Source of the DNA: Streptococcaceae bacterium ESL0687
GTDB taxonomy: Bacteria; Bacillota; Bacilli; Lactobacillales; Streptococcaceae
Assembly: GCA_029392475.1 (NCBI GenBank)
Contig: CP113940.1
Coordinates: forward strand, 186,001-250,000
Reading direction: 5' to 3'
DNA length: 64,000 nt
In this document: in pieces, positions 1 to 64,000 of the stretch
Position numbering within the stretch: position 1 is the first letter of the stretch
How the letters are laid out: each line of letters begins with the position of its first letter
The notes under the pieces: generated by a model
What the model was told of the DNA's origin: nothing
The model's database searches: none
What the model saw: only the letters and a program-made list of their open reading frames with translations
Position numbers and translations under genes: made by a program

Positions 1-2
1 CT

Positions 3-1853
3 CTTGATGAGCTTATGACGTCTGTTGCGCTTGCGGTTGCTGCAATTCCAGAAGGACTTCCAGCTATTGTAACTATTGTTTTAGCTCTTGGAACTCAGGT
101 TCTTACTAAGAAGAATGCCATTGTTCGTAAACTTCCAGCAGTTGAAACTTTGGGTTCAACTGAGATTATTGCCAGTGATAAAACTGGTACCCTAACCCTT
201 AATCAAATGACTGTTGAAAAAGTTTATACCAATGGACAGTTGAGAGATGCTGCAGATGAAATCACAGCCGATGATATGACCTTAAAGGTTATGAACTTTG
301 CCAACGATACTAAAATTAGTCAAGACGGTAAGCTACTTGGGGATCCAACTGAAACAGCCCTTATCCAATATGGTTTGGATAATAACTATGACGTTCGAGA
401 AATTTTAAAAGTCGAAAAACGTGTAGCAGAAATTCCTTTTGATAGTGATCGTAAACTAATGACAACCATTCATAAGGAAGCTGATGGTAAATATTTAGTA
501 GCAGTTAAGGGAGCACCTGACCAACTTCTAAAACGTATTACTAGAAAGCTTGAAAACGGTCAAGTAACTACGTTAACAGATGCCGATAGGAAAAATATTT
601 TAGATTTAAATACTAAACTTGCTAAACAGGCCCTTCGTGTCCTTATGATGGCTTATAAGGAAGTTGATCAAATTCCTGAACTTGAGTCAGATATAGTTGA
701 AAAAGATCTAATCTTTGCTGGACTTGTAGGAATGATTGACCCAGAGCGTAAGGAAGCTGCAGAGGCGGTTAAGGTTGCTAAACAAGCTGGAATTCGTCCA
801 ATTATGATTACAGGTGACCACCAAGATACGGCAGAAGCTATTGCTAAACGTTTAGGAATTATTGATGCAGGGGACACAGAAGATCATGTGTTAACTGGAG
901 CTGAACTAAATGATTTAAGTGATGAGGACTTCCAAAAGGTTGTTGGACAGTATTCTGTTTATGCTAGGGTATCGCCTGAACATAAGGTAAGAATTGTGAA
1001 AGCTTGGCAGAATGAAGGTAAGGTTGTAGCCATGACAGGGGACGGAGTAAATGATGCACCAGCCCTTAAGACTGCTGATATCGGTATTGGTATGGGAATT
1101 ACAGGAACTGAGGTTTCTAAGGGAGCATCTGATATGGTCCTTGCCGATGATAACTTTGCGACAATTATTGTAGCTGTTGAAGAAGGACGTAAGGTCTTCT
1201 CTAATATTCAAAAGACTGTTCAGTACCTTCTTTCAGCCAATACAGCGGAAGTTTTAGCTATCTTTTTAGCTACTCTTCTAGGATGGGATGTTTTACAACC
1301 AGTTCACTTGCTCTGGATTAACTTAGTAACTGATACCTTCCCAGCCATTGCCTTAGGTGTTGAGCCAACTGAGCCTGGTATTATGAATCATAAACCAAGA
1401 GGGCGTAAATCAAGTCTCTTCTCTAATGGGGTGATGTCATCAATTATCTACCAAGGTCTTTTACAGGCTGCCCTAACTCTAGGTGTTTACTGGTTTGGAA
1501 TCAGTCACCCAGTCCATGTAGGAGATGACGTAGCCATCCATGCTGATGCCTTAACTATGGCCTTTGCAACTCTTGGTCTTATCCAACTAGTACATGCCTT
1601 TAATGTTAAGTCAGTTTACCAATCAATCTTTACAGTTGGACCTTTCAAGTCAAAAACTTTCAACTGGTCAATTCTTGTATCATTCATCCTTCTAGCAGCA
1701 ACAATTGTTATTCCAGGATTTAATGATATCTTCCACGTTAGCCACTTAGATGGTTACCAGTGGTTGGTTGTGGCTATTGGTAGCTTATCAATGGTTGTAA
1801 TCGTTGAAATTGTTAAGTTTGTTCAAAGAGCCATGGGTCTTGACGATAAATAA
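3..1853 (+). CDS. Calcium-type P-type ATPase, 3' part (start lies before the window)
   Basis: The frame is open to the left edge, so the N-terminus (M1-M3 and actuator domain) is missing; 616 codons are visible. The membrane-4 PEGLP motif (nt 45-60) is followed by the phosphorylation motif DKTGTLT (Asp codon at nt 177), the hinge TGDGVND near nt 1036, and in M6 the sequence NLVTD, whose Asn and Asp match the SERCA/PMR1 calcium ligands. These place it in the type II P-ATPases that pump Ca2+ (or Mn2+) out of the cytoplasm at the expense of ATP. Four to five C-terminal membrane helices follow. The metal specificity is inferred from family motifs. A strong hairpin terminator follows directly. Confidence 0.93.
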   Translation, partial: LDELMTSVALAVAAIPEGLPAIVTIVLALGTQVLTKKNAIVRKLPAVETLGSTEIIASDKTGTLTLNQMTVEKVYTNGQLRDAADEITADDMTLKVMNFANDTKISQDGKLLGDPTETALIQYGLDNNYDVREILKVEKRVAEIPFDSDRKLMTTIHKEADGKYLVAVKGAPDQLLKRITRKLENGQVTTLTDADRKNILDLNTKLAKQALRVLMMAYKEVDQIPELESDIVEKDLIFAGLVGMIDPERKEAAEAVKVAKQAGIRPIMITGDHQDTAEAIAKRLGIIDAGDTEDHVLTGAELNDLSDEDFQKVVGQYSVYARVSPEHKVRIVKAWQNEGKVVAMTGDGVNDAPALKTADIGIGMGITGTEVSKGASDMVLADDNFATIIVAVEEGRKVFSNIQKTVQYLLSANTAEVLAIFLATLLGWDVLQPVHLLWINLVTDTFPAIALGVEPTEPGIMNHKPRGRKSSLFSNGVMSSIIYQGLLQAALTLGVYWFGISHPVHVGDDVAIHADALTMAFATLGLIQLVHAFNVKSVYQSIFTVGPFKSKTFNWSILVSFILLAATIVIPGFNDIFHVSHLDGYQWLVVAIGSLSMVVIVEIVKFVQRAMGLDDK

Positions 1854-1856
1854 TAC

Positions 1857-1886
1857 AAAAAACCTTCAATTACTGAAGGTTTTTTT
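1857..1886 (+). terminator. Rho-independent terminator after the P-type ATPase
   Basis: CCTTCA (1863-1868) pairs with TGAAGG (1874-1879) across a 5-base loop. It is flanked by an A-run and followed by seven T. It separates the ATPase from the importer operon. Confidence 0.9.
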
Positions 1887-1916
1887 GTATATAAGGTGAC
1901 AAAAATATTTTACCTA

Positions 1917-1965
1917 AAATGTAAAAATATATTTACATTTATTGAAAAGTAACTTATACTAAAAT
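1917..1965 (+). promoter_or_regulatory. Promoter of the importer operon with a palindromic operator over the -35
   Basis: TTTACA (1932-1937) and TATACT (1955-1960) are spaced by 17 bases, a near-consensus sigma-A promoter. The -35 is inside a perfect inverted repeat, AAATGTAAA (1917-1925) and TTTACATTT (1932-1940), six bases apart. A repressor bound there would block RNA polymerase. The predicted start near 1967 leaves a leader of about 105 bases that contains a short hairpin (ATCCC-TT-GGGAT, 2017-2028). The regulator is unknown. Confidence 0.7.
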
Positions 1966-2071
1966 AGTTATCCAAATAACAAAAGTTAAAGATAGAGATT
2001 AGATGCAAGTAATTTTATCCCTTGGGATTTGTAATCAAAAGCAACTTGAATATTTAATCTGTAAGGGGGGA

Positions 2072-3139
2072 ATGATTATCGCTAATAAGAAGCGAAAGAT
2101 ACCGGTAATTATATGGGCAGGATTATTTCTTGTGCTAATAGCTGTATCAGTTATAATTTCGGTCAGTAATGGTCAAGCTGATATTTCATTTTGGGATGTT
2201 GGTCGTATTTTAGTCAATAAGATGAGCCAGGGGGCGATTGGTGATCTAACAGATTTACCGGCCTCATCTGTTAATATCATTTGGTTTATCAGGATGCCAA
2301 GGATTTTACTGGCGATTTTTGTAGGCTTGGGTCTAGCCCTCTGCGGGGCAGTTATGCAGGCCGTTGTTCAAAATCCCCTGGCTGATCCCTATATTTTAGG
2401 GATTTCATCTGGATCATCTCTGGGTGCGACTTTCGCTATTTTGATCGGTTTTGGCTCTGGATCGATTTTATCTCAATTTGGTCTTGGTTTTGGTGCCTTT
2501 GTTGGTGCTATGATTGCTACCTTGTCTGTTTTACTACTATCAAATATTGGTGGTAGGATGACTAGTGTCAAGCTTATCTTATCAGGATCAGTAATTAGTA
2601 GTCTTTTTGGTTCGATTTCAAATTTAATCGTTTACATGGCTGGTAATTCAGAGGGGATTAAGACCATTCAATTTTGGCTCATGGGAAGTCTTGCTTCAGC
2701 GACCTGGTCTAAGCTTGGTATGGTAATCATTCCTGTACTACTTGTTTTTACCTTCTTCCTCACTCAATCAAGAATATTAAATGTTATGCTCTTGGGTGAT
2801 GAGGCAGCGATAACCCTGGGTGTGTCCCTTGGAAAATACCGTAGAATATACATGGTTTTAACCTCTCTTGTGACTGGGCTTATCGTTGCAAACTCAGGTA
2901 TGATTGGCTTTGTTGGTTTGATTGTACCGCATATTGTCCGCGGCCTATTTGGAAGTGACCACAAGATAATATTATCAATGACAGCTGTTTGCGGAGCGCT
3001 CTTTATGGTTTGGGCTGATTTAATCTCTCGAATCCTAATTAAAGGAGTTGAACTTCCGATAGGAATTATTACAGCGATGATTGGTGCACCATTATTTATC
3101 TATATTATCGTTAAAAAAGGTTACAGTTTTGGGGGGTAA
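2072..3139 (+). CDS. FecCD-family ABC importer permease (iron-siderophore/heme/corrinoid class)
   Basis: A 355-residue polytopic membrane protein with about ten hydrophobic segments. It shows the FecCD/BtuC family hallmarks: the early RMPRILLAIFVGLGLALCGAVMQ region, a NPLADPYILGISSGSSLGA stretch and the late GMIGFVGLIVPHIVRG coupling loop. It would form the transmembrane channel for a substrate delivered by the lipoprotein encoded two genes downstream. I chose ATG 2072 because AAGGGGGG lies just before it. The same frame is open back to ATG 2003, which has no ribosome-binding site. The ATPase gene starts 3 bases after the stop. Substrate is not readable from sequence. Confidence 0.9.
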   Translation: MIIANKKRKIPVIIWAGLFLVLIAVSVIISVSNGQADISFWDVGRILVNKMSQGAIGDLTDLPASSVNIIWFIRMPRILLAIFVGLGLALCGAVMQAVVQNPLADPYILGISSGSSLGATFAILIGFGSGSILSQFGLGFGAFVGAMIATLSVLLLSNIGGRMTSVKLILSGSVISSLFGSISNLIVYMAGNSEGIKTIQFWLMGSLASATWSKLGMVIIPVLLVFTFFLTQSRILNVMLLGDEAAITLGVSLGKYRRIYMVLTSLVTGLIVANSGMIGFVGLIVPHIVRGLFGSDHKIILSMTAVCGALFMVWADLISRILIKGVELPIGIITAMIGAPLFIYIIVKKGYSFGG

Positions 3140-3142
3140 AAA

Positions 3143-3904
3143 ATGAAATTATCTATTCAAAAACTTGATGTAGAAATTGGACAGGAATCAATTGTCCGTA
3201 ATGTTTCTCTAGAAGTACCGGATAAGAAAACAGTTGGTCTCATCGGGGCTAATGGATCTGGTAAATCAACATTATTAAGAAGCATTTACAGAAGTATTGC
3301 CCCCAAGCAAGGAGCCATTTATATTGACGACATTGATGTTTTAAATTCCCCTAATAAAGAGGTAGCCAAACATCTAGGTGTAGTCGGGCAGTTTAATGAA
3401 TTAAATTTTGATTTGACTGTTGAACAGATGGTTTTACTGGGCCGAACACCTCATAAAAAAATGATGGAAGCAGATAATATCTATGACCATCAGAGGGTTC
3501 AAGAAGCACTTTTAAGAACTAATCTGATGAATTATAAGGACAGGAGTTATCTGTCGCTATCTGGTGGGGAGAAGCAAAGGGTAATTCTTGCAAGAACAAT
3601 AGCTCAGGAGCCCCAGGTGATGATTTTAGATGAACCTACTAATCATTTGGATATTAGGTACCAGCTAGAGATCTTAACAGCGGTAAAAAATCTTGATATT
3701 ACGACCTTTGTCGCCCTTCATGACCTGGAACTTACGGCTTCTTATTGCGATTACATATATGCCATGAAAAAGGGTGAGGTTATTGCCCAAGGTAGGCCTG
3801 AGGAAGTCTTAACAGAGGAATTAATTGCTGAGATATATCAGGTTAAGTGCCAAATATATGAGAATCCAATCACCCATAAATTAGGTTTTCATTATTCAAT
3901 ATAA
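3143..3904 (+). CDS. FecE/BtuD-type ABC importer ATPase
   Basis: A 253-residue nucleotide-binding subunit of the importer. Walker A GANGSGKST is at residues 35-43, the signature LSGGEKQR near 138, and the Walker B/D-loop MILDEPTNHLD near 158-170, followed by the switch histidine (LHDLE). Layout and length fit the FecE/FhuC/BtuD group that energises uptake of ferric siderophores, heme or cobamides. It lies 3 bases after the permease stop with GGGGGG as ribosome-binding site, so the two are co-translated. Confidence 0.92.
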   Translation: MKLSIQKLDVEIGQESIVRNVSLEVPDKKTVGLIGANGSGKSTLLRSIYRSIAPKQGAIYIDDIDVLNSPNKEVAKHLGVVGQFNELNFDLTVEQMVLLGRTPHKKMMEADNIYDHQRVQEALLRTNLMNYKDRSYLSLSGGEKQRVILARTIAQEPQVMILDEPTNHLDIRYQLEILTAVKNLDITTFVALHDLELTASYCDYIYAMKKGEVIAQGRPEEVLTEELIAEIYQVKCQIYENPITHKLGFHYSI

Positions 3905-3978
3905 ATAATGAAAATCGAAAAATAAAAAGAAAAGTATATCTACTATGTACATGTAGATGAAAGATATAGGAAAAGAAT

Positions 3979-5013
3979 ATGAAAAAATTATTAGCAGCAG
4001 CAGTTTTAGGATTGTCAGTTTTGACTTTAACAGCATGTGGACAGAAAAGTTCAGAAAGCTCAACATCACAGTCTAGTGATTCAGATAAAACAACTTATCC
4101 CTTAACTATTAAAAACTATAGCAAGAAGGTAGGGAGTGATTCATCAGATCCAAGCTGGCCTGAAAGTACTCAAACTTTCACCCATGCCCCTACAAAAGTA
4201 GTAGCAAATACTCGTCCAATGGCTGAACTTTTACTCCACCTAGGTCTTGAGAAATCAATCGCAGGTGTGGGTGCCGTTTTCGGTGAAAAAGATGAGAGTG
4301 TTGAAGCTTCGTTTGATAAGCTTAAAAATCTTGGAAACAGCTATATTTCTCAAGAAACAGCCCTATCAGTTGATCCAGATTTTGTTTTTGGTCGCGGAGG
4401 ATTATTTGAAAAATCTGAGTGGGGAGTAGGGACAGTTGAGTCATTAAATGAAATGAAGATTCCTACCTACATCATGGAAACATCTATTAAGGGTGGAACA
4501 TTTGATTCAATCTATAACGATATCGACAATCTTGGTAAAATTTTTGATGTAGAATCTGCAGCAGATAAATTCAAAAAAGAAATTCAAGACCGTGAAGATG
4601 CTCTAAAAGAGACTGTTAAAGATGTTAAAGAAACACAAACTTTTGCTTACATCCACTCTAATGATCCATCAGAAATCAACGGATACTCATTAAGTGGCGA
4701 TACTTTTGCCAGCAGCCTATTTGACATGCTTAAGCTAAAAGAGGCTTATGATGTGCCAACAGGTACTGTAAGTATCGAGAAAATTATTGAAGCTAATCCA
4801 GATATTATCATTATTCCTAAGTGGGATGATACAGATAATGCTGAAAAAATGGTCGCAGGTCTTTACACTAGTGACAAGGTATCAAGCCTAAAAGCTATCA
4901 AGAATAAAAAAGTTTATATTCTAAACTACAACTACCTATTTGGTTACAGCTACCAATCTCTTGCAGGTTTTGAAGAGTTTGCTAAAGTTTTATACCCTGA
5001 ACTAGCTAAATAA
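3979..5013 (+). CDS. Substrate-binding lipoprotein of the iron/corrinoid-class importer
   Basis: A 344-residue exported lipoprotein. A lipobox LTAC (Cys20) follows a typical signal peptide, then a Ser/Thr-rich linker, then a type III (FecB/BtuF-like) binding fold: THAPTKVVANTRPMAELLLHLGLEKSIAGVG at the start, a long connecting helix (residues about 185-215, acidic and basic), and the second lobe ending with NKKVYILNYNYLFGYSYQSLAGFEEFAKVLYP. Anchored by lipid on the outer face of the membrane, it would capture the ligand for the permease/ATPase pair upstream. Gene order permease-ATPase-binding protein supports one transporter. Ligand unknown; ferric siderophore or heme is the likeliest guess. 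Confidence 0.88.
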   Translation: MKKLLAAAVLGLSVLTLTACGQKSSESSTSQSSDSDKTTYPLTIKNYSKKVGSDSSDPSWPESTQTFTHAPTKVVANTRPMAELLLHLGLEKSIAGVGAVFGEKDESVEASFDKLKNLGNSYISQETALSVDPDFVFGRGGLFEKSEWGVGTVESLNEMKIPTYIMETSIKGGTFDSIYNDIDNLGKIFDVESAADKFKKEIQDREDALKETVKDVKETQTFAYIHSNDPSEINGYSLSGDTFASSLFDMLKLKEAYDVPTGTVSIEKIIEANPDIIIIPKWDDTDNAEKMVAGLYTSDKVSSLKAIKNKKVYILNYNYLFGYSYQSLAGFEEFAKVLYPELAK

Positions 5014-5037
5014 TCAAACAAGTAGGTGGAAAATAAG

Positions 5038-6051
5038 ATGACAGAAGTAGATTATGATGTTGTAATTGTTGGTGGGGGACCATCAGGACTTTATAGTAGT
5101 TTTGCCTGTGGTATGCGCAATATAAAGGTTAAAATGCTTGAAGCAAGGGCTTGCCTTGGAGGTCGAATCTCAGTTTACCAGGATAAACTTGTTTGGGACT
5201 TAGGTGGATCACAGGGGAAATTAGCTGGCGATATTGCTAGTAATTTAATGGCAGCAGCTGAGCAGTTTTCACCAGATATTAGCTACAACCAACAGATAAA
5301 GAAGATTAGAAAAGAAGCAGATGGATTTATCCTAAGCAGTCAGGACGACCGGACCTATAAGGCAAAGACAGTTATTTTGGCCTCGTCTTTAGGAATTATC
5401 CAGGCTAAAAAATTAGCAGTTTCAACTGATTATAAAAATCTTCATTATCCTGTAGAAGAGGTGATTGATTTTAGAGCTTATAAGGATAAGATGGTTCTTT
5501 TATACGGGGAGCCTGATTACCTAGCCAGTTATGCAGTCCTCCTTCAGCAAATCGCTCAATCAGTAATTTTAGTTACAAAAAAAGAGGATTTTCCACAAGA
5601 TCAAGACCTTGCTGATAATGTTACTATTGTAAAGAATGCTGATATAGCAGATTTTTCAGCTGAGGGAGATTTGATTAAGTCAGCTACCCTGTCTAATGGA
5701 CAAGAATTTCCAGTCTCTGCCGTTCTAGCTAATCTAGGAATGAAGCGCCAGGTAAATACAATTGAATTTGAGAATTTTGATTTAGAAACTATTGAACATC
5801 ATGGTCATGATTTTATAAAAAATCAAGCAGACACAAGTACAAGTGTTGAAGGTCTATTTATCGTAGGAGATTTAGGTAATTACCCTGACAAAAACTACAT
5901 GCTGGCCTCTTGTATGCTGGAAGCTACAAATGCTGCATCTAAGGTAGCTCGCTATCTGGATCATACGGCTAAACCACAAATTACAGTTTCAACTCATAAT
6001 GATGTCTTTAAGACTGAAAATCAAAAGTTGATTTCTAAATATTTTTCTTAA
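5038..6051 (+). CDS. FAD-dependent oxidoreductase of the thioredoxin-reductase/FNR superfamily
   Basis: A 337-residue flavoprotein. The N-terminal dinucleotide motif is VGGGPSGL (12-18), and the C-terminal flavin motif is FIVGDLGNYPDKNYMLASCMLEA. The fold and length match ferredoxin-NADP reductase of the YumC type, but there is no CxxC, so it is not a thioredoxin reductase. The central NADPH-binding motif is degenerate (YGEPDYLASYAV instead of GGGDSA). ATG 5038 is preceded by AGGTGG; GTG 5026 overlaps that site and is unlikely. It starts 24 bases after the lipoprotein stop, in the same operon. A role in reducing an imported ferric or corrinoid ligand is inference from position. Confidence 0.75.
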   Translation: MTEVDYDVVIVGGGPSGLYSSFACGMRNIKVKMLEARACLGGRISVYQDKLVWDLGGSQGKLAGDIASNLMAAAEQFSPDISYNQQIKKIRKEADGFILSSQDDRTYKAKTVILASSLGIIQAKKLAVSTDYKNLHYPVEEVIDFRAYKDKMVLLYGEPDYLASYAVLLQQIAQSVILVTKKEDFPQDQDLADNVTIVKNADIADFSAEGDLIKSATLSNGQEFPVSAVLANLGMKRQVNTIEFENFDLETIEHHGHDFIKNQADTSTSVEGLFIVGDLGNYPDKNYMLASCMLEATNAASKVARYLDHTAKPQITVSTHNDVFKTENQKLISKYFS

Positions 6052-6053
6052 AA

Positions 6054-6084
6054 AGAAGGTACCCTAGGGTGCCTTTTTGCTTTT
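6054..6084 (+). terminator. Terminator of the importer operon
   Basis: AAGGTACCC (6056-6064) pairs with GGGTGCCTT (6067-6075, one G-T pair) and is followed by TTTTTGCTTTT. Confidence 0.85.
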
Positions 6085-6172
6085 CCAGGAAGTCCGTCTA
6101 TTTTAGGGTGGGGAAAAAGACAGGGAAATTTTATAGATTATTTTTACTTTAAATATATAAAATCAGAATGCT

Positions 6173-6201
6173 TTTACATTTCCTTAAAATTTTGTTATAC
6201 T
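6173..6201 (+). promoter_or_regulatory. typA promoter
   Basis: TTTACA (6173-6178), 17-base spacer, TATACT (6196-6201), with TGT directly before the -10 (extended -10). The predicted start near 6208 gives a leader of about 45 bases. Confidence 0.8.
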
Positions 6202-6252
6202 TGTACCCGAGAGCCTTTTTTAGGTCTAAGTAAATTATAAGGAAGAAATAAA

Positions 6253-8088
6253 TTGACAAAATTACGTGAAGATATCCGCAACGTTGCGATTATTGCCCAC
6301 GTCGACCACGGGAAAACTACTCTGGTTGATGAGCTTTTAAAACAATCTGACACACTTGATGACCACTTTACCCTTCAAGAACGTGCCATGGACTCAAACG
6401 CCATTGAAAAAGAACGTGGGATTACAATCCTTGCTAAAAATACAGCCGTTTCTTACAACGGAACTCGTATCAACATCCTTGATACACCAGGACACGCGGA
6501 CTTCGGTGGAGAAGTTGAGCGTATCATGAAAATGGTTGACGGTGTAGTTCTTGTAGTCGATGCCTACGAAGGAACAATGCCTCAAACACGTTTCGTACTT
6601 AAAAAGGCCCTAGATCAAAAATTAACTCCAATCGTTGTAGTTAACAAGATCGACAAGCCATCAGCACGTCCTGCTGAAGTAGTTGATGAAGTTCTTGAAC
6701 TTTTCATCGAACTTGGTGCAGACGACGACCAACTTGATTTCCCTGTTATCTATGCTGCAGCTCTTAACGGAACTTCAAGCCTTTCTGACAACGTAGCTGA
6801 CCAGGAAGAAACTATGGCTCCAATCTTCGATACAATCGTTGAGCACATTCCAGCTCCAGTTGATAACTCTGATGAGCCTCTTCAATTCCAAGTATCTCTA
6901 CTTGACTACAACGACTACGTAGGTCGTATCGGGATTGGACGTGTCTTCCGTGGAACTATCAAGGTTGGTGACAATGTAACCCTTTCTAAACTTGACGGTA
7001 CTACTCAAAACTTCCGTGTTACTAAACTATTTGGTTTCTTCGGTCTTGAGCGCCGTGAAATCCAAGAAGCTAAAGCCGGTGACCTTATTGCTGTTTCAGG
7101 TATGGCTGACATCTTCGTTGGGGAAACTGTAACTCCAACTGACGCTGTTGAAGCACTTCCAGTTCTTCACATCGACGAGCCAACTCTTCAAATGACCTTC
7201 CTAGTTAACAATTCACCATTTGCTGGACGCGAAGGTAAATTCGTAACTTCTCGTAAGGTTGAAGAACGTCTTGAAGCAGAGCTTCAAACAGACGTATCAC
7301 TTCGCGTTGATCCAACTGACTCACCTGACCGTTGGACTGTATCAGGACGGGGTGAACTTCACCTTTCAATCCTTATTGAAAACATGCGTCGTGAAGGATA
7401 CGAACTACAAGTATCTCGTCCAGAGGTTATCGTAAAAGAAATCGACGGAATCAAGTGCGAACCATTTGAACGTGTTCAAATCGATACTCCTGAAGAATAC
7501 CAAGGAAGCATCATCCAAAGCCTTTCTGAACGTAAGGGTGAAATGCTTGACATGCAAAACGTTGGTAACGGACAAGTCCGTCTGATCTTCCTAGTTCCAG
7601 CTCGTGGACTTATCGGATACTCAACAGACTTCCTATCAATGACTCGTGGATACGGAATCATGAACCACACATTCGACCAATACATGCCACTTATCCAAGG
7701 TGAAATTGGTGGACGTAACCGTGGAGCTCTTGTTTCTATCGACACTGGTAAGGCTACAACTTACTCAATCATGTCAGTTGAAGAACGTGGAACAATCTTT
7801 GTTAACCCAGGAACTGAAGTTTACGAAGGAATGATCATCGGTGAAAACAGCCGTGACAACGACCTTACAGTAAATATCACTAAGGCTAAACAAATGACAA
7901 ACGTTCGTTCTGCTAACAAGGACCAAACTTCAGTTATCAAAACTCCAAGAATTCTTACTCTTGAAGAATCACTAGAATTCCTTAACGACGACGAATACAT
8001 GGAAGTTACGCCTGAATCAATCCGCCTTCGTAAGCAAATCCTTAACAAGGCTGAGCGTGAGAAAGCTAATAAAAAGAAAAAAAGCTAA
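6253..8088 (+). CDS. typA: Ribosome-associated translational GTPase TypA/BipA
   Basis: A 611-residue translation-factor GTPase that binds 70S ribosomes and assists 50S assembly and stress adaptation. It has the G1 loop AHVDHGKT (15-22), the switch I signature RGITI, G3 DTPGHADF, G4 NKID, then the EF-G-like domains II, III and V and the TypA-specific C-terminal domain. Length is normal. The start is TTG (6253) with AAGGAAG seven bases upstream; no ATG alternative fits the conserved N-terminus [16 protein letters not shown]. Codons are strongly biased (CGT, AAC, GAC, ATC), as expected of a highly expressed gene and unlike its neighbours. It has its own promoter and terminator. Confidence 0.97.
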
Positions 8089-8104
8089 TAGCTTATGATT
8101 AGAT

Positions 8105-8120
8105 AAGTGCAGTTGCACTT
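8105..8120. repeat. Perfect 7-bp hairpin between typA and its terminator
   Basis: AAGTGCA-GT-TGCACTT. There is no T-run of its own; the terminator hairpin begins a few bases later. It may protect the 3' end of the typA transcript or be a protein site. Function unknown. Confidence 0.6.
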
Positions 8121-8121
8121 G

Positions 8122-8149
8122 AAAAAGCCTGAAATTTTCAGGCTTTTTT
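8122..8149 (+). terminator. typA terminator
   Basis: AAGCCTGAAA pairs with TTTCAGGCTT and six T follow. The stem also carries the predicted -35 of tsaE. Confidence 0.9.
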
Positions 8150-8157
8150 GGTAAAAT
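8129..8157 (+). promoter_or_regulatory. tsaE promoter, predicted to give a leaderless mRNA
   Basis: CTGAAA (8129-8134), exactly 17 bases, then TAAAAT (8152-8157) with TGG before it (extended -10). Only six bases separate the -10 from the tsaE ATG at 8164, so transcription should begin at or next to the A of the start codon. The -35 is inside the typA terminator stem. Confidence 0.6.
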
Positions 8158-8163
8158 AAAATT

Positions 8164-8610
8164 ATGAAATTAAATGAAGAAGCAATGCTGGCCTTTGCAG
8201 AAGGTCTAGCTCATAAATTACAAGCTGGCGATATCATTGTTTTAACAGGTGATTTGGGTGCCGGCAAAACAACATTCACTAAGGGCCTCGGCCGGGGACT
8301 TGGTATCAAACAGATGATAAAAAGTCCAACTTATACAATTGTCCGTGAGTATGAGGGAAGACTTCCTCTTTATCATATGGATGTTTATAGGATTGGTGAC
8401 GATCCAGATTCAATTGACCTTGACTCCTACCTATTTGGAGATGGTGTAAGTATTATTGAGTGGGGTAATCTACTTGAAGAAGATCTGCCAGATGAATATC
8501 TAGAAATTGTTTTTGAAAGATTAGATGATTCAAGAAATCTTAAACTTGTGAGCCATGGTAAAAACTATGAGCGATTTCTAGTAGATGAAGCAGACAGTGC
8601 AGATAGTTAG
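8164..8610 (+). CDS. tsaE: tRNA N6-threonylcarbamoyladenosine synthesis ATPase TsaE
   Basis: A 148-residue P-loop ATPase that works with TsaB and TsaD to place threonylcarbamoyl on A37 of ANN-decoding tRNAs. Walker A GDLGAGKTT begins at residue 29; the conserved SPTYTIV and YHMDVYRI segments and IIEWG follow. Length is typical. No Shine-Dalgarno sequence is present before ATG 8164, where the promoter -10 lies six bases upstream. The LCP gene downstream has its own promoter. TsaE is followed by an LCP-family gene in other Gram-positive cocci, which agrees with this order. Confidence 0.95.
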   Translation: MKLNEEAMLAFAEGLAHKLQAGDIIVLTGDLGAGKTTFTKGLGRGLGIKQMIKSPTYTIVREYEGRLPLYHMDVYRIGDDPDSIDLDSYLFGDGVSIIEWGNLLEEDLPDEYLEIVFERLDDSRNLKLVSHGKNYERFLVDEADSADS

Positions 8611-8650
8611 GTAATTACTTAACTTTTATATTACAAATACTTAAATCGTA

Positions 8651-8679
8651 TTGATTAAGCCTTTAAAGAATGAGATAAT
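8651..8679 (+). promoter_or_regulatory. Promoter of the LCP-family gene
   Basis: TTGATT (8651-8656), 17 bases, GATAAT (8674-8679). The predicted start near 8686 lies 25 bases before GTG 8711. The -35 TTG is in frame with the gene and would be miscalled as its start codon. Confidence 0.7.
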
Positions 8680-8710
8680 CAGCGATATAAGAAAAATAGG
8701 GAGATTCAAA

Positions 8711-9868
8711 GTGAAATATGGAAGGAAGATAGCAGCTGCAATTTTTGCTGGCCTGGCTGTCACTTTAATAGCCGCAGGTGTATATGCCTACACGGTAGTA
8801 CACAAGGCTGAGGACATTATGTCTTCAACTTATGATGACTTGGGACTTGATAGTGATGGGATCCAATTTGATGCCTCAAAACCTTTTAGCATTCTTTTAA
8901 TGGGTATTGATACTGGTGGTGAGGGTCGTGAGGATCCTTGGGATGGTCGAAGTGATTCAATGATGGTTGCAACCATTAATCCTAAAACTAAGGAGACAAC
9001 TCTAATCAGCCTTGAAAGAGATATGCTGATTGATCTTGTTGACACAAATGGAGATTCAACCAATGAACTTCATAAGCTAAATGATGCTTATGCCATTGAC
9101 GGAGCTAAGATGAGTATCGTTAATGTTCAAAAGCTTTTAGACATTGACATCGATTCTTATGCCTTAATTAATATGGAGGGTCTTTCGACCTTGGTTGATG
9201 CCGTAGGTGGAATTACTGTTAACAATACTCTTGGGGAAACTATCTCAATTGAAGAGACAGAGCCTGATTATAAGGCGACAGTTGAACCAGGTATTCAGCA
9301 TATAAATGGTGATCAGGCCTTAGTTTATGCAAGGATGCGCCACCAGGATCCAGAAGGTGATATTGGACGTCAAACCAGACAGAGGGAAGTTATCAGTCAG
9401 GTTATTAAAAAGCTTCTAAGTATGGATAGTATTTCTAACTACCAGAAGATTCTTAAGGCCTTAAGTGGTAATATCAAAACAAATATTAAGATTGATGCAG
9501 GATCAGTTTCTCATCTGTTGAAGTATAAGGATTCGCTTGAAAATATTAATACCATCAAACTTCAAGGTGTTGGTGAGATGATTAATGATATTTCTTATCA
9601 GGTGATGCCAGCAGATAACCTGCTTAGTGCCCAAAATGCGGTTAAACGTACTCTTGACGAGGAAACAGCAAGTAAACTTGATTCAGGTATAGTGACCTTT
9701 GAATCTTACTATGGAACTTATCCTAGTCTTTATGAACGTCCACTGCTTACCATTGGTCAAAAGGGTAAGACCCCAGTTTCTTACTACCTGAATTTAGATG
9801 GGACTGAATCAAGTGAAACAGTAGCAAGCTCTACTTCTGAGGAATATGAAAGCTCAAGCTCAAATTGA
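8711..9868 (+). CDS. LytR-CpsA-Psr (LCP) family wall-polymer ligase
   Basis: A 385-residue membrane-anchored enzyme that transfers polyprenyl-linked wall polysaccharide or teichoic acid onto peptidoglycan at the outer membrane face. One N-terminal membrane helix (AAAIFAGLAVTLIAAGVYAY) is followed by the LCP domain with its conserved segments: LLMGIDTGG, the basic-acidic SDSMMV and SLERDMLI strands, DAVGGI, and ALVYARMRHQDPEGDIGRQTRQ, whose arginines bind the lipid diphosphate. The tail is Ser/Glu-rich. GTG 8711 is chosen because GGGAG lies seven bases before it and the upstream TTG 8651 belongs to the promoter. A natural client is the rhamnan encoded further down this window. Confidence 0.9.
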   Translation: MKYGRKIAAAIFAGLAVTLIAAGVYAYTVVHKAEDIMSSTYDDLGLDSDGIQFDASKPFSILLMGIDTGGEGREDPWDGRSDSMMVATINPKTKETTLISLERDMLIDLVDTNGDSTNELHKLNDAYAIDGAKMSIVNVQKLLDIDIDSYALINMEGLSTLVDAVGGITVNNTLGETISIEETEPDYKATVEPGIQHINGDQALVYARMRHQDPEGDIGRQTRQREVISQVIKKLLSMDSISNYQKILKALSGNIKTNIKIDAGSVSHLLKYKDSLENINTIKLQGVGEMINDISYQVMPADNLLSAQNAVKRTLDEETASKLDSGIVTFESYYGTYPSLYERPLLTIGQKGKTPVSYYLNLDGTESSETVASSTSEEYESSSSN

Positions 9869-9891
9869 TTCCTTTAAATCTTAAAAATCAA

Positions 9892-9919
9892 TTGACAAGT
9901 TGTGAAAATTTGTTAAAAT
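9892..9919 (+). promoter_or_regulatory. Promoter of tRNA-Arg
   Basis: TTGACA (9892-9897) and TAAAAT (9914-9919, preceded by TGT) are 16 bases apart; a second TATAAT overlaps at 9919-9924. This is a strong consensus promoter, as expected for a stable RNA. A cre-like sequence overlaps the start site (9922-9935, minus strand). Confidence 0.75.
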
Positions 9920-9972
9920 ATAATTAGCGTTTACATGAACTAGAACTTATTTTAATAATAGACATGTGACTT

Positions 9973-10046
9973 GTTTCAATAGCTCAGCTGGATAGAGCAT
10001 TCGCCTTCTAAGCGAACGGTCGGGGGTTCGAATCCCTCTTGAAACG
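9973..10046 (+). tRNA. tRNA-Arg (anticodon UCU)
   Basis: A complete 74-nt cloverleaf: acceptor GTTTCAA/TTGAAAC, D stem GCTC/GAGC, anticodon stem TTCGC/GCGAA with loop CTTCTAA (anticodon TCT, reading AGA), a five-base variable loop, T stem GGGGG/CCCTC (one G-T pair) with loop TTCGAAT, discriminator G. CCA is not encoded. It has its own promoter and terminator. Confidence 0.96.
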
Positions 10047-10057
10047 CTTTTTATATT

Positions 10058-10087
10058 AGAACCTATCCTAGGATAGGTTCTTTTTTG
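10058..10087 (+). terminator. Terminator of tRNA-Arg
   Basis: AGAACCTATCC-TA-GGATAGGTTCT, a perfect 11-bp stem, followed by a T-run. Confidence 0.92.
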
Positions 10088-10132
10088 CTATATAAGACCT
10101 GTTTTGCTATCCTTTTCTAAAGGAGATTATTT

Positions 10133-10681
10133 ATGAAATTAATGACAGAACGCCTGCTTCTTAGACCCTGGTCCCTTGAGGATGCAGAAGGTCTATATAA
10201 GTATGCACAGAGTCCAGAGATTGGTCCCAGGGCCGGGTGGCCAAGGCATGAAAGTCTTGCTGATAGTAAATGGTGCTTGGAAAATATCCTAATGACTGAT
10301 TTAAGTTACGCCTTAACCTTGAAAGAAGATCCGTCTCAGGTCATAGGTGCTATTGCTCTTAAGGTCAATGAGGACTTGGGTGCAGACGATTTAGAACTCG
10401 GTTACTGGCTGGGTAGGCCCTTTTGGGGGCAGGGTTTGATACCTGAGGCAGTTGAGGAGCTGAATAGATATGCTTTTACTAATAATCTGGCCCAGACCAT
10501 ATGGTGTCAAACCTATGCCCATAATTTAAATTCAAGAAGGGTTCAGGAAAAAACGGGATTTGTTTATGAAAAAACGGTTAAGGATATTTTTTCTCAGTTT
10601 TTAAATGAAAGTGTGGATTTAGATTTTAGCCGTCTGGATAAAACTTCCTGGCTTAAAAATTTAAATCAAATAAAAAGTTAA
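10133..10681 (+). CDS. GNAT-family acetyltransferase (RimJ/RimL-like)
   Basis: A 182-residue acetyl-CoA-dependent N-acetyltransferase. The N-terminus MTERLLLRPWSLEDAEGLYKYAQSPEIGP and the acetyl-CoA loop LGYWLGRPFWGQGLIPEAV (R/Q-G-x-G/A type) followed by NLNSRRVQEKTGFVYE are characteristic of the RimJ/RimL group, which acetylates protein N-termini or small amines. AAAGGAG precedes the ATG at a normal distance. It is convergent with the next gene and the two share a bidirectional hairpin. Substrate unknown. Confidence 0.85.
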   Translation: MKLMTERLLLRPWSLEDAEGLYKYAQSPEIGPRAGWPRHESLADSKWCLENILMTDLSYALTLKEDPSQVIGAIALKVNEDLGADDLELGYWLGRPFWGQGLIPEAVEELNRYAFTNNLAQTIWCQTYAHNLNSRRVQEKTGFVYEKTVKDIFSQFLNESVDLDFSRLDKTSWLKNLNQIKS

Positions 10682-10702
10682 TGGATAATCCATTAACTTT
10701 TT
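10672..10702. terminator. Bidirectional terminator between two convergent GNAT genes
   Basis: AAAAAGTTAATGGA-TAA-TCCATTAACTTTTT is a perfect 14-bp stem with A and T runs on both sides, so it can end transcription from either direction. It overlaps the stop codon region of both genes. Confidence 0.9.
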
Positions 10703-11135
10703 ATATTTCCATGGCCATGTTTATGTGATCAATACCAGCTTCATCGAAAATTTGACCAAATTCTTCAAAACCAAAGGTTTGATAGAAGCCTTTAGCTGTT
10801 AGCTGGGCATGAAGGTTTATTTTTTTAAATTTTTCAGCCTTAGAAAAGGCAAGAAGATCTTCAACTAATGTTTTAGCAAAACCTTGCCCTCTAAATTCCT
10901 TTAAAACAGCCATTCTTTGAAGGACAAATTCTTTCTCGTTTTTTGGAAGGAGTCTGGCTGTAGCTACAGCCTCTTGGTCATCATTATATAAAACGAAGTG
11001 AATGCAAAGAGGCTCTTCCTCGTCTACTTCCATTGAATAAGGCACGCCTTGTTCTTCAACGAAAACTTTATTACGAATCCTTAAGGCATCTAAATATGTT
11101 TCTGAAAGAGTATCTCTTGTTTGTCTAATTTCCAT
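10701..11135 (-). CDS. GNAT-family acetyltransferase (YjcF/ElaA-like)
   Basis: A 144-residue acetyltransferase starting MEIRQTRDTLSETYLDALRIRNKVFVEEQGVP, the signature of the ElaA/YjcF subgroup, then a typical motif A, VLQRMAVLKEFRGQGFAKTLVEDLL. The start at 11135 is preceded by AGAAGGA seven bases away. The frame stays open to 11285, but that part overlaps the divergent promoter and the next gene and is not conserved-looking. Divergent from the AI-2E-type permease gene. Substrate unknown. Confidence 0.82.
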   Translation of the reverse strand: MEIRQTRDTLSETYLDALRIRNKVFVEEQGVPYSMEVDEEEPLCIHFVLYNDDQEAVATARLLPKNEKEFVLQRMAVLKEFRGQGFAKTLVEDLLAFSKAEKFKKINLHAQLTAKGFYQTFGFEEFGQIFDEAGIDHINMAMEI

Positions 11136-11167
11136 ATATAATCCTTCTAAAAATTTATTAAATAAAT

Positions 11168-11173
11168 TATAAT
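11168..11173 (+). promoter_or_regulatory. -10 box of the AI-2E-family permease gene
   Basis: A perfect TATAAT, 38 bases before ATG 11212. The -35 is poor (TTCTAA, 11145-11150). Confidence 0.5.
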
Positions 11174-11211
11174 ATAAAGAAGCTTTGTCAGCAAATATAT
11201 GGAGGAGATTT

Positions 11212-12312
11212 ATGTTTAAAAATAGTAAGTTATTTTTTTGGACGATAGAAATTTTGGCTTTAGCCTTACTTACTCTTGTTCTCACCCAGATGGATTTCCT
11301 TTTCCATCCCCTAGTTAGCCTTTTTGGAACAGTCTTTATTCCTTTTTTAATTGCAGGGTTTTTATACTATGCCTTTAATCCTTTGATTGAATTTTTAGAA
11401 TCAAGGTTTAAAATAAAACGTTCCCTAGGAATTATGATTGTTTTTCTTCTTTTAATAGGAATAATTGTCTTTATGGTGGTAAGTTTTGTACCAACCATTA
11501 TCAATCAACTTGGAGGTCTTGTAAATTCAACGGCTAATGCCATTCCAGACATCCAAAAATGGATTGAGGATTTAACATTAAGGGATGAATTTAAAAATAT
11601 TGATTTAAATGGTGCCTTTGACAAATTAAACCTTTCTTATTCTGAGATTTTAAAAAATGTTTTAAATGGGATTAGCTTTAGCCTTGGGGGAATGTTTTCA
11701 ACAGTTACAAGGATTGGCATGATTTTAATTCTAGCTCCGATTCTTTTATACTACATGCTTAAGGATGGCAAGAAATTATTACCGGTTGTCAAAAAAACTG
11801 TTCTTAAAAATGATAAATACCAGATAACTTCTTTACTGGAGACTCTGAATAATACCATGTCCCGGTATATACTGGGGTCAGCTATTGATTGTTCAATTAT
11901 TTTTGTGGCTGTCTTTGCAGGTTATTTGGTCATGGGAATTCCTTATGCCTTCTTACTGGCGACTTTCTCAGCGGTAATGAATTTAATTCCTTATTTGGGA
12001 CCATATCTTGGTCTCACCCCTATGATTTTAGTGGTTGCAGTTGATGACTGGAAGAAGGCTCTTATTGCGGCAATTTATGTAATGGTTGTCCAGCAAATTG
12101 ATGGAAACTTTATCTATCCTAAGGTGGTAGGAAATGCCATGAAGATTCATCCGGTTACCATAATGCTTTTGATGCTAGTGGTTGGTAATTTGTATGGTTT
12201 ACTAGGTATGATTATTGCTGTGCCTGCTTATTCATTGATTAAGGATATAGTTAAATTTATTTTTACCAGCTATGAGAATAGAAAAATAGATAAGCAGAAT
12301 ATCCCTAAATAA
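11212..12312 (+). CDS. AI-2E family (PerM/YdbI-type) membrane transporter
   Basis: A 366-residue protein with about eight membrane helices and the family pattern: an N-terminal pair of helices, a long amphipathic outside segment (residues about 95-150), then a helical core with the conserved PYLGPYLGLTPMILVV and GNFIYPKVVGNAMKIHP motifs. Members have been linked to AI-2 export and, in other clades, to Na+/H+ exchange, so the substrate here is open. ATG 11212 follows GGAGGAG; an in-frame ATG at 11185 lies almost at the transcription start and has no ribosome-binding site. Confidence 0.85.
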   Translation: MFKNSKLFFWTIEILALALLTLVLTQMDFLFHPLVSLFGTVFIPFLIAGFLYYAFNPLIEFLESRFKIKRSLGIMIVFLLLIGIIVFMVVSFVPTIINQLGGLVNSTANAIPDIQKWIEDLTLRDEFKNIDLNGAFDKLNLSYSEILKNVLNGISFSLGGMFSTVTRIGMILILAPILLYYMLKDGKKLLPVVKKTVLKNDKYQITSLLETLNNTMSRYILGSAIDCSIIFVAVFAGYLVMGIPYAFLLATFSAVMNLIPYLGPYLGLTPMILVVAVDDWKKALIAAIYVMVVQQIDGNFIYPKVVGNAMKIHPVTIMLLMLVVGNLYGLLGMIIAVPAYSLIKDIVKFIFTSYENRKIDKQNIPK

Positions 12313-12320
12313 ATAAAATA

Positions 12321-12329
12321 TGGTATAAT
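12321..12329 (+). promoter_or_regulatory. Extended -10 promoter of the CNNM/HlyC gene
   Basis: TGG-TATAAT; start predicted near 12336. No good -35. Confidence 0.55.
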
Positions 12330-12379
12330 CATACTACCTTTAAAAAAATTTAAAAAAATATAGGAGAAATAGAAGAAAT

Positions 12380-13729
12380 ATGAACGCAGATCCCGAGGGT
12401 CAGTCACTTATAATTCAGTTAGTTTTGTTGATTGTCCTAACAATCTTAAATGCTTTTTTTGCAGCCAGTGAAATGGCTTTAGTTAGTGTAAACCGCTCAA
12501 GAGTTGAACAAAGAGCAGCAGAAGGTGATAAAAAGTATAAAAATCTTTTAAGTATCATCAATTTTCCGAGTAACTTCTTATCTACAATTCAGGTAGGTAT
12601 AACTTTGATTAATATCTTAACAGGGGCCAGTCTGGCTGATGGTTTGGCAACAAAACTTGCGCCTTACTTGGGAAATATCTCTGGGGCAAAGGCTATTGCT
12701 CAGATTATTACCCTAGCTCTTTTGACTTATTTTTCAATTGTTTTTGGAGAGCTTTATCCTAAAAGGGTAGGACAAAACCTCAAGGAAAATTTAGCCATCA
12801 AGGTGGTAAGGCCAATTCAGATGCTTGGCGTCTTAATGAAGCCTTTTGTTTGGTTACTAGCTAGCTCAACAACCCTTCTTGGTAAGATTACACCAATGAA
12901 GTTTGATGATGCAGACGACAACATGACTCGTGATGAGATTGAATATCTCCTGAATACAAGTGCCATTGCCCTTAATTCGGATGAACGTGAAATGTTAGCA
13001 GGTATATTCTCCCTTGATGAGCTTATGGCGCGTGAGGTGATGGTGCCAAGAACAGAGGCCTCAATGATTGACATTGAAGACTCTCCAGCTGAGAATATCC
13101 AGTATATTATTGATTCGGTCTACTCACGTTTTCCAGTCTATAATGACGATAAGGATAAAATTGTTGGAATCCTTCATACCAAAACACTTTTAAAGGAAGC
13201 TTATAAAAAAGGGTTTGACAAGGTTGATATTTCAAGTATCATGCAGGAGCCATTATTTGTTCCAGAAACCATCTATGTTGATGACCTAATGAGAGAACTT
13301 AAAAGGACGCAAAATCAGATGGCCATCTTACTAAATGAATATGGTGGAGTTGAAGGGCTCGTTACCTTAGAAGATCTTCTTGAGGAGATTGTTGGTGAAA
13401 TCGAAGATGAAAATGATACTTTAGAGACTCCCGAGGTTGAAAAGGTATCTGAAAACATTTATAAGGTTAAGGGAAGAATGCCCCTAGGTGATTTCAACGA
13501 GGAATTCCAAGTTGAACTTGAAAATAACGATGTCGATACCATTGCTGGGTTCTTTATTACAGAAATTGGAACCATTCCTGGTCAGGATGAGCATGTAAAT
13601 CTAGATTTACTTTCAAGAGATAGATCATTTACCCTAACAAATCTTGAAATGGATGGCCCACGTGTTGATATCTTACAACTAGAGTTCCATGAACCTGAAG
13701 AAAATGAAGATAAAAAAGAAGAGGAATAA
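12380..13729 (+). CDS. CNNM/CorC-HlyC family membrane protein with CBS pair
   Basis: A 449-residue protein. DUF21 (CNNM) membrane domain with four helices occupies residues about 10-190 (AFFAASEMALVSVNRSR is the family signature). Two CBS motifs follow (about 205-325, MVPRTEASMID and VTLEDLLEEIVGEI), then a CorC_HlyC transporter-associated domain and an acidic tail. Family members export Mg2+ or Co2+ with nucleotide binding by the CBS pair; the older hemolysin name is misleading. Start ATG 12380 has AGGAGA upstream. The terminator stem overlaps the stop codon. Confidence 0.9.
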   Translation: MNADPEGQSLIIQLVLLIVLTILNAFFAASEMALVSVNRSRVEQRAAEGDKKYKNLLSIINFPSNFLSTIQVGITLINILTGASLADGLATKLAPYLGNISGAKAIAQIITLALLTYFSIVFGELYPKRVGQNLKENLAIKVVRPIQMLGVLMKPFVWLLASSTTLLGKITPMKFDDADDNMTRDEIEYLLNTSAIALNSDEREMLAGIFSLDELMAREVMVPRTEASMIDIEDSPAENIQYIIDSVYSRFPVYNDDKDKIVGILHTKTLLKEAYKKGFDKVDISSIMQEPLFVPETIYVDDLMRELKRTQNQMAILLNEYGGVEGLVTLEDLLEEIVGEIEDENDTLETPEVEKVSENIYKVKGRMPLGDFNEEFQVELENNDVDTIAGFFITEIGTIPGQDEHVNLDLLSRDRSFTLTNLEMDGPRVDILQLEFHEPEENEDKKEEE

Positions 13730-13742
13730 CCTCTTTTTTTTC
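13719..13742 (+). terminator. Terminator overlapping the CNNM/HlyC stop codon
   Basis: AAGAGG-AATAA-CCTCTT followed by a T-run; the stop codon TAA is in the loop. Confidence 0.8.
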
Positions 13743-13759
13743 ACAATTAAATTCTATGT

Positions 13760-13788
13760 TTGTAAATGTGTTTAAAATCAGGTATTCT
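13760..13788 (+). promoter_or_regulatory. pflA promoter
   Basis: TTGTAA (13760-13765), 17 bases, TATTCT (13783-13788). No Fnr-type or cre site was seen next to it. Confidence 0.6.
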
Positions 13789-13823
13789 TAAGGCATAAAT
13801 AATTATGATGGAGACGTATTTAA

Positions 13824-14615
13824 ATGAAGGATAGGGACTTATTAGAGGTCAAGGGGCTTGTTCATTCGACTGAAAGTTTTGGAAGTGTCGATGGACCTGG
13901 TGTGCGGTTTATTATCTTTATGCAGGGCTGCAAAATGCGCTGCAAGTATTGTCATAATCCTGACACCTTGGCCATGCAAAATACCAAGGCCCGTGAGAGG
14001 ACAGTGGCAGATGTCTTAGAAGAAGCTTTGAAATTTAAGTCCTTTTGGGGTCGCCGCGGTGGAATTACTGTAAGTGGCGGAGAAGCTATGCTTCAGGCTG
14101 AATTTGTAACAGCTCTTTTTACCGAGGCTAAAAAATTAGGCATTCATACTACCCTTGATACCTCAGCCCAACCCTTTTCGAGAAAGCCTGAATTTTTGCA
14201 GATTCTTGATGGTCTTTTAGATGTAACTGATTTGGTCCTCCTTGATTTAAAGGAAATAAATCCTGAGCGCCATAAAATTTTAACTGGTCATAAAAACGAT
14301 AATATTTTAGATTTTGCAAGATATCTTTCTGATTACGGGGTTCCTGCTTGGATTCGTCATGTACTGGTACCGGGGGAATCAGACTTTGACGAAGATTTGG
14401 TTGAACTTGGAAAATTTGTTGAAACTTTAGACAATGTTGATAAGTTTGAAATTTTGCCTTATCACACTATGGGAGAGATTAAGTGGCAGGAGCTTGGTTG
14501 GGAATATCCTTTGGCAGGTGTAAAACCACCAACAGCCGACCGAGTGAAACATGCTAAGGATATAATGAGGACTGAATCTTATACAGATTATTTGGCCCGT
14601 GTTCAAAGTAAATAA
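13824..14615 (+). CDS. pflA: Pyruvate formate-lyase activating enzyme
   Basis: A 263-residue radical-SAM enzyme that installs the glycyl radical on pyruvate formate-lyase under anaerobic, mixed-acid conditions. The [4Fe-4S] cluster motif CKMRCKYC places cysteines at 36, 40 and 43, and the SAM-binding GGE-like segment VSGGEAML follows. Length is normal. The pfl gene is not in this window, which is usual for streptococci and lactococci. Ribosome-binding site TGGAGA is somewhat far from the ATG. Cytoplasmic and oxygen-sensitive by family knowledge. Confidence 0.95.
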   Translation: MKDRDLLEVKGLVHSTESFGSVDGPGVRFIIFMQGCKMRCKYCHNPDTLAMQNTKARERTVADVLEEALKFKSFWGRRGGITVSGGEAMLQAEFVTALFTEAKKLGIHTTLDTSAQPFSRKPEFLQILDGLLDVTDLVLLDLKEINPERHKILTGHKNDNILDFARYLSDYGVPAWIRHVLVPGESDFDEDLVELGKFVETLDNVDKFEILPYHTMGEIKWQELGWEYPLAGVKPPTADRVKHAKDIMRTESYTDYLARVQSK

Positions 14616-14617
14616 TC

Positions 14618-14675
14618 ATCTTAATGAAATATTTATCCCCTAGAAAAAGCCATCTTAATCTGATAAAATAAGATG
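14618..14675 (+). promoter_or_regulatory. ppaC promoter with three CATCTTA elements
   Basis: CATCTTAAT occurs at 14618-14626 and 14651-14659 (33 bases apart), and TAAGATG, the inverse, at 14669-14675. The last two form an inverted repeat around an extended -10, TGA-TAAAAT (14661-14669). The arrangement suggests an operator, but no known regulator motif was recognised. Confidence 0.45.
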
Positions 14676-14700
14676 AATAAATGAATGGAGAGTAGATAAA

Positions 14701-15636
14701 ATGTCTAAAGTTTTCGTTTTCGGACACCTTAACCCAGATACTGATGCTATTGCATCAAGTGTTGCCTATGCAAATCTAGTAAGAGAGACTGAAGGTCTTG
14801 AAGCTGAGGCTGTAGCTCTTGGTACTCCTAATGAAGAAACTGTTTTTGTACTTGACTACTTCAAAATGGATGCACCGCGCGTTGTTGAATCAGCTAAATC
14901 AGAAGATGTAAGTAAAGTTATGCTTACTGACCATAATGAAGCACAACAATCAATTTCTGATATTAAAGATCTTGAAGTTCTTGCTGTAGTTGACCACCAC
15001 CGTGTAGCAAACTTTGAAACTGCAAACCCACTATTCATGCGTCTCGAACCAGTTGGATCTGCATCAAGCATCGTTTACCGCATGTACAAAGAACGTGGCC
15101 TTGAAGTTGGCCCTGAAATCGCAGGACTTCTTCTATCAGGTCTAGTTTCAGATACCCTACTTCTTAAATCACCAACAACAACAGATTCAGACCGCGCAAT
15201 TGCTCCTGAACTTGCTGAACTTGCTGGTGTTAACCTTGAAGAGTACGGTCTAGCTATGCTTAAGGCTGGAACAAACCTTGCAAGCAAGTCTGCTGACGTC
15301 CTAATCGACATCGATGCAAAAACTTTCGAGTTAAACGGAAACGCTGTTCGTGTAGCACAGGTCAACACTGTTGATATCGACGAAGTTCTTGAACGCCAAG
15401 GAGAAATCGAAGAAGCTATGAAGGCTGCTATGGAGCAAAATGGTTACTCTGACTTTGTTCTTATGATTACTGACATCGTAAACAGCAACTCAGAAATCAT
15501 GCACCTAGGAGCAAACACTGATAAGGTTGAAGCAGCATTTAACTTCAAACTTAACAACAACCACGCCTTTCTTGAAGGGGCAGTATCACGTAAGAAACAG
15601 GTTGTACCTCAACTTACTGAAGCCTTTGAAAAATAA
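14701..15636 (+). CDS. ppaC: Manganese-dependent (family II) inorganic pyrophosphatase
   Basis: A 311-residue DHH-family enzyme that hydrolyses pyrophosphate and so drives biosynthesis. The metal ligands are readable: H9, D13 and D15 in GHLNPDTDA, and the D98-H99-H100 motif in VVDHHRV; the C-terminal DHHA2 domain ends in [10 protein letters not shown], the substrate-binding basic loop. Codons are biased as in other abundant proteins. GGAGAG precedes the ATG. The next gene begins directly after the stop codon. Confidence 0.97.
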
Positions 15637-16407
15637 ATGGCAATCAAAATATATAATGAAAATCGGCTGACCAAACAGCCGTTTTTTCAAAGTTTAATCG
15701 ATTATTTAAACGAAAATCCTGATGTAAGCCTTCGCGACATCAAGCGAGATTTTGCAGATGTTGAAAAACTTGACCGGAAAATTGAAGAATATGTTAAGGC
15801 GGGTTTCATCAGCCGACGCGACAGACGCTACTACAATAATTTCCAGCTTTTTGGTGATGGGGATTTTGACCTGTCTGACAGAATAGTTGACGCTCCTGCT
15901 ATCTTGGTCTATAATCAGCCCTTCTTTGTTGTCCGCGGCTCTAAGCTCCAAGAACTTTTGGAAAATAGTCGAATCAACCAAATGCTTGAAAATACTACAA
16001 ATGATCTCAAGTTCTTTTTTACGAGTGATTATGCAAGAACTGAAAATAATTTGGCCAACTATTTTTATAAGGTTGAAAAAAATATTCCTTTAACAGAGCT
16101 TGAAGATCAAATCTACAAGTTAATTGGGGATGTCAATCGTGATTACGCCCTTAAATATATGACAGCCTTTCTTTTAAAATATGCCAAGCGGGATCTTGTT
16201 CCTCAAAAGCGCATGGATATCTTTATTAAGACCCTGGAGGTTTACGGGTATATTAGAGAACTAGAAGAAAAACGTTACGCTTTGGGAGACCTTGAATTGG
16301 TTGAAGCTTATGAATTTCCAGTAATCGAATTTGATAATCCACGTGACTTTATTATTTCACAACTTAAACAGCAGACAAAAACTCAAGGAAGACTATCCCT
16401 TCCCTGA
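15637..16407 (+). CDS. DUF1803-like protein coupled to ppaC
   Basis: A 256-residue soluble protein with no signal peptide or membrane segment. Its N-terminal half (residues about 1-110, rich in Arg and aromatic residues: VSLRDIKRDF, AGFISRRDRRYYNNFQLF) suggests a winged-helix or nucleic-acid-binding fold, though this is a guess. I recognise it as resembling the DUF1803 proteins that follow ppaC in streptococci. Its ATG directly abuts the ppaC stop codon, so it depends on translational coupling; there is no independent promoter. A terminator stem overlaps its last codons. Function unknown. Confidence 0.7.
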   Translation: MAIKIYNENRLTKQPFFQSLIDYLNENPDVSLRDIKRDFADVEKLDRKIEEYVKAGFISRRDRRYYNNFQLFGDGDFDLSDRIVDAPAILVYNQPFFVVRGSKLQELLENSRINQMLENTTNDLKFFFTSDYARTENNLANYFYKVEKNIPLTELEDQIYKLIGDVNRDYALKYMTAFLLKYAKRDLVPQKRMDIFIKTLEVYGYIRELEEKRYALGDLELVEAYEFPVIEFDNPRDFIISQLKQQTKTQGRLSLP

Positions 16408-16414
16408 GTTTTTT
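16377..16414. terminator. Terminator between the DUF1803-like gene and convergent murE
   Basis: AAAACTCA with GGAAG pairs with CTTCC and TGAGTTTT, and T-runs lie on both strands. It overlaps the last codons of the plus-strand gene. Confidence 0.8.
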
Positions 16415-16438
16415 CTCTCTATGTTTATGGCCAATAAT

Positions 16439-17893
16439 TTACAGGTATTTTTCGGCTACTGCCCTGTCACCTGCGTATTCAGCATGCTTCCCACCGATAA
16501 TCTGGTAGGCATCGGCTCCTTTTCCAGCGATGATGACAGCATCCCCTGGCCCTTTGGTTCTTGCTAGGGCTGTTTGAATGGCCTCCTCCCGGTCGATTAT
16601 GGTCTCAAAAGAACGGGTCATGAAGCTTCCGATTTCAGCACAGATGTCCGAAGGATCCTCAAAGTTTGGATCATCTGAGGTTAGAATAACTTGGATGTTC
16701 GTGTACTTATTTAAGACATCTGCGAAATCCTTCCTTCTGCTTTCTCCCTTGTTACCGGGTGCTCCTAGAAGAAGTTGAACCTTGCCGTCCTGGGCAGTTT
16801 CTACAACCTCTAGGAGATTATTTAAGCTTACCCCGTTGTGGGCATAGTCCACATAGACATGGGCCCCGTTAGCTTGTTTAAGAATCTCCATTCGGCCAGG
16901 AACTGTTGTTTTAGCGATTCCTTTTTTAATGGCAGAGATGTCGGCCCCCAATTCCTTGGCTGCAAGAGCTGCTGCTAGGGCATTTTCTTGATTGAAGTGG
17001 CCAATCAGCTTGATATCAAAGTTTTCATTGAAGACTCCAGTCGTTTTGAAGCTAAAGGCCTCAGAATCATGAATGAGGTTGTCTGATTTACTACCATAAA
17101 AGGCATGAGGAATGTCAGCACACTGGTCCCTGACAAGGTCAAAATGGTCCATATCTGAATTAACTACCATGAAACGGCTATTTTTAATCAGCATTCGTTT
17201 ACAGTAGAAGTAGTCCTCATAAGTCGGATGTTCAATTGGTCCCACGTGGTCTGGTGAAATATTTAAAAAGATACCTACATCGTATTTAAGACCATAGACC
17301 CTTGAAATTTTATTGGCCTGGCTACTAACTTCCATGACTAAATGGGTCATGTGGTTATCACGGGCACAAGCCATCATTCTGAAGAGATCAAGACTTTCAG
17401 GGGTTGAAAGGGCAGACTTGAAGTAGTTGATTCCATCAAGAGTTGTCTCCATGGTAGAAAGGAGGGCTGTTTTATGACCATTTGTAGCATCAAGAATGTT
17501 TTTGGCAAAGTAAGCAGCAGTTGTTTTGCCCTTGGTTCCAGTAAAGGCCATAATCTTTAAGTCCCTTTGAGGATATCCGTAAAAGGCCTGACAAAGAAGG
17601 CTCATGGCCTTTCTAATATCTGATACCATAAGAACTGGGATTCCAACCTCATAGTCTCTTTCAGATACATAAAATTTAAGTCCAGCTTCAACTGCACCTA
17701 AGAGAAATTCCCTTTTGAAATTTAATCCCTTGGCAAAAAAAAGCGTCTTGCTGTCAACATCCCTTGAATCATAAGAAACCTTGGTAAAACTTAGTTCATG
17801 TGGGTATTTGTAGTAGTAATTATCACCATCTATAATCTCACGGAAATTATCATCTTCCTTGAGAATTTTTATCATTTCATCTATATTAATCAT
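16439..17893 (-). CDS. murE: UDP-MurNAc-tripeptide synthetase, L-lysine-adding type
   Basis: A 484-residue Mur ligase that adds the third amino acid to UDP-MurNAc-Ala-Glu. The ATP loop is TGTKGKTT, and the amino-acid selectivity site reads DDPNFEDP. The arginine of the diaminopimelate enzymes (DNPR) is replaced by Asn, as in lysine-adding MurE, so the peptidoglycan should carry L-Lys. I chose 17893 (MINIDEM); the frame is open to 18022 but that part overlaps the divergent flippase gene. There is no Shine-Dalgarno sequence, and TATACT lies six bases before the ATG, so the mRNA may be leaderless. Divergent from ytgP. Confidence 0.93.
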
Positions 17894-17899
17894 GGATTC

Positions 17900-17905
17900 A
17901 GTATA
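17900..17905 (-). promoter_or_regulatory. murE -10 box, six bases before the start codon
   Basis: TATACT on the minus strand. The -35 at 17-base distance is poor (TAGAAT). Predicted transcription start coincides with the ATG. Confidence 0.5.
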
Positions 17906-17934
17906 AAACAAATTTCTGGAAAATTCTATTTTTC

Positions 17935-17962
17935 TTGTAAATCTTTTAATTTTCGCTAAAAT
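17935..17962 (+). promoter_or_regulatory. ytgP promoter, predicted leaderless
   Basis: TTGTAA (17935-17940), 16 bases, TAAAAT (17957-17962), then six bases and the ATG at 17969. No Shine-Dalgarno sequence intervenes. Confidence 0.55.
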
Positions 17963-17968
17963 ATAGAT

Positions 17969-19624
17969 ATGGAAAACATTGATGAAATTGAAACGTTGCT
18001 CGACGATACTGAGCAGGATCAAAAAAACAAGATGATTGAAGGTTCCTTTTGGCTTACCATGGGAAATTTTTTATCTAGGTTTTTAGGAGCGCTTTACATT
18101 ATCCCTTGGTACGCTTGGATGGGGACCAGTGCTAATGAAGCAAATGCTCTTTTTGGAATGGGTTATAATGTTTATGCCCTCTTTTTACTTATCTCAACGT
18201 CTGGTATTCCAGTAGCTGTAGCCAAGGAGGTGGCTAAATACAATACCTTAGGCGATAAAAATGTAAGTTATAAACTTGTCAGACAGATGTCTGGTTTTAT
18301 GTTGATTTTAGGGGCGGTGGCATCAATTGCCATGTACCTTTTATCTCCCGCTCTAGCTCATATGAGTGGAGGTGGTGACTCTTTAATTCCTGTTATGAGA
18401 AGCCTGTCATATGCTGTTTTTATTTTCCCAGCGATGAGTGTAATCAGAGGTTTTTTCCAGGGAAATAATAATCTGAAACCTTTTGCTGTCAGCCAGCTTG
18501 CTGAACAATTGATTAGGGTTATCTGGATGCTTTTAACAGCTTTTATTATCATGAAACTTGGTAGTGGAGATTATGTTAAGGCTGTTATCCAGTCAACGAC
18601 TGCAGCCTTTATCGGGATGCTTGCAAGTATAGCTGTTTTATTCTATTACTTGGTTAAAACAGGGGATTTGACAAGGATTATCAATCCAGGTCCCACTAAG
18701 GTATCAATTAACTCGAAGGAACTCCTTGTAAATACGGTAATTCAGGCAGTACCTTTCATTATTCTTGGATCAGCCATTCAAATTTTTAAGGTAATTGATC
18801 AGTTTACCTTTTCAAATGTTATGACGCATATTGGAAACTTTACAAGTTCTGACCTTTTGACATTTTTTAGTTATTTTTCTGGTAATCCAGATAAGCTTAC
18901 AATGATACTTGTGGCTGTTGCTGTTTCCATAAGTGGAGTAGGGATTCCCCTGATTACAGCAAATTTTGTTAAGGGAAATACCAAGGCCACAGCAAATCTT
19001 ATAAGTGATAATTTACTTTTATACTTTGCCTTTATGGTTCCAGCTGTGACAGGTCTTTCAATTTTGGCTCTACCAGCCTATACGGTTTTTTATAACAGAC
19101 CTAATAATTTGGCCTTGAACCTATTTGTTTTTGCTGTAATCCAAAGTTTTGTCCTAGGGCTTTACATGATGATTACACCAATGATGCAGTCCCTCAGAAG
19201 AAGTAGACTAGCCGTTAGATATTTCTTCTACATTGTTCTTTTGAAGATTTTACTTCAGATACCAGCCATTTACTTGTTTGAATCATATGGACCTATGATT
19301 TCAACAACTCTGGCCTTTAGTGTAGCCTGTTATTTCTACATGAAAAAGTTACACCGAATTACAGATTTTGATATTAATTTACTGCTTAGACGCTTGGCAG
19401 GTATTTTAACCTTTACAATCATTATGGCCCTTGTGACTGCTCTAGTCTTTACTCTTTTAAGATTTGTCCTAGGCCCTGGAGGTAAAGTTAGGTCCCTTCT
19501 TGTTATTGTTTTAGCTGGTGGAAGTGGTTTTCTGACCTACCTTTTCCTAATTTTAAAATCTCATTATATTGATTTACTTTTAGGGGAACGAGGCGTTCGT
19601 TTAAGAAAAAAATTAAAAATGTAA
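17969..19624 (+). CDS. ytgP: YtgP/MurJ-type lipid II flippase (MOP superfamily)
   Basis: A 551-residue membrane protein with about 14 helices, a short acidic N-terminal tail and the YtgP/SpoVB pattern ([55 protein letters not shown]). YtgP of Streptococcus can replace MurJ in E. coli, so the likely job is moving lipid-linked peptidoglycan precursor across the membrane. Pairing with murE fits, since that gene makes the precursor. The start has no Shine-Dalgarno sequence; the -10 box lies six bases upstream. A bidirectional hairpin separates it from zwf. Confidence 0.9.
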
Positions 19625-19627
19625 AAT

Positions 19628-19654
19628 AAAAAATAGACTATTAAGTCTATTTTT
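19628..19654. terminator. Bidirectional terminator between ytgP and zwf
   Basis: AAAAAATAGAC-TATTAA-GTCTATTTTTT, symmetric in both directions. Confidence 0.88.
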
Positions 19655-19662
19655 TATTTTTA

Positions 19663-21150
19663 TTAATTATTGGCCTTTTCCTTATACCATAAGTCTGGTT
19701 GCCAAACCCATGAGGTATCATGCTTTTTAAGAAGATCAAAGCTTTCCTTAGGCCCCATACTACCAGCCTCATATGGATAAAGGGGAACAAGGTCATCAGC
19801 CCAGACTTTTTCAATGTCGTCAATTAAAATCCAGCTAGCTTTAACCTCTTCCCAACGTGAGAAGTTAGAGGCATCTCCGTGAAGGACATCGTAAATGAGT
19901 TTTTCATAGGCTTCAGGCGAATTTCCAAGAATTGCTGCATTATGCCTAAAATCAAGTTTGATATCGTGGATATTAAAGTCTTTACCAACTTCCTTCCCGT
20001 TCATTAGAAGGGAGAATCCTTCAGTTGGTTGAATGTAGATGGTAAGGATATTTTGTTTTAGTTCTTTTTTTGAGTCAAAGATTGAATTTTCCTTCTTGAA
20101 GACAATATTAATCCTTGTCCCTTTTTCAGTCATTCTTTTACCAGTTCTAAAGAAGAAGGGAACATCTTTAAATCTTTCATTGTTAACAAAAATTGTTCCA
20201 GCCGCAAAAGTTTCAGTCATTGATTGAGGGTCAACGGCATTTTCTTCCCGGTAGCCTGTAAAATCATGACCATTAAAATGTCCAGCTTGATACTGTCCGC
20301 GAACAAAGTTGTTTTTGATTTCCTCAGTAGAAGGAAGTTCCAAATTTTCGAGGACTTTAATTTTTTCCTTTAGGATATCTGAACTCTTGAAGGACGCAGG
20401 TTTATCCATGGCTAAAAGAGATAGAACTTGGAGAATATGGTTTTGGACCATGTCCTTAAGGGCACCTGATTTATCATAATAAGCACCGCGGTCTTCTACA
20501 CCAATTGCTTCAGCAAAGGTTATCTGGATGTTATCGATGAAGTCACGGTTCCAGATTTTATCGAAGATGAAGTTTGCAAAACGAATGGCAAATATGTTTT
20601 GAATCATCTCCTTACCTAGATAGTGGTCAATCCTAAAGATTTGCTGTTCTGTGAAGGCTTCTGATAACTCCTTATTTAGTTTTTCAGCTGTTTTAAGGCT
20701 TGTACCAAAAGGTTTTTCGATAATTAATCGTTCATAGCCTAGACCATCAGTTATATTTTCTGATTTTAAGTGGCCAGCAATTGTTCCAAAAAATTCTGGT
20801 GCCATGGCTAGGAAGAAGATTTTGTTATTGTCTGTTTTATATTTTTGCCCTAATTCAAGGGATAGATTTCTTAAGGTTACATAGTTTTCAGAGTCGTTTA
20901 CGTCATGAGCCTGATAGTAGAAGTGGCTAGCAAAGGTTTTTGCATCTTCAGTATTTTCGATTAAATCAGAAATACTATCCAAAACAACTTCTTCATACAT
21001 TTCCTTGGTCCAAGGACGTCTAGCAGTTCCAATTACCGCAAAGTCCTCCTCTAAAACACCGGATTTATATAAACGATAAAGTGATGGGTAAAGTTTACGC
21101 TTGGCTAGATCACCAGTTGCACCAAAGATTGTGACTAAAACTTTTGACAT
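19663..21150 (-). CDS. zwf: Glucose-6-phosphate 1-dehydrogenase
   Basis: A 495-residue NADP+-dependent enzyme, first step of the oxidative pentose phosphate pathway. The coenzyme loop GATGDLAKRKLYPSLY starts at residue 9, and the catalytic RIDHYLGKE contains the base/acid histidine and the substrate lysine. Family length is normal. AAGGAAA precedes ATG 21150. It is a single-gene unit flanked by the shared terminator and a 115-base gap without other features. Confidence 0.97.
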   Translation of the reverse strand: MSKVLVTIFGATGDLAKRKLYPSLYRLYKSGVLEEDFAVIGTARRPWTKEMYEEVVLDSISDLIENTEDAKTFASHFYYQAHDVNDSENYVTLRNLSLELGQKYKTDNNKIFFLAMAPEFFGTIAGHLKSENITDGLGYERLIIEKPFGTSLKTAEKLNKELSEAFTEQQIFRIDHYLGKEMIQNIFAIRFANFIFDKIWNRDFIDNIQITFAEAIGVEDRGAYYDKSGALKDMVQNHILQVLSLLAMDKPASFKSSDILKEKIKVLENLELPSTEEIKNNFVRGQYQAGHFNGHDFTGYREENAVDPQSMTETFAAGTIFVNNERFKDVPFFFRTGKRMTEKGTRINIVFKKENSIFDSKKELKQNILTIYIQPTEGFSLLMNGKEVGKDFNIHDIKLDFRHNAAILGNSPEAYEKLIYDVLHGDASNFSRWEEVKASWILIDDIEKVWADDLVPLYPYEAGSMGPKESFDLLKKHDTSWVWQPDLWYKEKANN

Positions 21151-21265
21151 ATATCATTTCCTTAATTTTTTATAGTAGTTATCCTATTCTATCATAAAAT
21201 TCTATCTTTTGCCCAAGCCATAGGACTTAAGCCAGATTTTGAGGAAGAATTCCTTAATTTTGAGC

Positions 21266-22078
21266 TTAAAAACTTCTATAGACATAGGGGTTGGATGGTT
21301 GATCAACCTCTTGGGCCTGATCAACTTGAATGGCTGGTATATTTCTTTTATAAACATCAAAGAATTGGCTAATGATAGTCCCTTCAACACTAAGCCAAGT
21401 ATTGTCCTTGTAGTCCTGGTTGGTTTGAATCATAAGACCAAAGACACCTGAATCAGCTATGCAGTGGATGATACCAAAGCGGAAGAGGAAGTGGTAATTT
21501 TGTTCACCAGAAGCGTTATTGTAGACAAAGCCAGTTAGGCGAATTTTTTTGCCAATAAATTCACTAGGATAGTCATAAATAAGTTCCATGACCTCCATGT
21601 AATTTTTTTCAGTAACTTCGATGAGGCTTGAATTTTGATAGGTTTTCAGTGTTTTTTTCATTAAATCATCATAATCTGACTTAGTGAAGTAGGAGCTGGT
21701 ATTGGGCTTCAGATACTGAACTGTTGTCCCGTCATCACTAGTGCCAGATTCCTTTGATAGGGGAAAAACAAACCCCTTATTATTTACAACGGATGCATCA
21801 AGTGATTCGTAAGGTAGGAAAAGGCAGACAAAGAGCGGAAGGGCTAAAAGTAAATAAGACATAGAATTTTTTAGGATCATTTTTGGTGAATTTCTATGCT
21901 TTTGCTTGCTGGCTTTAACCCAATTAATTAGCTGAACAACTGATAAAAAGAGGGCTAGAACCATACTTATTTCAGCCAAATAACTATAGTGAACATTTAT
22001 GTACTGGTTGAGTTTTCCACTAGCCATTAGATACATCATTAGTTCAAAATAGCCAGATAATATTAAAAATCGAATCAT
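21266..22078 (-). CDS. DUF1980/TIGR03943-family membrane protein, permease partner
   Basis: A 270-residue protein with two to three N-terminal membrane helices (residues 1-110) and a C-terminal extracytoplasmic domain. The VTEKNYMEVMELIYDYPSEFIGKKIRLTGFVYN segment and the later FGIIHCIADSGVFGLMIQ, with one cysteine, resemble the TIGR03943 family. Such proteins are encoded next to a DUF318 permease in Gram-positive bacteria. Here ATG overlaps the permease stop by four bases. Substrate unknown; metal transport is suggested by its partner. Confidence 0.8.
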   Translation of the reverse strand: MIRFLILSGYFELMMYLMASGKLNQYINVHYSYLAEISMVLALFLSVVQLINWVKASKQKHRNSPKMILKNSMSYLLLALPLFVCLFLPYESLDASVVNNKGFVFPLSKESGTSDDGTTVQYLKPNTSSYFTKSDYDDLMKKTLKTYQNSSLIEVTEKNYMEVMELIYDYPSEFIGKKIRLTGFVYNNASGEQNYHFLFRFGIIHCIADSGVFGLMIQTNQDYKDNTWLSVEGTIISQFFDVYKRNIPAIQVDQAQEVDQPSNPYVYRSF

Positions 22079-22989
22079 ACAAAGAACTCCGTAAAGATTA
22101 TGATTGTGAGCGAAACAAGTGCGATGAATTGAGCGATGAAGGCTGGTTTAAAGTAGCGAGACATCATAAGTAGATTTTTAATGTCAACGACCGGTCCAAG
22201 AAGGAGGAAGGCAAGAACTGGAGCTGGTCCAAAAAGTCCTAAGAAACTTGCCCCTACAAAAGCATCTGCCTCTGAACAAAGGGACATAATCAGGGCTAGA
22301 AGCATCATTACAAGGATGCCTAAAAGTTTATTATGGTTGAGGCTTGTAATAAAGGTTGTTGGCAGGTAAATCTGTAAGAAACTTGCCAGGCTGGCTCCAA
22401 TTATTAAATATTTTCCTGTATCAAAAAATTCATCGATTGAGTGGTTTAAAGCCAACCAAATTTTGTGGCTACCTTTAATGTTTTTTAAATCATGACTATG
22501 GTTGTGGTCATGGGTATAATCATCTGATTCTATGTCTTTTTCCTTGAGGGGTGATTTTTGGTAGACATAAATGAGAAACAACCCAAGAAGAAAGGCCACA
22601 AGAATTATTCCAAGGGTCCGAAGAAGAACCAAGTGGGTTGAGTTACCAAAGGCAATATAGCCTGCAAAGATTACAATAGGATTGATTACAGGAGCTGCGA
22701 CCATGAAAGGTAGGGCTGTATAAGAAGGAACTCCCTTGTTCATAAGCCTACTAATCACAGGGACAATTCCACATTCACATGAGGGAAAGAAGAAGCCAAA
22801 GAAGATACCAAATAAAACTCTGAGAATTTTATTTGAAGGTAATAATTTTTTGATTAAATCAGCTGTAAGGAAAACCTCAAGAAAACCTGAGATGATAGAG
22901 CCCATTAAAACAAAAGGAAGTGCCTCAATTACTATGGACATAAAAATTGTCGCACATTGAAGCACCCCGTAAGGTAGGTTGCTAAACAT
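22075..22989 (-). CDS. DUF318/YraQ-type permease with a histidine-rich loop
   Basis: A 304-residue membrane protein with about eight helices. The PSCECGIVPV motif (cysteines 71 and 73) in the first half and FLLLGPVVDIKNLLMM in the second half mark the two repeated halves of the ArsP/YraQ permease family. The cytoplasmic linker carries HDHNHSH (residues 160-166), which would bind a transition metal. It overlaps the upstream small gene by one base (TAATG) and the downstream one by four, so all three are translationally coupled. Confidence 0.85.
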   Translation of the reverse strand: MFSNLPYGVLQCATIFMSIVIEALPFVLMGSIISGFLEVFLTADLIKKLLPSNKILRVLFGIFFGFFFPSCECGIVPVISRLMNKGVPSYTALPFMVAAPVINPIVIFAGYIAFGNSTHLVLLRTLGIILVAFLLGLFLIYVYQKSPLKEKDIESDDYTHDHNHSHDLKNIKGSHKIWLALNHSIDEFFDTGKYLIIGASLASFLQIYLPTTFITSLNHNKLLGILVMMLLALIMSLCSEADAFVGASFLGLFGPAPVLAFLLLGPVVDIKNLLMMSRYFKPAFIAQFIALVSLTIIIFTEFFV

Positions 22990-23147
22990 TATTTAGTCTT
23001 TTCACCCTCCTTCTTTTTATCAGTTTTTGAATCTTCTTTTTTATCTGCAGTATCTTTATCTTTAGGATTTAAAAGATCATCAGGAAAACTTGCGAACTCG
23101 CTTAAAACCTTATCAAGATCATCTCGTTTTTTATATGTTAGTGCCAT
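22989..23147 (-). CDS. Small SPJ_0845-like protein, first gene of the permease operon
   Basis: A 52-residue hydrophilic protein: MALTYKKRDDLDKVLSEF at the start, a short DDLLNP segment, then an almost wholly charged Lys/Asp/Glu tail. It resembles a small streptococcal family (SPJ_0845 type); that identification is from memory of the N-terminus. GGAGGAAAT precedes the ATG and the stop TAA overlaps the permease ATG by one base. The minus-strand promoter TGA-TAAAAT (23189-23181) fits a transcription start near 23174. Function unknown. Confidence 0.7.
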   Translation of the reverse strand: MALTYKKRDDLDKVLSEFASFPDDLLNPKDKDTADKKEDSKTDKKKEGEKTK

Positions 23148-23180
23148 AATTTCCTCCATTTAAATTTATTTACTATCCCT

Positions 23181-23189
23181 ATTTTATCA
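23181..23189 (-). promoter_or_regulatory. Extended -10 promoter of the permease operon
   Basis: TGA-TAAAAT on the minus strand. It overlaps the -35 region of the divergent tex promoter, so the two compete for polymerase. Confidence 0.5.
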
Positions 23190-23204
23190 CTAACTTATAA
23201 AATA

Positions 23205-23213
23205 TGTTAAAAT
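23205..23213 (+). promoter_or_regulatory. tex promoter, nearly leaderless
   Basis: Extended -10 TGT-TAAAAT (TAAAAT at 23208-23213), eight bases before ATG 23222. TTATCA (23184-23189) is a weak -35 at 18 bases. Confidence 0.55.
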
Positions 23214-23221
23214 AAATTGCT

Positions 23222-25351
23222 ATGGAAAAAAATATTGAAAAAATTGCAAATGCTATTACTTTAACACCAAATCAGGTTGAAACTGTTTTAGAACTTACCA
23301 AAGAAGGCAATACCATTCCCTTTATTGCCCGCTACCGTAAGGAGATGACAGGCGGTCTTGATGAGGTTGAAATTAAAAAAATTATTGATACCCATGCTCA
23401 ACTTGAGCGCCTTATGGACCGCAAGAAGGCTGTTCTTTCTATAATTGAAAAACAGGGTAAATTAACTGACGTTCTGCGCACGCAAATTGAAGCTGCCGAA
23501 AGGGTGCAAGAAGTAGAAGACCTTTATCTTCCCTACAAGGAAAAACGCCGCACCAAGGCGACTATCGCCCGCGAAAACGGCCTCTTCCCACTGGCTAAAT
23601 TGATCATGCAAAATGTTTCTGACATTGAAGAGCAGGCTGAAAACTTTATAAATGATAAGGTAAAGACCTCAAAAGCTGCCCTTGAAGGAGCTGTGGCCAT
23701 TTTGAGCGAAGCCATTAGTGAAGACGTCAAACTTCGTAATTGGACTCTGTCTGAAATCCGCAACAACAGCCATTTAATTAGCAAGGTTAAAGACGAAATC
23801 CTAGATGAGAAAAAAGTATTTCTCATGTACTATGACTTTGACAATGCCATCTCAAAATTGCCTAATTATAGGGTTCTTGCCCTAAACCGCGGGGAAAAAT
23901 TAGGAATTTTGTCTGTTAAGTTCGCTAATAATTCTGACAAGATTGAACGCTTTTTTGAAACTCGTTTTAATGCGCGTGGTAACAAATACTTAAATCTTGC
24001 CATTAAAGACAGCATTAAAAAGAAAATCGTTCCAGCCATGGAAAGACAGCTTAGAAACGAGATGACTGAGGCCGCCGAAGACTCAGCCATTGAACTCTTC
24101 TCAGAAAATCTCCGTAACCTTCTTCTAGTAGCTCCTCTTAAGGGTAAAGTAGTCCTTGGGTTTGACCCAGCCTTTAGAACTGGAGCCAAACTTGCTGTCG
24201 TTGACGCAACTGGAAAACTCCTTGAAACCAAGGTCATCTATCCGGTTAAGCCAGCAAAGGCTGCTGAAATTGAAGCTGCTAAAAAAGAGCTTGCTGACCT
24301 TGTCAACAAGTACGGGGTTGAAATGATTGCCATTGGTAACGGAACAGCCTCACGTGAGTCTGAAGCCTTTGTGGCAGAGGTTATTAAGCGTGAAAAACTT
24401 AATGCCTATTATGTGATTGTAAATGAGTCAGGTGCCTCAATCTATTCAGCAAGTGAGCTTGCCCGCCGTGAGTTCCCTGAACTTACTGTTGAAAAACGTT
24501 CAGCCATCTCTATTGCCCGCCGTCTTCAAGATCCACTTGCTGAGCTTGTTAAAATTGACCCGCAATCAATTGGAGTCGGCCAGTACCAGCATGACGTTAG
24601 CGACAAGAAGCTGTCTGAAAACCTGGACTTCGTTGTCGACACTGTGGTTAACCAGGTGGGAGTCAACGTCAACACAGCCAGTGCCGCTCTTTTAAGCCAT
24701 GTATCAGGTTTAAACAAGTCGATTGCTGAAAATATTGTTAAATACCGTGAGGAAAATGGGGTAATCACCAGTCGTACTGAAATTAAAAAAGTACCAAGAC
24801 TTGGAGCCAAAGCTTTTGAGCAGGCTGCAGGCTTCCTAAGAATCCCTGAGGCTGAAAATGTTCTTGATAACACAGGAGTTCATCCGGAATCGTATCCAGT
24901 AGTAAAAGCGCTACTTTCAGCCCTTGAAATCACTGATCTTAATGAGGAGGCACGTAGCAAACTTGCCAAGCTAAATATTAAGGACATGGCAGATAAGCTT
25001 GAAGTGGGCCATGAAACCCTAAAAGACATTGTGGCTGATCTGATTAAACCAGGACGTGATCTGCGTGATAACTTTGATGCCCCAAGTCTAAGACAAGACA
25101 TCCTATCAATTGAAGACCTGGCCATCGGCCAAAAACTTGAAGGAGTTGTCCGTAATGTTGTCGACTTTGGAGCCTTTGTTGATATTGGTATCAAGGAAGA
25201 CGGCCTTATCCACATCTCAAAAATCAGTAAGGCCTATATCAAACACCCATCTGAAGCTGTGGCCGTAGGTGAAATCGTGACTGTTTGGGTTGATAAGATT
25301 GATCTTGATCGCCACAAAGTCAACCTTAGCCTTTTGAATCCAAGAGACTAG
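23222..25351 (+). CDS. tex: Tex-family RNA-binding transcription accessory protein
   Basis: A 709-residue cytoplasmic protein of Tex/Spt6 architecture. In order: N-terminal helical domain ([21 protein letters not shown]), YqgF-like RNase H fold ([17 protein letters not shown]), tandem helix-hairpin-helix region ([26 protein letters not shown]) and a C-terminal S1 RNA-binding domain ([27 protein letters not shown]). Length is typical. It has no Shine-Dalgarno sequence, and its -10 box lies eight bases before the ATG. sprT follows after 19 bases and endA-like overlaps it, giving one transcript. Confidence 0.94.
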
Positions 25352-25370
25352 TCTCAGGACTTTTCAGGAG

Positions 25371-25832
25371 ATGAGTAAAGTTAGAATTGCGGATTTTGAC
25401 CTCGATTCATATGTAAAAAAAGTTTCCCTGGAAGATTTTAACAGGGACTTTTGTCATCAAGTGAGATGGAATAACCGCTTGAAAACAACTGGAGGACGCT
25501 TTTTTACCAGCGATTGCCACCTTGATTTTAATCCGAAAATTTATGAGGCCCTAGACCTTTCGACTTTTAGAAAAATAGTTCGCCATGAGTTGGCCCACTA
25601 TCATTTATTTCTAGCAGGTAAGGGGTACCGGCATAGGGATTCTGATTTTAAGGAATTATTGAAGGAAGTTGATGGATTAAGGTTTACACCACGGCTTTCT
25701 ACTGGCAAAAGCTATCACTTTTATAGGTGTAAGGACTGTCAAAAAAGATACCGTCGTCAAAGGAAGGTTGATACCAGTAAATATGTCTGTGGACATTGTC
25801 AGGGAAAATTGCAGGAGGTAGAAGATGAGTAA
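25371..25832 (+). CDS. SprT-like zinc metalloprotease-fold protein
   Basis: A 153-residue SprT-family protein. HELAH (72-76) supplies the zinc-binding HExxH motif; a C-terminal zinc ribbon CKDC...CGHC closes the protein. Relatives cut proteins crosslinked to DNA (Spartan) or have unknown roles in bacteria. Start choice is awkward: AGGAG touches the ATG with no spacing, while an AGGA about 12 bases upstream is a better ribosome-binding site. The stop overlaps the next gene by eight bases. Confidence 0.88.
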
Positions 25833-26709
25833 AAAATCTCCCTTGGAGAAGCTAGGGAATCAGGCTGTCAGAAAAGTCAGCAAAAAATATCCGATTTTAG
25901 GTTTTATTTTGGCCCTAATAATTGCAGGTTTTCTTTTCTACCTGGAAAGGTCAGAACCCAACCAGGTAAAAAATGATATACCGGCAAGTTCTCAGGTTCA
26001 AAGTTCAGTAAAGGAAAGCAGTCAGACTAGTGGAAGTAGCTCTTCTACTTCTGAAATCATTTCAGAAAATTCTTCTGATTTTCTAAATTTGAGTTGGGAC
26101 GGGACTGTTCAAAATATTGCAGTAGCCATAAATAATAACAAGTCAACCTTTACCAGTGAAGAAATGCAGGAAGATGCCAGTCAGGACTTTTGGGTTAAGT
26201 TTTCCAAGCGTGATGGTTTGACCAGAGCAGGTCAGGCCAACGCGCGTCTTAGTAGGAGTAAGTATCTTGAGGTTAAGGGTATAAAGCGCCCAGGGATTCC
26301 TCAAGGTAATGATCCGGCAGGTTGGAAGTATAATGGAAAATCAAACAATAAAAAGATTGATTTTGATGGTCAAAATCAAATGGTTTATAACAGAAGTCAT
26401 TTAATAGCCTGGATGCTTTGTGGTGATGCAGGTAGTCTTGAAAATCTTGTAACGGGAACACGTGCCTTTAATAGTCCTGGGATGAGTAACTATGAATCAA
26501 AAATTTCAAATTCCTTGTATTATCAAAATGTCCATATTAGATACCAGGTTACTCCAATCTATAAGGATAATGAACTTTTACCTAGAGGAGTTCATATGAT
26601 GGCAAAAAGCATCGAAGATGACGGAAAATCATATGATTTGAATATTTATGTTTTCAATGTCCAACCAGGGGTTGAAATAAATTATTCGACTGGTCAAAAT
26701 AATTTATAA
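25825..26709 (+). CDS. Membrane-anchored DNA/RNA non-specific endonuclease (EndA/NucA-like)
   Basis: A 294-residue protein with one N-terminal membrane helix ([19 protein letters not shown]), a Ser/Thr-rich spacer and a beta-beta-alpha nuclease domain. The catalytic block is NRSHLIAW (N189-W196), where His192 would be the general base in place of the DRGH of pneumococcal End[15 protein letters not shown] supplies the metal-binding Asn. EndA is the DNA entry nuclease in competence; a role in uptake or extracellular DNA use is inferred. It starts inside sprT (ATGAGTAA overlap). Confidence 0.85.
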
Positions 26710-26726
26710 AAATTAAAATCAATAGG

Positions 26727-26756
26727 TTGACTGGTTTTCCATAATGATTATATAAT
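26727..26756 (+). promoter_or_regulatory. Promoter of the small membrane protein gene
   Basis: TTGACT (26727-26732), 18 bases, perfect TATAAT (26751-26756). Predicted start near 26763. Confidence 0.7.
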
Positions 26757-26787
26757 TGCGGTAAGTTTTTACGGGAGGTTGGGTATT

Positions 26788-26991
26788 TTGAAAAATTTCT
26801 TGAAGAAGTATAATTGGCCTTTTGTAGTTGATCTTACTTTATTCGTTCTATTGACTAGATATGTTATTGATATGCCTAAAAACTTATTGCTTAATATAAG
26901 TGTTAGTCTTATTATCTTTATATGCTTGAATGTACTTACGAGTTTTATTTTTTCAAGATTGAGCAATAAATCTTCAAAAAATAATCTGTAA
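26788..26991 (+). CDS. Small two-helix membrane protein of unknown function
   Basis: A 67-residue protein with a TTG start (26788) nine bases after GGGAGG; the upstream in-frame TTG 26779 touches that site. It has a basic N-terminus (MKNFLKKYNW), two hydrophobic helices (residues about 10-24 and 32-52) and a basic Ser/Lys tail. A consensus promoter drives it, and the hairpin behind it doubles as the CesR-like box of the next operon. I do not recognise a family. Function unknown; position next to an envelope-stress operon is suggestive only. Confidence 0.6.
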   Translation: MKNFLKKYNWPFVVDLTLFVLLTRYVIDMPKNLLLNISVSLIIFICLNVLTSFIFSRLSNKSSKNNL

Positions 26992-27008
26992 AAATAAGCA
27001 AAAATTAA

Positions 27009-27034
27009 ATTCAGTCTGCGGACTGATTTTTTTT
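27009..27034 (+). terminator. Hairpin terminator overlapping a CesR-like box
   Basis: TCAGTC-TGCG-GACTGA followed by eight T. It should end the transcript of the small membrane protein. Confidence 0.7.
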
Positions 27035-27053
27035 GGTGAAAATCTGACATAAT
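27011..27053 (+). promoter_or_regulatory. CesR/LiaR-type box and promoter of the DUF4097-PspC operon
   Basis: TCAGTCTGCGGACTGA (27011-27026) matches the lactococcal CesR motif TCAGHCTnnAGDCTGA at 15 of 16 positions. A promoter follows with an extended -10, TGA-CATAAT (CATAAT 27048-27053) and no proper -35, as expected for an activator-dependent promoter. With the start near 27060, the box is centred about 41 bases upstream. Confidence 0.75.
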
Positions 27054-27078
27054 GTAAACATAGCAGGAGGAATTGAAC

Positions 27079-28287
27079 ATGAATAAAAAAGAAAGAATTT
27101 TAGATTTAATGCGTCATGGAGTAATCTCCAATGAAGAAGCAATTGAACTACTTGAAAACATTGACAATAAAAATAATGAAACAAATAATATAGATGCTGA
27201 TAAGGGTCTTGATAGCCTAAGTGATATTTTTGCAGGTTTTGATCCCAAAACTTTCTTTGATACTGAGGAAGTAGTTGAAGAATTCGGGGAGGATGATTCA
27301 GCCAAGCAGGAAAAAGAAAGTGAGAACAAGGATAAGGAACAAGATAAATTTAATGCAACTGACCTTTCAGACAGCATTGGAGAAGCCTTTAAAAGCCTTT
27401 TAGGTTGGGGCAGTGATGTCTTTGATAACATGAAAACAAAGGTCGATGAAAACTTTGAATGGGATTCTGGTAAATTCAAGGTTAAAACTAGTAAGAAGCA
27501 AGATTCAAGGATTATTGACGGAGATATTCGTGCCTTAAATATCATCTCTCAAGCAGGAGATATTGAAGTAATCAAGTCAGATGACGATAAGGTCAAGATT
27601 GATTTTGACCTTGAGGTTTATGGTAACGAGGATTTAGAAGATTTTCTTGCTAAAAATCTCCTTATTAGTGATGCTGGAGGCATTCTTACCATCAATGTTG
27701 CAAGTAAGCGTGTGTCAGCTGACATGGTAGTAAGCCTTCCAGCCAAAAGATATGACTCTTTAATTGTTAGACTGGCAAGTGGGGACGTGAGTGTCAGCTC
27801 AACCATTGCTGACTACATCCGCATCACCAATATAAGTGGTGATTTGGAGCTTAATGGTTTAAGTTCAACAATTACTGAACTTTCAACAAAAAATGGTGAT
27901 TTGAAGGTTTCTGGTGGTTCTTACACCGACTTAAACGTTAAGACAATTAACGGTGATTTGACTGTAAACTCTGACTTTGAAACTAGTGAACTTTCATCAA
28001 TCAACGGGGCCATTCGCCTTGCTCCAAGCCTTAAGGCTAAAAAAATAAATATTAAAAATATCAATGGTGACATCAAGATGTCAATTCCATCTTCAGCAGG
28101 ATTTACAGGACTTGCTAAGACATCATTTGGGAAATATAAAACCCGCCTGGAATTAGATAATCCATTAGATATTGGGAAAAGCGGTGTGGCCTTAGTCAGA
28201 ACAGGTCATGATGTTATTACCTTTGAAATTGAATCTAGGATGGGTAATATTTGGCTCAAAGATGCTGACTTAGATGAAAAAAAATGA
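27079..28287 (+). CDS. DUF4097 (LiaG/LiaX-like) envelope-stress protein
   Basis: A 402-residue protein without signal peptide. The N-terminus MNKKERILDLMRHGVISNEEAIELLENI is a short helical domain common to YvlB/LiaX-type proteins; an acidic low-complexity linker (about 35-110) follows, then a DUF4097 right-handed beta-helix with repeats such as SGDLELNG, NGDLKVSGG, NGDLTVNS and NGDIKMS. Paired with PspC and preceded by a CesR-like box, it matches the lactococcal CesSR stress regulon. ATG 27079 has AGGAGG eight bases upstream; TTG 27073 is too close to that site. Confidence 0.85.
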   Translation: MNKKERILDLMRHGVISNEEAIELLENIDNKNNETNNIDADKGLDSLSDIFAGFDPKTFFDTEEVVEEFGEDDSAKQEKESENKDKEQDKFNATDLSDSIGEAFKSLLGWGSDVFDNMKTKVDENFEWDSGKFKVKTSKKQDSRIIDGDIRALNIISQAGDIEVIKSDDDKVKIDFDLEVYGNEDLEDFLAKNLLISDAGGILTINVASKRVSADMVVSLPAKRYDSLIVRLASGDVSVSSTIADYIRITNISGDLELNGLSSTITELSTKNGDLKVSGGSYTDLNVKTINGDLTVNSDFETSELSSINGAIRLAPSLKAKKINIKNINGDIKMSIPSSAGFTGLAKTSFGKYKTRLELDNPLDIGKSGVALVRTGHDVITFEIESRMGNIWLKDADLDEKK

Positions 28288-28324
28288 GATAATAATTTTA
28301 GCAATGTAAGAAAAGAGGAAAATT

Positions 28325-28654
28325 ATGCCAAAGAAAAGACTGACAAAATCTTCAACTGATAGAGTTTGGTCAGGTGTCTTAGGTGGGATATCAGAATATT
28401 TCGGACTTGATTCAACTTGGGTTAGGATTGCCTATGTTGCCTTGTCAGTAGTTTCTTCTGGCTTTCCAGGAATAACACTTTATATTCTCCTTTCCATAAT
28501 AATTCCTAAGGATTCAAACTCAAACTACAGAAGCTATAATGGCTTTGAAGGGAACTATTATTACAAGGATAGATCAAAGTCAACAGATGGCTCTCGCAAA
28601 AGAAAAGATGCTGAGGTAGTCCATGACGACGATGATGACTGGGCTGATTTCTAA
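28325..28654 (+). CDS. PspC-domain envelope-stress protein
   Basis: A 109-residue membrane protein. The PspC domain occupies residues about 5-65: KRLTKSSTDRVWSGVLGGISEYFGLDSTWVRIAYV followed by one long hydrophobic helix and IIPKD. The tail is hydrophilic and ends in a run of Asp (DDDDDWADF). It lies 37 bases after the DUF4097 gene with AAAGAGGAAA upstream and shares its CesR-like promoter. PspC proteins of this regulon respond to cell-wall antibiotics and bacteriocins in Lactococcus. Confidence 0.9.
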   Translation: MPKKRLTKSSTDRVWSGVLGGISEYFGLDSTWVRIAYVALSVVSSGFPGITLYILLSIIIPKDSNSNYRSYNGFEGNYYYKDRSKSTDGSRKRKDAEVVHDDDDDWADF

Positions 28655-28660
28655 GCCTTT

Positions 28661-28687
28661 AAAGAACTAGCTGCGGCTAGTTTTTTG
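28661..28687 (+). terminator. Terminator of the DUF4097-PspC operon
   Basis: AACTAGC-TGCG-GCTAGTT followed by TTTTGTTT. Confidence 0.88.
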
Positions 28688-28725
28688 TTTAGGTAGACAA
28701 GTCTTAAAATATTTGAGCCTTAAAA

Positions 28726-28754
28726 TTACAAAAAAAATCCAGCTAGGTTATAAT
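28726..28754 (+). promoter_or_regulatory. Nitroreductase promoter
   Basis: TTACAA (28726-28731), 17 bases, perfect TATAAT (28749-28754). The -10 overlaps an in-frame ATG (28753) that is therefore not the start codon. Confidence 0.75.
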
Positions 28755-28770
28755 GAAAGAGGAGGAAGAT

Positions 28771-29391
28771 ATGAATAATAATGATTTTTTAGATATTTTA
28801 ACTAACCGTCGTTCGATTAGAAAATATAAGGACGTGAAAATTGCTCAGGATGATATTCTTGAAATGCTTAATTTAGCAGTCAAATCTCCTAGCAGTAGGA
28901 ACATTCAACCTTGGGAATTCGTGGTTGTTGAAAGTCCCCAAGCAAAAGAAAAGTTAACTCAAATGGTTTACAGCAATACAGAGCAAGTTAAAACCTCAAG
29001 TTTTGCCCTTATTATATTCTCTAGATTCCAACTTGAAAATAACGCAGAGAAGGTTGTTCATGCAGAGTATCTAAAAGGACATGTTCCTGAAGAGAAGAAA
29101 TCAGAACGCATTGAATACTTCCACAAGAACTATAAGATGTTATCTGATGAGATAAAGCGTGAACTTGCGACCTTTGATGCAGGAATTATTACAGCCAACT
29201 TTTTAAATGTTGCCCGTCACTATGGTTATGATACTAATGTTATCGGTGGCTTTGTAGCAAGTGAGGTTCATGATGAATTTTCACCAGCAAGCGACACAAG
29301 ACCTGCCATTATCATAACAGTGGGTATTGCTGATGAAGAAGGTAAGAAAACTTCAAGGGTTGCCGCTGAAGAAATTACTAGATTTGTCTAA
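28771..29391 (+). CDS. Nitroreductase-family flavoprotein
   Basis: A 206-residue FMN-dependent oxidoreductase. NRRSIRKYKDVKI and AVKSPSSRNIQPWEFVVV near the N-terminus bind the FMN phosphate, and the C-terminal region has NVIGGF and PAIIITVGIADEE. It reduces nitro compounds or quinones with NAD(P)H; the physiological substrate is not known. ATG 28771 follows GGAGGAAG; the frame is open to ATG 28753, which is part of the -10 box. It stands alone between two terminators. Confidence 0.9.
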   Translation: MNNNDFLDILTNRRSIRKYKDVKIAQDDILEMLNLAVKSPSSRNIQPWEFVVVESPQAKEKLTQMVYSNTEQVKTSSFALIIFSRFQLENNAEKVVHAEYLKGHVPEEKKSERIEYFHKNYKMLSDEIKRELATFDAGIITANFLNVARHYGYDTNVIGGFVASEVHDEFSPASDTRPAIIITVGIADEEGKKTSRVAAEEITRFV

Positions 29392-29415
29392 AAAAGGGGA
29401 TATCCCCTTTTTTTG
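29391..29415 (+). terminator. Nitroreductase terminator
   Basis: AAAAAGGGGATATCCCCTTTTT, a perfect palindrome directly after the stop codon. Confidence 0.85.
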
Positions 29416-29450
29416 TTTGCCAGCTTATAAATTAAAGATGTAAGCTAGTA

Positions 29451-29459
29451 TGCTATAAT
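29451..29459 (+). promoter_or_regulatory. hprK promoter (extended -10)
   Basis: TGC-TATAAT with TATAAT at 29454-29459; no clear -35. Confidence 0.6.
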
Positions 29460-29487
29460 AGGAGTCATAGAAAAAGGAGAAGTTGAT

Positions 29488-30411
29488 ATGAGTGTTACTG
29501 TGCAAAATTTAATTGATAAGATTAAACTTGATGTCGTTTATGCAAGTAAAGAAGCCCTGGAAAGGGAGATTACAACAGATGATATTGAAAGGCCCGGTCT
29601 TGAAATGTCAGGTTATTTTGACTACTACACCCCTGAACGGGTTCAAGTTATTGGACGTAAGGAGTGGAGTTACATGCAGGAGCACACTGGGGAGAACCTT
29701 TATGAACTTCTAAAGAAAATCTTTACCCCTGAAACACCAGCAGTAATTGTTGCAAGAGACCTTGAGATTCCAGAGGAGATGGTTAAGGTTGCTGAAGCAC
29801 AAGATGTTGCCCTCCTTCAATCAAAGGATGTAACCAGCCGTCTGTCAGCTGCTATTACCACCTATCTTTATGAGAAACTTGCTGAAAGATTCACTGTCCA
29901 CGGGGTCCTAATGGATATTTTTGGAACAGGTGTTCTGATTCAGGGTGCAAGTGGAATTGGCAAAAGTGAAACTGGTCTTGAGTTAATCAAAAGAGGTCAC
30001 TCTTTAATCGCAGATGACCGAGTTGACGTTTACCGAAAAAGTGAATTTACTCTTATGGGAGAAGCTGCTGAAATTTTGCGTCATTTAATTGAAATTCGTG
30101 GTGTTGGAATCATGGATATAATGACCCTCTTTGGTGCAGGATCAGTTAGGGATTCAAGTGAAATAAATCTGGCTGTAAATTTAGTTCCTTATGCAAATGA
30201 TGATGAATATGACCGTCTGGGAAACGGGACAGGTACCCTGGAACTTGCAGATGTTAAAATTCCGCAAATTAGTATACCGGTTAAAACTGGTCGAAATATC
30301 TCAGTCATTATTGAGGCAGCTGTCATGAATTTCCATGCTAAAAATATGGGTTATGACGCAACTAAGGTATTTGAAGACCGTTTGACTAACCTTATTGAGA
30401 AAAATAGTTAG
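29488..30411 (+). CDS. hprK: HPr(Ser) kinase/phosphorylase
   Basis: A 307-residue regulatory enzyme that phosphorylates and dephosphorylates Ser46 of HPr, controlling CcpA-mediated catabolite repression and sugar uptake. Walker A GASGIGKS is at residues 153-160 and the family signature [20 protein letters not shown] follows. It starts with AAAGGAG before the ATG. lgt follows after eight bases, the standard hprK-lgt arrangement of streptococci and lactococci. Confidence 0.97.
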
Positions 30412-30419
30412 GGGGATTT

Positions 30420-31205
30420 ATGCTCTTATCAATTAATCCCATAGCCTTTAAATTAGGTCCCTTACAGATTCACTGGTATGCCTTATTTATAACCTTAGGG
30501 GTAGTTTTAGGGGTTATTTTAGCCATGAAGGAGGCTCCTAAAAAAAGGATTAAGGCAGATGACATCTTAGATTTTATTTTACTGGCCTTCCCCTTATCAA
30601 TAATTGGGGCAAGAATTTACTATGTGGTCTTTGAATGGTCCTACTACAAGGATCATCTGTCAGAAATCATTGCCATTTGGAATGGTGGGATTGCCATTTA
30701 TGGTGGGTTACTAACAGGGCTTCTAGTTTTAGTTGTCTACTGCTACTACAAGATGATTAATACGCTAGACTTTCTTGATGTAATTAGTCCTAGCCTTTTC
30801 ATTGCTCAGGCCATTGGCCGTTGGGGAAATTTCGTCAACCAGGAGGCTTACGGACGAGCAGTATCAAAGCTTGATTACCTCCCTAAATTCATCCAGGATC
30901 AAATGTTTATTGATGGTTCTTATAGGGTGCCAACATTTCTGTATGAAAGTGTTTGGAATCTCCTTGGGTTTATTTTAATCCTTCTTCTGAGGACTAAAAA
31001 GAATTTCCTAAGACGAGGTCAGGTATTTGCCTTTTATTTAATTTGGTATGGTTTTGGTCGCTTCTTTATCGAAGGTATGAGAACTGATAGTTTAATGATT
31101 GGTGGCCTTAGGGTTTCTCAGCTGGTTTCAATCCTAATTTTCTTAGCTGGACTTTCTATAATGGTTTATCAGGGGAAAAAGAAGAGTAAATATTATCAAG
31201 GCTAG
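30420..31205 (+). CDS. lgt: Prolipoprotein diacylglyceryl transferase
   Basis: A 261-residue integral membrane enzyme with about seven helices that attaches diacylglycerol to the lipobox cysteine of prelipoproteins. The catalytic and lipid-binding signature is present: an HWYAL motif early ([11 protein letters not shown]) and [16 protein letters not shown] in the middle. It follows hprK after eight bases with AGGGGGA as ribosome-binding site. Its substrates include the importer lipoprotein in this window (Cys20). Confidence 0.96.
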
Positions 31206-31213
31206 TTTAAATT

Positions 31214-31222
31214 TGCTATAAT
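31214..31222 (+). promoter_or_regulatory. Internal promoter for the DUF948-YtxH pair
   Basis: TGC-TATAAT (TATAAT 31217-31222), extended -10. It can express the two downstream genes independently of hprK-lgt. Confidence 0.5.
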
Positions 31223-31266
31223 GTTACCAATAGATTTAGCTGTCAAGGCTTAGATGGGAGGCTTAT

Positions 31267-31713
31267 GTGGAAAATATTGCCTTATGGATTATTGTAGGTG
31301 CAGTCCTTATTTTAGTTGCTTTTGTCGTTGTTCTAATAGTATTTTTAATCGATTTTATTAAAAAATTATCGAAAATGGCAGATGAGGTTACAGGAGCTGT
31401 TAACCTGCTGACAAGTGACGCTGATATACTGATGGGCCAGACGGATCAACTTCTGTCAAAGACCAATCTTCTTATGGATAATGTTAATGAGAAGATGGAT
31501 ACAGTTGATCCCTTGTTCCATACCGTAGCAGACTTGTCTGTTAGCGTTTCAGATATAAATGAGAAGGGTCAAGACTTTGTATCACGCTTTAATTCCAATG
31601 CTGCAACTGTTGGAAAGGCTAGTACAATTGTTACAGTTGGCCGAGCTGCAAGCAAACTTTTAAAGGGTAAAAAGAAAGTTTCTAGTTCTAGAAGGAAGAA
31701 AGAGGAAAAGTAG
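31267..31713 (+). CDS. DUF948 membrane-anchored protein
   Basis: A 148-residue protein with a GTG start preceded by GGGAGG. One N-terminal membrane helix (WIIVGAVLILVAFVVVLIVFLI) is followed by a helical, methyl-accepting-chemotaxis-like segment (DEVTGAVNLLTSDADILMGQTDQLLSKTNLLMDNVN) and a basic tail (KGKKKVSSSRRKKEEK). These are the features of DUF948. In streptococci and lactococci the gene sits after lgt and before a YtxH gene, as here. Function is poorly known; general-stress and envelope roles are suspected. Confidence 0.88.
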   Translation: MENIALWIIVGAVLILVAFVVVLIVFLIDFIKKLSKMADEVTGAVNLLTSDADILMGQTDQLLSKTNLLMDNVNEKMDTVDPLFHTVADLSVSVSDINEKGQDFVSRFNSNAATVGKASTIVTVGRAASKLLKGKKKVSSSRRKKEEK

Positions 31714-32280
31714 ATGGCAAAAAAATCAGGATTTTTAACAGGTGCTTTATTTGGAGCTGCTCTTGGTGCAGTTGGGGCTTATCTTACTGCTACTAAAAAA
31801 GGTGAAGAGCTAAGAGAAGATTTACGTGAAGAGTTCAATGAATACAAGGAAGACCCTCAGGGAAAACTTAAAGAATTAAAAGAAGTAGTGATTGATAAGG
31901 CTTACGTGGCCCGTGATTTCGCTGAAGATAAATACATTGAACTTCGTGAAGCCCTTGATAACGGGGATATTTCAGTTGATTCTGCTGTCCAATTTTTGAA
32001 TGAAAAAAAGGCTGAGGCCATTGATGAATTCAGAAAAATTAAGGATGATGTTGAATATACTGACGCAGAGATTATCGAGAATCTTAAGGAAGAAGGTCTT
32101 GATTTCGAATTAGAGCTTGAAAAATTTGTTGATGACAAGAAGGAAGAAGGTCAAGAAGTTAAGGACCGACTTAAGGAAAAAGCTCTTGAAGTTGAAGATC
32201 AGGTTAAGGAAAAAGCCTTCGAAATCAAGGAAGAAGGCCGTGAAAAAATTAATCGCTTAGAAGATGAATTAAGGGATTAG
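31714..32280 (+). CDS. YtxH-domain protein with long coiled coil
   Basis: A 188-residue protein. The N-terminus FLTGALFGAALGAVGAYLTATKKGEELREDL is the glycine-rich YtxH helix; the remainder (about 35-188) is almost entirely charged and helical, with repeated KEKALEVEDQVKEKAFEIKEE-type heptads forming a coiled coil. Its ATG touches the stop codon of the DUF948 gene, so the two are translated together. YtxH proteins are linked to general stress; a scaffold role at the membrane is plausible. Function unknown. Confidence 0.88.
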   Translation: MAKKSGFLTGALFGAALGAVGAYLTATKKGEELREDLREEFNEYKEDPQGKLKELKEVVIDKAYVARDFAEDKYIELREALDNGDISVDSAVQFLNEKKAEAIDEFRKIKDDVEYTDAEIIENLKEEGLDFELELEKFVDDKKEEGQEVKDRLKEKALEVEDQVKEKAFEIKEEGREKINRLEDELRD

Positions 32281-32289
32281 TAAATTATA

Positions 32290-32321
32290 AAACCTCTAGA
32301 ATTTAATCTAGAGGTTTTTTT
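32290..32321 (+). terminator. Terminator of the hprK-lgt-DUF948-YtxH operon
   Basis: AACCTCTAGA pairs with TCTAGAGGTT across a six-base loop; seven T follow. Confidence 0.9.
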
Positions 32322-32402
32322 GATAAAAAAAGAACTCAGCCTCGGGGTTTGGGAGGATAAGTCCTTATTAATTTATTGATACTGAGGATAAAATCCTAAA
32401 GT

Positions 32403-32570
32403 TTAGCGGGAAATACGTCTGCGGGCTGCTTTTTTACGATTTTCATTGATGAACTCTTCTTTTTCAAGTTCTGGGTCAATAAATTTCTTTTTGGCAGCAA
32501 GAGCTCCAGCTACTGAAACTGCTACTGTTGAGGTTACACCTGCAAGAACACCCTTGACAAATTTATTCAT
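32403..32570 (-). CDS. DUF3042-family small membrane protein
   Basis: A 55-residue protein. MNKFVKGVLAGVTSTVAVSV begins a single hydrophobic helix (residues 5-26); then comes a basic KKKF, an acidic stretch (IDPELEKEEF) and the terminal INENRKKAARRRISR. This matches the DUF3042 family of Lactobacillales, recognised by the ENRKKAAR motif. GGAGG lies eight bases before the ATG. It is divergent from miaA. Its 3' side has no strong hairpin of its own. Function unknown. Confidence 0.85.
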   Translation of the reverse strand: MNKFVKGVLAGVTSTVAVSVAGALAAKKKFIDPELEKEEFINENRKKAARRRISR

Positions 32571-32630
32571 TTTGAATACCTCCGATATATGTTATAGTTA
32601 TATTATCTTAAAAAAATGGAAAAATATCAA

Positions 32631-33530
32631 ATGAAAAACAAAATTATAATTATTGCAGGTCCTACAGCTGTGGGAAAAACAGCTCTTGGGATAAAATTGG
32701 CCCAGGCCTTTGATGGGGAAATTATAAATGGAGATTCCCAGCAAGTTTATAAGGGGCTCGATATTGGTACGGCAAAGGCTAGTAAAGAGGAGCAGGCCCA
32801 AGCCCCCCACCATTTGATTGATGTAAAAAAAATTGATGAAAATTTTTCTGCCCACGATTTTACAAGTCAGGCACGAAAGTTAATTGATGAGATAAGTTCC
32901 AGAGGAAAGCTTCCCATAATTGTTGGGGGAACTGGTCTTTATTTACAGGCCCTTTTAGAAGGTTATCATTTGGGTGGATCTGATAATCATGATATGATGA
33001 GGGCAAGGCGCGATGAACTTGAACAGTTGGATGACCAAGAGCTTGAAGAAATTTTTAAAAAATCAGGTTTGAGCCTTGAAGAACCAAATAGAAGAAGGAT
33101 TATTAGGGAGATTGAAAAGCATGAACTAGCTAGTAATCTTAAAAATAATCCTCTCTCCTATGACAGTTTGATTATAGGTTTAAATATGGAACGTCCCCTT
33201 CTTTATGACCGCATAAACCAAAGGGTTGATTTAATGGTTGATGCAGGGATTTTAGATGAAGCAGACCTCCTTTTTAAGCAATTTCCACAAGTTCAAGCAA
33301 CAAGAGCCATTGGCTACAAGGAATTTTTCCCTTATTTTAGAGGAGAAGTAGACCTTGCAAGTGCAGTTGAAACAGTGAAGAAAAATACCAGACATTATGC
33401 CAAAAGACAGCTGACCTGGTTTAAAAATCGCATGAAGGTTGATTTTTATGACGTACTGTCAGAAGACTATCCTACAGCTGTTTTAAGGGATGTTGAGGTA
33501 TTCTTACATGAGGAGGATAATCATGATTGA
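32631..33530 (+). CDS. miaA: tRNA dimethylallyltransferase
   Basis: A 299-residue enzyme that adds dimethylallyl to N6 of A37 in tRNAs reading UNN codons. The P-loop GPTAVGKT is at residues 10-17, with GDSQQVYKGLDIGTAK, GGTGLYLQALLEGY and RQLTWFKNR behind it. ATG 32631 gives the family's MKNK N-terminus; ATG 32616 is in frame and only about 12 bases after a possible TATATT -10, so a nearly leaderless start there is possible. Neither has a good ribosome-binding site. The stop overlaps hflX by eight bases. Confidence 0.95.
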   Translation: MKNKIIIIAGPTAVGKTALGIKLAQAFDGEIINGDSQQVYKGLDIGTAKASKEEQAQAPHHLIDVKKIDENFSAHDFTSQARKLIDEISSRGKLPIIVGGTGLYLQALLEGYHLGGSDNHDMMRARRDELEQLDDQELEEIFKKSGLSLEEPNRRRIIREIEKHELASNLKNNPLSYDSLIIGLNMERPLLYDRINQRVDLMVDAGILDEADLLFKQFPQVQATRAIGYKEFFPYFRGEVDLASAVETVKKNTRHYAKRQLTWFKNRMKVDFYDVLSEDYPTAVLRDVEVFLHEEDNHD

Positions 33531-34770
33531 AACTGAAGAAAGAAAAGAACGAGTTGCCATTGTTGGAGTTGAAACTGAGGAGAACTACAAGACTTTTTCA
33601 GTATCTATGGAAGAACTTGCAAGCTTAGTTACAACAGCGGGTGGCGAGGTTATTAGTGAATTTATTCAAAAGCGTGACCGAGTTGATGGAAAATACCTGG
33701 TTGGGAAAGGGAAGCTTGAAGAAATTAAAGAAAATATCGACGCAGATGAAATTGATACTGTAATCTTTAATGACCGTCTAAGCCCAAGACAAAACATGAA
33801 CCTTGAGGAGCTACTAGGAGTCAAGGTAATCGATAGGATGCAGCTAATCTTGGATATTTTTGCCTCTCGTGCTAAAAGTTATGAGGGAATGTTACAGGTT
33901 GAACTTGCCCAGTTAAAATATATGCTTCCAAGGCTTGTTGGAAAAGGAATTGCTCTTAGCCGTCAAGCAGGTGGTATTGGTAGTAAGGGTCCAGGGGAAA
34001 GTCAGCTTGAGATGGACCGCCGCTATATTAGGACTAGAATTGAAAATATTGAAAAATCATTGAAAAAGGCTGAAAAAACCCGTCTAAATATGCGTCAAAA
34101 ACGCCAAAAATCAGGAATTTTTAGGATTGGATTAATTGGTTATACGAACGCTGGTAAATCAACTATTTTTAATGTTTTGACTGATAAAATTCAATATGAG
34201 AAAGATGAGCTTTTTGCAACTCTTGACGCCACAACGAAAGATTTCAGCTTAAAGGATGATTTTATTGCTACCTTAACCGATACTGTAGGATTTATCCAAG
34301 ATCTTCCAACTGAATTGGTTAATGCCTTCAAGTCAACCCTTGAGGAAAGTTCTGATGTGGATCTACTAATTCATGTTATTGATGCAAGTAATCCTGACCA
34401 TCAGATTCATGAGGATACTGTTAAAAAAATAATGGCTGACTTGAAAATTTCTGATATCCCAGTCTTAAATGTCTACAATAAGGCTGATTTAATCAAGGGT
34501 GATTTTACCCCTGATGCTTATCCAAATATTTTAATTTCAGCTAAAAACAAGGATGATGTAAAAAAACTTAAGGATAAGATTGTTGAGAGAATCGAAGAAA
34601 TTTTTGAAAAATTTGCCATTAAGGTACCTTATGCGGAAGCTTATAAGCTAGCAGATCTTGGGAAAGTTGCTTTGATTGACGATATGAAAGAGTTAGAAGA
34701 TAGCTATGAAATCCGCGGATCAATTGCTAAAAATCAAGAATGGAGAATACAAAACTATGAGTTTATCTAA
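33523..34770 (+). CDS. hflX: Ribosome-associated GTPase HflX
   Basis: A 415-residue GTPase that splits or rescues stalled ribosomes under heat and antibiotic stress. The N-terminal HflX domain (VDGKYLVGKGKLEEIKENI) and helical linker precede a GTPase domain with G1 GYTNAGKST near residue 206, G3 DTVGF (unusual for Ras-type, typical for HflX) and G4 NKAD. ATG 33523 has AGGAGG six bases upstream; the frame is open to 33490 inside miaA. The next gene begins 14 bases before its stop codon. Confidence 0.95.
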   Translation: MIETEERKERVAIVGVETEENYKTFSVSMEELASLVTTAGGEVISEFIQKRDRVDGKYLVGKGKLEEIKENIDADEIDTVIFNDRLSPRQNMNLEELLGVKVIDRMQLILDIFASRAKSYEGMLQVELAQLKYMLPRLVGKGIALSRQAGGIGSKGPGESQLEMDRRYIRTRIENIEKSLKKAEKTRLNMRQKRQKSGIFRIGLIGYTNAGKSTIFNVLTDKIQYEKDELFATLDATTKDFSLKDDFIATLTDTVGFIQDLPTELVNAFKSTLEESSDVDLLIHVIDASNPDHQIHEDTVKKIMADLKISDIPVLNVYNKADLIKGDFTPDAYPNILISAKNKDDVKKLKDKIVERIEEIFEKFAIKVPYAEAYKLADLGKVALIDDMKELEDSYEIRGSIAKNQEWRIQNYEFI

Positions 34771-35437
34771 GTGGACCGACCTTGCTCTTAAGTACGGCGG
34801 TTACATGGAAATGGACAAACCCCTCCTGGCTAATAGGCTAAGCCTGTTAACCAGTGACAATGAAAAGTTAGCTCTTGTGACACCACCAGCCAGTGTTGTT
34901 AATGCTTATTTTTCAGAGCTTTACCAGAAAAAGGACCCTCAAGCTGCCCTCGATTATTTCTTGGATTTAAGCAAGGCCTTAAATAACTTTAATGTTGAGC
35001 CTGATTTTACTGGGGAAGGATCTGTAAACCATCCCTCTTATCGTTTTATTAGGCTAAACCTCCAAAATTTTTCTTATGGTTTTGTTTTTACAAATGACAA
35101 GGGTGATGCCCTTGTATTTCCAGAAGATAAGGGCTCTAAGGCGGAGGATGCTATTTTCTTACAGCTTGTAAATCTTTTTCCAGGCTACGGAGTTTCCTGG
35201 AAGCTAGAAGAGAGCATGATTAAACTTCAAGCGGTAGATGGTTTTTCAGAAGAAGTTATCAATGAAAAGAATTTAAAAGATTTTCCCAACTCTAAAATTT
35301 TCTACCATAAGTCATATGTAACGGTTGAATCAACAAAATTTGAGGAGTTGAAGGACTTAAGCCAACTTTTGGGAATTGGCTGTGAGAAAACTTTACTGTT
35401 AGATGGGGATAAACTTAAGGTCTTTTTAAAGTCTTAA
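34757..35437 (+). CDS. Uncharacterised protein encoded after hflX
   Basis: A 226-residue soluble protein with no signal peptide or membrane helix. It begins MSLSKWTDLALKYGGYMEMDKPLLANRL and includes a mixed alpha/beta region around FSYGFVFTNDKGDALVFPEDKGS. Counterparts lie after hflX in streptococci and have sometimes been named cystathionine beta-lyase, but I see no PLP lysine motif and it is too short, so that name should not be used. ATG 34757 is preceded by TGGAGAA; it overlaps hflX by 14 bases. Function unknown. Confidence 0.75.
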   Translation: MSLSKWTDLALKYGGYMEMDKPLLANRLSLLTSDNEKLALVTPPASVVNAYFSELYQKKDPQAALDYFLDLSKALNNFNVEPDFTGEGSVNHPSYRFIRLNLQNFSYGFVFTNDKGDALVFPEDKGSKAEDAIFLQLVNLFPGYGVSWKLEESMIKLQAVDGFSEEVINEKNLKDFPNSKIFYHKSYVTVESTKFEELKDLSQLLGIGCEKTLLLDGDKLKVFLKS

Positions 35438-35456
35438 GTTAGTTATAGGAGATCAA

Positions 35457-36350
35457 ATGATAGTTTTATTAGTTATAGTTGGTGTTTTGGTAGTATTTTT
35501 CCTAGCTGCGGCAGGAAGTTTATTTTATGTAGTTAAACAAGAAACAGTTGCAATTATTGAACGCTTTGGTAAATTTCAAAAGGTGTCAACTTCAGGTATT
35601 CACCTAAGACTTCCCTTTGGAATTGACCGAATTGCTGCAAGAATTCAACTGCGTTTAATTCAAAGTGACATGACAGTTGAAACAAAGACCCGTGATAATG
35701 TTTTTGTACAGATGAATGTGGCTACCCAGTACCGGGTAAGTGAGCAGAATATAACTGATGCCTACTACAAGCTTATGAATCCAGTTGAGCAAATCAGGTC
35801 TTACATTGAGGACGCCTTGAGATCAAGTGTACCAAGATTAACCCTTGATGAGCTTTTTGAGAAAAAAGACGAAATTGCCTTAGAGGTTCAACACCAGGTG
35901 ACTGAAGAAATGGCAACTTATGGTTATGTGATAGTTAAAACGCTAATTACCAAGGTTGAACCAGATGCTGAGGTTAAACTTGCCATGAATGAAATCAATG
36001 CCGCTCAAAGAAAACGGGTTGCCGCTCAAGAACTTGCCCATGCAGACAAAATTAAGGTAGTTACAGCAGCTGAAGCTGAAGCTGAAAAAGACAGGCTTCA
36101 CGGGGTAGGGATTGCTGAGCAAAGGCGTGCTATTGTTGACGGTCTTGCAGCATCTATTCTTGAGATGAAGGAAGCAAATGTAAATATCAATGAAGAGCAA
36201 ATCATGTCAATTTTACTGACCAACCAATATTTAGATACTCTTAACCAGTTTGCTGAAAAAGGAAATTCAACAGTCTTTCTACCAGCAAGTCCAGAGGGAG
36301 TAGAAGATATCAGAACTCAGATAATGACGGCTCTTAGTGCGCAGAAATAA
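35457..36350 (+). CDS. SPFH/band 7 membrane protein (stomatin/QmcA-like)
   Basis: A 297-residue protein: one N-terminal membrane helix (LLVIVGVLVVFFLAAAGSLFYVV), then the band 7 domain (VAIIERFGKFQKVSTSGIHLRLPFGIDRIAARIQLRL) and a long Ala/Glu-rich helix (AEAEAEKDRLHGVGIAEQRRAIV) typical of stomatin/slipin proteins. These oligomerise on the inner face of the membrane and organise lipid domains or proteases such as FtsH. TAGGAGA precedes the ATG, and it lies 19 bases after the preceding gene. A strong hairpin follows. Confidence 0.92.
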   Translation: MIVLLVIVGVLVVFFLAAAGSLFYVVKQETVAIIERFGKFQKVSTSGIHLRLPFGIDRIAARIQLRLIQSDMTVETKTRDNVFVQMNVATQYRVSEQNITDAYYKLMNPVEQIRSYIEDALRSSVPRLTLDELFEKKDEIALEVQHQVTEEMATYGYVIVKTLITKVEPDAEVKLAMNEINAAQRKRVAAQELAHADKIKVVTAAEAEAEKDRLHGVGIAEQRRAIVDGLAASILEMKEANVNINEEQIMSILLTNQYLDTLNQFAEKGNSTVFLPASPEGVEDIRTQIMTALSAQK

Positions 36351-36351
36351 T

Positions 36352-36388
36352 GATAAAAAGAAGGTAAGTTGTTTACCTTCTTTTTATC
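36352..36388 (+). terminator. Terminator of the miaA-hflX-SPFH operon
   Basis: GATAAAAAGAAGGTAA pairs with TTACCTTCTTTTTATC across a short loop. Confidence 0.93.
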
Positions 36389-36433
36389 GTTTTAGCTAGT
36401 AATTTAAAGCGGGTCGCAGAAACTTAGATGATA

Positions 36434-36442
36434 TGATATAAT
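36434..36442 (+). promoter_or_regulatory. Promoter of the GT2-DUF2304 pair
   Basis: TGA-TATAAT (TATAAT 36437-36442). A 12-bp perfect palindrome ATATCTAGATAT (36454-36465) follows just after the predicted start at 36449 and could be an operator. Confidence 0.6.
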
Positions 36443-36503
36443 GCAAGAAGCTTATATCTAGATATGGATATGTATAGAATAATTAATTGTTTTAAGGAGT
36501 ACA

Positions 36504-37235
36504 ATGAAGAAGGTCATTTTAATAATTCCAGCCTACAATGAAGAAAAAAGTATTGTAAATACTGTGAAAATGGTTGAAGATTTTAAAAAAGAAAAAGCTA
36601 AAGATCTTAATTTTATTCTTGATTATGTCGTTATAAATGATGGATCAAAAGATAATACCAAGCAAGTATTGGAAGAATATAAACTGAATCATGTTAACCT
36701 AATTCAAAATTTAGGAATTGGTGGTGCCGTTCAAACGGGCTATCTTTATGCCTTTAGAAATGATTATGACGTAGCTGTTCAGTTTGATGGAGACGGACAA
36801 CATGATATTGCAAGTATTGAAAATATTGTTGTTCCAATCTTAGAGAATCAAGCTGATTTCGTCATTGGTTCTCGCTTTGTTAAAGAAGATCAAGATAATT
36901 TTAAATCAACAGCCGCTAGGAGAATGGGTATTAATTTAATATCTCAAGCTATTAAACTTGTGACCGGGAAAAAGATTTATGATACAACCAGTGGTTATAG
37001 GGCAGCAAATAGAAGATTAATTAAATATTTTTCAGAAAATTATCCGGTTGCCTATCCGGAACCTGAGACCATTGTCCGAGCTATCAAACATGGTAACCGC
37101 ATTTTAGAAGTACCTGCTCATATGTTTGAGAGAGCCGAAGGGGAATCAAGTATTAGTGCTTTAAAATCTGTTACTTATATGATGGACGTTTTAACCTCCA
37201 TCTTTATCGCAGGACTTATGAAGGAGGTTGACTAA
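36504..37235 (+). CDS. GT2 glycosyltransferase, polyprenyl-phosphate sugar synthase type (GacI/SccN-like)
   Basis: A 243-residue GT-A enzyme of the dolichol-phosphate-mannose-synthase group. LIIPAYNEEKSI, DYVVINDGSKDNT and the DXD-type QFDGDGQHD are the nucleotide-sugar and metal sites; VIGSRFVKED and FERAEGESSI complete the pattern. No strong C-terminal membrane helix is visible. It probably charges undecaprenyl phosphate with a sugar used for side-chain decoration of the rhamnan, as GacI does in group A streptococcus; this is inferred from its partner and position. Overlaps DUF2304 by one base. Confidence 0.85.
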   Translation: MKKVILIIPAYNEEKSIVNTVKMVEDFKKEKAKDLNFILDYVVINDGSKDNTKQVLEEYKLNHVNLIQNLGIGGAVQTGYLYAFRNDYDVAVQFDGDGQHDIASIENIVVPILENQADFVIGSRFVKEDQDNFKSTAARRMGINLISQAIKLVTGKKIYDTTSGYRAANRRLIKYFSENYPVAYPEPETIVRAIKHGNRILEVPAHMFERAEGESSISALKSVTYMMDVLTSIFIAGLMKEVD

Positions 37236-37597
37236 TGTCTATATTACTTAGAATTGAGATGCTAGTTTTAGCCTTAGGACTATTTGTCTATATAGTTCGA
37301 ATGATTAATAGGAGTGCTTTTTCGCTAAGAAGGTCAGCTCCCTGGATGATTGTTGGTATTGGAATCTTATTTTTAGCAGCTTTTCCAGGAATAATTGAAA
37401 AATTAGCCCATGAATTAGGCTTTGGATTAACCATCAACTTTATTCTTTTTGTCGGTCTTGTTTTTGTTTTCGTGCTTGAACTCATGAAAACAAGTAGTGA
37501 TACCAAAAAGGACAATCAAATCAAAGTTTTAATTCAGGAAGTTTCGTTACTAAAAAAAGAGGCGGAAGAGAGCTCTTCTGATTACAGTGATGACTAA
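37235..37597 (+). CDS. DUF2304 small membrane protein (GacJ-like)
   Basis: A 120-residue protein with three hydrophobic helices (about 4-20, 33-50, 65-88) and a charged C-terminal coiled coil (KVLIQEVSLLKKEAEES). DUF2304 proteins partner with GT2 polyprenyl-phosphate sugar synthases; GacJ stimulates GacI by complex formation. The TAATG overlap with the upstream gene supports a fixed complex. Function inferred from the streptococcal pair. Confidence 0.85.
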   Translation: MSILLRIEMLVLALGLFVYIVRMINRSAFSLRRSAPWMIVGIGILFLAAFPGIIEKLAHELGFGLTINFILFVGLVFVFVLELMKTSSDTKKDNQIKVLIQEVSLLKKEAEESSSDYSDD

Positions 37598-37687
37598 CTT
37601 TAATTTTAAAAAATAAGTATTAAATTAAACAATTTTTATTAAAAATAAAGTAAATTTTTAACGAAATTCGCTGAAAAAAGATAATTA

Positions 37688-37696
37688 TGATATAAT
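37688..37696 (+). promoter_or_regulatory. rmlA operon promoter with an A/T-rich upstream region
   Basis: TGA-TATAAT (TATAAT 37691-37696), a clear extended -10. The 75 bases before the weak -35 are almost pure A/T (37598-37665), like an UP element. No hairpin terminator separates it from the DUF2304 gene, so read-through is possible. Confidence 0.6.
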
Positions 37697-37728
37697 CTAG
37701 TGGTACAAATTTTGAAAAAGAGGTAAAT

Positions 37729-38595
37729 ATGAAAGGTATTATCCTAGCCGGAGGATCTGGCACACGTTTATATCCATTAACTCGCGCAGCAAGCAAACAG
37801 CTTATGCCAATCTATGACAAGCCAATGATTTACTATCCACTATCAACTCTAATGTTAGCTGGGATTAAAGACATTCTTATCATCTCTACTCCACAAGACC
37901 TTCCACGCTTTGAAGAGCTTCTTGGAGACGGAAGTGAACTTGGTATCAACCTAAGCTATGCTGAGCAACCAAGCCCAGATGGACTGGCTCAAGCTTTTAT
38001 CATTGGTGAAGAGTTTATTGGAGATGATTCAGTGGCGCTAGTTCTTGGGGATAATATCTACCACGGGCCAGGCCTTTCTAAGATGCTTCAAAAAGCAGCT
38101 TCAAAAGAAAAAGGTGCAACTGTCTTTGGTTATCAAGTAAAAGATCCAGAACGTTTTGGTGTCGTTGATTTTGATGAAAATATGAAGGCTATTTCTGTTG
38201 AAGAAAAACCTGAACATCCAAAATCAAACTATGCAATCACAGGTCTTTACTTCTACGATAACGATGTTGTAGAAATTGCTAAAAATATCAAACCAAGCGC
38301 GCGCGGTGAACTTGAAATTACCGACGTAAATGCAGTTTATCTTGACCGTGGAACCCTTGATGTTGAGCTTATGGGCCGTGGATTTGCTTGGCTTGATACA
38401 GGTACACACGAAAGCCTACTTGAAGCAGCTCAATACATTGAAACTGTTCAACGTATGCAAAACTTGCAAGTAGCAAATCTTGAAGAAATTGCCTACCGCA
38501 TGGGTTATATTACTAAAGAACAGGTTCGTGAACTTGCTCAACCACTTAAGAAAAATGAATACGGACAATACCTACTCCGTTTAATTGAGGAATAA
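37729..38595 (+). CDS. rmlA: Glucose-1-phosphate thymidylyltransferase
   Basis: A 288-residue nucleotidyltransferase and first enzyme of dTDP-L-rhamnose synthesis. The N-terminal [26 protein letters not shown] binds nucleotide and Mg2+; [21 protein letters not shown] is the sugar-binding region. It is the first gene of the cell-wall polysaccharide cluster in all lactococci. Codons are biased. GAGG precedes the ATG. Confidence 0.97.
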
Positions 38596-38596
38596 G

Positions 38597-39190
38597 ATGA
38601 CTGAACAATTCTTTAATAAAGCCTTAGCTGCAAGAGAAATTCCTGGAATCCCAGGAATGCTAGAATTCGATATTCCAGTTTTTGGGGACAATCGCGGATG
38701 GTTTAAGGAAAACTTCCAAAAGGAAAAAATGCTTCCTTTAGGATTTCCTGAAAGCTTCTTTGCTCAAGGAAAACTACAAAACAATGTAAGTTTCTCAAGA
38801 AAAAATGTTCTTCGTGGACTTCATGCTGAGCCTTGGGACAAGTACATCTCAGTTGCTGATGACGGACGTGTTCTTGGTTCATGGGTAGATCTTCGCGAGG
38901 GGGAAACTTTCGGAAATGTCTATCAGACTGTAATTGATGCTAGTAAGGGAATCTTTGTTCCCCGTGGTGTGGCAAATGGTTTCCAGGTTTTATCTAACAA
39001 GGTTGCCTACAGCTACTTGGTTAATGACTACTGGGCACTTGAATTAAAACCAAAATATGCCTTTGTTAACTATGCGGATGAAACACTTGGCATCAAGTGG
39101 GAAAACCTGGCTGAGGCTGAAGTATCTGAAGCTGACGAAAACCACCCACTATTAAAAGATGTAAAACCTCTAAAGGCTTCTGACCTCTAA
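38597..39190 (+). CDS. rmlC: dTDP-4-dehydrorhamnose 3,5-epimerase
   Basis: A 197-residue cupin enzyme, third step of dTDP-L-rhamnose synthesis. VLRGLHAEPWDKYISVADDGRVLGSWVDLREGETFG contains the catalytic histidine (LHAE) and the conserved strands. ATG 38597 lies one base after the rmlA stop with GAGG upstream; an upstream TTG 38585 in frame overlaps that site. The stop overlaps the next gene by one base. Confidence 0.95.
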   Translation: MTEQFFNKALAAREIPGIPGMLEFDIPVFGDNRGWFKENFQKEKMLPLGFPESFFAQGKLQNNVSFSRKNVLRGLHAEPWDKYISVADDGRVLGSWVDLREGETFGNVYQTVIDASKGIFVPRGVANGFQVLSNKVAYSYLVNDYWALELKPKYAFVNYADETLGIKWENLAEAEVSEADENHPLLKDVKPLKASDL

Positions 39191-39450
39191 TGAAGGTTCT
39201 CCATCTTAAAACCAAGAGAAAACTTGAGTCCTGGACTGTCCAAAAGTACAGCCAGCAGCCTGCTTGGGCTGAAAAATTCTTTGCTGAAGGTAGCTTTAAG
39301 TGGAACGGAGAAAAGTCGCTGGCTATTAAAAACGCCGGTGGCCTTCTCAAGATGACAGTACCAGTAGGCGACATCATGGTCTTTAATGGTAAATACCTAA
39401 AGGCCGTCCCAGCCCAAAAGTTTACTCGAGAATACAAGATTTTAGACTAA
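39190..39450 (+). CDS. Small conserved protein between rmlC and rmlB (YcbC-like)
   Basis: An 86-residue basic protein, MKVLHLKTKRKLESWTVQKYSQ..., with hydrophobic beta-strand-like segments (LKMTVPVGDIMVFNG) and no membrane helix. A gene of this size occupies the same place in lactococcal wall-polysaccharide clusters (ycbC), which is why I give that label. It overlaps rmlC by one base, so it is translated with it. It is not needed for the known four-step rhamnose pathway. Function unknown. Confidence 0.7.
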   Translation: MKVLHLKTKRKLESWTVQKYSQQPAWAEKFFAEGSFKWNGEKSLAIKNAGGLLKMTVPVGDIMVFNGKYLKAVPAQKFTREYKILD

Positions 39451-40527
<1,077 letters not shown>

Positions 40528-40540
40528 AATATTTTAGCCT

Positions 40541-40614
40541 CATAGGGTTAGTGGTGATCAAAACACTGGAAAGAAGATTCATCTTATTTTTCAGGATTAC
40601 TGCTAGCCCTTATG
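40541..40614 (+). other. Structured interval between rmlB and rmlD
   Basis: CATAGGGTTAG (40541-40551) can pair imperfectly with CTAGCCCTTATG (40603-40614). The second arm also takes part in a competing short hairpin, ACTGC...GCAGT, followed by TTTTA. It resembles a small attenuator, but the stems are weak. No ORF is present. Confidence 0.35.
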
Positions 40615-40667
40615 GCAGTTTTATACTTAAATAATAGATTTGAACTGAATAAAAGAACTTAGAGATT

Positions 40668-40676
40668 TGTTATTAT
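40668..40676 (+). promoter_or_regulatory. Possible internal promoter before rmlD
   Basis: TGT-TATTAT (TATTAT 40671-40676), extended -10, 20 bases before the rmlD start. No proper -35. Confidence 0.35.
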
Positions 40677-40695
40677 GATTAAGAATGGAGATAAA

Positions 40696-41532
40696 ATGAT
40701 TTTAGTTACTGGAGCAAACGGCCAACTTGGAACAGAACTTTGCCACCTATTAGACGAGCGCAATGAAGATTATGTAGCAACTGATGCTGCTCAACTTGAT
40801 ATTACAGATGCCGAGGCAGTTGAAAAAGCTTTTGCTGAAATTAAACCAACCATCGTTTACCACTGTGCAGCCTACACTGCAGTTGATAAGGCTGAAGATG
40901 AAGGAAAAGAATTAGACTACGCTGTAAACGTTACAGGTACTGAAAACATTGCCAAAGCTTGTGGTAAATATGATACAACTCTAGTTTACATTTCAACTGA
41001 CTATGTCTTTAATGGTGAAAAACCAGTCGGTGAAGAGTGGATGGAAGATGACGCAACAGGTCCTCAAACTGAGTATGGACGCACTAAATTTTTAGGTGAA
41101 GAAGCAGTTCGTAAGTATGCACCCCACCACTATATCATTCGTACTAGCTGGGTCTTTGGTAACTACGGAGCAAACTTTGTCTTCACCATGCAAAAACTTG
41201 CTGAAACTCGCGATACCCTAACAGTTGTTGATGATCAGTTTGGTCGCCCAACTTGGACTCGTACTCTTGCTGAATTTATGGTTTATTTAGTAGAAAATCA
41301 AAAAGACTTTGGTACCTACCACCTGTCAAATGAAGGTGTAACAAACTGGTATGGTTTTGCCAAAGAAATCCTAAAAGATACTGATGTTGAAGTTTTACCA
41401 GTTGACAGCAGCAAGTTTGTTCAGAAGGCAAAACGTCCTAAAAACTCTGTTATGAGCCTTGAAAAAACTAAGGCGACAGGTTTTGTTATTCCAACTTGGC
41501 AAGATGCCTTAAAGGAAATGCTTAAAAAATAA
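40696..41532 (+). CDS. rmlD: dTDP-4-dehydrorhamnose reductase
   Basis: A 278-residue SDR enzyme and last step of dTDP-L-rhamnose synthesis. TGANGQLGTEL binds NADPH, and YGRTKFLGEE holds the catalytic Tyr and Lys; IRTSWVFG and DDQFGRPTWT are signatures. ATG 40696 has ATGGAGA five bases upstream; the frame is open to 40675. It ends 15 bases before rgpA. Confidence 0.96.
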   Translation: MILVTGANGQLGTELCHLLDERNEDYVATDAAQLDITDAEAVEKAFAEIKPTIVYHCAAYTAVDKAEDEGKELDYAVNVTGTENIAKACGKYDTTLVYISTDYVFNGEKPVGEEWMEDDATGPQTEYGRTKFLGEEAVRKYAPHHYIIRTSWVFGNYGANFVFTMQKLAETRDTLTVVDDQFGRPTWTRTLAEFMVYLVENQKDFGTYHLSNEGVTNWYGFAKEILKDTDVEVLPVDSSKFVQKAKRPKNSVMSLEKTKATGFVIPTWQDALKEMLKK

Positions 41533-41547
41533 TAGAAGAGGTGCAAC

Positions 41548-42690
41548 ATGCAACACGTTTTTATCATCGGATCCCGCGGTTTACCCGCAAAATACGGTGG
41601 ATTTGAAACCTTTGTTGATGAACTTGTAAGCAACCAAAAGAGCGCAGAGATCAAATATCATGTTGCTAATCTATCTGATAGGGAAAACAAAAGCCATTAT
41701 ACTTATAAGGGGGCTGATGTTTTTAACATTAAGTCACGTAATCTTGGTGGAGCAAGGGTCATTTTTTATGACCTTGATGCCATCAACTACTCTTTAGAAA
41801 TTATTAGAAAAGAGGGGATTAAAAATCCCATTTTCTATATTCTGGGAAATACCATTGGAGCTTTCATCACACCCATGGTCAAAAAGATTCATGCGGTAGG
41901 CGGCCTGGTTTTCGTAAATCCAGATGGCTTAGAGTGGAGACGTTCCAAATGGAACTATCCCGTTCGCAAGTACCTGAAGTATGCTGAGCGTAAAATGGTT
42001 GAGCAGACGGATTTAATCATTGCTGACAACCAGGGAATTGAAGACTACTTAAAGCTTGAATATAAAAAGCCCTTTAAATCGACAGTTTTAGCCTACGGGA
42101 CTGATACTGAAATGGGGATAAATCCTGATCTTTCATGGTTTGAAAAGCAAGCTATAGCTTCTGATGGTTATTATCTAGTTGTCGGCCGCTTTGTGCCAGA
42201 AAACAACTATGAGGCAGTAATCCGGTCATTTATGGCTTCTACCACAGAAAAAGATCTGGTTATTGTCACCAATAAAGACGACGGTGACCTGTATGAGACC
42301 CTACTTAAGTCAACAGGTTTTGATAAAGATTCACGAATTAAGTTTGTTGGTACTGTCTATGACAAGGATACCTTAAAAGCAATCAGAGAAAGGGCCTTTG
42401 CCTATATTCATGGCCACGAAGTGGGCGGAACCAATCCAAGTCTTTTAGAAGCCATGTGGTCAAGCAAATTAAATCTAGTTTTGGACGTTGATTTTAACCG
42501 GAATGTAACCTTAGACTCAGCCCGCTACTGGCAAAAAGATAGTCTGACAGACCTTATCAATAAGGTTGATGTTTTTGATGAAGCTGAAAGGATTCCCTAT
42601 AGGCAAATGTCCAGGAAAATTGTTTGTGACAATTATACCTGGCAGGGAATTGTTAATAAGTATGAGGAGCTCTTTTTAAATGAAGGTTAA
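41548..42690 (+). CDS. rgpA: Rhamnosyltransferase that primes the rhamnan (RgpA)
   Basis: A 380-residue GT4-type enzyme with N-terminal DUF1972 (FIIGSRGLPAKYGGFETFVDELV) and a C-terminal Rossmann domain containing the donor-binding HGHEVGGTNPSLLEAM. In S. mutans and group A streptococcus RgpA/GacB transfers the first L-rhamnose to lipid-linked GlcNAc at the inner face of the membrane. GAGG precedes the ATG. The last codons overlap rgpB. Confidence 0.93.
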   Translation: MQHVFIIGSRGLPAKYGGFETFVDELVSNQKSAEIKYHVANLSDRENKSHYTYKGADVFNIKSRNLGGARVIFYDLDAINYSLEIIRKEGIKNPIFYILGNTIGAFITPMVKKIHAVGGLVFVNPDGLEWRRSKWNYPVRKYLKYAERKMVEQTDLIIADNQGIEDYLKLEYKKPFKSTVLAYGTDTEMGINPDLSWFEKQAIASDGYYLVVGRFVPENNYEAVIRSFMASTTEKDLVIVTNKDDGDLYETLLKSTGFDKDSRIKFVGTVYDKDTLKAIRERAFAYIHGHEVGGTNPSLLEAMWSSKLNLVLDVDFNRNVTLDSARYWQKDSLTDLINKVDVFDEAERIPYRQMSRKIVCDNYTWQGIVNKYEELFLNEG

Positions 42691-43621
42691 TATCTTAATG
42701 CCTACCTATAATGGGGCACGGTTTTTGGCTGATCAGATAAAAAGTATTCAAAATCAGACCTTTACAGATTGGCATCTTCTCATTCGAGATGACGGCTCAA
42801 CTGATAAAACGCCTGATATCATTAGAGAATTTGTAGCTTTAGATGACCGAATATCTTTTATAAATGATAGTAATCAAATAGAAAATTTAGGTACAATTGC
42901 TTCCATTTTTGAATTAGTCAAAAGTGAATCTGCTGATTTTTACTTTTTCTGCGATCAGGATGATATTTGGTTGCCTGAAAAATTGGCTTTAACTTTAGCT
43001 GAGGCAGACCATCATGATAATTCAAGGGCTGTTATGTACTATACAGACCTTAAGGTTGTTGACCAGGACCTCAAGGTAGTTTCTGAAAGTATGATTAGAT
43101 CGCAAAGTCATCATGCAAATACCAGTCTTGTTGCAGAACTTACTGAAAACACAGTAACTGGTGGGGTTAGTATGATTAATCATGCCTTAGCAGAACTTTG
43201 GACCTCAGCTGATGATATTATCATGCATGACTGGTATCTAGCCCTTCTAGCTGCCAGTACGGGAGAACTTGTCTATATTGATGTTCCAACCCAGCTTTAC
43301 CGCCAGCATGATAGCAATGTACTTGGTGCTAGGACTCTTAGAAAGAGGATGAAAAATTGGATTCGCCCTTGGAAACTTGTCGCTAAGTACTGGTGGTTGA
43401 TTAAATCCAGCCAAGCCCAGGCCAAAAAGCTTTTGGAATTGCCAAATCTTGATTCCGAGAATCGAGAACTGGTCGAAAATTTTGTAAAGCTTGATACCGG
43501 AAATCTGAGAACTCGGGTTTCTGCCCTAAAAAAATATAAATTTAGAAAGAACAGGGCCTTTCATACCCTGGTCTTTCGTACTTTAATTATTACCAATTTC
43601 GGTAATAAATCGGAGGAATAA
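42680..43621 (+). CDS. rgpB: Rhamnosyltransferase extending the rhamnan (RgpB)
   Basis: A 313-residue GT2 enzyme. NILMPTYNGARFLADQIKSI and RDDGSTDKTPDII mark the nucleotide-binding half, and FCDQDDIWLP is the metal-binding DXD region. A short amphipathic C-terminus suits membrane association. RgpB adds further rhamnose units. It overlaps rgpA by 11 bases and rgpC follows after six bases. Confidence 0.93.
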   Translation: MKVNILMPTYNGARFLADQIKSIQNQTFTDWHLLIRDDGSTDKTPDIIREFVALDDRISFINDSNQIENLGTIASIFELVKSESADFYFFCDQDDIWLPEKLALTLAEADHHDNSRAVMYYTDLKVVDQDLKVVSESMIRSQSHHANTSLVAELTENTVTGGVSMINHALAELWTSADDIIMHDWYLALLAASTGELVYIDVPTQLYRQHDSNVLGARTLRKRMKNWIRPWKLVAKYWWLIKSSQAQAKKLLELPNLDSENRELVENFVKLDTGNLRTRVSALKKYKFRKNRAFHTLVFRTLIITNFGNKSEE

Positions 43622-43627
43622 CTAATA

Positions 43628-44428
43628 ATGAAGAAAAATAAAAATCTAATTCTTTTAAAGGAATTAGTTTCAACAGATTTTAAATTAAGATATCAGGGAT
43701 CTGTTTTAGGGTACCTTTGGTCAGTTGTTAAACCATTGATGCTCTTTACAATCATGTACTTTGTCTTTGTACGATTTTTAAGATTTGGTGGCGATATGCC
43801 CCACTTCTCAGTTGCCTTACTTTTAGGTATGGTTTTGTGGAACTTTTTTGCTGAATCAACCATGCTAGGTATGACATCCATCGTTTCCTATGGTGGTCTT
43901 TTGAGGAAGGTAAATATCCCTAAAACAATTATTGTAACTAGTTCTACCATGAACTCAGTTATAAATCTTTTAATCAATTTGATTGTTGTTTTAATTTTTG
44001 CCTTAATAAACGGGGTATCTTTAACTTGGAGGATTGCTTTTCTGCCCTTCCTTCTAATAGAACTTTTCGTTTTAGCTTATGGTCTAGCGCTTTTGATGTC
44101 AGCCATATATGTACGCTTTCGTGATCTTGGACAAATTTGGGAAGTGGTTCTTCAGGGTGCCATGTATGCAACCCCGATTATCTATCCAATTACTATGATT
44201 ACAGACCGTGGTTATGCTACAATTGCTAAATTAATGATGATGAATCCGATGGCGCAAATCATTCAAGATGCTCGCTACCTTACTATTTCACCAGAAAATT
44301 TAACTGTGTGGCAGCTGGTGGATAATAGATTTATTGCGCTTATTCCTTATCTAATACCTTTTATAATTTTTATTTTAGGTCGTTGGTACTTTAACAAGCA
44401 ATCAGATTACTTTGCGGAGGTTGTATAA
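43628..44428 (+). CDS. rgpC: Rhamnan ABC exporter permease (RgpC)
   Basis: A 266-residue ABC-2 type permease with six helices: LKELVSTDFKLRYQGSVLGYLWSVVKPL is the polysaccharide/teichoic-acid exporter signature. With the next gene product it moves lipid-linked rhamnan to the outer membrane face. CGGAGGA precedes the ATG. Overlaps rgpD by one base (TAATG). Confidence 0.94.
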   Translation: MKKNKNLILLKELVSTDFKLRYQGSVLGYLWSVVKPLMLFTIMYFVFVRFLRFGGDMPHFSVALLLGMVLWNFFAESTMLGMTSIVSYGGLLRKVNIPKTIIVTSSTMNSVINLLINLIVVLIFALINGVSLTWRIAFLPFLLIELFVLAYGLALLMSAIYVRFRDLGQIWEVVLQGAMYATPIIYPITMITDRGYATIAKLMMMNPMAQIIQDARYLTISPENLTVWQLVDNRFIALIPYLIPFIIFILGRWYFNKQSDYFAEVV

Positions 44429-45621
44429 TGGCAAAAGAAAAAGAAGTAGCATTAAGAGTTACGGATGTTCATAAATCTTTTAGACTTCCTGTTGATATGT
44501 CAAATAGCCTTAAGGTTACTGTTTTAAACATGCTTAAGGGTGTTAAAGGATACGTTCAATATGATGTTTTAAAGGGAATTTCTTTTGAAGTTGAAAAGGG
44601 AGATTTCTTTGGTATTGTTGGGCGTAATGGATCAGGTAAATCAACCCTTTTAAAAATTATTTCTCAAATTTATAAACCAGAAAAAGGGAATGTTGAAGTT
44701 TTTGGAAAGCTTGTACCTTTTATCGAACTTGGTGTTGGTTTTAACCCTGAGCTTACTGGTCGCGAAAATGTCTACATGAATGGGGCTATGCTTGGTTTTT
44801 CAAATGATGAAATTGACGACATGTATGATGATATCGTTGAATTTGCTGAGCTTTCAGAATTTATGGAACAAAAATTAAAGAACTATTCAAGTGGGATGCA
44901 GGTTCGTCTAGCTTTCTCAGTTGCTATTAAGGCCCAAGGGGATATTCTAGTTCTTGATGAGGTTCTTGCCGTAGGAGATGAAGCCTTCCAGAGGAAATGT
45001 AATGACTACTTTGAAGAGCGTAAAAAATCAGGACTTACAACTATTCTTGTAACCCACTCGATGGAGGCTGTTCGTAAGTATTGTAACAAGGCCCTTCTAA
45101 TAGATGACGGTCTAGTAAAAACTGATGGGGATCCTAATGATACTGCCAATCAATATGTCCTTGATAATTTTTATGATGTAATGCAAGATGATCAAGCCCC
45201 AGAGAATAAGTATGTGGAAGATCTTCAGGTAAAACTTCTTAATAATAGCATCATTGGGCCTGATGAATATGTTGAATTTGAACTTGAATATACTGTAACA
45301 GAAGATATCAAAACTTATCCAGCCTTTTCATTTGTTGATATTGACCGAAATTTTGATTTGTATAATGATAATATGATGCTTGATATGACTAGTGGAAAAG
45401 GTAAATTTAAGTTTAATTATAAATGTAAACTTAATGCCATCAACAATGCCAAAGTCCGTGTTGCCATTTCAATTAAAAGTGACAAGGATGATTACTTGGC
45501 CTTCCCAGAAAATAACGATGAGCTTGTTTTTGTTGTTAGAACAGATAAGTTTAAAGATGAGAGTGAAAAAGACTCAGCCTTCGGCCTTCTAAAAAGAAAT
45601 GGAAGCTGGACTCATGAGTAA
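44428..45621 (+). CDS. rgpD: Rhamnan ABC exporter ATPase (RgpD) with C-terminal carbohydrate domain
   Basis: A 397-residue ATPase. The nucleotide-binding domain (about 1-245) has Walker A GRNGSGKST, signature YSSGMQVRL and Walker B DILVLDEVLAVGDEAF. A C-terminal domain (about 265-390) is beta-rich and comparable in place to the Wzt domain that recognises the polymer end, so chain-specific export is plausible. It ends inside the next gene (ATGAGTAA overlap). Confidence 0.93.
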   Translation: MAKEKEVALRVTDVHKSFRLPVDMSNSLKVTVLNMLKGVKGYVQYDVLKGISFEVEKGDFFGIVGRNGSGKSTLLKIISQIYKPEKGNVEVFGKLVPFIELGVGFNPELTGRENVYMNGAMLGFSNDEIDDMYDDIVEFAELSEFMEQKLKNYSSGMQVRLAFSVAIKAQGDILVLDEVLAVGDEAFQRKCNDYFEERKKSGLTTILVTHSMEAVRKYCNKALLIDDGLVKTDGDPNDTANQYVLDNFYDVMQDDQAPENKYVEDLQVKLLNNSIIGPDEYVEFELEYTVTEDIKTYPAFSFVDIDRNFDLYNDNMMLDMTSGKGKFKFNYKCKLNAINNAKVRVAISIKSDKDDYLAFPENNDELVFVVRTDKFKDESEKDSAFGLLKRNGSWTHE

Positions 45622-48600
45622 AATCCTAGTTTTATCTCCTTTTGGAGGGTTCGGTAATGGGGCGGATATTTCTATGAATCATCAGATGACCTATCTGAGA
45701 AGTCTTGGTTATGAAATTGTTAATGTTTATAATCAAGGGAGTGATAGCTATAGGGAGTTTTTGGAAAAAGAAGGTATCAAAGGGATCAATCTCAATTATA
45801 CTTGGTGGGATGAGACAGAGCTTGCTGATGAGTTAAAAGCTAACAATGTTTTGATTTATCAGGAGTTAGTTTCACTTATTAGGAGTGAGGAAGTTGATTT
45901 ATTAATAACTAACACGTCGAATATGCCTTGGGGAGCTATTGCTGCAAGTATTACTAATATTCCTCATATTTGGCTCCTCCATGAATTTGCTGAAGGAGAT
46001 TTTGATTGGGTCAAAGATAAGTATCCTTTTATTGATGCTTTTTCAAATAAAATCCTTTGTTCGAGTGATTCACTGGCTCGGGCGGTACAAAAAGAAGTTA
46101 AACAAAAAGTAGATTTTTTCAATCCCTATACAAATGCTCCGTTGATTGCGGGACATAATGAGGAAATCCGGCTTGTTTCTGTTAATTATCTAAGTCATGG
46201 AAAAAATCAAATGGAGCTTCTTTACGCCCTTAAACAATTAGTTTCAAAAGGGTATGGAATGCCGGTTCTTTTTTCTGGTCGAATTGAGGATGGGCGCTAT
46301 TATCAGGAAATACTTTCCTATATAAAAGATAATGGCCTGGAAGATTATGTTACCTTTACTTACGCAGAAAATGGTAACTGGCAGCCAATATCAAAAAATG
46401 ATATTTTTGTTTCGCCAAGTAAGTCTGAAACCTTCGGGCTTACTTATGTTGAAGCCATGAAAGTTGGTATTCCAGTAATTACTGCCCTAAATGGGGGAGC
46501 AGAAACTCTTGAAGAAGCTGGTTATTTAAGTCAGGAGAATATTTATACAACAGGTGATATAGAAGAGCTTGTATCTAAAGTAATCTACATGGTGGAAAAT
46601 CACGGTGATATTAAAAAGAAAGCTGAATCCATTCAAGTAAAGGTTTTAGAGGAACAAAGTCTTGAGAAGATAACAGAGCCCCTTGCCGAGGCCATTAAAT
46701 CTTTGAAGGGTTTGAATAATCCAGCAACTGAAATAATGGCCCCCTGGGGTGAGAATTTGGTATATAATCTCGGTGGTTTGAAGAACCTTTTGGAAGGAAG
46801 ATTAAGTTACATTAGAGATCTTGAAAGTGAGGTTATAAACCTACACGGAAAATACAATATTATTGAAACCAAGTTACAGGAAGATACAATTGTTTTAAAA
46901 AGCCAAGATAAGAAAATTGATGATTTAAAGGTTCAACTGGAGGATTCTAACAAGCAAATAGCACTTAAAGATCAAGAATATTCATATCTAGATGAGCGTT
47001 ATCAGTATTTAATAAATTCATGGTGGTACCGGGGGATGAAGTTAGCCTACCGACCAATTAAGAAGTCTAGGAGTGCACTTCCGAAAATGAAAAATTTTGT
47101 TAAAAGAGGAATAAAAAAAGCCCTCAAAGCCAATCCAAAATTATACGGATATGTTAAGCAAAAAAATATGGCGCGTGCCCTGCGTAAGGAACAAAAACGT
47201 CAAGCTATTGCAAATAAACCATCCAAGGAGCTTTTAGCCCTTCAAAAATCTAGAAAAGAGCAAAGAGAATCATATTCTTATGATACTAATAATGCCAAAC
47301 GTTCTTTAATTTTTGTTGTTTATGAAGGCCAAGAGCGTTTGCAATCTTATAAACTTTACTTCCTAGATCACCTTGCTAAATTTGTAGAAGACATTTATAT
47401 AGTGGTAAATGGCCACCTAGATCCTGAAGATTTAGGTATTCTTTCAAACTATGGTCAAATTATGGAAAGAGAAAATGCAGGTTATGACGCGACAGCCTTT
47501 AAATACGCTGTTGACCATTTAGGCAAGGAAGTTCTTTCAAACTATGATCAGTTACTTTTAGTCAACGATACAAGTCTTGGACCTGTAAATGATTTTGAAG
47601 ATATGTTCAAGTATTTCTCTGACAAAAAGGTTGATATGTGGGGGATAACTGAGGGGGAAACCCAGATAGATCCTCAGGGTTTAAACAAATATGGCTACAT
47701 TCCTCATCATATTCAGACCTATTTTGTAGTTATTGAAAAACCTTTACTTGAATCTGAAGAGTTTTACCAATATTTTACCGACATGCCTAAAATTACAAAT
47801 CGTGATGAGGCAATAATGCATCACGAAACTGTCTTTACCAAGAACTTTACAGATTTAGGTTATTCCTATGACGTTTATGTAAAGGAAAATAGAGATTCAG
47901 CCGTTTACCACCATCCATATCTTCTTGTTTCGAAATTTAATAATCCAATTATTAAATTTACGGCTCTTGAATATGATAATGATTTGATTTACCAACTTAA
48001 TAAACTTCATACTAAAACAGAAGTACCTGAACTTCTTAAGTGGGTTGAAGAAGAGACTGACTATCCTCTTGATATTCTTGAAGAGGCTATTCAAGTTGTT
48101 AAGAATAAGGAAGAAAGTATCTTAATTATCGATGGTGTTCATGATTTAATCCCTCAGCTTACAAGATACCGAGTGGAGAATAAAAAAGAACAGCTGGTCA
48201 ATCTTGGATTTAATGTTAGGATAAGAAGCTCTGAAGTAGTAACAACAGCAGATCTTTACAAAACCAACTTTGTCATCATCTATAGGGCTTGGTACAATGA
48301 AAACCTACAAGAGATTGTTGATTGGTGTAGAAAGCTTAAGATACCAGTATTCTTTGATGTAGACGATCTTGTAATTGATACAAGCTATACTGACCAGCTA
48401 TCTTATACACAAGGACTTTCAGTGTCAGAAAAAGCTAATTATGATAGTGGTGTTATGAGTTATCGTCGGATGATGCTTTCAACGGATGGGGTTATCGCAA
48501 GCACAAATGATCTGGCACGTGAACTTAAAAATTATAAGAAACAGGTCCTTTTAAACCGCAATCTGGCCAACGAGGAACTTGTAAAAATATCTAAAAAGGC

Positions 48601-49180
48601 TTTGATTCAAAAAGAATTTGAAAAAATATCTGACAAGGTTAAAATAGGCTATTTCTCTGGATCAATTACACATAATGAAAATTTTGAATTGATAAAAGCT
48701 TCCCTTGAAAAAATTATGGAAGAAAGACCACTTACTGAGCTCCACCTTGTTGGTCATTTAGATTTACCCGAAGATATGAGTCATTTGAAAGATCAAATTA
48801 TAACCCATGATTACGTAGATTGGAAGGAACTTCCACAATTAATTGCACAGGTTGATATTAATCTAGCTCCTTTAGTTGATAGTATCTTCAACCGGGCTAA
48901 GTCTGAAATCAAGTGGATTGAAGCTTCTTTGGTGAAAGTACCAACAATTGCTAGTAATATTGGAGCTTTTGCTGACTCTATCCATAACAGAGTTGACGGT
49001 ATCTTGGTGGAAAATACAGAAGAAGCTTGGTATGAAGCACTTGAACAATTAGTTAATTCACCAAAAATGAGAACAGATTTGGCAGAAGAGGCTTACAAGC
49101 GAGTTAGAGAAGATTTTACAACAACTAATCAAGAAGATGACTTATCTACATATATTAGAGGGCAAATAAATCATGACTAA
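45614..49180 (+). CDS. Three-module wall-polysaccharide glycosyltransferase (GT4 + coiled coil + RgpF + GT4)
   Basis: A 1188-residue protein without signal peptide. Module 1 (about 1-365) is a GT4 domain with the EX7E pair E272/E280 in SETFGLTYVEAM. A coiled coil (about 398-460) and WWYRGMK segment follow. Module 2 (about 560-785) is a rhamnan-synthesis-F domain (SLIFVVYEGQERLQSY, ENAGYDATAF). Module 3 (about 830-1188) is a second GT4-like domain (FFDVDDLVIDT; IGYFSGSITHNENF). Separate rgpE and rgpF genes occupy this place in L. lactis, so this looks like a fusion. ATG 45614 overlaps rgpD by eight bases. The sugars it adds are unknown. Confidence 0.85.
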   Translation: MSKILVLSPFGGFGNGADISMNHQMTYLRSLGYEIVNVYNQGSDSYREFLEKEGIKGINLNYTWWDETELADELKANNVLIYQELVSLIRSEEVDLLITNTSNMPWGAIAASITNIPHIWLLHEFAEGDFDWVKDKYPFIDAFSNKILCSSDSLARAVQKEVKQKVDFFNPYTNAPLIAGHNEEIRLVSVNYLSHGKNQMELLYALKQLVSKGYGMPVLFSGRIEDGRYYQEILSYIKDNGLEDYVTFTYAENGNWQPISKNDIFVSPSKSETFGLTYVEAMKVGIPVITALNGGAETLEEAGYLSQENIYTTGDIEELVSKVIYMVENHGDIKKKAESIQVKVLEEQSLEKITEPLAEAIKSLKGLNNPATEIMAPWGENLVYNLGGLKNLLEGRLSYIRDLESEVINLHGKYNIIETKLQEDTIVLKSQDKKIDDLKVQLEDSNKQIALKDQEYSYLDERYQYLINSWWYRGMKLAYRPIKKSRSALPKMKNFVKRGIKKALKANPKLYGYVKQKNMARALRKEQKRQAIANKPSKELLALQKSRKEQRESYSYDTNNAKRSLIFVVYEGQERLQSYKLYFLDHLAKFVEDIYIVVNGHLDPEDLGILSNYGQIMERENAGYDATAFKYAVDHLGKEVLSNYDQLLLVNDTSLGPVNDFEDMFKYFSDKKVDMWGITEGETQIDPQGLNKYGYIPHHIQTYFVVIEKPLLESEEFYQYFTDMPKITNRDEAIMHHETVFTKNFTDLGYSYDVYVKENRDSAVYHHPYLLVSKFNNPIIKFTALEYDNDLIYQLNKLHTKTEVPELLKWVEEETDYPLDILEEAIQVVKNKEESILIIDGVHDLIPQLTRYRVENKKEQLVNLGFNVRIRSSEVVTTADLYKTNFVIIYRAWYNENLQEIVDWCRKLKIPVFFDVDDLVIDTSYTDQLSYTQGLSVSEKANYDSGVMSYRRMMLSTDGVIASTNDLARELKNYKKQVLLNRNLANEELVKISKKALIQKEFEKISDKVKIGYFSGSITHNENFELIKASLEKIMEERPLTELHLVGHLDLPEDMSHLKDQIITHDYVDWKELPQLIAQVDINLAPLVDSIFNRAKSEIKWIEASLVKVPTIASNIGAFADSIHNRVDGILVENTEEAWYEALEQLVNSPKMRTDLAEEAYKRVREDFTTTNQEDDLSTYIRGQINHD

Positions 49181-50309
49181 GAAGAAAATTTTGTTTGTTT
49201 CACCGACGGGAATGCTTGATAATGGAGCTGAACTTTCCATAGCAAACCTAATGTTTCTTTTGAAGAACAGGGGACATGAGCTTATAAATGTAGCCCCTCA
49301 AAGTCCTTATGAAGGTTATGATCAAGCTTTTAATAGCAAGGGCATAACCGTTGAAAGACTCAAAGTATCTAAATTTTGGTGGGCTGATGCCCCAGGTGGG
49401 ATGCCTGCATCTGAAGAAGTAATGGCTCAGGCTCATGAGAGAAATATTGAAGAAATTTCTCAAATTATTAAGAAAAAAGAAGTTGATTTAGTTATTACAA
49501 ACACAGCTAATGTTTTTGTGGGTGCAGTAGCAGCAAAGCGCATGGGAATTCCTCATATGCAACTGATTCATGAATTTCCTGATGGAGAATTTGCCTATTA
49601 TGATGATCGTTTGAAATTTTTCTCTGATGAAAGTAGTGAAATTTTCGCTGTCCAGGGAAAACTTGCTGAAACCCTGCAAAAGCGTTTTGATGAGGAAGGT
49701 CTTCCACATACAATTGGTACCTTTGTTCCTTTTGTTGATTATAAGGAAAAAACACTTTCTAAAGATAAGGCAGAAGGTACAAATTTCATCTATATTTCAC
49801 GTCTGACTGATCGAAAAAATCAACTTGAAATTTTAAGGGCCTTAGTGCAAGTCACTAAGATAATTTCTTCTGTTAAGGTTAAATTTATCGGAGGCTATGA
49901 CGAGATCTACAAGGAAAAAATGCTTAACTTTATTGAGCTCTTTGATCTTGAGAAAAATGTTGAATTCATTGGTAATCAGCCCAATCCTTGGGCTTTGGTT
50001 ACTGATAAAGATATTGCTGTTTTTCCGTCAGCTGATGAAACCTTTGGATTGGCTTACGGAGAGGCAATTCTTAACGGGGTTCCAACAATTTTTACCGATA
50101 ATAGAGGCTTTCAATCAGCCTATCCAATTTTTCAAGGGGGACAAATGTACCGCTTAGGCGATATTGATAGACTTTCTGACTTGATGGTTGAAATGTATAA
50201 TGATTTTGATGATGTGAAGGAAGAAGCTCTTACAAAAATAGATTTAGCTAAGAGTAACTATAATTTAGATACTTGTTATCGAAATATCATTGAAAAAATT
50301 GAAGGATAA
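49173..50309 (+). CDS. GT4 glycosyltransferase, paralogue of module 1 of the preceding protein
   Basis: A 378-residue GT4 enzyme. The N-terminus ILFVSPTGMLDNGAELSIANLMFLLKNRGHELINV aligns by eye with ILVLSPFGGFGNGADISMNHQMTYLRSLGYEIVNV of the upstream protein, and VDLVITNTANVFVGAVAAKRMGIPHMQLIHEFPDGEF also matches. The donor site is ADETFGLAYGEAILNGVP. It overlaps the upstream gene by eight bases. Likely adds one sugar of the rhamnan or its side chain. Confidence 0.88.
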   Translation: MTKKKILFVSPTGMLDNGAELSIANLMFLLKNRGHELINVAPQSPYEGYDQAFNSKGITVERLKVSKFWWADAPGGMPASEEVMAQAHERNIEEISQIIKKKEVDLVITNTANVFVGAVAAKRMGIPHMQLIHEFPDGEFAYYDDRLKFFSDESSEIFAVQGKLAETLQKRFDEEGLPHTIGTFVPFVDYKEKTLSKDKAEGTNFIYISRLTDRKNQLEILRALVQVTKIISSVKVKFIGGYDEIYKEKMLNFIELFDLEKNVEFIGNQPNPWALVTDKDIAVFPSADETFGLAYGEAILNGVPTIFTDNRGFQSAYPIFQGGQMYRLGDIDRLSDLMVEMYNDFDDVKEEALTKIDLAKSNYNLDTCYRNIIEKIEG

Positions 50310-50378
50310 TAGAGGTTATTCTTCTTGAGGTAATGATTAAATTAGGTTAATTTAAAAAGTTTAAAAGGAAATATACAC

Positions 50379-51737
50379 TTGGAAAAGATAAGAAAAAATT
50401 TTTTAATACTGGTATTAACCATGGGAACACTTGCTGTTTTTCTAATGCCAGCAGGTTTGCCTCCTGATGAGGGTCACCATTTTTACGTAATTAATAAAAT
50501 CCTTAACAAAAATTGGGTTTGGATAGAGAATGGCTCACCTAGGAAGGAAGGGGCTTGGCCATCAACAGATGAGGTACGTAGACAGGTAGGCGATCATACC
50601 TACTACCAGATGTATTTCAAGGAAAGGGTACCAGCCAGTGAGGTGAAGTATAATTTCAACTTTCACTTGAAGGATATTGTATATCTCCCGCAAATTATTG
50701 GAATCTGTCTAGCGCGCGTCATTTGTCCTACCTACGGAATGATGTTCATTCTCGGAAGATTATTTAATCTTTTGGCTTATGCTATCGGTATTTATTTCTG
50801 TCTGAAATATGCTACCTACGGAAAGAGAGTTATGTTTTATGTAGCTCTCTTCCCCGTAATGATTCAACAGGCAGGCTCACTTAGTTATGATGTTTTCACC
50901 ATCCTTGCTATTTTCAATTTCTTTACACTTTTGACAAGATTATCAATACAAAGAAAATCTATAACAAAAAAAGAAATTGGTTGGTTAATTTGTTCGGCCC
51001 TCTTGCTCTATGTAACAAAGAAAAACAATATTCTCCTATTAGCGCTCCTGCCCTTCCTACCTACGCAGCTTTTAAGGAGTAAGAAACTTGGGGAATTTAT
51101 TAATAAGATTTTCGATTTTGTGAATAGAAGGAAGCTTAGTTGCTGCTTAGGAGCCTTTATTGGGGGGCTTGCTGTCTTTTATTTCTACCTTCGTACAAAA
51201 GGTGGCCTAGCCTTATTTGTTCAAGTAATGTATAATTCACTTTTCAGGGCTGATATAAACCCTACTTTAAATGGAATTTTGGACAATGGAATTATCGGGT
51301 ATTTTTCTGACTTTGCTTACCAGCTACCTAGTTGGATGATTGTTTTTGACTTCATGCTTCTAGCCCTTCTTCTTTTCACTGAACGTTCAGAAGATACTCT
51401 TGTAGAAAAAAGATTTGGGATTGCATCAGGTTTTGTATATCCACTACAAATGGTAGCCATTGTTGCGGGAATGTACTTTGAATGGACTAGTGTCGTTGCT
51501 CCAGGATCCCTATATTCTCAAGGAGCTCAGGGACGTTACTTCACACCTTTCATCATCTTTTTTGTTCCGTTTGCTATGTATCTTTCAAAACATATTAAAG
51601 TTAAAGTTAAGGATGGATTTTTAAATCAGGTTGTCCTTTACAGTGCAGCTATAAATTTATTTACTTTCATTCTTCTAATTATTCAGTATGAGTGGATGCC
51701 AAATAGAGGAATTGATTTTCTAACTCACCTCTTGTAA
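50379..51737 (+). CDS. DUF2142 multi-span membrane protein (possible GT-C side-chain transferase)
   Basis: A 452-residue membrane protein with about ten helices. The first outside loop has LPPDEGHHFYVINKIL, the acidic motif of DUF2142/GT-C-like enzymes that use polyprenyl-phosphate sugars. TTG start (50379) with AAGGAA eight bases before it; there is no better start. In this locus it may transfer the lipid-linked sugar made by the GT2-DUF2304 pair onto the exported rhamnan, like GacL, which is inference. Confidence 0.75.
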   Translation: MEKIRKNFLILVLTMGTLAVFLMPAGLPPDEGHHFYVINKILNKNWVWIENGSPRKEGAWPSTDEVRRQVGDHTYYQMYFKERVPASEVKYNFNFHLKDIVYLPQIIGICLARVICPTYGMMFILGRLFNLLAYAIGIYFCLKYATYGKRVMFYVALFPVMIQQAGSLSYDVFTILAIFNFFTLLTRLSIQRKSITKKEIGWLICSALLLYVTKKNNILLLALLPFLPTQLLRSKKLGEFINKIFDFVNRRKLSCCLGAFIGGLAVFYFYLRTKGGLALFVQVMYNSLFRADINPTLNGILDNGIIGYFSDFAYQLPSWMIVFDFMLLALLLFTERSEDTLVEKRFGIASGFVYPLQMVAIVAGMYFEWTSVVAPGSLYSQGAQGRYFTPFIIFFVPFAMYLSKHIKVKVKDGFLNQVVLYSAAINLFTFILLIIQYEWMPNRGIDFLTHLL

Positions 51738-51878
51738 TCAGTTAAAAAATATCTCTTCATATCTAATATTGGAGGAGGTATTTTATTTCTAGGATTTCTA
51801 GATTTTACTAGTATCCCGAAATAAGGTAACCAATAAGAAAAGAAATTATATTTTAGAAAATATTTAGAAAGTGAACCT

Positions 51879-52664
51879 ATGACTAAACATACTTTTGTAA
51901 TTTGTGCCTACAAGGAATCACCTTATCTGGAACAGTGCATCATAAGCCTAGTAAACCAAGAATCTGTTAAGGCTAATAATTCAAAGGTCATCCTTTATAC
52001 TTCAACTCCAAATTCTTATACCGACAAGTTATGCGATAAATATGAAATTGAGCGCTATGCTGGAGTTAAAAAAGGGATTGGTGCCAACTGGAATGAAGCT
52101 TTAAGTTTTGTGGATACTAAATATGCTACTATTGCCCATCAGGATGATATTTATCTGCCTGATTATGGAACTCGTGTTCTTGAAGCCTTTAATAAAAATC
52201 AAAATTTAAAGATTGTTTTTACTGACTATGCAGAGATTGATGCAAAAGGTCAGGTACGCGAGCGTAATATAAATCTTAAAATTAAGACCATGGGTCTTAG
52301 AACCATGTCTCTTTTTAACAATAAAACTTATCAAAGAAGGATTTATGCCTTTGGTAATTTTATTAGCTGCCCTGCTGTATCATATAATTTGGAAGTCTTA
52401 AATGATTTTAAGTTTGATGAAGACCTTAAAATGACTCTTGACTGGGATGCCTGGGAAAGAATTATGAAGCTACCAGGTGATATTAAGTATTTACCAGCTA
52501 GAGCTATGTACCATAGAATTCATGAGGATTCTGAAACTTCTGCTGCTACAGCTGACAAATCGAGGGAGCAGGAAGAGTATCTGATCTATAGACGCTACTG
52601 GCCTGAATTTATTAGCAAGCTTCTCATGAAAGCTTACGTTAAAAATCAAAAGACCAATAATTAA
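51879..52664 (+). CDS. GT2-family glycosyltransferase
   Basis: A 261-residue GT2 enzyme starting MTKHTFVICAYKESPYLEQCIISLVNQE with metal site IAHQDDIYLPDYG and DWDAWERIM near the acceptor region. The ribosome-binding site is weak (AGAAAG). It ends at a hairpin shared with the opposite-strand flippase. It probably adds a side-chain or pellicle sugar; donor and acceptor unknown. Confidence 0.85.
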   Translation: MTKHTFVICAYKESPYLEQCIISLVNQESVKANNSKVILYTSTPNSYTDKLCDKYEIERYAGVKKGIGANWNEALSFVDTKYATIAHQDDIYLPDYGTRVLEAFNKNQNLKIVFTDYAEIDAKGQVRERNINLKIKTMGLRTMSLFNNKTYQRRIYAFGNFISCPAVSYNLEVLNDFKFDEDLKMTLDWDAWERIMKLPGDIKYLPARAMYHRIHEDSETSAATADKSREQEEYLIYRRYWPEFISKLLMKAYVKNQKTNN

Positions 52665-52690
52665 AAAACTAGGACTTATCCTAGTTTTTT
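52663..52690. terminator. Bidirectional terminator between the GT2 and flippase genes
   Basis: AAAAAACTAGGA-CTTA-TCCTAGTTTTTT, symmetric, starts within the GT2 stop codon. Confidence 0.92.
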
Positions 52691-53941
52691 TGTTTGTTTT
52701 TTATAGAAAATAAAGCATAGGCTACTTATCATAAGAACTAAAAGGGAAATGGAAGTAAAGTAGCTGATCCCTGCCCCTAAAAGTTGATAGTTTTTAACCA
52801 AATAGTTTGTATAAATAGTTGCAAGTACCACAATGATCAGATAGACATAGATTAATGTATATTGCCTTTTAAATACCGTTAAGAGGAAGGTGGTAAAGTA
52901 GACAAAGGTATTAAGACCGCCTGCTAGGAGTAAAATCATGAAGGTTGTTTTGTAGGGTGCAAGGTTTATACCATAGACAATTGATAAAACAGGTATTCCA
53001 AGGAAGTATCCGCAGATAAATACAAAAAAGGATAAAGCTATTATAATTAAAGAAATTTTAAAAATTATTTTAATGAATTCATTAATTTCTCTTTCGATCC
53101 AATTTCTTGAGATAGTTGTATAGATTGGGGTCAAGATAACAGAAGTTAAGACTGCTATGATTGCTGCTGGCATAGAAATAATATTGTAGGCAGCTTGGAA
53201 GTCGTCTGGTAGGTATAACTCAATGGAGTTTTTGGGTGCGATTGTGATGTAAAGAGTTAAAAAGGAACTTAGGAAAACAGGAAAGGTTTGCTTAAATAAC
53301 AGTAGAAAGTCTTTGGTTTTTGGCTTAAACTTTCGATCATAGCCTATTAATTTAACGAATTGATAGTCTACCAGAAAAATCCAAGAGTATGATACAAGGG
53401 TTGCTGAAAGGATTGCAAGTTCTAGATTTTTAGTAGCTATTAGTACTAATGCAAAACTACATATATAAGCTATTACTCTGAAGAAGTAGGATTTGCCTGA
53501 AATATCTAATCTTTCATGTTGTTGAAAGAATCCTGCAAAGACATCCGCCCATACCTCAGCTGAAATAAAGATTGTTAGTAGGACTGCAATTATTAGTTTT
53601 AATGAACTTAAGGATAGTAGAAAACCATAAATTAAGACACCAATAAACATGAATGAAATTGTTATAAATTTGGAATCGAAGTAGGTTCTGGCCTTAAATT
53701 CTCCTATGACATCGACACTTTGATAATTCCTAGATGCAAAAAAACCAATAGAGAGCATCTGTTGGCACATGGCCCAGCCAATTGAAAAAATTCCAGCCAT
53801 ATCATTATTAAGACTTCTGGTTACAAAGAGCATAAGAAATATTGATGAAAATGCATAAGTTGTATTTCCTAAACCAAACCAGAGGGTATTTTTTTTAAGA
53901 CTTGTTTCTTTTGCAAGTATTTGTAAATATTTGTTAGTCAT
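52676..53941 (-). CDS. Wzx-like polysaccharide flippase
   Basis: A 421-residue MOP-superfamily membrane protein with about 12 helices (LKKNTLWFGLGNTTYAFSSIFLMLFVTRSL at the start). It would flip a lipid-linked oligosaccharide or sugar across the membrane, as GacK does for the side-chain donor in group A streptococcus. It is the only minus-strand gene of the locus. AGGAG precedes ATG 53941, and TATAAT lies at 53970-53965 on the minus strand. Substrate unknown. Confidence 0.88.
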   Translation of the reverse strand: MTNKYLQILAKETSLKKNTLWFGLGNTTYAFSSIFLMLFVTRSLNNDMAGIFSIGWAMCQQMLSIGFFASRNYQSVDVIGEFKARTYFDSKFITISFMFIGVLIYGFLLSLSSLKLIIAVLLTIFISAEVWADVFAGFFQQHERLDISGKSYFFRVIAYICSFALVLIATKNLELAILSATLVSYSWIFLVDYQFVKLIGYDRKFKPKTKDFLLLFKQTFPVFLSSFLTLYITIAPKNSIELYLPDDFQAAYNIISMPAAIIAVLTSVILTPIYTTISRNWIEREINEFIKIIFKISLIIIALSFFVFICGYFLGIPVLSIVYGINLAPYKTTFMILLLAGGLNTFVYFTTFLLTVFKRQYTLIYVYLIIVVLATIYTNYLVKNYQLLGAGISYFTSISLLVLMISSLCFIFYKKQTKKLG

Positions 53942-54028
53942 TTTTTCTCCTTAATTACCTTTTAATTATACTATATTTGTACCAATCATTTACATGTTTA
54001 AATTTATATGGTAAAAAAAAAAGCTCCG

Positions 54029-54037
54029 TGGTATACT
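54029..54037 (+). promoter_or_regulatory. Promoter of the wall hydrolase gene
   Basis: TGG-TATACT (TATACT 54032-54037), extended -10; AAGGAGG follows shortly. Confidence 0.6.
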
Positions 54038-54062
54038 AAACCCAAGGAGGTAGGTCGAATAG

Positions 54063-56813
54063 ATGAAAAAAGTTTCACAAAAAGTAATCTTCATAGCTTT
54101 CTTGCAAATATTTTTAATTTTTTTAGGAGTTAAGAGTGCTTATGCAAGTGCTGTGAACGATTATATAAAAAGTAATAATCTTAGTCCAGTAGGTGAATCT
54201 GTAAATTTACAGATAAGCATGCAGGACTCTAATGCCAATGGTGGTATTGGGATGGATTATCCTGGTGGAAAACCTTATCTTGTGATTATTCATGAAGTGG
54301 CAACTGAAGGATCAACCATAGATAATGAGATAGCGTTTATGGTAAGGAATCAAGAAAATGCCTTCGTCCATTCCTTTGTTGATGCAAATTCAATTAAAAC
54401 TATTGCTGATACAAGCAAAAAAGCTTGGGGAGCGGGTCCTTTTGGTAATCATTATGGAATCCAAATAGAACAAACTCGTGAGCGTTCAAAATTAGGTTTT
54501 GCCAAACAAATCGCAAATCTTGCTAGCTGGACAGCTGATCAATTGATTAAATATAATCTTGGTGCTCCGAAACTTGTAAGTGAATCGAGTAAGGATCTCG
54601 ATGGTAATCTAGCCAGTCATAAGAATATTTCTTACAAATGGGGTGGAACAGACCATGTTGACCCCGATTGGTATTGGGATAACAGAGGTCGTACCTATTT
54701 TGGTGAAACCTATGATATGGGCCAATTTAGGGAGCTTGTTGACTATTATTATCAACAGAGAGCCAATCCACCAAAGGTTATTAGTACTTCAGTTGAAGGA
54801 AATCCTTCAATAGGTAAGTTTTCTGTTCGTGTTAAAACTAATAATGTTCCAAATATGGAAGTTAAGGTTCCAATTTGGTCAAACGCTAATGGTCAAAGGG
54901 ATTTATATTGGTATCCAGCTCGTAAAGTAGCAGATGGTGAGTATGTAGCTGACTTTGATGGTAGCCACCATGATTATTATGTCGGTGATTATTCAATTCA
55001 TGCATATGCATATGCAAATAATAAGACATCAGCTATTGCAGTTAGCAATAAATTGGCTGTAGCCTTTGGTGCATCGCCGCAGATTACCAGTGCATCAGTT
55101 GAGGGAGATCCTTTAACTGGTAAATTCTCTGTTCGAGTTAAAACTAACAATATTGATGGTTTGACTGTTAAGGTTCCAATTTGGTCAAACGCTAATGGTC
55201 AAAGGGATTTATATTGGTATCCAGCTCGTAAAGTAGCAGATGGTGAGTATGTAGCTGACTTTGATGGTAGCCACCATGATTATTATGTTGGTGATTATTC
55301 AATTCATGCATATGCATATGCAAATAATAAGACATCAGCTATTGCAGTTAGCAATAAATTGGCTGTAGCCTTTGGTGCATCGCCGCAGATTACCAGTGCA
55401 TCAGTTGAGGGAGATCCTTTAACTGGTAAATTCTCTGTTCGAGTTAAAACTAACAATATTGATGGTTTGACTGTTAAGGTTCCAATTTGGTCAAACGCTA
55501 ATGGTCAAAGGGATTTATATTGGTATCCAGCTCGTAAAGTAGCAGATGGTGAGTATGTAGCTGACTTTGATGGTAGCCATCATGATTATTATGTCGGTGA
55601 TTATTCAATTCATGCATATGCATATGCAAATAATAAGACATCAGCTATTGCAGTTAGCAATAAATTGGCTATAGCCTTTGGTGCATCGCCGCAGATTACC
55701 AGTGCATCAGTTGAGGGAGATCCTTTAACTGGTAAATTCTCTGTTCGAGTTAAAACTAACAATATTGATGGTTTGACTGTTAAGGTTCCAATTTGGTCAA
55801 ACGCTAATGGTCAAAGGGATTTATATTGGTATCCAGCTCGTAAAGTAGCAGATGGTGAGTATGTAGCTGACTTTGATGGTAGCCATCATGATTATTATGT
55901 TGGTGATTATTCAATTCATGCATATGCATATGCAAATAATAAGACATCAGCTATTGCAGTTAGCAATAAATTGGCTGTAGCCTTTGGTGCATCGCCGCAG
56001 ATTACCAGTGCATCAGTTGAGGGAGATCCTTTAACTGGTAAATTCTCTGTTCGAGTTAAAACTAACAATATTGATGGTTTGACTGTTAAGGTTCCAATTT
56101 GGTCAAACGCTAATGGTCAAAGGGATTTATATTGGTATCCAGCTCGTAAAGTAGCAGATGGTGAGTATGTAGCTGACTTTGATGGTAGCCATCATGATTA
56201 TTATGTTGGTGATTATTCAATTCATGCATATGCATATGCAAATAATAAGACATCAGCTATTGCAGTTAGCAATAAATTGGCTGTAGCCTTTGGTACATCA
56301 ACCGAAGGAGGCTCAGCTAAAACTCCGGAATTTACCTTGCCTAACTTAAGCGCAGACCAGAAGGTTTGGTTTGATAAAACTTATCCGGCAGCCATGAAAT
56401 TAGCTAAGGAAAAGAACCTATATGCTTCTATTATGATGAGCCAGGCTATTGCTGAATCAGCTTGGGGACAAAGTGAACTTGCTAAAAATGCCAATAACTT
56501 ATTTGGTGTCAAAGCAGATAGTTCTTGGACAGGTGAGTACTACGAAAAAGATACTCTTGAATATGTTGATGGTAAACAGGTTACTGTTAAGGCTAAGTTT
56601 AGAAAATATTCTAGTATGGCAGAAAGTTTAGAAGACTATACTAAGAAGATTATTGGGTCACCAGACCGTTATAAAAATGTCTTAAGGTCTAATGCTCCAA
56701 CTTATGCTGATGCTGCACATGCCCTTCAAGAAGGTGGTTATGCAACTGATCCAAACTATGCAACTAGTCTTATAAATAGAATCAATAATTATAAATTAAA
56801 TGCTTTAGATTAG
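54063..56813 (+). CDS. Secreted peptidoglycan hydrolase: amidase + five Bsp-like repeats + glucosaminidase
   Basis: A 916-residue exported enzyme. Signal peptide 1-28 (AYA cleavage), then an N-acetylmuramoyl-L-alanine amidase type 2 domain with candidate zinc ligands H77, H186 and H198/D200 (about 45-225). Five 102-residue repeats follow (235-744) of the GBS Bsp-like type (YVGDYSIHAYAYANNKTSAIAVSNK), probably wall-binding. A C-terminal glucosaminidase of GH73 type (about 765-912) has SQAIAESAWGQS with its catalytic Glu. The strong promoter and AAGGAGG suggest high expression. Its position suggests remodelling of the polysaccharide-bearing wall. Confidence 0.92.
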   Translation: MKKVSQKVIFIAFLQIFLIFLGVKSAYASAVNDYIKSNNLSPVGESVNLQISMQDSNANGGIGMDYPGGKPYLVIIHEVATEGSTIDNEIAFMVRNQENAFVHSFVDANSIKTIADTSKKAWGAGPFGNHYGIQIEQTRERSKLGFAKQIANLASWTADQLIKYNLGAPKLVSESSKDLDGNLASHKNISYKWGGTDHVDPDWYWDNRGRTYFGETYDMGQFRELVDYYYQQRANPPKVISTSVEGNPSIGKFSVRVKTNNVPNMEVKVPIWSNANGQRDLYWYPARKVADGEYVADFDGSHHDYYVGDYSIHAYAYANNKTSAIAVSNKLAVAFGASPQITSASVEGDPLTGKFSVRVKTNNIDGLTVKVPIWSNANGQRDLYWYPARKVADGEYVADFDGSHHDYYVGDYSIHAYAYANNKTSAIAVSNKLAVAFGASPQITSASVEGDPLTGKFSVRVKTNNIDGLTVKVPIWSNANGQRDLYWYPARKVADGEYVADFDGSHHDYYVGDYSIHAYAYANNKTSAIAVSNKLAIAFGASPQITSASVEGDPLTGKFSVRVKTNNIDGLTVKVPIWSNANGQRDLYWYPARKVADGEYVADFDGSHHDYYVGDYSIHAYAYANNKTSAIAVSNKLAVAFGASPQITSASVEGDPLTGKFSVRVKTNNIDGLTVKVPIWSNANGQRDLYWYPARKVADGEYVADFDGSHHDYYVGDYSIHAYAYANNKTSAIAVSNKLAVAFGTSTEGGSAKTPEFTLPNLSADQKVWFDKTYPAAMKLAKEKNLYASIMMSQAIAESAWGQSELAKNANNLFGVKADSSWTGEYYEKDTLEYVDGKQVTVKAKFRKYSSMAESLEDYTKKIIGSPDRYKNVLRSNAPTYADAAHALQEGGYATDPNYATSLINRINNYKLNALD
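54765..56294 (+). repeat. Five tandem 306-bp repeats within the wall hydrolase gene
   Basis: Units: 54765-55070 (first ~100 bp diverged), 55071-55376, 55377-55682, 55683-55988, 55989-56294. The last four are almost identical at the DNA level, with a few silent differences, implying recent duplication or gene conversion. Confidence 0.95.
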
Positions 56814-56825
56814 GGGGAAAGCTTC

Positions 56826-57311
56826 GTGAAAAAGAAAGCACCATTAATTTTAACTTTAGTTTTAGTATCTCTTATGGCTGTCTTTTTCTACATGAAAAAT
56901 GATAAGCCTAAGACTACAACAACCAGTAAGGAATCATCTTCCAAGCAGGTAGAGGCATCGTCAGATTCTCTTTCTACTAGTGAAACATCTGCTAAGGAAA
57001 CAGCTGCCAGCTCTTCATCAGCTATAGGTGGTCAAGGTGGTGCTGGTCAAGTAAGTAGTACAGAGAGTAGCACAGATTCGACTCAGACTTCAGAAGATGT
57101 AGAAGCGCATTTTTCTGAGGAAGAAGCGGAAGCTAATAAAATTAAGGAGTCTGCCAGTAAGATTATATCAATTTCAGATGCTCGTTCTGAAATGAGAAAG
57201 GCTGGAATCAATGATAGCGACTTTAGTAATTTGGATATAAGTAAGTATATAAATGAAGCCCATGACAAGGGAGAGGATTTTATTAGCTACTTAAAAGATC
57301 AAGGATTTTAA
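56826..57311 (+). CDS. Ser/Thr-rich membrane-anchored protein of unknown function
   Basis: A 161-residue protein with GTG start after AGGGGGAAAG. One N-terminal hydrophobic helix (APLILTLVLVSLMAVFFYM), then an extended Ser/Thr/Glu-rich stretch (about 30-95) and a compact C-terminal helical domain (KIISISDARSEMRKAGINDSDFSNLDISKYINEAHDKGEDFISYLKDQGF). No lipobox or LPXTG motif. It follows the wall hydrolase by 12 bases, so they are probably co-transcribed. Not recognised; perhaps a partner or regulator of that enzyme. Confidence 0.7.
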   Translation: MKKKAPLILTLVLVSLMAVFFYMKNDKPKTTTTSKESSSKQVEASSDSLSTSETSAKETAASSSSAIGGQGGAGQVSSTESSTDSTQTSEDVEAHFSEEEAEANKIKESASKIISISDARSEMRKAGINDSDFSNLDISKYINEAHDKGEDFISYLKDQGF

Positions 57312-57346
57312 GAAAAAAAGGAGGTGAAAATTCACTTCCTTTTTTC
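57312..57346 (+). terminator. Terminator before glnR
   Basis: GGAGGTGAA pairs with TTCACTTCC (one G-T pair), flanked by A and T runs. Confidence 0.85.
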
Positions 57347-57347
57347 A

Positions 57348-57400
57348 TGTTATAAAATCTAACATAATTAGTTGACTTTTAAAGAAATTATAGTTAGAAT
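57348..57400 (+). promoter_or_regulatory. GlnR box and glnRA promoter
   Basis: TGTTA-TAAAATC-TAACA (57348-57364) fits the GlnR operator TGTNA-N7-TNACA exactly. The promoter TTGACT (57372-57377), 17 bases, TAGAAT (57395-57400) lies just downstream, so bound GlnR would block it when nitrogen is plentiful. Confidence 0.92.
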
Positions 57401-57422
57401 ATGTCTTGTAAAGGAGATCGAA

Positions 57423-57800
57423 GTGAAAGAAAGAGAATTACGTCGATCAATGGCGGTTTTTCCGATAGGAACCGTTATGAAACTAACTGATTTGTCTGCT
57501 CGTCAAATTCGGTATTATGAGGATAATGAATTAATTTTCCCCGACCGAAATGATGGGAATAGGCGGATGTATTCACTCAATGACATCGATGTCTTACTTG
57601 AAATTAAAGATTACATAGCAGATGGTTTAAATATCGCGCAAATTAAGAAAACTTATGAGCATGATAAGATGGAAAAGGCCAGCAAGCTATCAAAATCTGT
57701 AAGTGACAAGGAAGTTCGTCGTTTACTGGAGGCTGAATTAGTCCGTCAAAGTAGATTTATGGGTAAAGAAGGAACAAGTTTTGGACACAAGTCCATGTAA
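57423..57800 (+). CDS. glnR: Nitrogen-responsive repressor GlnR
   Basis: A 125-residue MerR-family repressor. MAVFPIGTVMKLTDLSARQIRYYEDNEL is the winged helix-turn-helix, and the C-terminal helix (RQSRFMGKEGTSFGHKSM) is the part that senses feedback-inhibited glutamine synthetase in other Firmicutes. GTG 57423 has AAGGAG six bases before it. The longer frame starts at TTG 57372, but that TTG is the -35 of the promoter. glnA follows after 15 bases. Confidence 0.96.
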   Translation: MKERELRRSMAVFPIGTVMKLTDLSARQIRYYEDNELIFPDRNDGNRRMYSLNDIDVLLEIKDYIADGLNIAQIKKTYEHDKMEKASKLSKSVSDKEVRRLLEAELVRQSRFMGKEGTSFGHKSM

Positions 57801-57815
57801 TGAAAAGGAGAAAGA

Positions 57816-59156
57816 ATGAAGGTTACTGCTGAGGATATCCGTCGCGATATTAAGGAAAAAAATGTTACATTTTTACGTTTAATGTTTACTGACATCATGG
57901 GAACTTTAAAAAATGTGGAAGTTCCAGCTACAGAAGAGCAGCTAGATAAAATTCTAGATAACAAGATGATGTTTGACGGATCTTCAATTGAAGGTTTTGT
58001 AAGAATCAATGAATCTGATATGTACCTATACCCAGATTTAGACACATGGATTGTCTTCCCATGGGGTGCTGAAAATGGTAAAGTTGCAGGTCTTATCTGT
58101 GATGTTTACAATCCTGATGGAACACCTTTTGCTGGGGACCCGCGTGGAAATCTTAAACGTTCTTTAGGAAAAATGGATGAGCTTGGATTCTCTTCATTTA
58201 ACCTTGGACCAGAGCCTGAATTCTTCCTTTTCAAACTTGATGAATTTGGTAATCCTACCCTTGAGGTAAATGACAAGGGTGGCTACTTTGACCTTGCGCC
58301 AACAGACCTTGCAGACAATACTCGTCGTGAAATCGTTAATGTTTTAACTCAACTTGGTTTTGAAGTTGAAGCGAGCCACCACGAGGTTGCAGTTGGACAA
58401 CATGAAATCGACTTTAAATATGCAAATGTACTTGAAGCTTGTGATAACATTCAAATCTTCAAGCTAGTTGTTAAGACTATCGCCCGTGAACATGGTTTAC
58501 ATGCAACATTTATGGCTAAACCTAAGTTTGGAATCAATGGTTCAGGGATGCACTGTAACATGTCTTTATTTGATAAAGAAGGAAACAATGTTTTCTATGA
58601 TCCAAAAGGGGAACTTGAACTTTCTACAACAGCTTATGAATTCCTAGCTGGACTTTTAAAACATGCTTACAACTTTACAGCTGTAACTAATCCAACAGTA
58701 AACAGCTACAAACGTTTGGTTCCAGGATATGAGGCACCTGTATACGTGGCTTGGGCTGGACGTAACCGTTCACCACTAATCCGCGTACCTGCTTCACGTG
58801 GTAAATCAACCCGTCTTGAGCTTCGTTCAGTTGACCCAACAGCTAACCCATACTTAGCACTTGCTGTATTACTTGAATCAGGACTTGATGGAATTGCCAA
58901 TAAGCTTACACCACCAGCTCCAGTTGAATCTAACATTTATGTGATGACTGAAGAAGAGCGCAAAGAAGCTGGAATTACTGACCTTCCTTCAACTCTTCAT
59001 AATGCAGTTAAGGCACTTAAGGAAGATGAAGTTGTTAAATCAGCTATGGGTAACCACATCTATACAAACTTCGTTGAAGCAAAACGTATTGAATGGGCAA
59101 GCTATGCACAATATGTTTCACAGTGGGAACTTGATAACTACTTAGAGTTATTCTAA
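57816..59156 (+). CDS. glnA: Glutamine synthetase, type I-alpha
   Basis: A 446-residue enzyme making glutamine from glutamate, ammonia and ATP, acting as dodecamer. FDGSSIEGF, the AEHHEV-like [13 protein letters not shown] (metal ligands), the [11 protein letters not shown] nucleotide region and NRSPLIRVP are all present. It lacks the adenylylation loop, as in GSI-alpha of low-GC Gram-positives. AAAGGAG precedes the ATG. Cotranscribed with glnR under its own box. Confidence 0.98.
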
Positions 59157-59163
59157 GCAAGAA

Positions 59164-59195
59164 AAAAATCTAGGACATCTGTCCTAGATTTTTTG
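59164..59195. terminator. Bidirectional terminator between glnA and the CLC gene
   Basis: AAAAAATCTAGGAC-ATCT-GTCCTAGATTTTTT, perfect 14-bp stem serving both convergent genes. Confidence 0.93.
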
Positions 59196-60371
59196 TTTAC
59201 CGTAAATTGAGTTATTGAAGTTGAAGGTATAACTTGCAATGACTACGATAATAAAGTAGGGAAGGTTTTGAAAACCAAAGACCTCACCACCAATTAAGAT
59301 TGGGGATAGAAGGGTATTAGTTGCGCTAGAAAAGACAGCTGAATATCCTAGGGCTGCAAGAAAGGTTGCATCTAGTCCAAAAATTGCTGACAGGCTAACA
59401 CCAAGGCTTGCACCAATGGCAAAAAGTGGGGTTAATTCACCTCCTTGGAAACCAATGGCTAGGGTAAAGATAGTTAAGATAAATTTAAAAATAAAATCAA
59501 AAGAGTAAATGTCTCCACCTTTAATGGCAGCATCAATGAGGTTGGTTCCAAGACCAGCATAACGTCCGTCCCAGAGCACAATCATTAAAATTGAAAGGAT
59601 TAAACCACAGACCCCAATTTTTATCAGGGGATTTGGAAAAGTTTTGCTTAGTTTGCTTTTAGCAGTTTTAAGTAAATACGAGAAGGCAAAACCAGCTAGT
59701 CCAAAGATTATCCCAAGGAGGAGGATTTTTACAATTAGGTAAAAATCCAAATCAGGTAAGTTTTTAAGGTTGAAGGTGAATTTTTCAAGTCCCAGAAAAT
59801 CACTAGTATAGCTTGCTGTATAAGAGGCTACAAAGCAGGGAAGTAGAAGTTTGTAGTAAATTTTCCCTACAACTAGGACTTCAAGGGAAAAAATTGAAGC
59901 CGCAAGAGGAGTTTGAAAGAGTCCTGCAAAACCTGCTGCCATCCCAATCATTATAAGGGATTTATTAGATGCCTTGATTCCTAGTGCCTTACCTAGGTTG
60001 TAAGAACCGGTGGCTCCTAGCTGGACGGCAACTCCCTCTCGTCCGGCACTTCCGCCAAATAGGTGGGTAACCCAGGTTGATACGATGGCAAAGGGAATCA
60101 GCCTCTTAGGAATAACCTCTTCTTCTTCAGATGAAACGTCAAAGATAAGGCTCATCCCAGCCAGGGTCTTAGGCGAGTATTTTTTAAAGCAGTAGGCAAG
60201 TAAGATGCCTGCGGGAGCTAAAAATGGTATCAAATATATAAAATGTTCCTGCCTAAAATCACTTATTTTTGTTAAAATTTGGCCGAAGAAGGTATCAATT
60301 ATTCCAATTAAAAGGCCAACAAGGACTGCAAAAAGTGATAATTTAAGGATTTCTAGATAATACTTTCTCAT
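59184..60371 (-). CDS. CLC-F-type fluoride/proton antiporter
   Basis: A 395-residue CLC-family transporter with 10 or more helices. The anion motif reads GMSLIF instead of GSGIP, so Met73 replaces the chloride-binding Ser; the gating glutamate is E112 in GSAGREGVAVQ. The 39-residue distance Met73-E112 equals Met79-E118 in the characterised Enterococcus CLC-F. That group exports toxic fluoride in exchange for protons. Generic chloride-channel labels would miss this. The gene overlaps chorismate mutase by four bases (ATGA). No crcB riboswitch is visible upstream. Confidence 0.82.
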   Translation of the reverse strand: MRKYYLEILKLSLFAVLVGLLIGIIDTFFGQILTKISDFRQEHFIYLIPFLAPAGILLAYCFKKYSPKTLAGMSLIFDVSSEEEEVIPKRLIPFAIVSTWVTHLFGGSAGREGVAVQLGATGSYNLGKALGIKASNKSLIMIGMAAGFAGLFQTPLAASIFSLEVLVVGKIYYKLLLPCFVASYTASYTSDFLGLEKFTFNLKNLPDLDFYLIVKILLLGIIFGLAGFAFSYLLKTAKSKLSKTFPNPLIKIGVCGLILSILMIVLWDGRYAGLGTNLIDAAIKGGDIYSFDFIFKFILTIFTLAIGFQGGELTPLFAIGASLGVSLSAIFGLDATFLAALGYSAVFSSATNTLLSPILIGGEVFGFQNLPYFIIVVIASYTFNFNNSIYGKQKI

Positions 60372-60637
60372 TTGTTTAGGTACTGGCTCTGAAAATCTCT
60401 TGAATTTTTCATGATATCCTTGAAAGATTCAACAATAGTAGCTGAGTATTTTTCATCATCAACTCTTGATGCTACCTTTTCTAACACTAGGTCTTCTCGA
60501 CTAGAATCTAAAATCTGCATGTTATTTTCCATCTTGTAGTTGATAACTTGTTCAACGAGCTTCATTCTCTCTTCTAGTAGTTTGGTGATTTCAAAATCAA
60601 TCCCATCTATCTGTATGCGAATTTCATCTAAGTTCAT
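60368..60637 (-). CDS. Chorismate mutase (AroQ class)
   Basis: An 89-residue helical enzyme converting chorismate to prephenate for Phe/Tyr synthesis. Typical AroQ layout: LDEIRIQIDGIDFEITKLLEERMKLVEQVINYK carries the first active-site arginine and lysine, and the C-terminal helix contains FKDIMKNSRDFQSQYL. A single-domain enzyme without prephenate dehydratase or DAHP synthase fusion. ATGA overlap with the CLC gene couples them. Confidence 0.88.
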   Translation of the reverse strand: MNLDEIRIQIDGIDFEITKLLEERMKLVEQVINYKMENNMQILDSSREDLVLEKVASRVDDEKYSATIVESFKDIMKNSRDFQSQYLNK

Positions 60638-60656
60638 GTCAAAACCATTCCTTTTT

Positions 60657-60682
60657 TGTTATAATATATCTTACACATTATA
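60657..60682. promoter_or_regulatory. Overlapping divergent promoters
   Basis: Plus strand: TGT-TATAAT (TATAAT 60660-60665). Minus strand: TGC-TATAAT (TATAAT 60682-60677). Each -10 falls in the other gene's transcribed start region and the start sites would be about two bases apart, so the promoters cannot fire together. Confidence 0.65.
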
Positions 60683-60709
60683 GCAAATTTAAAAGGGGGA
60701 TTAAAGAAA

Positions 60710-61204
60710 GTGGAGAAAAAAATAAGTGATTATAAGTTGATGTTGGCCCAGTTTGAAGGCCTACTTTCTATGGATAATTTGAATGTCCTTTCTGTTCTCT
60801 CAAATGCATCCGCCCTTCTAAAAGAAACTCTACCAACCAGTGTTTTTGCAGGCTTTTATCTTTATGATGGTAGGGAATTAATTTTGGGTCCCTTCCAAGG
60901 GAGTGTTTCTTGTACCAATATTGAATTAGGACGTGGTGTCTGCGGTGAAAGTGCTGAAAAATTAGAGACAATTATTGTGGATGACGTCAGAGAGCATAAA
61001 AATTACATTGCCTGCGACTCAAAGGCTAGATCAGAGATAGTTGTTCCAATCGTCAAAAATGGTAGCTTACTTGGAGTCTTAGATTTAGATTCACCTAGTA
61101 CCCATGATTATGATCAAATAGACCAGGAGTACCTTGAAGAATTTAGTAGGATGTTGGCTGAAAAAACTGAATGGAAATTTGCCCAACTTGAGGTGGAAAA
61201 ATAA
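60710..61204 (+). CDS. Free methionine-R-sulfoxide reductase (GAF domain)
   Basis: A 164-residue GAF-domain enzyme that repairs free Met-R-sulfoxide with thioredoxin. Three cysteines, C68, C78 and C102 (in [29 protein letters not shown]), have the same spacing (10 and 24) as C84, C94 and C118 of E. coli fRMsr. GTG start with AAGGGGG upstream. It overlaps dnaX by one base; this GAF-dnaX pair is common in Lactobacillales. Confidence 0.92.
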
Positions 61205-62892
61205 TGAGTTACCAAGCTTTATACCGAAAATATCGCTCCCAAAGATTTGATCAAATGGTCGGGCAAGAGGTTGTAGCAACAACCTTAAAGAATGCTGTTG
61301 TGAACAATCAAATAAGCCACGCTTATCTTTTTTCAGGACCTAGGGGTACGGGAAAGACCAGTGCTGCAAAAATATTTGCCAAGGCCATTAATTGCCCCAA
61401 TCAAGTTGACGGGGAGCCCTGTAATGAGTGCTTTATTTGCCAGTCCATATCAAAGGGAAACTTGGATGATGTAATTGAACTTGATGCGGCCAGTAATAAT
61501 GGAGTTGATGAAATTCGGGAAATCAGAGATAAGTCGACTTACGCTCCGAGCCTTGCCAACTATAAAATCTATATCATCGATGAGGTTCACATGTTGTCAA
61601 CAGGGGCATTTAATGCCCTTTTGAAGACCCTTGAGGAACCATCTGAAAATGTAGTTTTTATTTTAGCTACAACAGAGCTTCAAAAAATACCAGCAACTAT
61701 TTTATCAAGGGTTCAACGTTTTGAATTTAAAACCATAGGTAGTCAGGCCATTAAAAATCACTTGGAGCATATTCTTGATCTAGAAGGGGTATCCTTTGAA
61801 GATTCGGCCATTGAGGTAATTTCAAGGGCAGCAAATGGTGGGATGAGGGATGCCCTCTCAATTCTTGATCAAGTTTTGAGTTTATCTGATGGACTTGTAA
61901 AGCTTGAGGATTCACTTTTAGTAACTGGAAGTATCAGTAATCAAGCAATGGATGCCTATCTTGAGGCCCTTCTTTCCTTCAATACTAATCAGGCCCTATC
62001 AGAACTTGATACCTTATTTAATCAGGGTAAAAATATGCTTAGATTTACCGAGGACTTACTTTTTGCCTTGAGAGATCTTCTTTTGAAGCCTGATCTTGAT
62101 TTTGATAAAAATCTTATTTTTTCGTGGATTGATATAGCAAATGATAGCATGAAAACCCTGAAAAATTCCCTGCAGACCAAAATAATAGCTGATGTCATGA
62201 CTATAAAATTAACCAGCAGCAAGGATCTTGGAAGTAGGAGTGCTAGTGGTCAGGAAATTCATGTTAAAAATCTAGAAGATGAAATTCTTGCCTTAAAACT
62301 TAGATTAAAGGATCTTGAGGGAAGAATTTCTCAGCCGGTAGCTCCTTCAAAACCAGCCCTTCTTTCACAGGAGAAGGAAGCAGACAGTACGTTTGCTGAG
62401 TATTATGACCGGGAGAAGGTCTTTAGCGTCCTAAAAGAGGCAACCATGGAAGATAGGCAGACTACAATTAATGCCTGGGACGAGTTAATAGCTCACTTTA
62501 ATAAACCAAGTGAGCAGGCCCTTTTAAATAATACCAAACCTGTTGCTGCCAGCAGAAATTATGTCTTAATTACCTTCCCTCATGAAAATTTAGCCAAAAA
62601 GATTATGGAAAATCAGCTTTTACAGGCCCAATTTGGTAATCATTTGAGTAATATTATAGGAGTTGCTCCTGAAATAATTGCCCTGTCAGAAGAAGATTGG
62701 CTCAATCTGAGAAGTGAGTATGTGGCACAACTTAAGAAAAAGCAGACGCAAGATATCCAGGTACAGCAGCTACCAGATCAAGTTCCACTTGAAGAGGTGG
62801 CAGAGGAAGCTTCTAATAATCAACTTATAGAGAATGGCTTAAAGGATTTGAAAAATCTGCTGGGTGAAAAAGTTGTTGAAATTAATGATTAA
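61204..62892 (+). CDS. dnaX: DNA polymerase III subunit gamma/tau
   Basis: A 562-residue clamp-loader subunit. Walker A GPRGTGKT (45-52), zinc cysteines C64, C73, C76 and C79, Walker B IIDEVHMLS, sensor LATTE and the gamma C-terminal domains (about 240-360) are present; the tau-like part follows from about 390. No clear A-AAA-AAG frameshift site was seen, so both forms from one gene are not supported by the sequence. ATG overlaps the fRMsr stop. Confidence 0.96.
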   Translation: MSYQALYRKYRSQRFDQMVGQEVVATTLKNAVVNNQISHAYLFSGPRGTGKTSAAKIFAKAINCPNQVDGEPCNECFICQSISKGNLDDVIELDAASNNGVDEIREIRDKSTYAPSLANYKIYIIDEVHMLSTGAFNALLKTLEEPSENVVFILATTELQKIPATILSRVQRFEFKTIGSQAIKNHLEHILDLEGVSFEDSAIEVISRAANGGMRDALSILDQVLSLSDGLVKLEDSLLVTGSISNQAMDAYLEALLSFNTNQALSELDTLFNQGKNMLRFTEDLLFALRDLLLKPDLDFDKNLIFSWIDIANDSMKTLKNSLQTKIIADVMTIKLTSSKDLGSRSASGQEIHVKNLEDEILALKLRLKDLEGRISQPVAPSKPALLSQEKEADSTFAEYYDREKVFSVLKEATMEDRQTTINAWDELIAHFNKPSEQALLNNTKPVAASRNYVLITFPHENLAKKIMENQLLQAQFGNHLSNIIGVAPEIIALSEEDWLNLRSEYVAQLKKKQTQDIQVQQLPDQVPLEEVAEEASNNQLIENGLKDLKNLLGEKVVEIND

Positions 62893-62905
62893 AATTAGTA
62901 AAAAT

Positions 62906-62936
62906 AAAAAAACTAGGATTATCCTAGTTTTTTTAT
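62906..62936. terminator. Bidirectional terminator between dnaX and the RNase J gene
   Basis: AAAAAACTAGGAT-T-ATCCTAGTTTTTT-type stem with runs on both sides, overlapping the minus-strand stop codon region. Confidence 0.9.
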
Positions 62937-64000
62937 TTTCCATCTGGTGTTAAGACCATTGGAATTATAATTGGATTTCTTTCAGTTTCCCTATAAAGGA
63001 AGGGACGAAGGGCATCAGTCATAGCCTTTGAAACAGTTGACTCATTAGCATTTTCAGCATTAAGAGCCTTTCTGATGGCATTAAAGAGGACGCGTTGACT
63101 GCTGCGGATTAAATCTCCTGAACCTCTCATATAGATGAAACCACGGCTTAAAAGATCAGGTCCTGCAAGGATTAATTTTGATTTAAAATCAACAGTTGCA
63201 ACAGCTAGAACCACTCCATTATCAGAAAGTTCGTGACGGTCACGTAAGACAGCATTACCGATATCTCCGATACCAGAACCATCAACATAAACGTCTTGGG
63301 CATTGAAATGTCCTGCGATTCTTGCTGAATCTTTAGTAAGGGCCAGAACGTCACCATTTTCCATAATAAAGGAATTTTCCTTTGGAACACCAGTGTCATG
63401 AGCCAGGCTAGCGTGAATCTTAAGCATGCGGTATTCACCGTGGACTGGCATGAAGAATTTTGGTTTTAGCAGGCGAAGCATTAATTTTTGCTCCTGTTGG
63501 CCCCCGTGTCCTGAAGTATGGATATTGTTCATCTTACCGTAGATAACCTTAGCCCCAGCTTCAGAAATTGAGTTGATCAGCTGATTGACCCCGTGAGTGT
63601 TACCTGGAATGGCATTACTTGAGAAGACCACAGTATCCCCTGGTTGTAGGGTAACTTGGCGGTGCATACCATTAGCGATTCGGCTAAGAGCAGCCATAGG
63701 CTCACCCTGAGAACCTGTACACATAACAAGGATTTCGTGGCCTGGATATTGGTTTAATTCATGTGGTTCAATGAAGGTTCCTTTTGGTGCCTTAATGTAG
63801 CCAAGTTCAAGACCATTAACGATGGCTTTTTCCATACTACGTCCAAAAACGACTACCTTACGTCCAGTTTTCACAGCAGCTTCAACAGCTTGTTGGAGAC
63901 GGAAGATATTTGAGGCAAAACTTGCAAAGATGATTCGTCCTTCAATTTTTTCAAAAATCTTTAAAATTGACTGTCCGACAACCTTTTCACTATGGGAGAA
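62933..64000 (-). CDS. Ribonuclease J, C-terminal part (start beyond the window)
   Basis: The frame is open to the right edge; 355 codons are visible and the N-terminal metal-binding half is missing. VMCTGSQGEPMAALSRIANG and NIHTSGHGGQQEQKLMLRLLKPKFFMPVHGEYRMLKIHA are the beta-CASP and His-motif region of RNase J, which degrades mRNA from 5' ends and processes RNA. The tail ERNPIIIPMV fits J1, but J2 cannot be excluded without the missing half. Shares a terminator with dnaX. Confidence 0.92.
   Translation of the reverse strand, partial: FSHSEKVVGQSILKIFEKIEGRIIFASFASNIFRLQQAVEAAVKTGRKVVVFGRSMEKAIVNGLELGYIKAPKGTFIEPHELNQYPGHEILVMCTGSQGEPMAALSRIANGMHRQVTLQPGDTVVFSSNAIPGNTHGVNQLINSISEAGAKVIYGKMNNIHTSGHGGQQEQKLMLRLLKPKFFMPVHGEYRMLKIHASLAHDTGVPKENSFIMENGDVLALTKDSARIAGHFNAQDVYVDGSGIGDIGNAVLRDRHELSDNGVVLAVATVDFKSKLILAGPDLLSRGFIYMRGSGDLIRSSQRVLFNAIRKALNAENANESTVSKAMTDALRPFLYRETERNPIIIPMVLTPDGK

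Follow-up and report, generated by a model that had tools for sequence, protein, structure and literature searches.

A predicted LiaR/CesR operator that may double as an intrinsic terminator of the upstream gene in Streptococcaceae

In the 64,000-nt stretch of the Streptococcaceae bacterium ESL0687 genome analysed here (the window), a single inverted repeat in front of a DUF4097-pspC operon probably does two jobs: as DNA it would be a LiaR/CesR operator, and as RNA it would be the terminator of the upstream gene, insulating a stress promoter. Comparison with relatives supports the operator identity, the promoter geometry, the terminator-like form and the association of that form with the lack of another terminator, and from these we infer LiaR binding and termination in ESL0687, with insulation as the benefit. 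The genes run in the order tex, sprT, a gene for a DNA/RNA non-specific endonuclease (nuclease gene), a 70-aa ORF, the repeat (box), DUF4097, pspC, a 212-aa ORF and hprK, and the features around the box are as follows.

26727..26756, + strand: sigma-70-like promoter TTGACT-18-TATAAT of the small upstream ORF (consensus scan, 11/12)
26779..26991, + strand: small upstream ORF, 70 aa from TTG 26779, with no Pfam match (ORF list, Pfam)
27011..27026, + strand: predicted CesR/LiaR box, a 16-bp inverted repeat whose RNA would form a 6-bp hairpin with loop UGCG (sequence, conservation, hairpin score)
27027..27034, + strand: T8 tract that would be the terminator's U-tract and that also falls within the -35/spacer part of the downstream promoter (sequence, terminator score)
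27045..27053, + strand: extended -10 TGA-CATAAT of the DUF4097-pspC promoter, inferred start at ~27060 (spacing conserved in relatives)
27065..27070, + strand: ribosome-binding site AGGAGG (sequence)
27079..28287, + strand: DUF4097 ('Toastrack') gene, orthologue of llmg_2164 (Pfam PF13349, E 3e-17; conserved in Lactococcus, Pseudolactococcus and Floricoccus)
28325..28654, + strand: pspC gene, orthologue of llmg_2163 / SMU.753 (Pfam PF04024, E 1.9e-20)
28667..28686, + strand: terminator after pspC, CTAGC-TGCG-GCTAG followed by T6 (d = 4.3)

The repeat TCAGTCTGCGGACTGA (27011-27026) has a perfect 6-bp stem with the loop TGCG and is directly followed by the eight T (27027-27034) that an earlier note on this DNA had described. 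The same note had claimed a match to the lactococcal CesR motif at 15 of 16 positions, and this count holds: against the consensus TCAGHCTnnAGDCTGA, as quoted in PMC4447274, the sole mismatch is G for A at position 10, i.e. 15/16 counting the two n and 13/14 at the informative positions. By chance, 0.22 matches with up to three mismatches to the consensus would be expected in the window, and an exact match to TCAGNCTNNNGNCTGA occurs only once in the 1.47-Mb genome (a single contig, nearly complete), at the box itself, with 0 for the reversed pattern. The distance of about 41 bases, given earlier from the box to the DUF4097-PspC start, has to be corrected, as the ATG at 27079 lies 52 bases after the end of the box; the value instead corresponds to the transcription start, with the box centre ∼41.5 bases before position 27060, a start inferred from the extended -10. 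The first base of the box is then at about -49, within the positions -51 to -47 that were allowed for the first base of VraR/LiaR/CesR boxes on the basis of pneumococcal and lactococcal promoters, among them that of llmg_2164 (PMC6560143). To the S. mutans A-tract motif MTMA4, the upstream ATTAAAT fits at 5/7 positions and the downstream T7, read on the other strand, at 6/7.

Conservation at the orthologous promoter, position, the presence of the cognate LiaFSR system and published work showing that the orthologous L. lactis promoter depends on CesSR strongly support the CesR/LiaR-type site proposed in the note, and the palindrome at 27011-27026 is very probably such an activator site. The DUF4097-pspC genes are orthologous to llmg_2164-llmg_2163, a known CesSR target; in the CesSR response of L. 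lactis llmg_2164 and llmg_2163 were up 12.9- and 11.9-fold, and the llmg_2164 promoter served as a CesSR reporter (PMC3139573). The L. cremoris promoter of this type, AAAAA-TCAGCCCAAAGGCTGA-TTTTTATTTGGCAGAAGTTTGAGATAAT, has the same box layout and spacing as that of the window and a T-rich downstream flank, and its box has a single deviation from the consensus, C for T at position 7 of one half-site, which is the window's deviation on the other strand. It differs in that a CHAP-like upstream gene ends 82 bases before the box, and dual use as a terminator is not described for the llmg_2164 box in the papers found. In an alignment of the orthologous promoters of Floricoccus, Lactococcus, Pseudolactococcus and a Lactovum-like genus, the layout of A-tract, box and extended -10 is common to all, with nearly constant spacing between box and extended -10. 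Family-wide, the box plus extended -10 was found at ∼100 places in 79 of 335 Streptococcaceae genomes and the reversed pattern at none, and a search for related loci with the DUF4097 protein as query gave no matches. The Floricoccus-like ESL0687 genome encodes LiaFSR (LiaF PF09922, LiaS HisKA_3, LiaR GerE), and the DNA-binding domain of its LiaR is identical to that of L. cremoris CesR at 47 of 60 positions. This adds a predicted new member to a known regulon.

The LiaR site of Streptococcus pspC (SMU.753 / SPV_0803) is likewise in a pspC promoter and is LiaR-bound (EMSA in S. mutans; PMC4447274) or part of the VraR/LiaR regulon. The order in many streptococci is tex-sprT-box-pspC, compared with tex-sprT-nuclease-box-DUF4097-pspC in the window; most streptococci are without DUF4097, the box often contains the stop codon of sprT, and some clades have no T-run.

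In its RNA form the box looks like the stop signal of the preceding gene, a view supported by its structure and position. With the T-run the hairpin has a d'Aubenton-Carafa score (d) of 15.6, the sixth of 17 predicted plus-strand terminators in the window, most of which come after stop codons; the stability of the hairpin is -6.1 kcal/mol, with the T8 directly after it. The stop codon of the 70-aa ORF is 19 bases before the box, and there is no other terminator candidate between them. A search for the Rho RNA-binding domain found no match in the ESL0687 genome, and among the eight genomes searched L. cremoris alone matched. Like intrinsic (Rho-independent) terminators in general, the element consists of a GC-bearing hairpin and a U-tract just past a stop codon; it differs from them in that its stem sequence would be fixed by the site of a DNA-binding protein and that it sits inside another promoter.

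The 70-aa ORF with its own strong promoter (26710-26991), for which TTG 26788 is a better fit to the SD sequence GGGAGG than TTG 26779, lies between the nuclease gene and the box and is missing in the sister species G003; there, 18 bases separate the end of the nuclease gene from the element. Hence, the gene served by the terminator may not be the same in the two species. Compared with F. penangensis (L003), F. tropicus (L004) has an inverted-repeat insert ∼255 bases ahead of the box, in the interval that follows the nuclease gene. Tandem palindromic repeats like CTAGGCGCTAGCG fill the region before the box in the Streptococcaceae MAG Nc350 (L123; also L167).

Across relatives, the terminator form of the box was compared with the need for a terminator in 32 promoter contexts, which were grouped by hand. 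With a threshold of -12.5 for terminator competence, set after inspecting the scores, the box is terminator-competent in 11/19 contexts having a codirectional upstream gene without its own terminator, and in 0/13 contexts with another terminator, a divergent neighbour or the box in coding sequence (Fisher p 0.0006); at the stricter threshold of d ≥0 the counts are 8/19 and 0/13. The number of downstream T also differs between the two groups (median 7.0 vs 3.9, p 0.0013), whereas the number of upstream A does not (p 0.75), which suggests an operator role for the A-tract side and a terminator role for the T-run side. Upstream neighbours of the box vary by lineage and include the nuclease, a CHAP-like protein, fructose-bisphosphate aldolase (fba), a ferrochelatase-like ORF, the ileS C-terminus and sprT, names that were read by eye from C-terminal sequences, with a profile search (Pfam) behind only some of them. 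A separate terminator stands between the upstream gene and the box in the L. garvieae clade and in the fba and ferrochelatase-like contexts. Where such a terminator is present, the box has lost the T-run, the stem or their join, and where it is absent, the box is usually terminator-competent. In ESL0687 itself, murC has its own terminator (d = 24.7) before the liaF promoter, and the degenerate liaF box TCAGTCAATAGACTCA (L281; G000:C1:1079224-1079239, minus strand) has kept the -10 spacing and has no T-run. So the T-run appears dispensable for the promoter and seems to track the need to terminate. On the tree of the DUF4097 protein there are only two independent changes, both within Lactococcus and both in the expected direction, and the dual-use association rests on few independent changes.

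All six stem pairs form in 20/26 vs 10/22 distinct boxes. Compensatory changes in the stem would be weak evidence of selection on the RNA, as the operator is palindromic in any case, and the stem in Pseudolactococcus retains an A.C mismatch. Extra-stable tetraloops (UNCG, GNRA) were found in 2/26 vs 1/22 distinct boxes, which is not significant.

A set of 110 streptococcal pspC loci, left out of the 32 contexts and meant as a replicate, added little power. Many of these loci lack both a T-run and a separate terminator, notably in two sizeable groups whose boxes resemble TCGGCCTAAGGACTGA-TG and TCAGCCTGAGGACTGA-TG, and separate terminators are essentially found in one clade. Since 'neither' is common at the sprT-pspC junction, a terminator there would be useful and not indispensable. 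In many streptococci the sprT stop codon is inside the LiaR box (AAT CAG TCG TAA; L445, L451, L453, L456, L480 and others), and such a stretch is at once coding end, operator and sometimes terminator. At streptococcal hpt promoters (L321, L323, L338, L346, L347, L349, L362, L363), the LiaR-type box is apparently inside the preceding CDS, probably tilS, with 0 T-runs. The S. mitis group (L175, L185, L211, L224, L341, L342) has near-perfect LiaR boxes before small ORFs that vary, are unrelated to one another and may be accessory or mobile genes.

At first we took the T-run to be no more than a component of the LiaR site, and more broadly the box might be an operator only, with T-run and hairpin potential belonging to the LiaR site or to an AT-rich promoter, so that it resembles a terminator by construction and no termination takes place in vivo. 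LiaR boxes do carry A-tracts beside the repeat, which belong to the S. mutans LiaR site and one of which S. mutans LiaR needs (PMC4447274), and in Floricoccus the opposite strand of the T8 may contribute to LiaR binding in its own right. Moreover, an A.C mismatch weakens the terminator in Pseudolactococcus by breaking the stem, yet the T-run persists there, and a terminator is missing from this junction in many streptococci. Both the narrower and the broader form are weakened by the fact that many boxes whose promoter geometry is the same lack a T-run (L. garvieae clade, S. mitis group, hpt promoters, the species' own liaF promoter) and by the fact that T-run presence follows the lack of another terminator; we regard an operator alone as unlikely, though as an explanation that deserves some weight. 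The converse, a terminator only with a CesR match by chance, would account for the good terminator score, but box and geometry are conserved at orthologous promoters and family-wide, with 0 in reversed controls, and its probability is close to negligible.

The note had further suggested that binding of the activator is coupled to transcription from upstream. In such a switch, bound LiaR would alter the fate of the upstream polymerase, as a roadblock or by changing termination, or transcription from upstream would displace LiaR, and each unit would thereby affect the other. Physical overlap of the two elements makes interference possible, but the upstream genes differ among lineages (from nuclease to sprT, as listed above), which argues against a conserved coupling, and we think there is very little chance that it operates here. 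In a wider form, LiaR/CesR operators would be recurrently co-opted as terminators and bound LiaR would block or alter upstream termination, so that one site regulates two units; this we also consider improbable. The coupling proposed earlier found no support, and a stress promoter that is merely insulated would be the more economical explanation. The other part of that proposal, a terminator of the upstream gene, is supported by structure, by position, by the lack of a Rho match and by the association in relatives with the absence of another terminator.

In the dual-use reading that we favour, phosphorylated LiaR (CesR) would bind the box as dsDNA, centred near -41.5 and overlapping the place of the missing -35, and bound LiaR would recruit polymerase to the extended -10 promoter of the DUF4097-pspC envelope-stress operon. 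Polymerase arriving from upstream would copy the repeat and U8 into RNA, and the intrinsic terminator so formed would end the upstream transcript. The stress promoter would then be insulated from read-through, leaving the operon dependent on LiaR.

That one inverted repeat can serve both DNA recognition and termination is known from the DNA uptake sequences of Neisseria and Haemophilus, which are used as terminators. There, the repeat is an uptake signal, whereas the box of the window would be the operator of a transcription activator. No description of terminator-operator overlap at LiaR/CesR sites was found in a partial literature search. What is new here is the proposed reuse of an operator as a terminator, which recurs in the family and is not seen where there is another terminator; the comparison of sequences across relatives supports it well.

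If confirmed, the palindrome of a regulator would be reusable as a terminator, with the operator bringing the stem and the T-run supplying the rest, and the box would be a testable case in which an operator sequence is constrained as DNA and as RNA at once. Programs that predict terminators will label such sites as terminators, and searches for operators will miss what these sites do as RNA. For lactic acid bacteria, the arrangement also points to activator promoters that are both compact and insulated.
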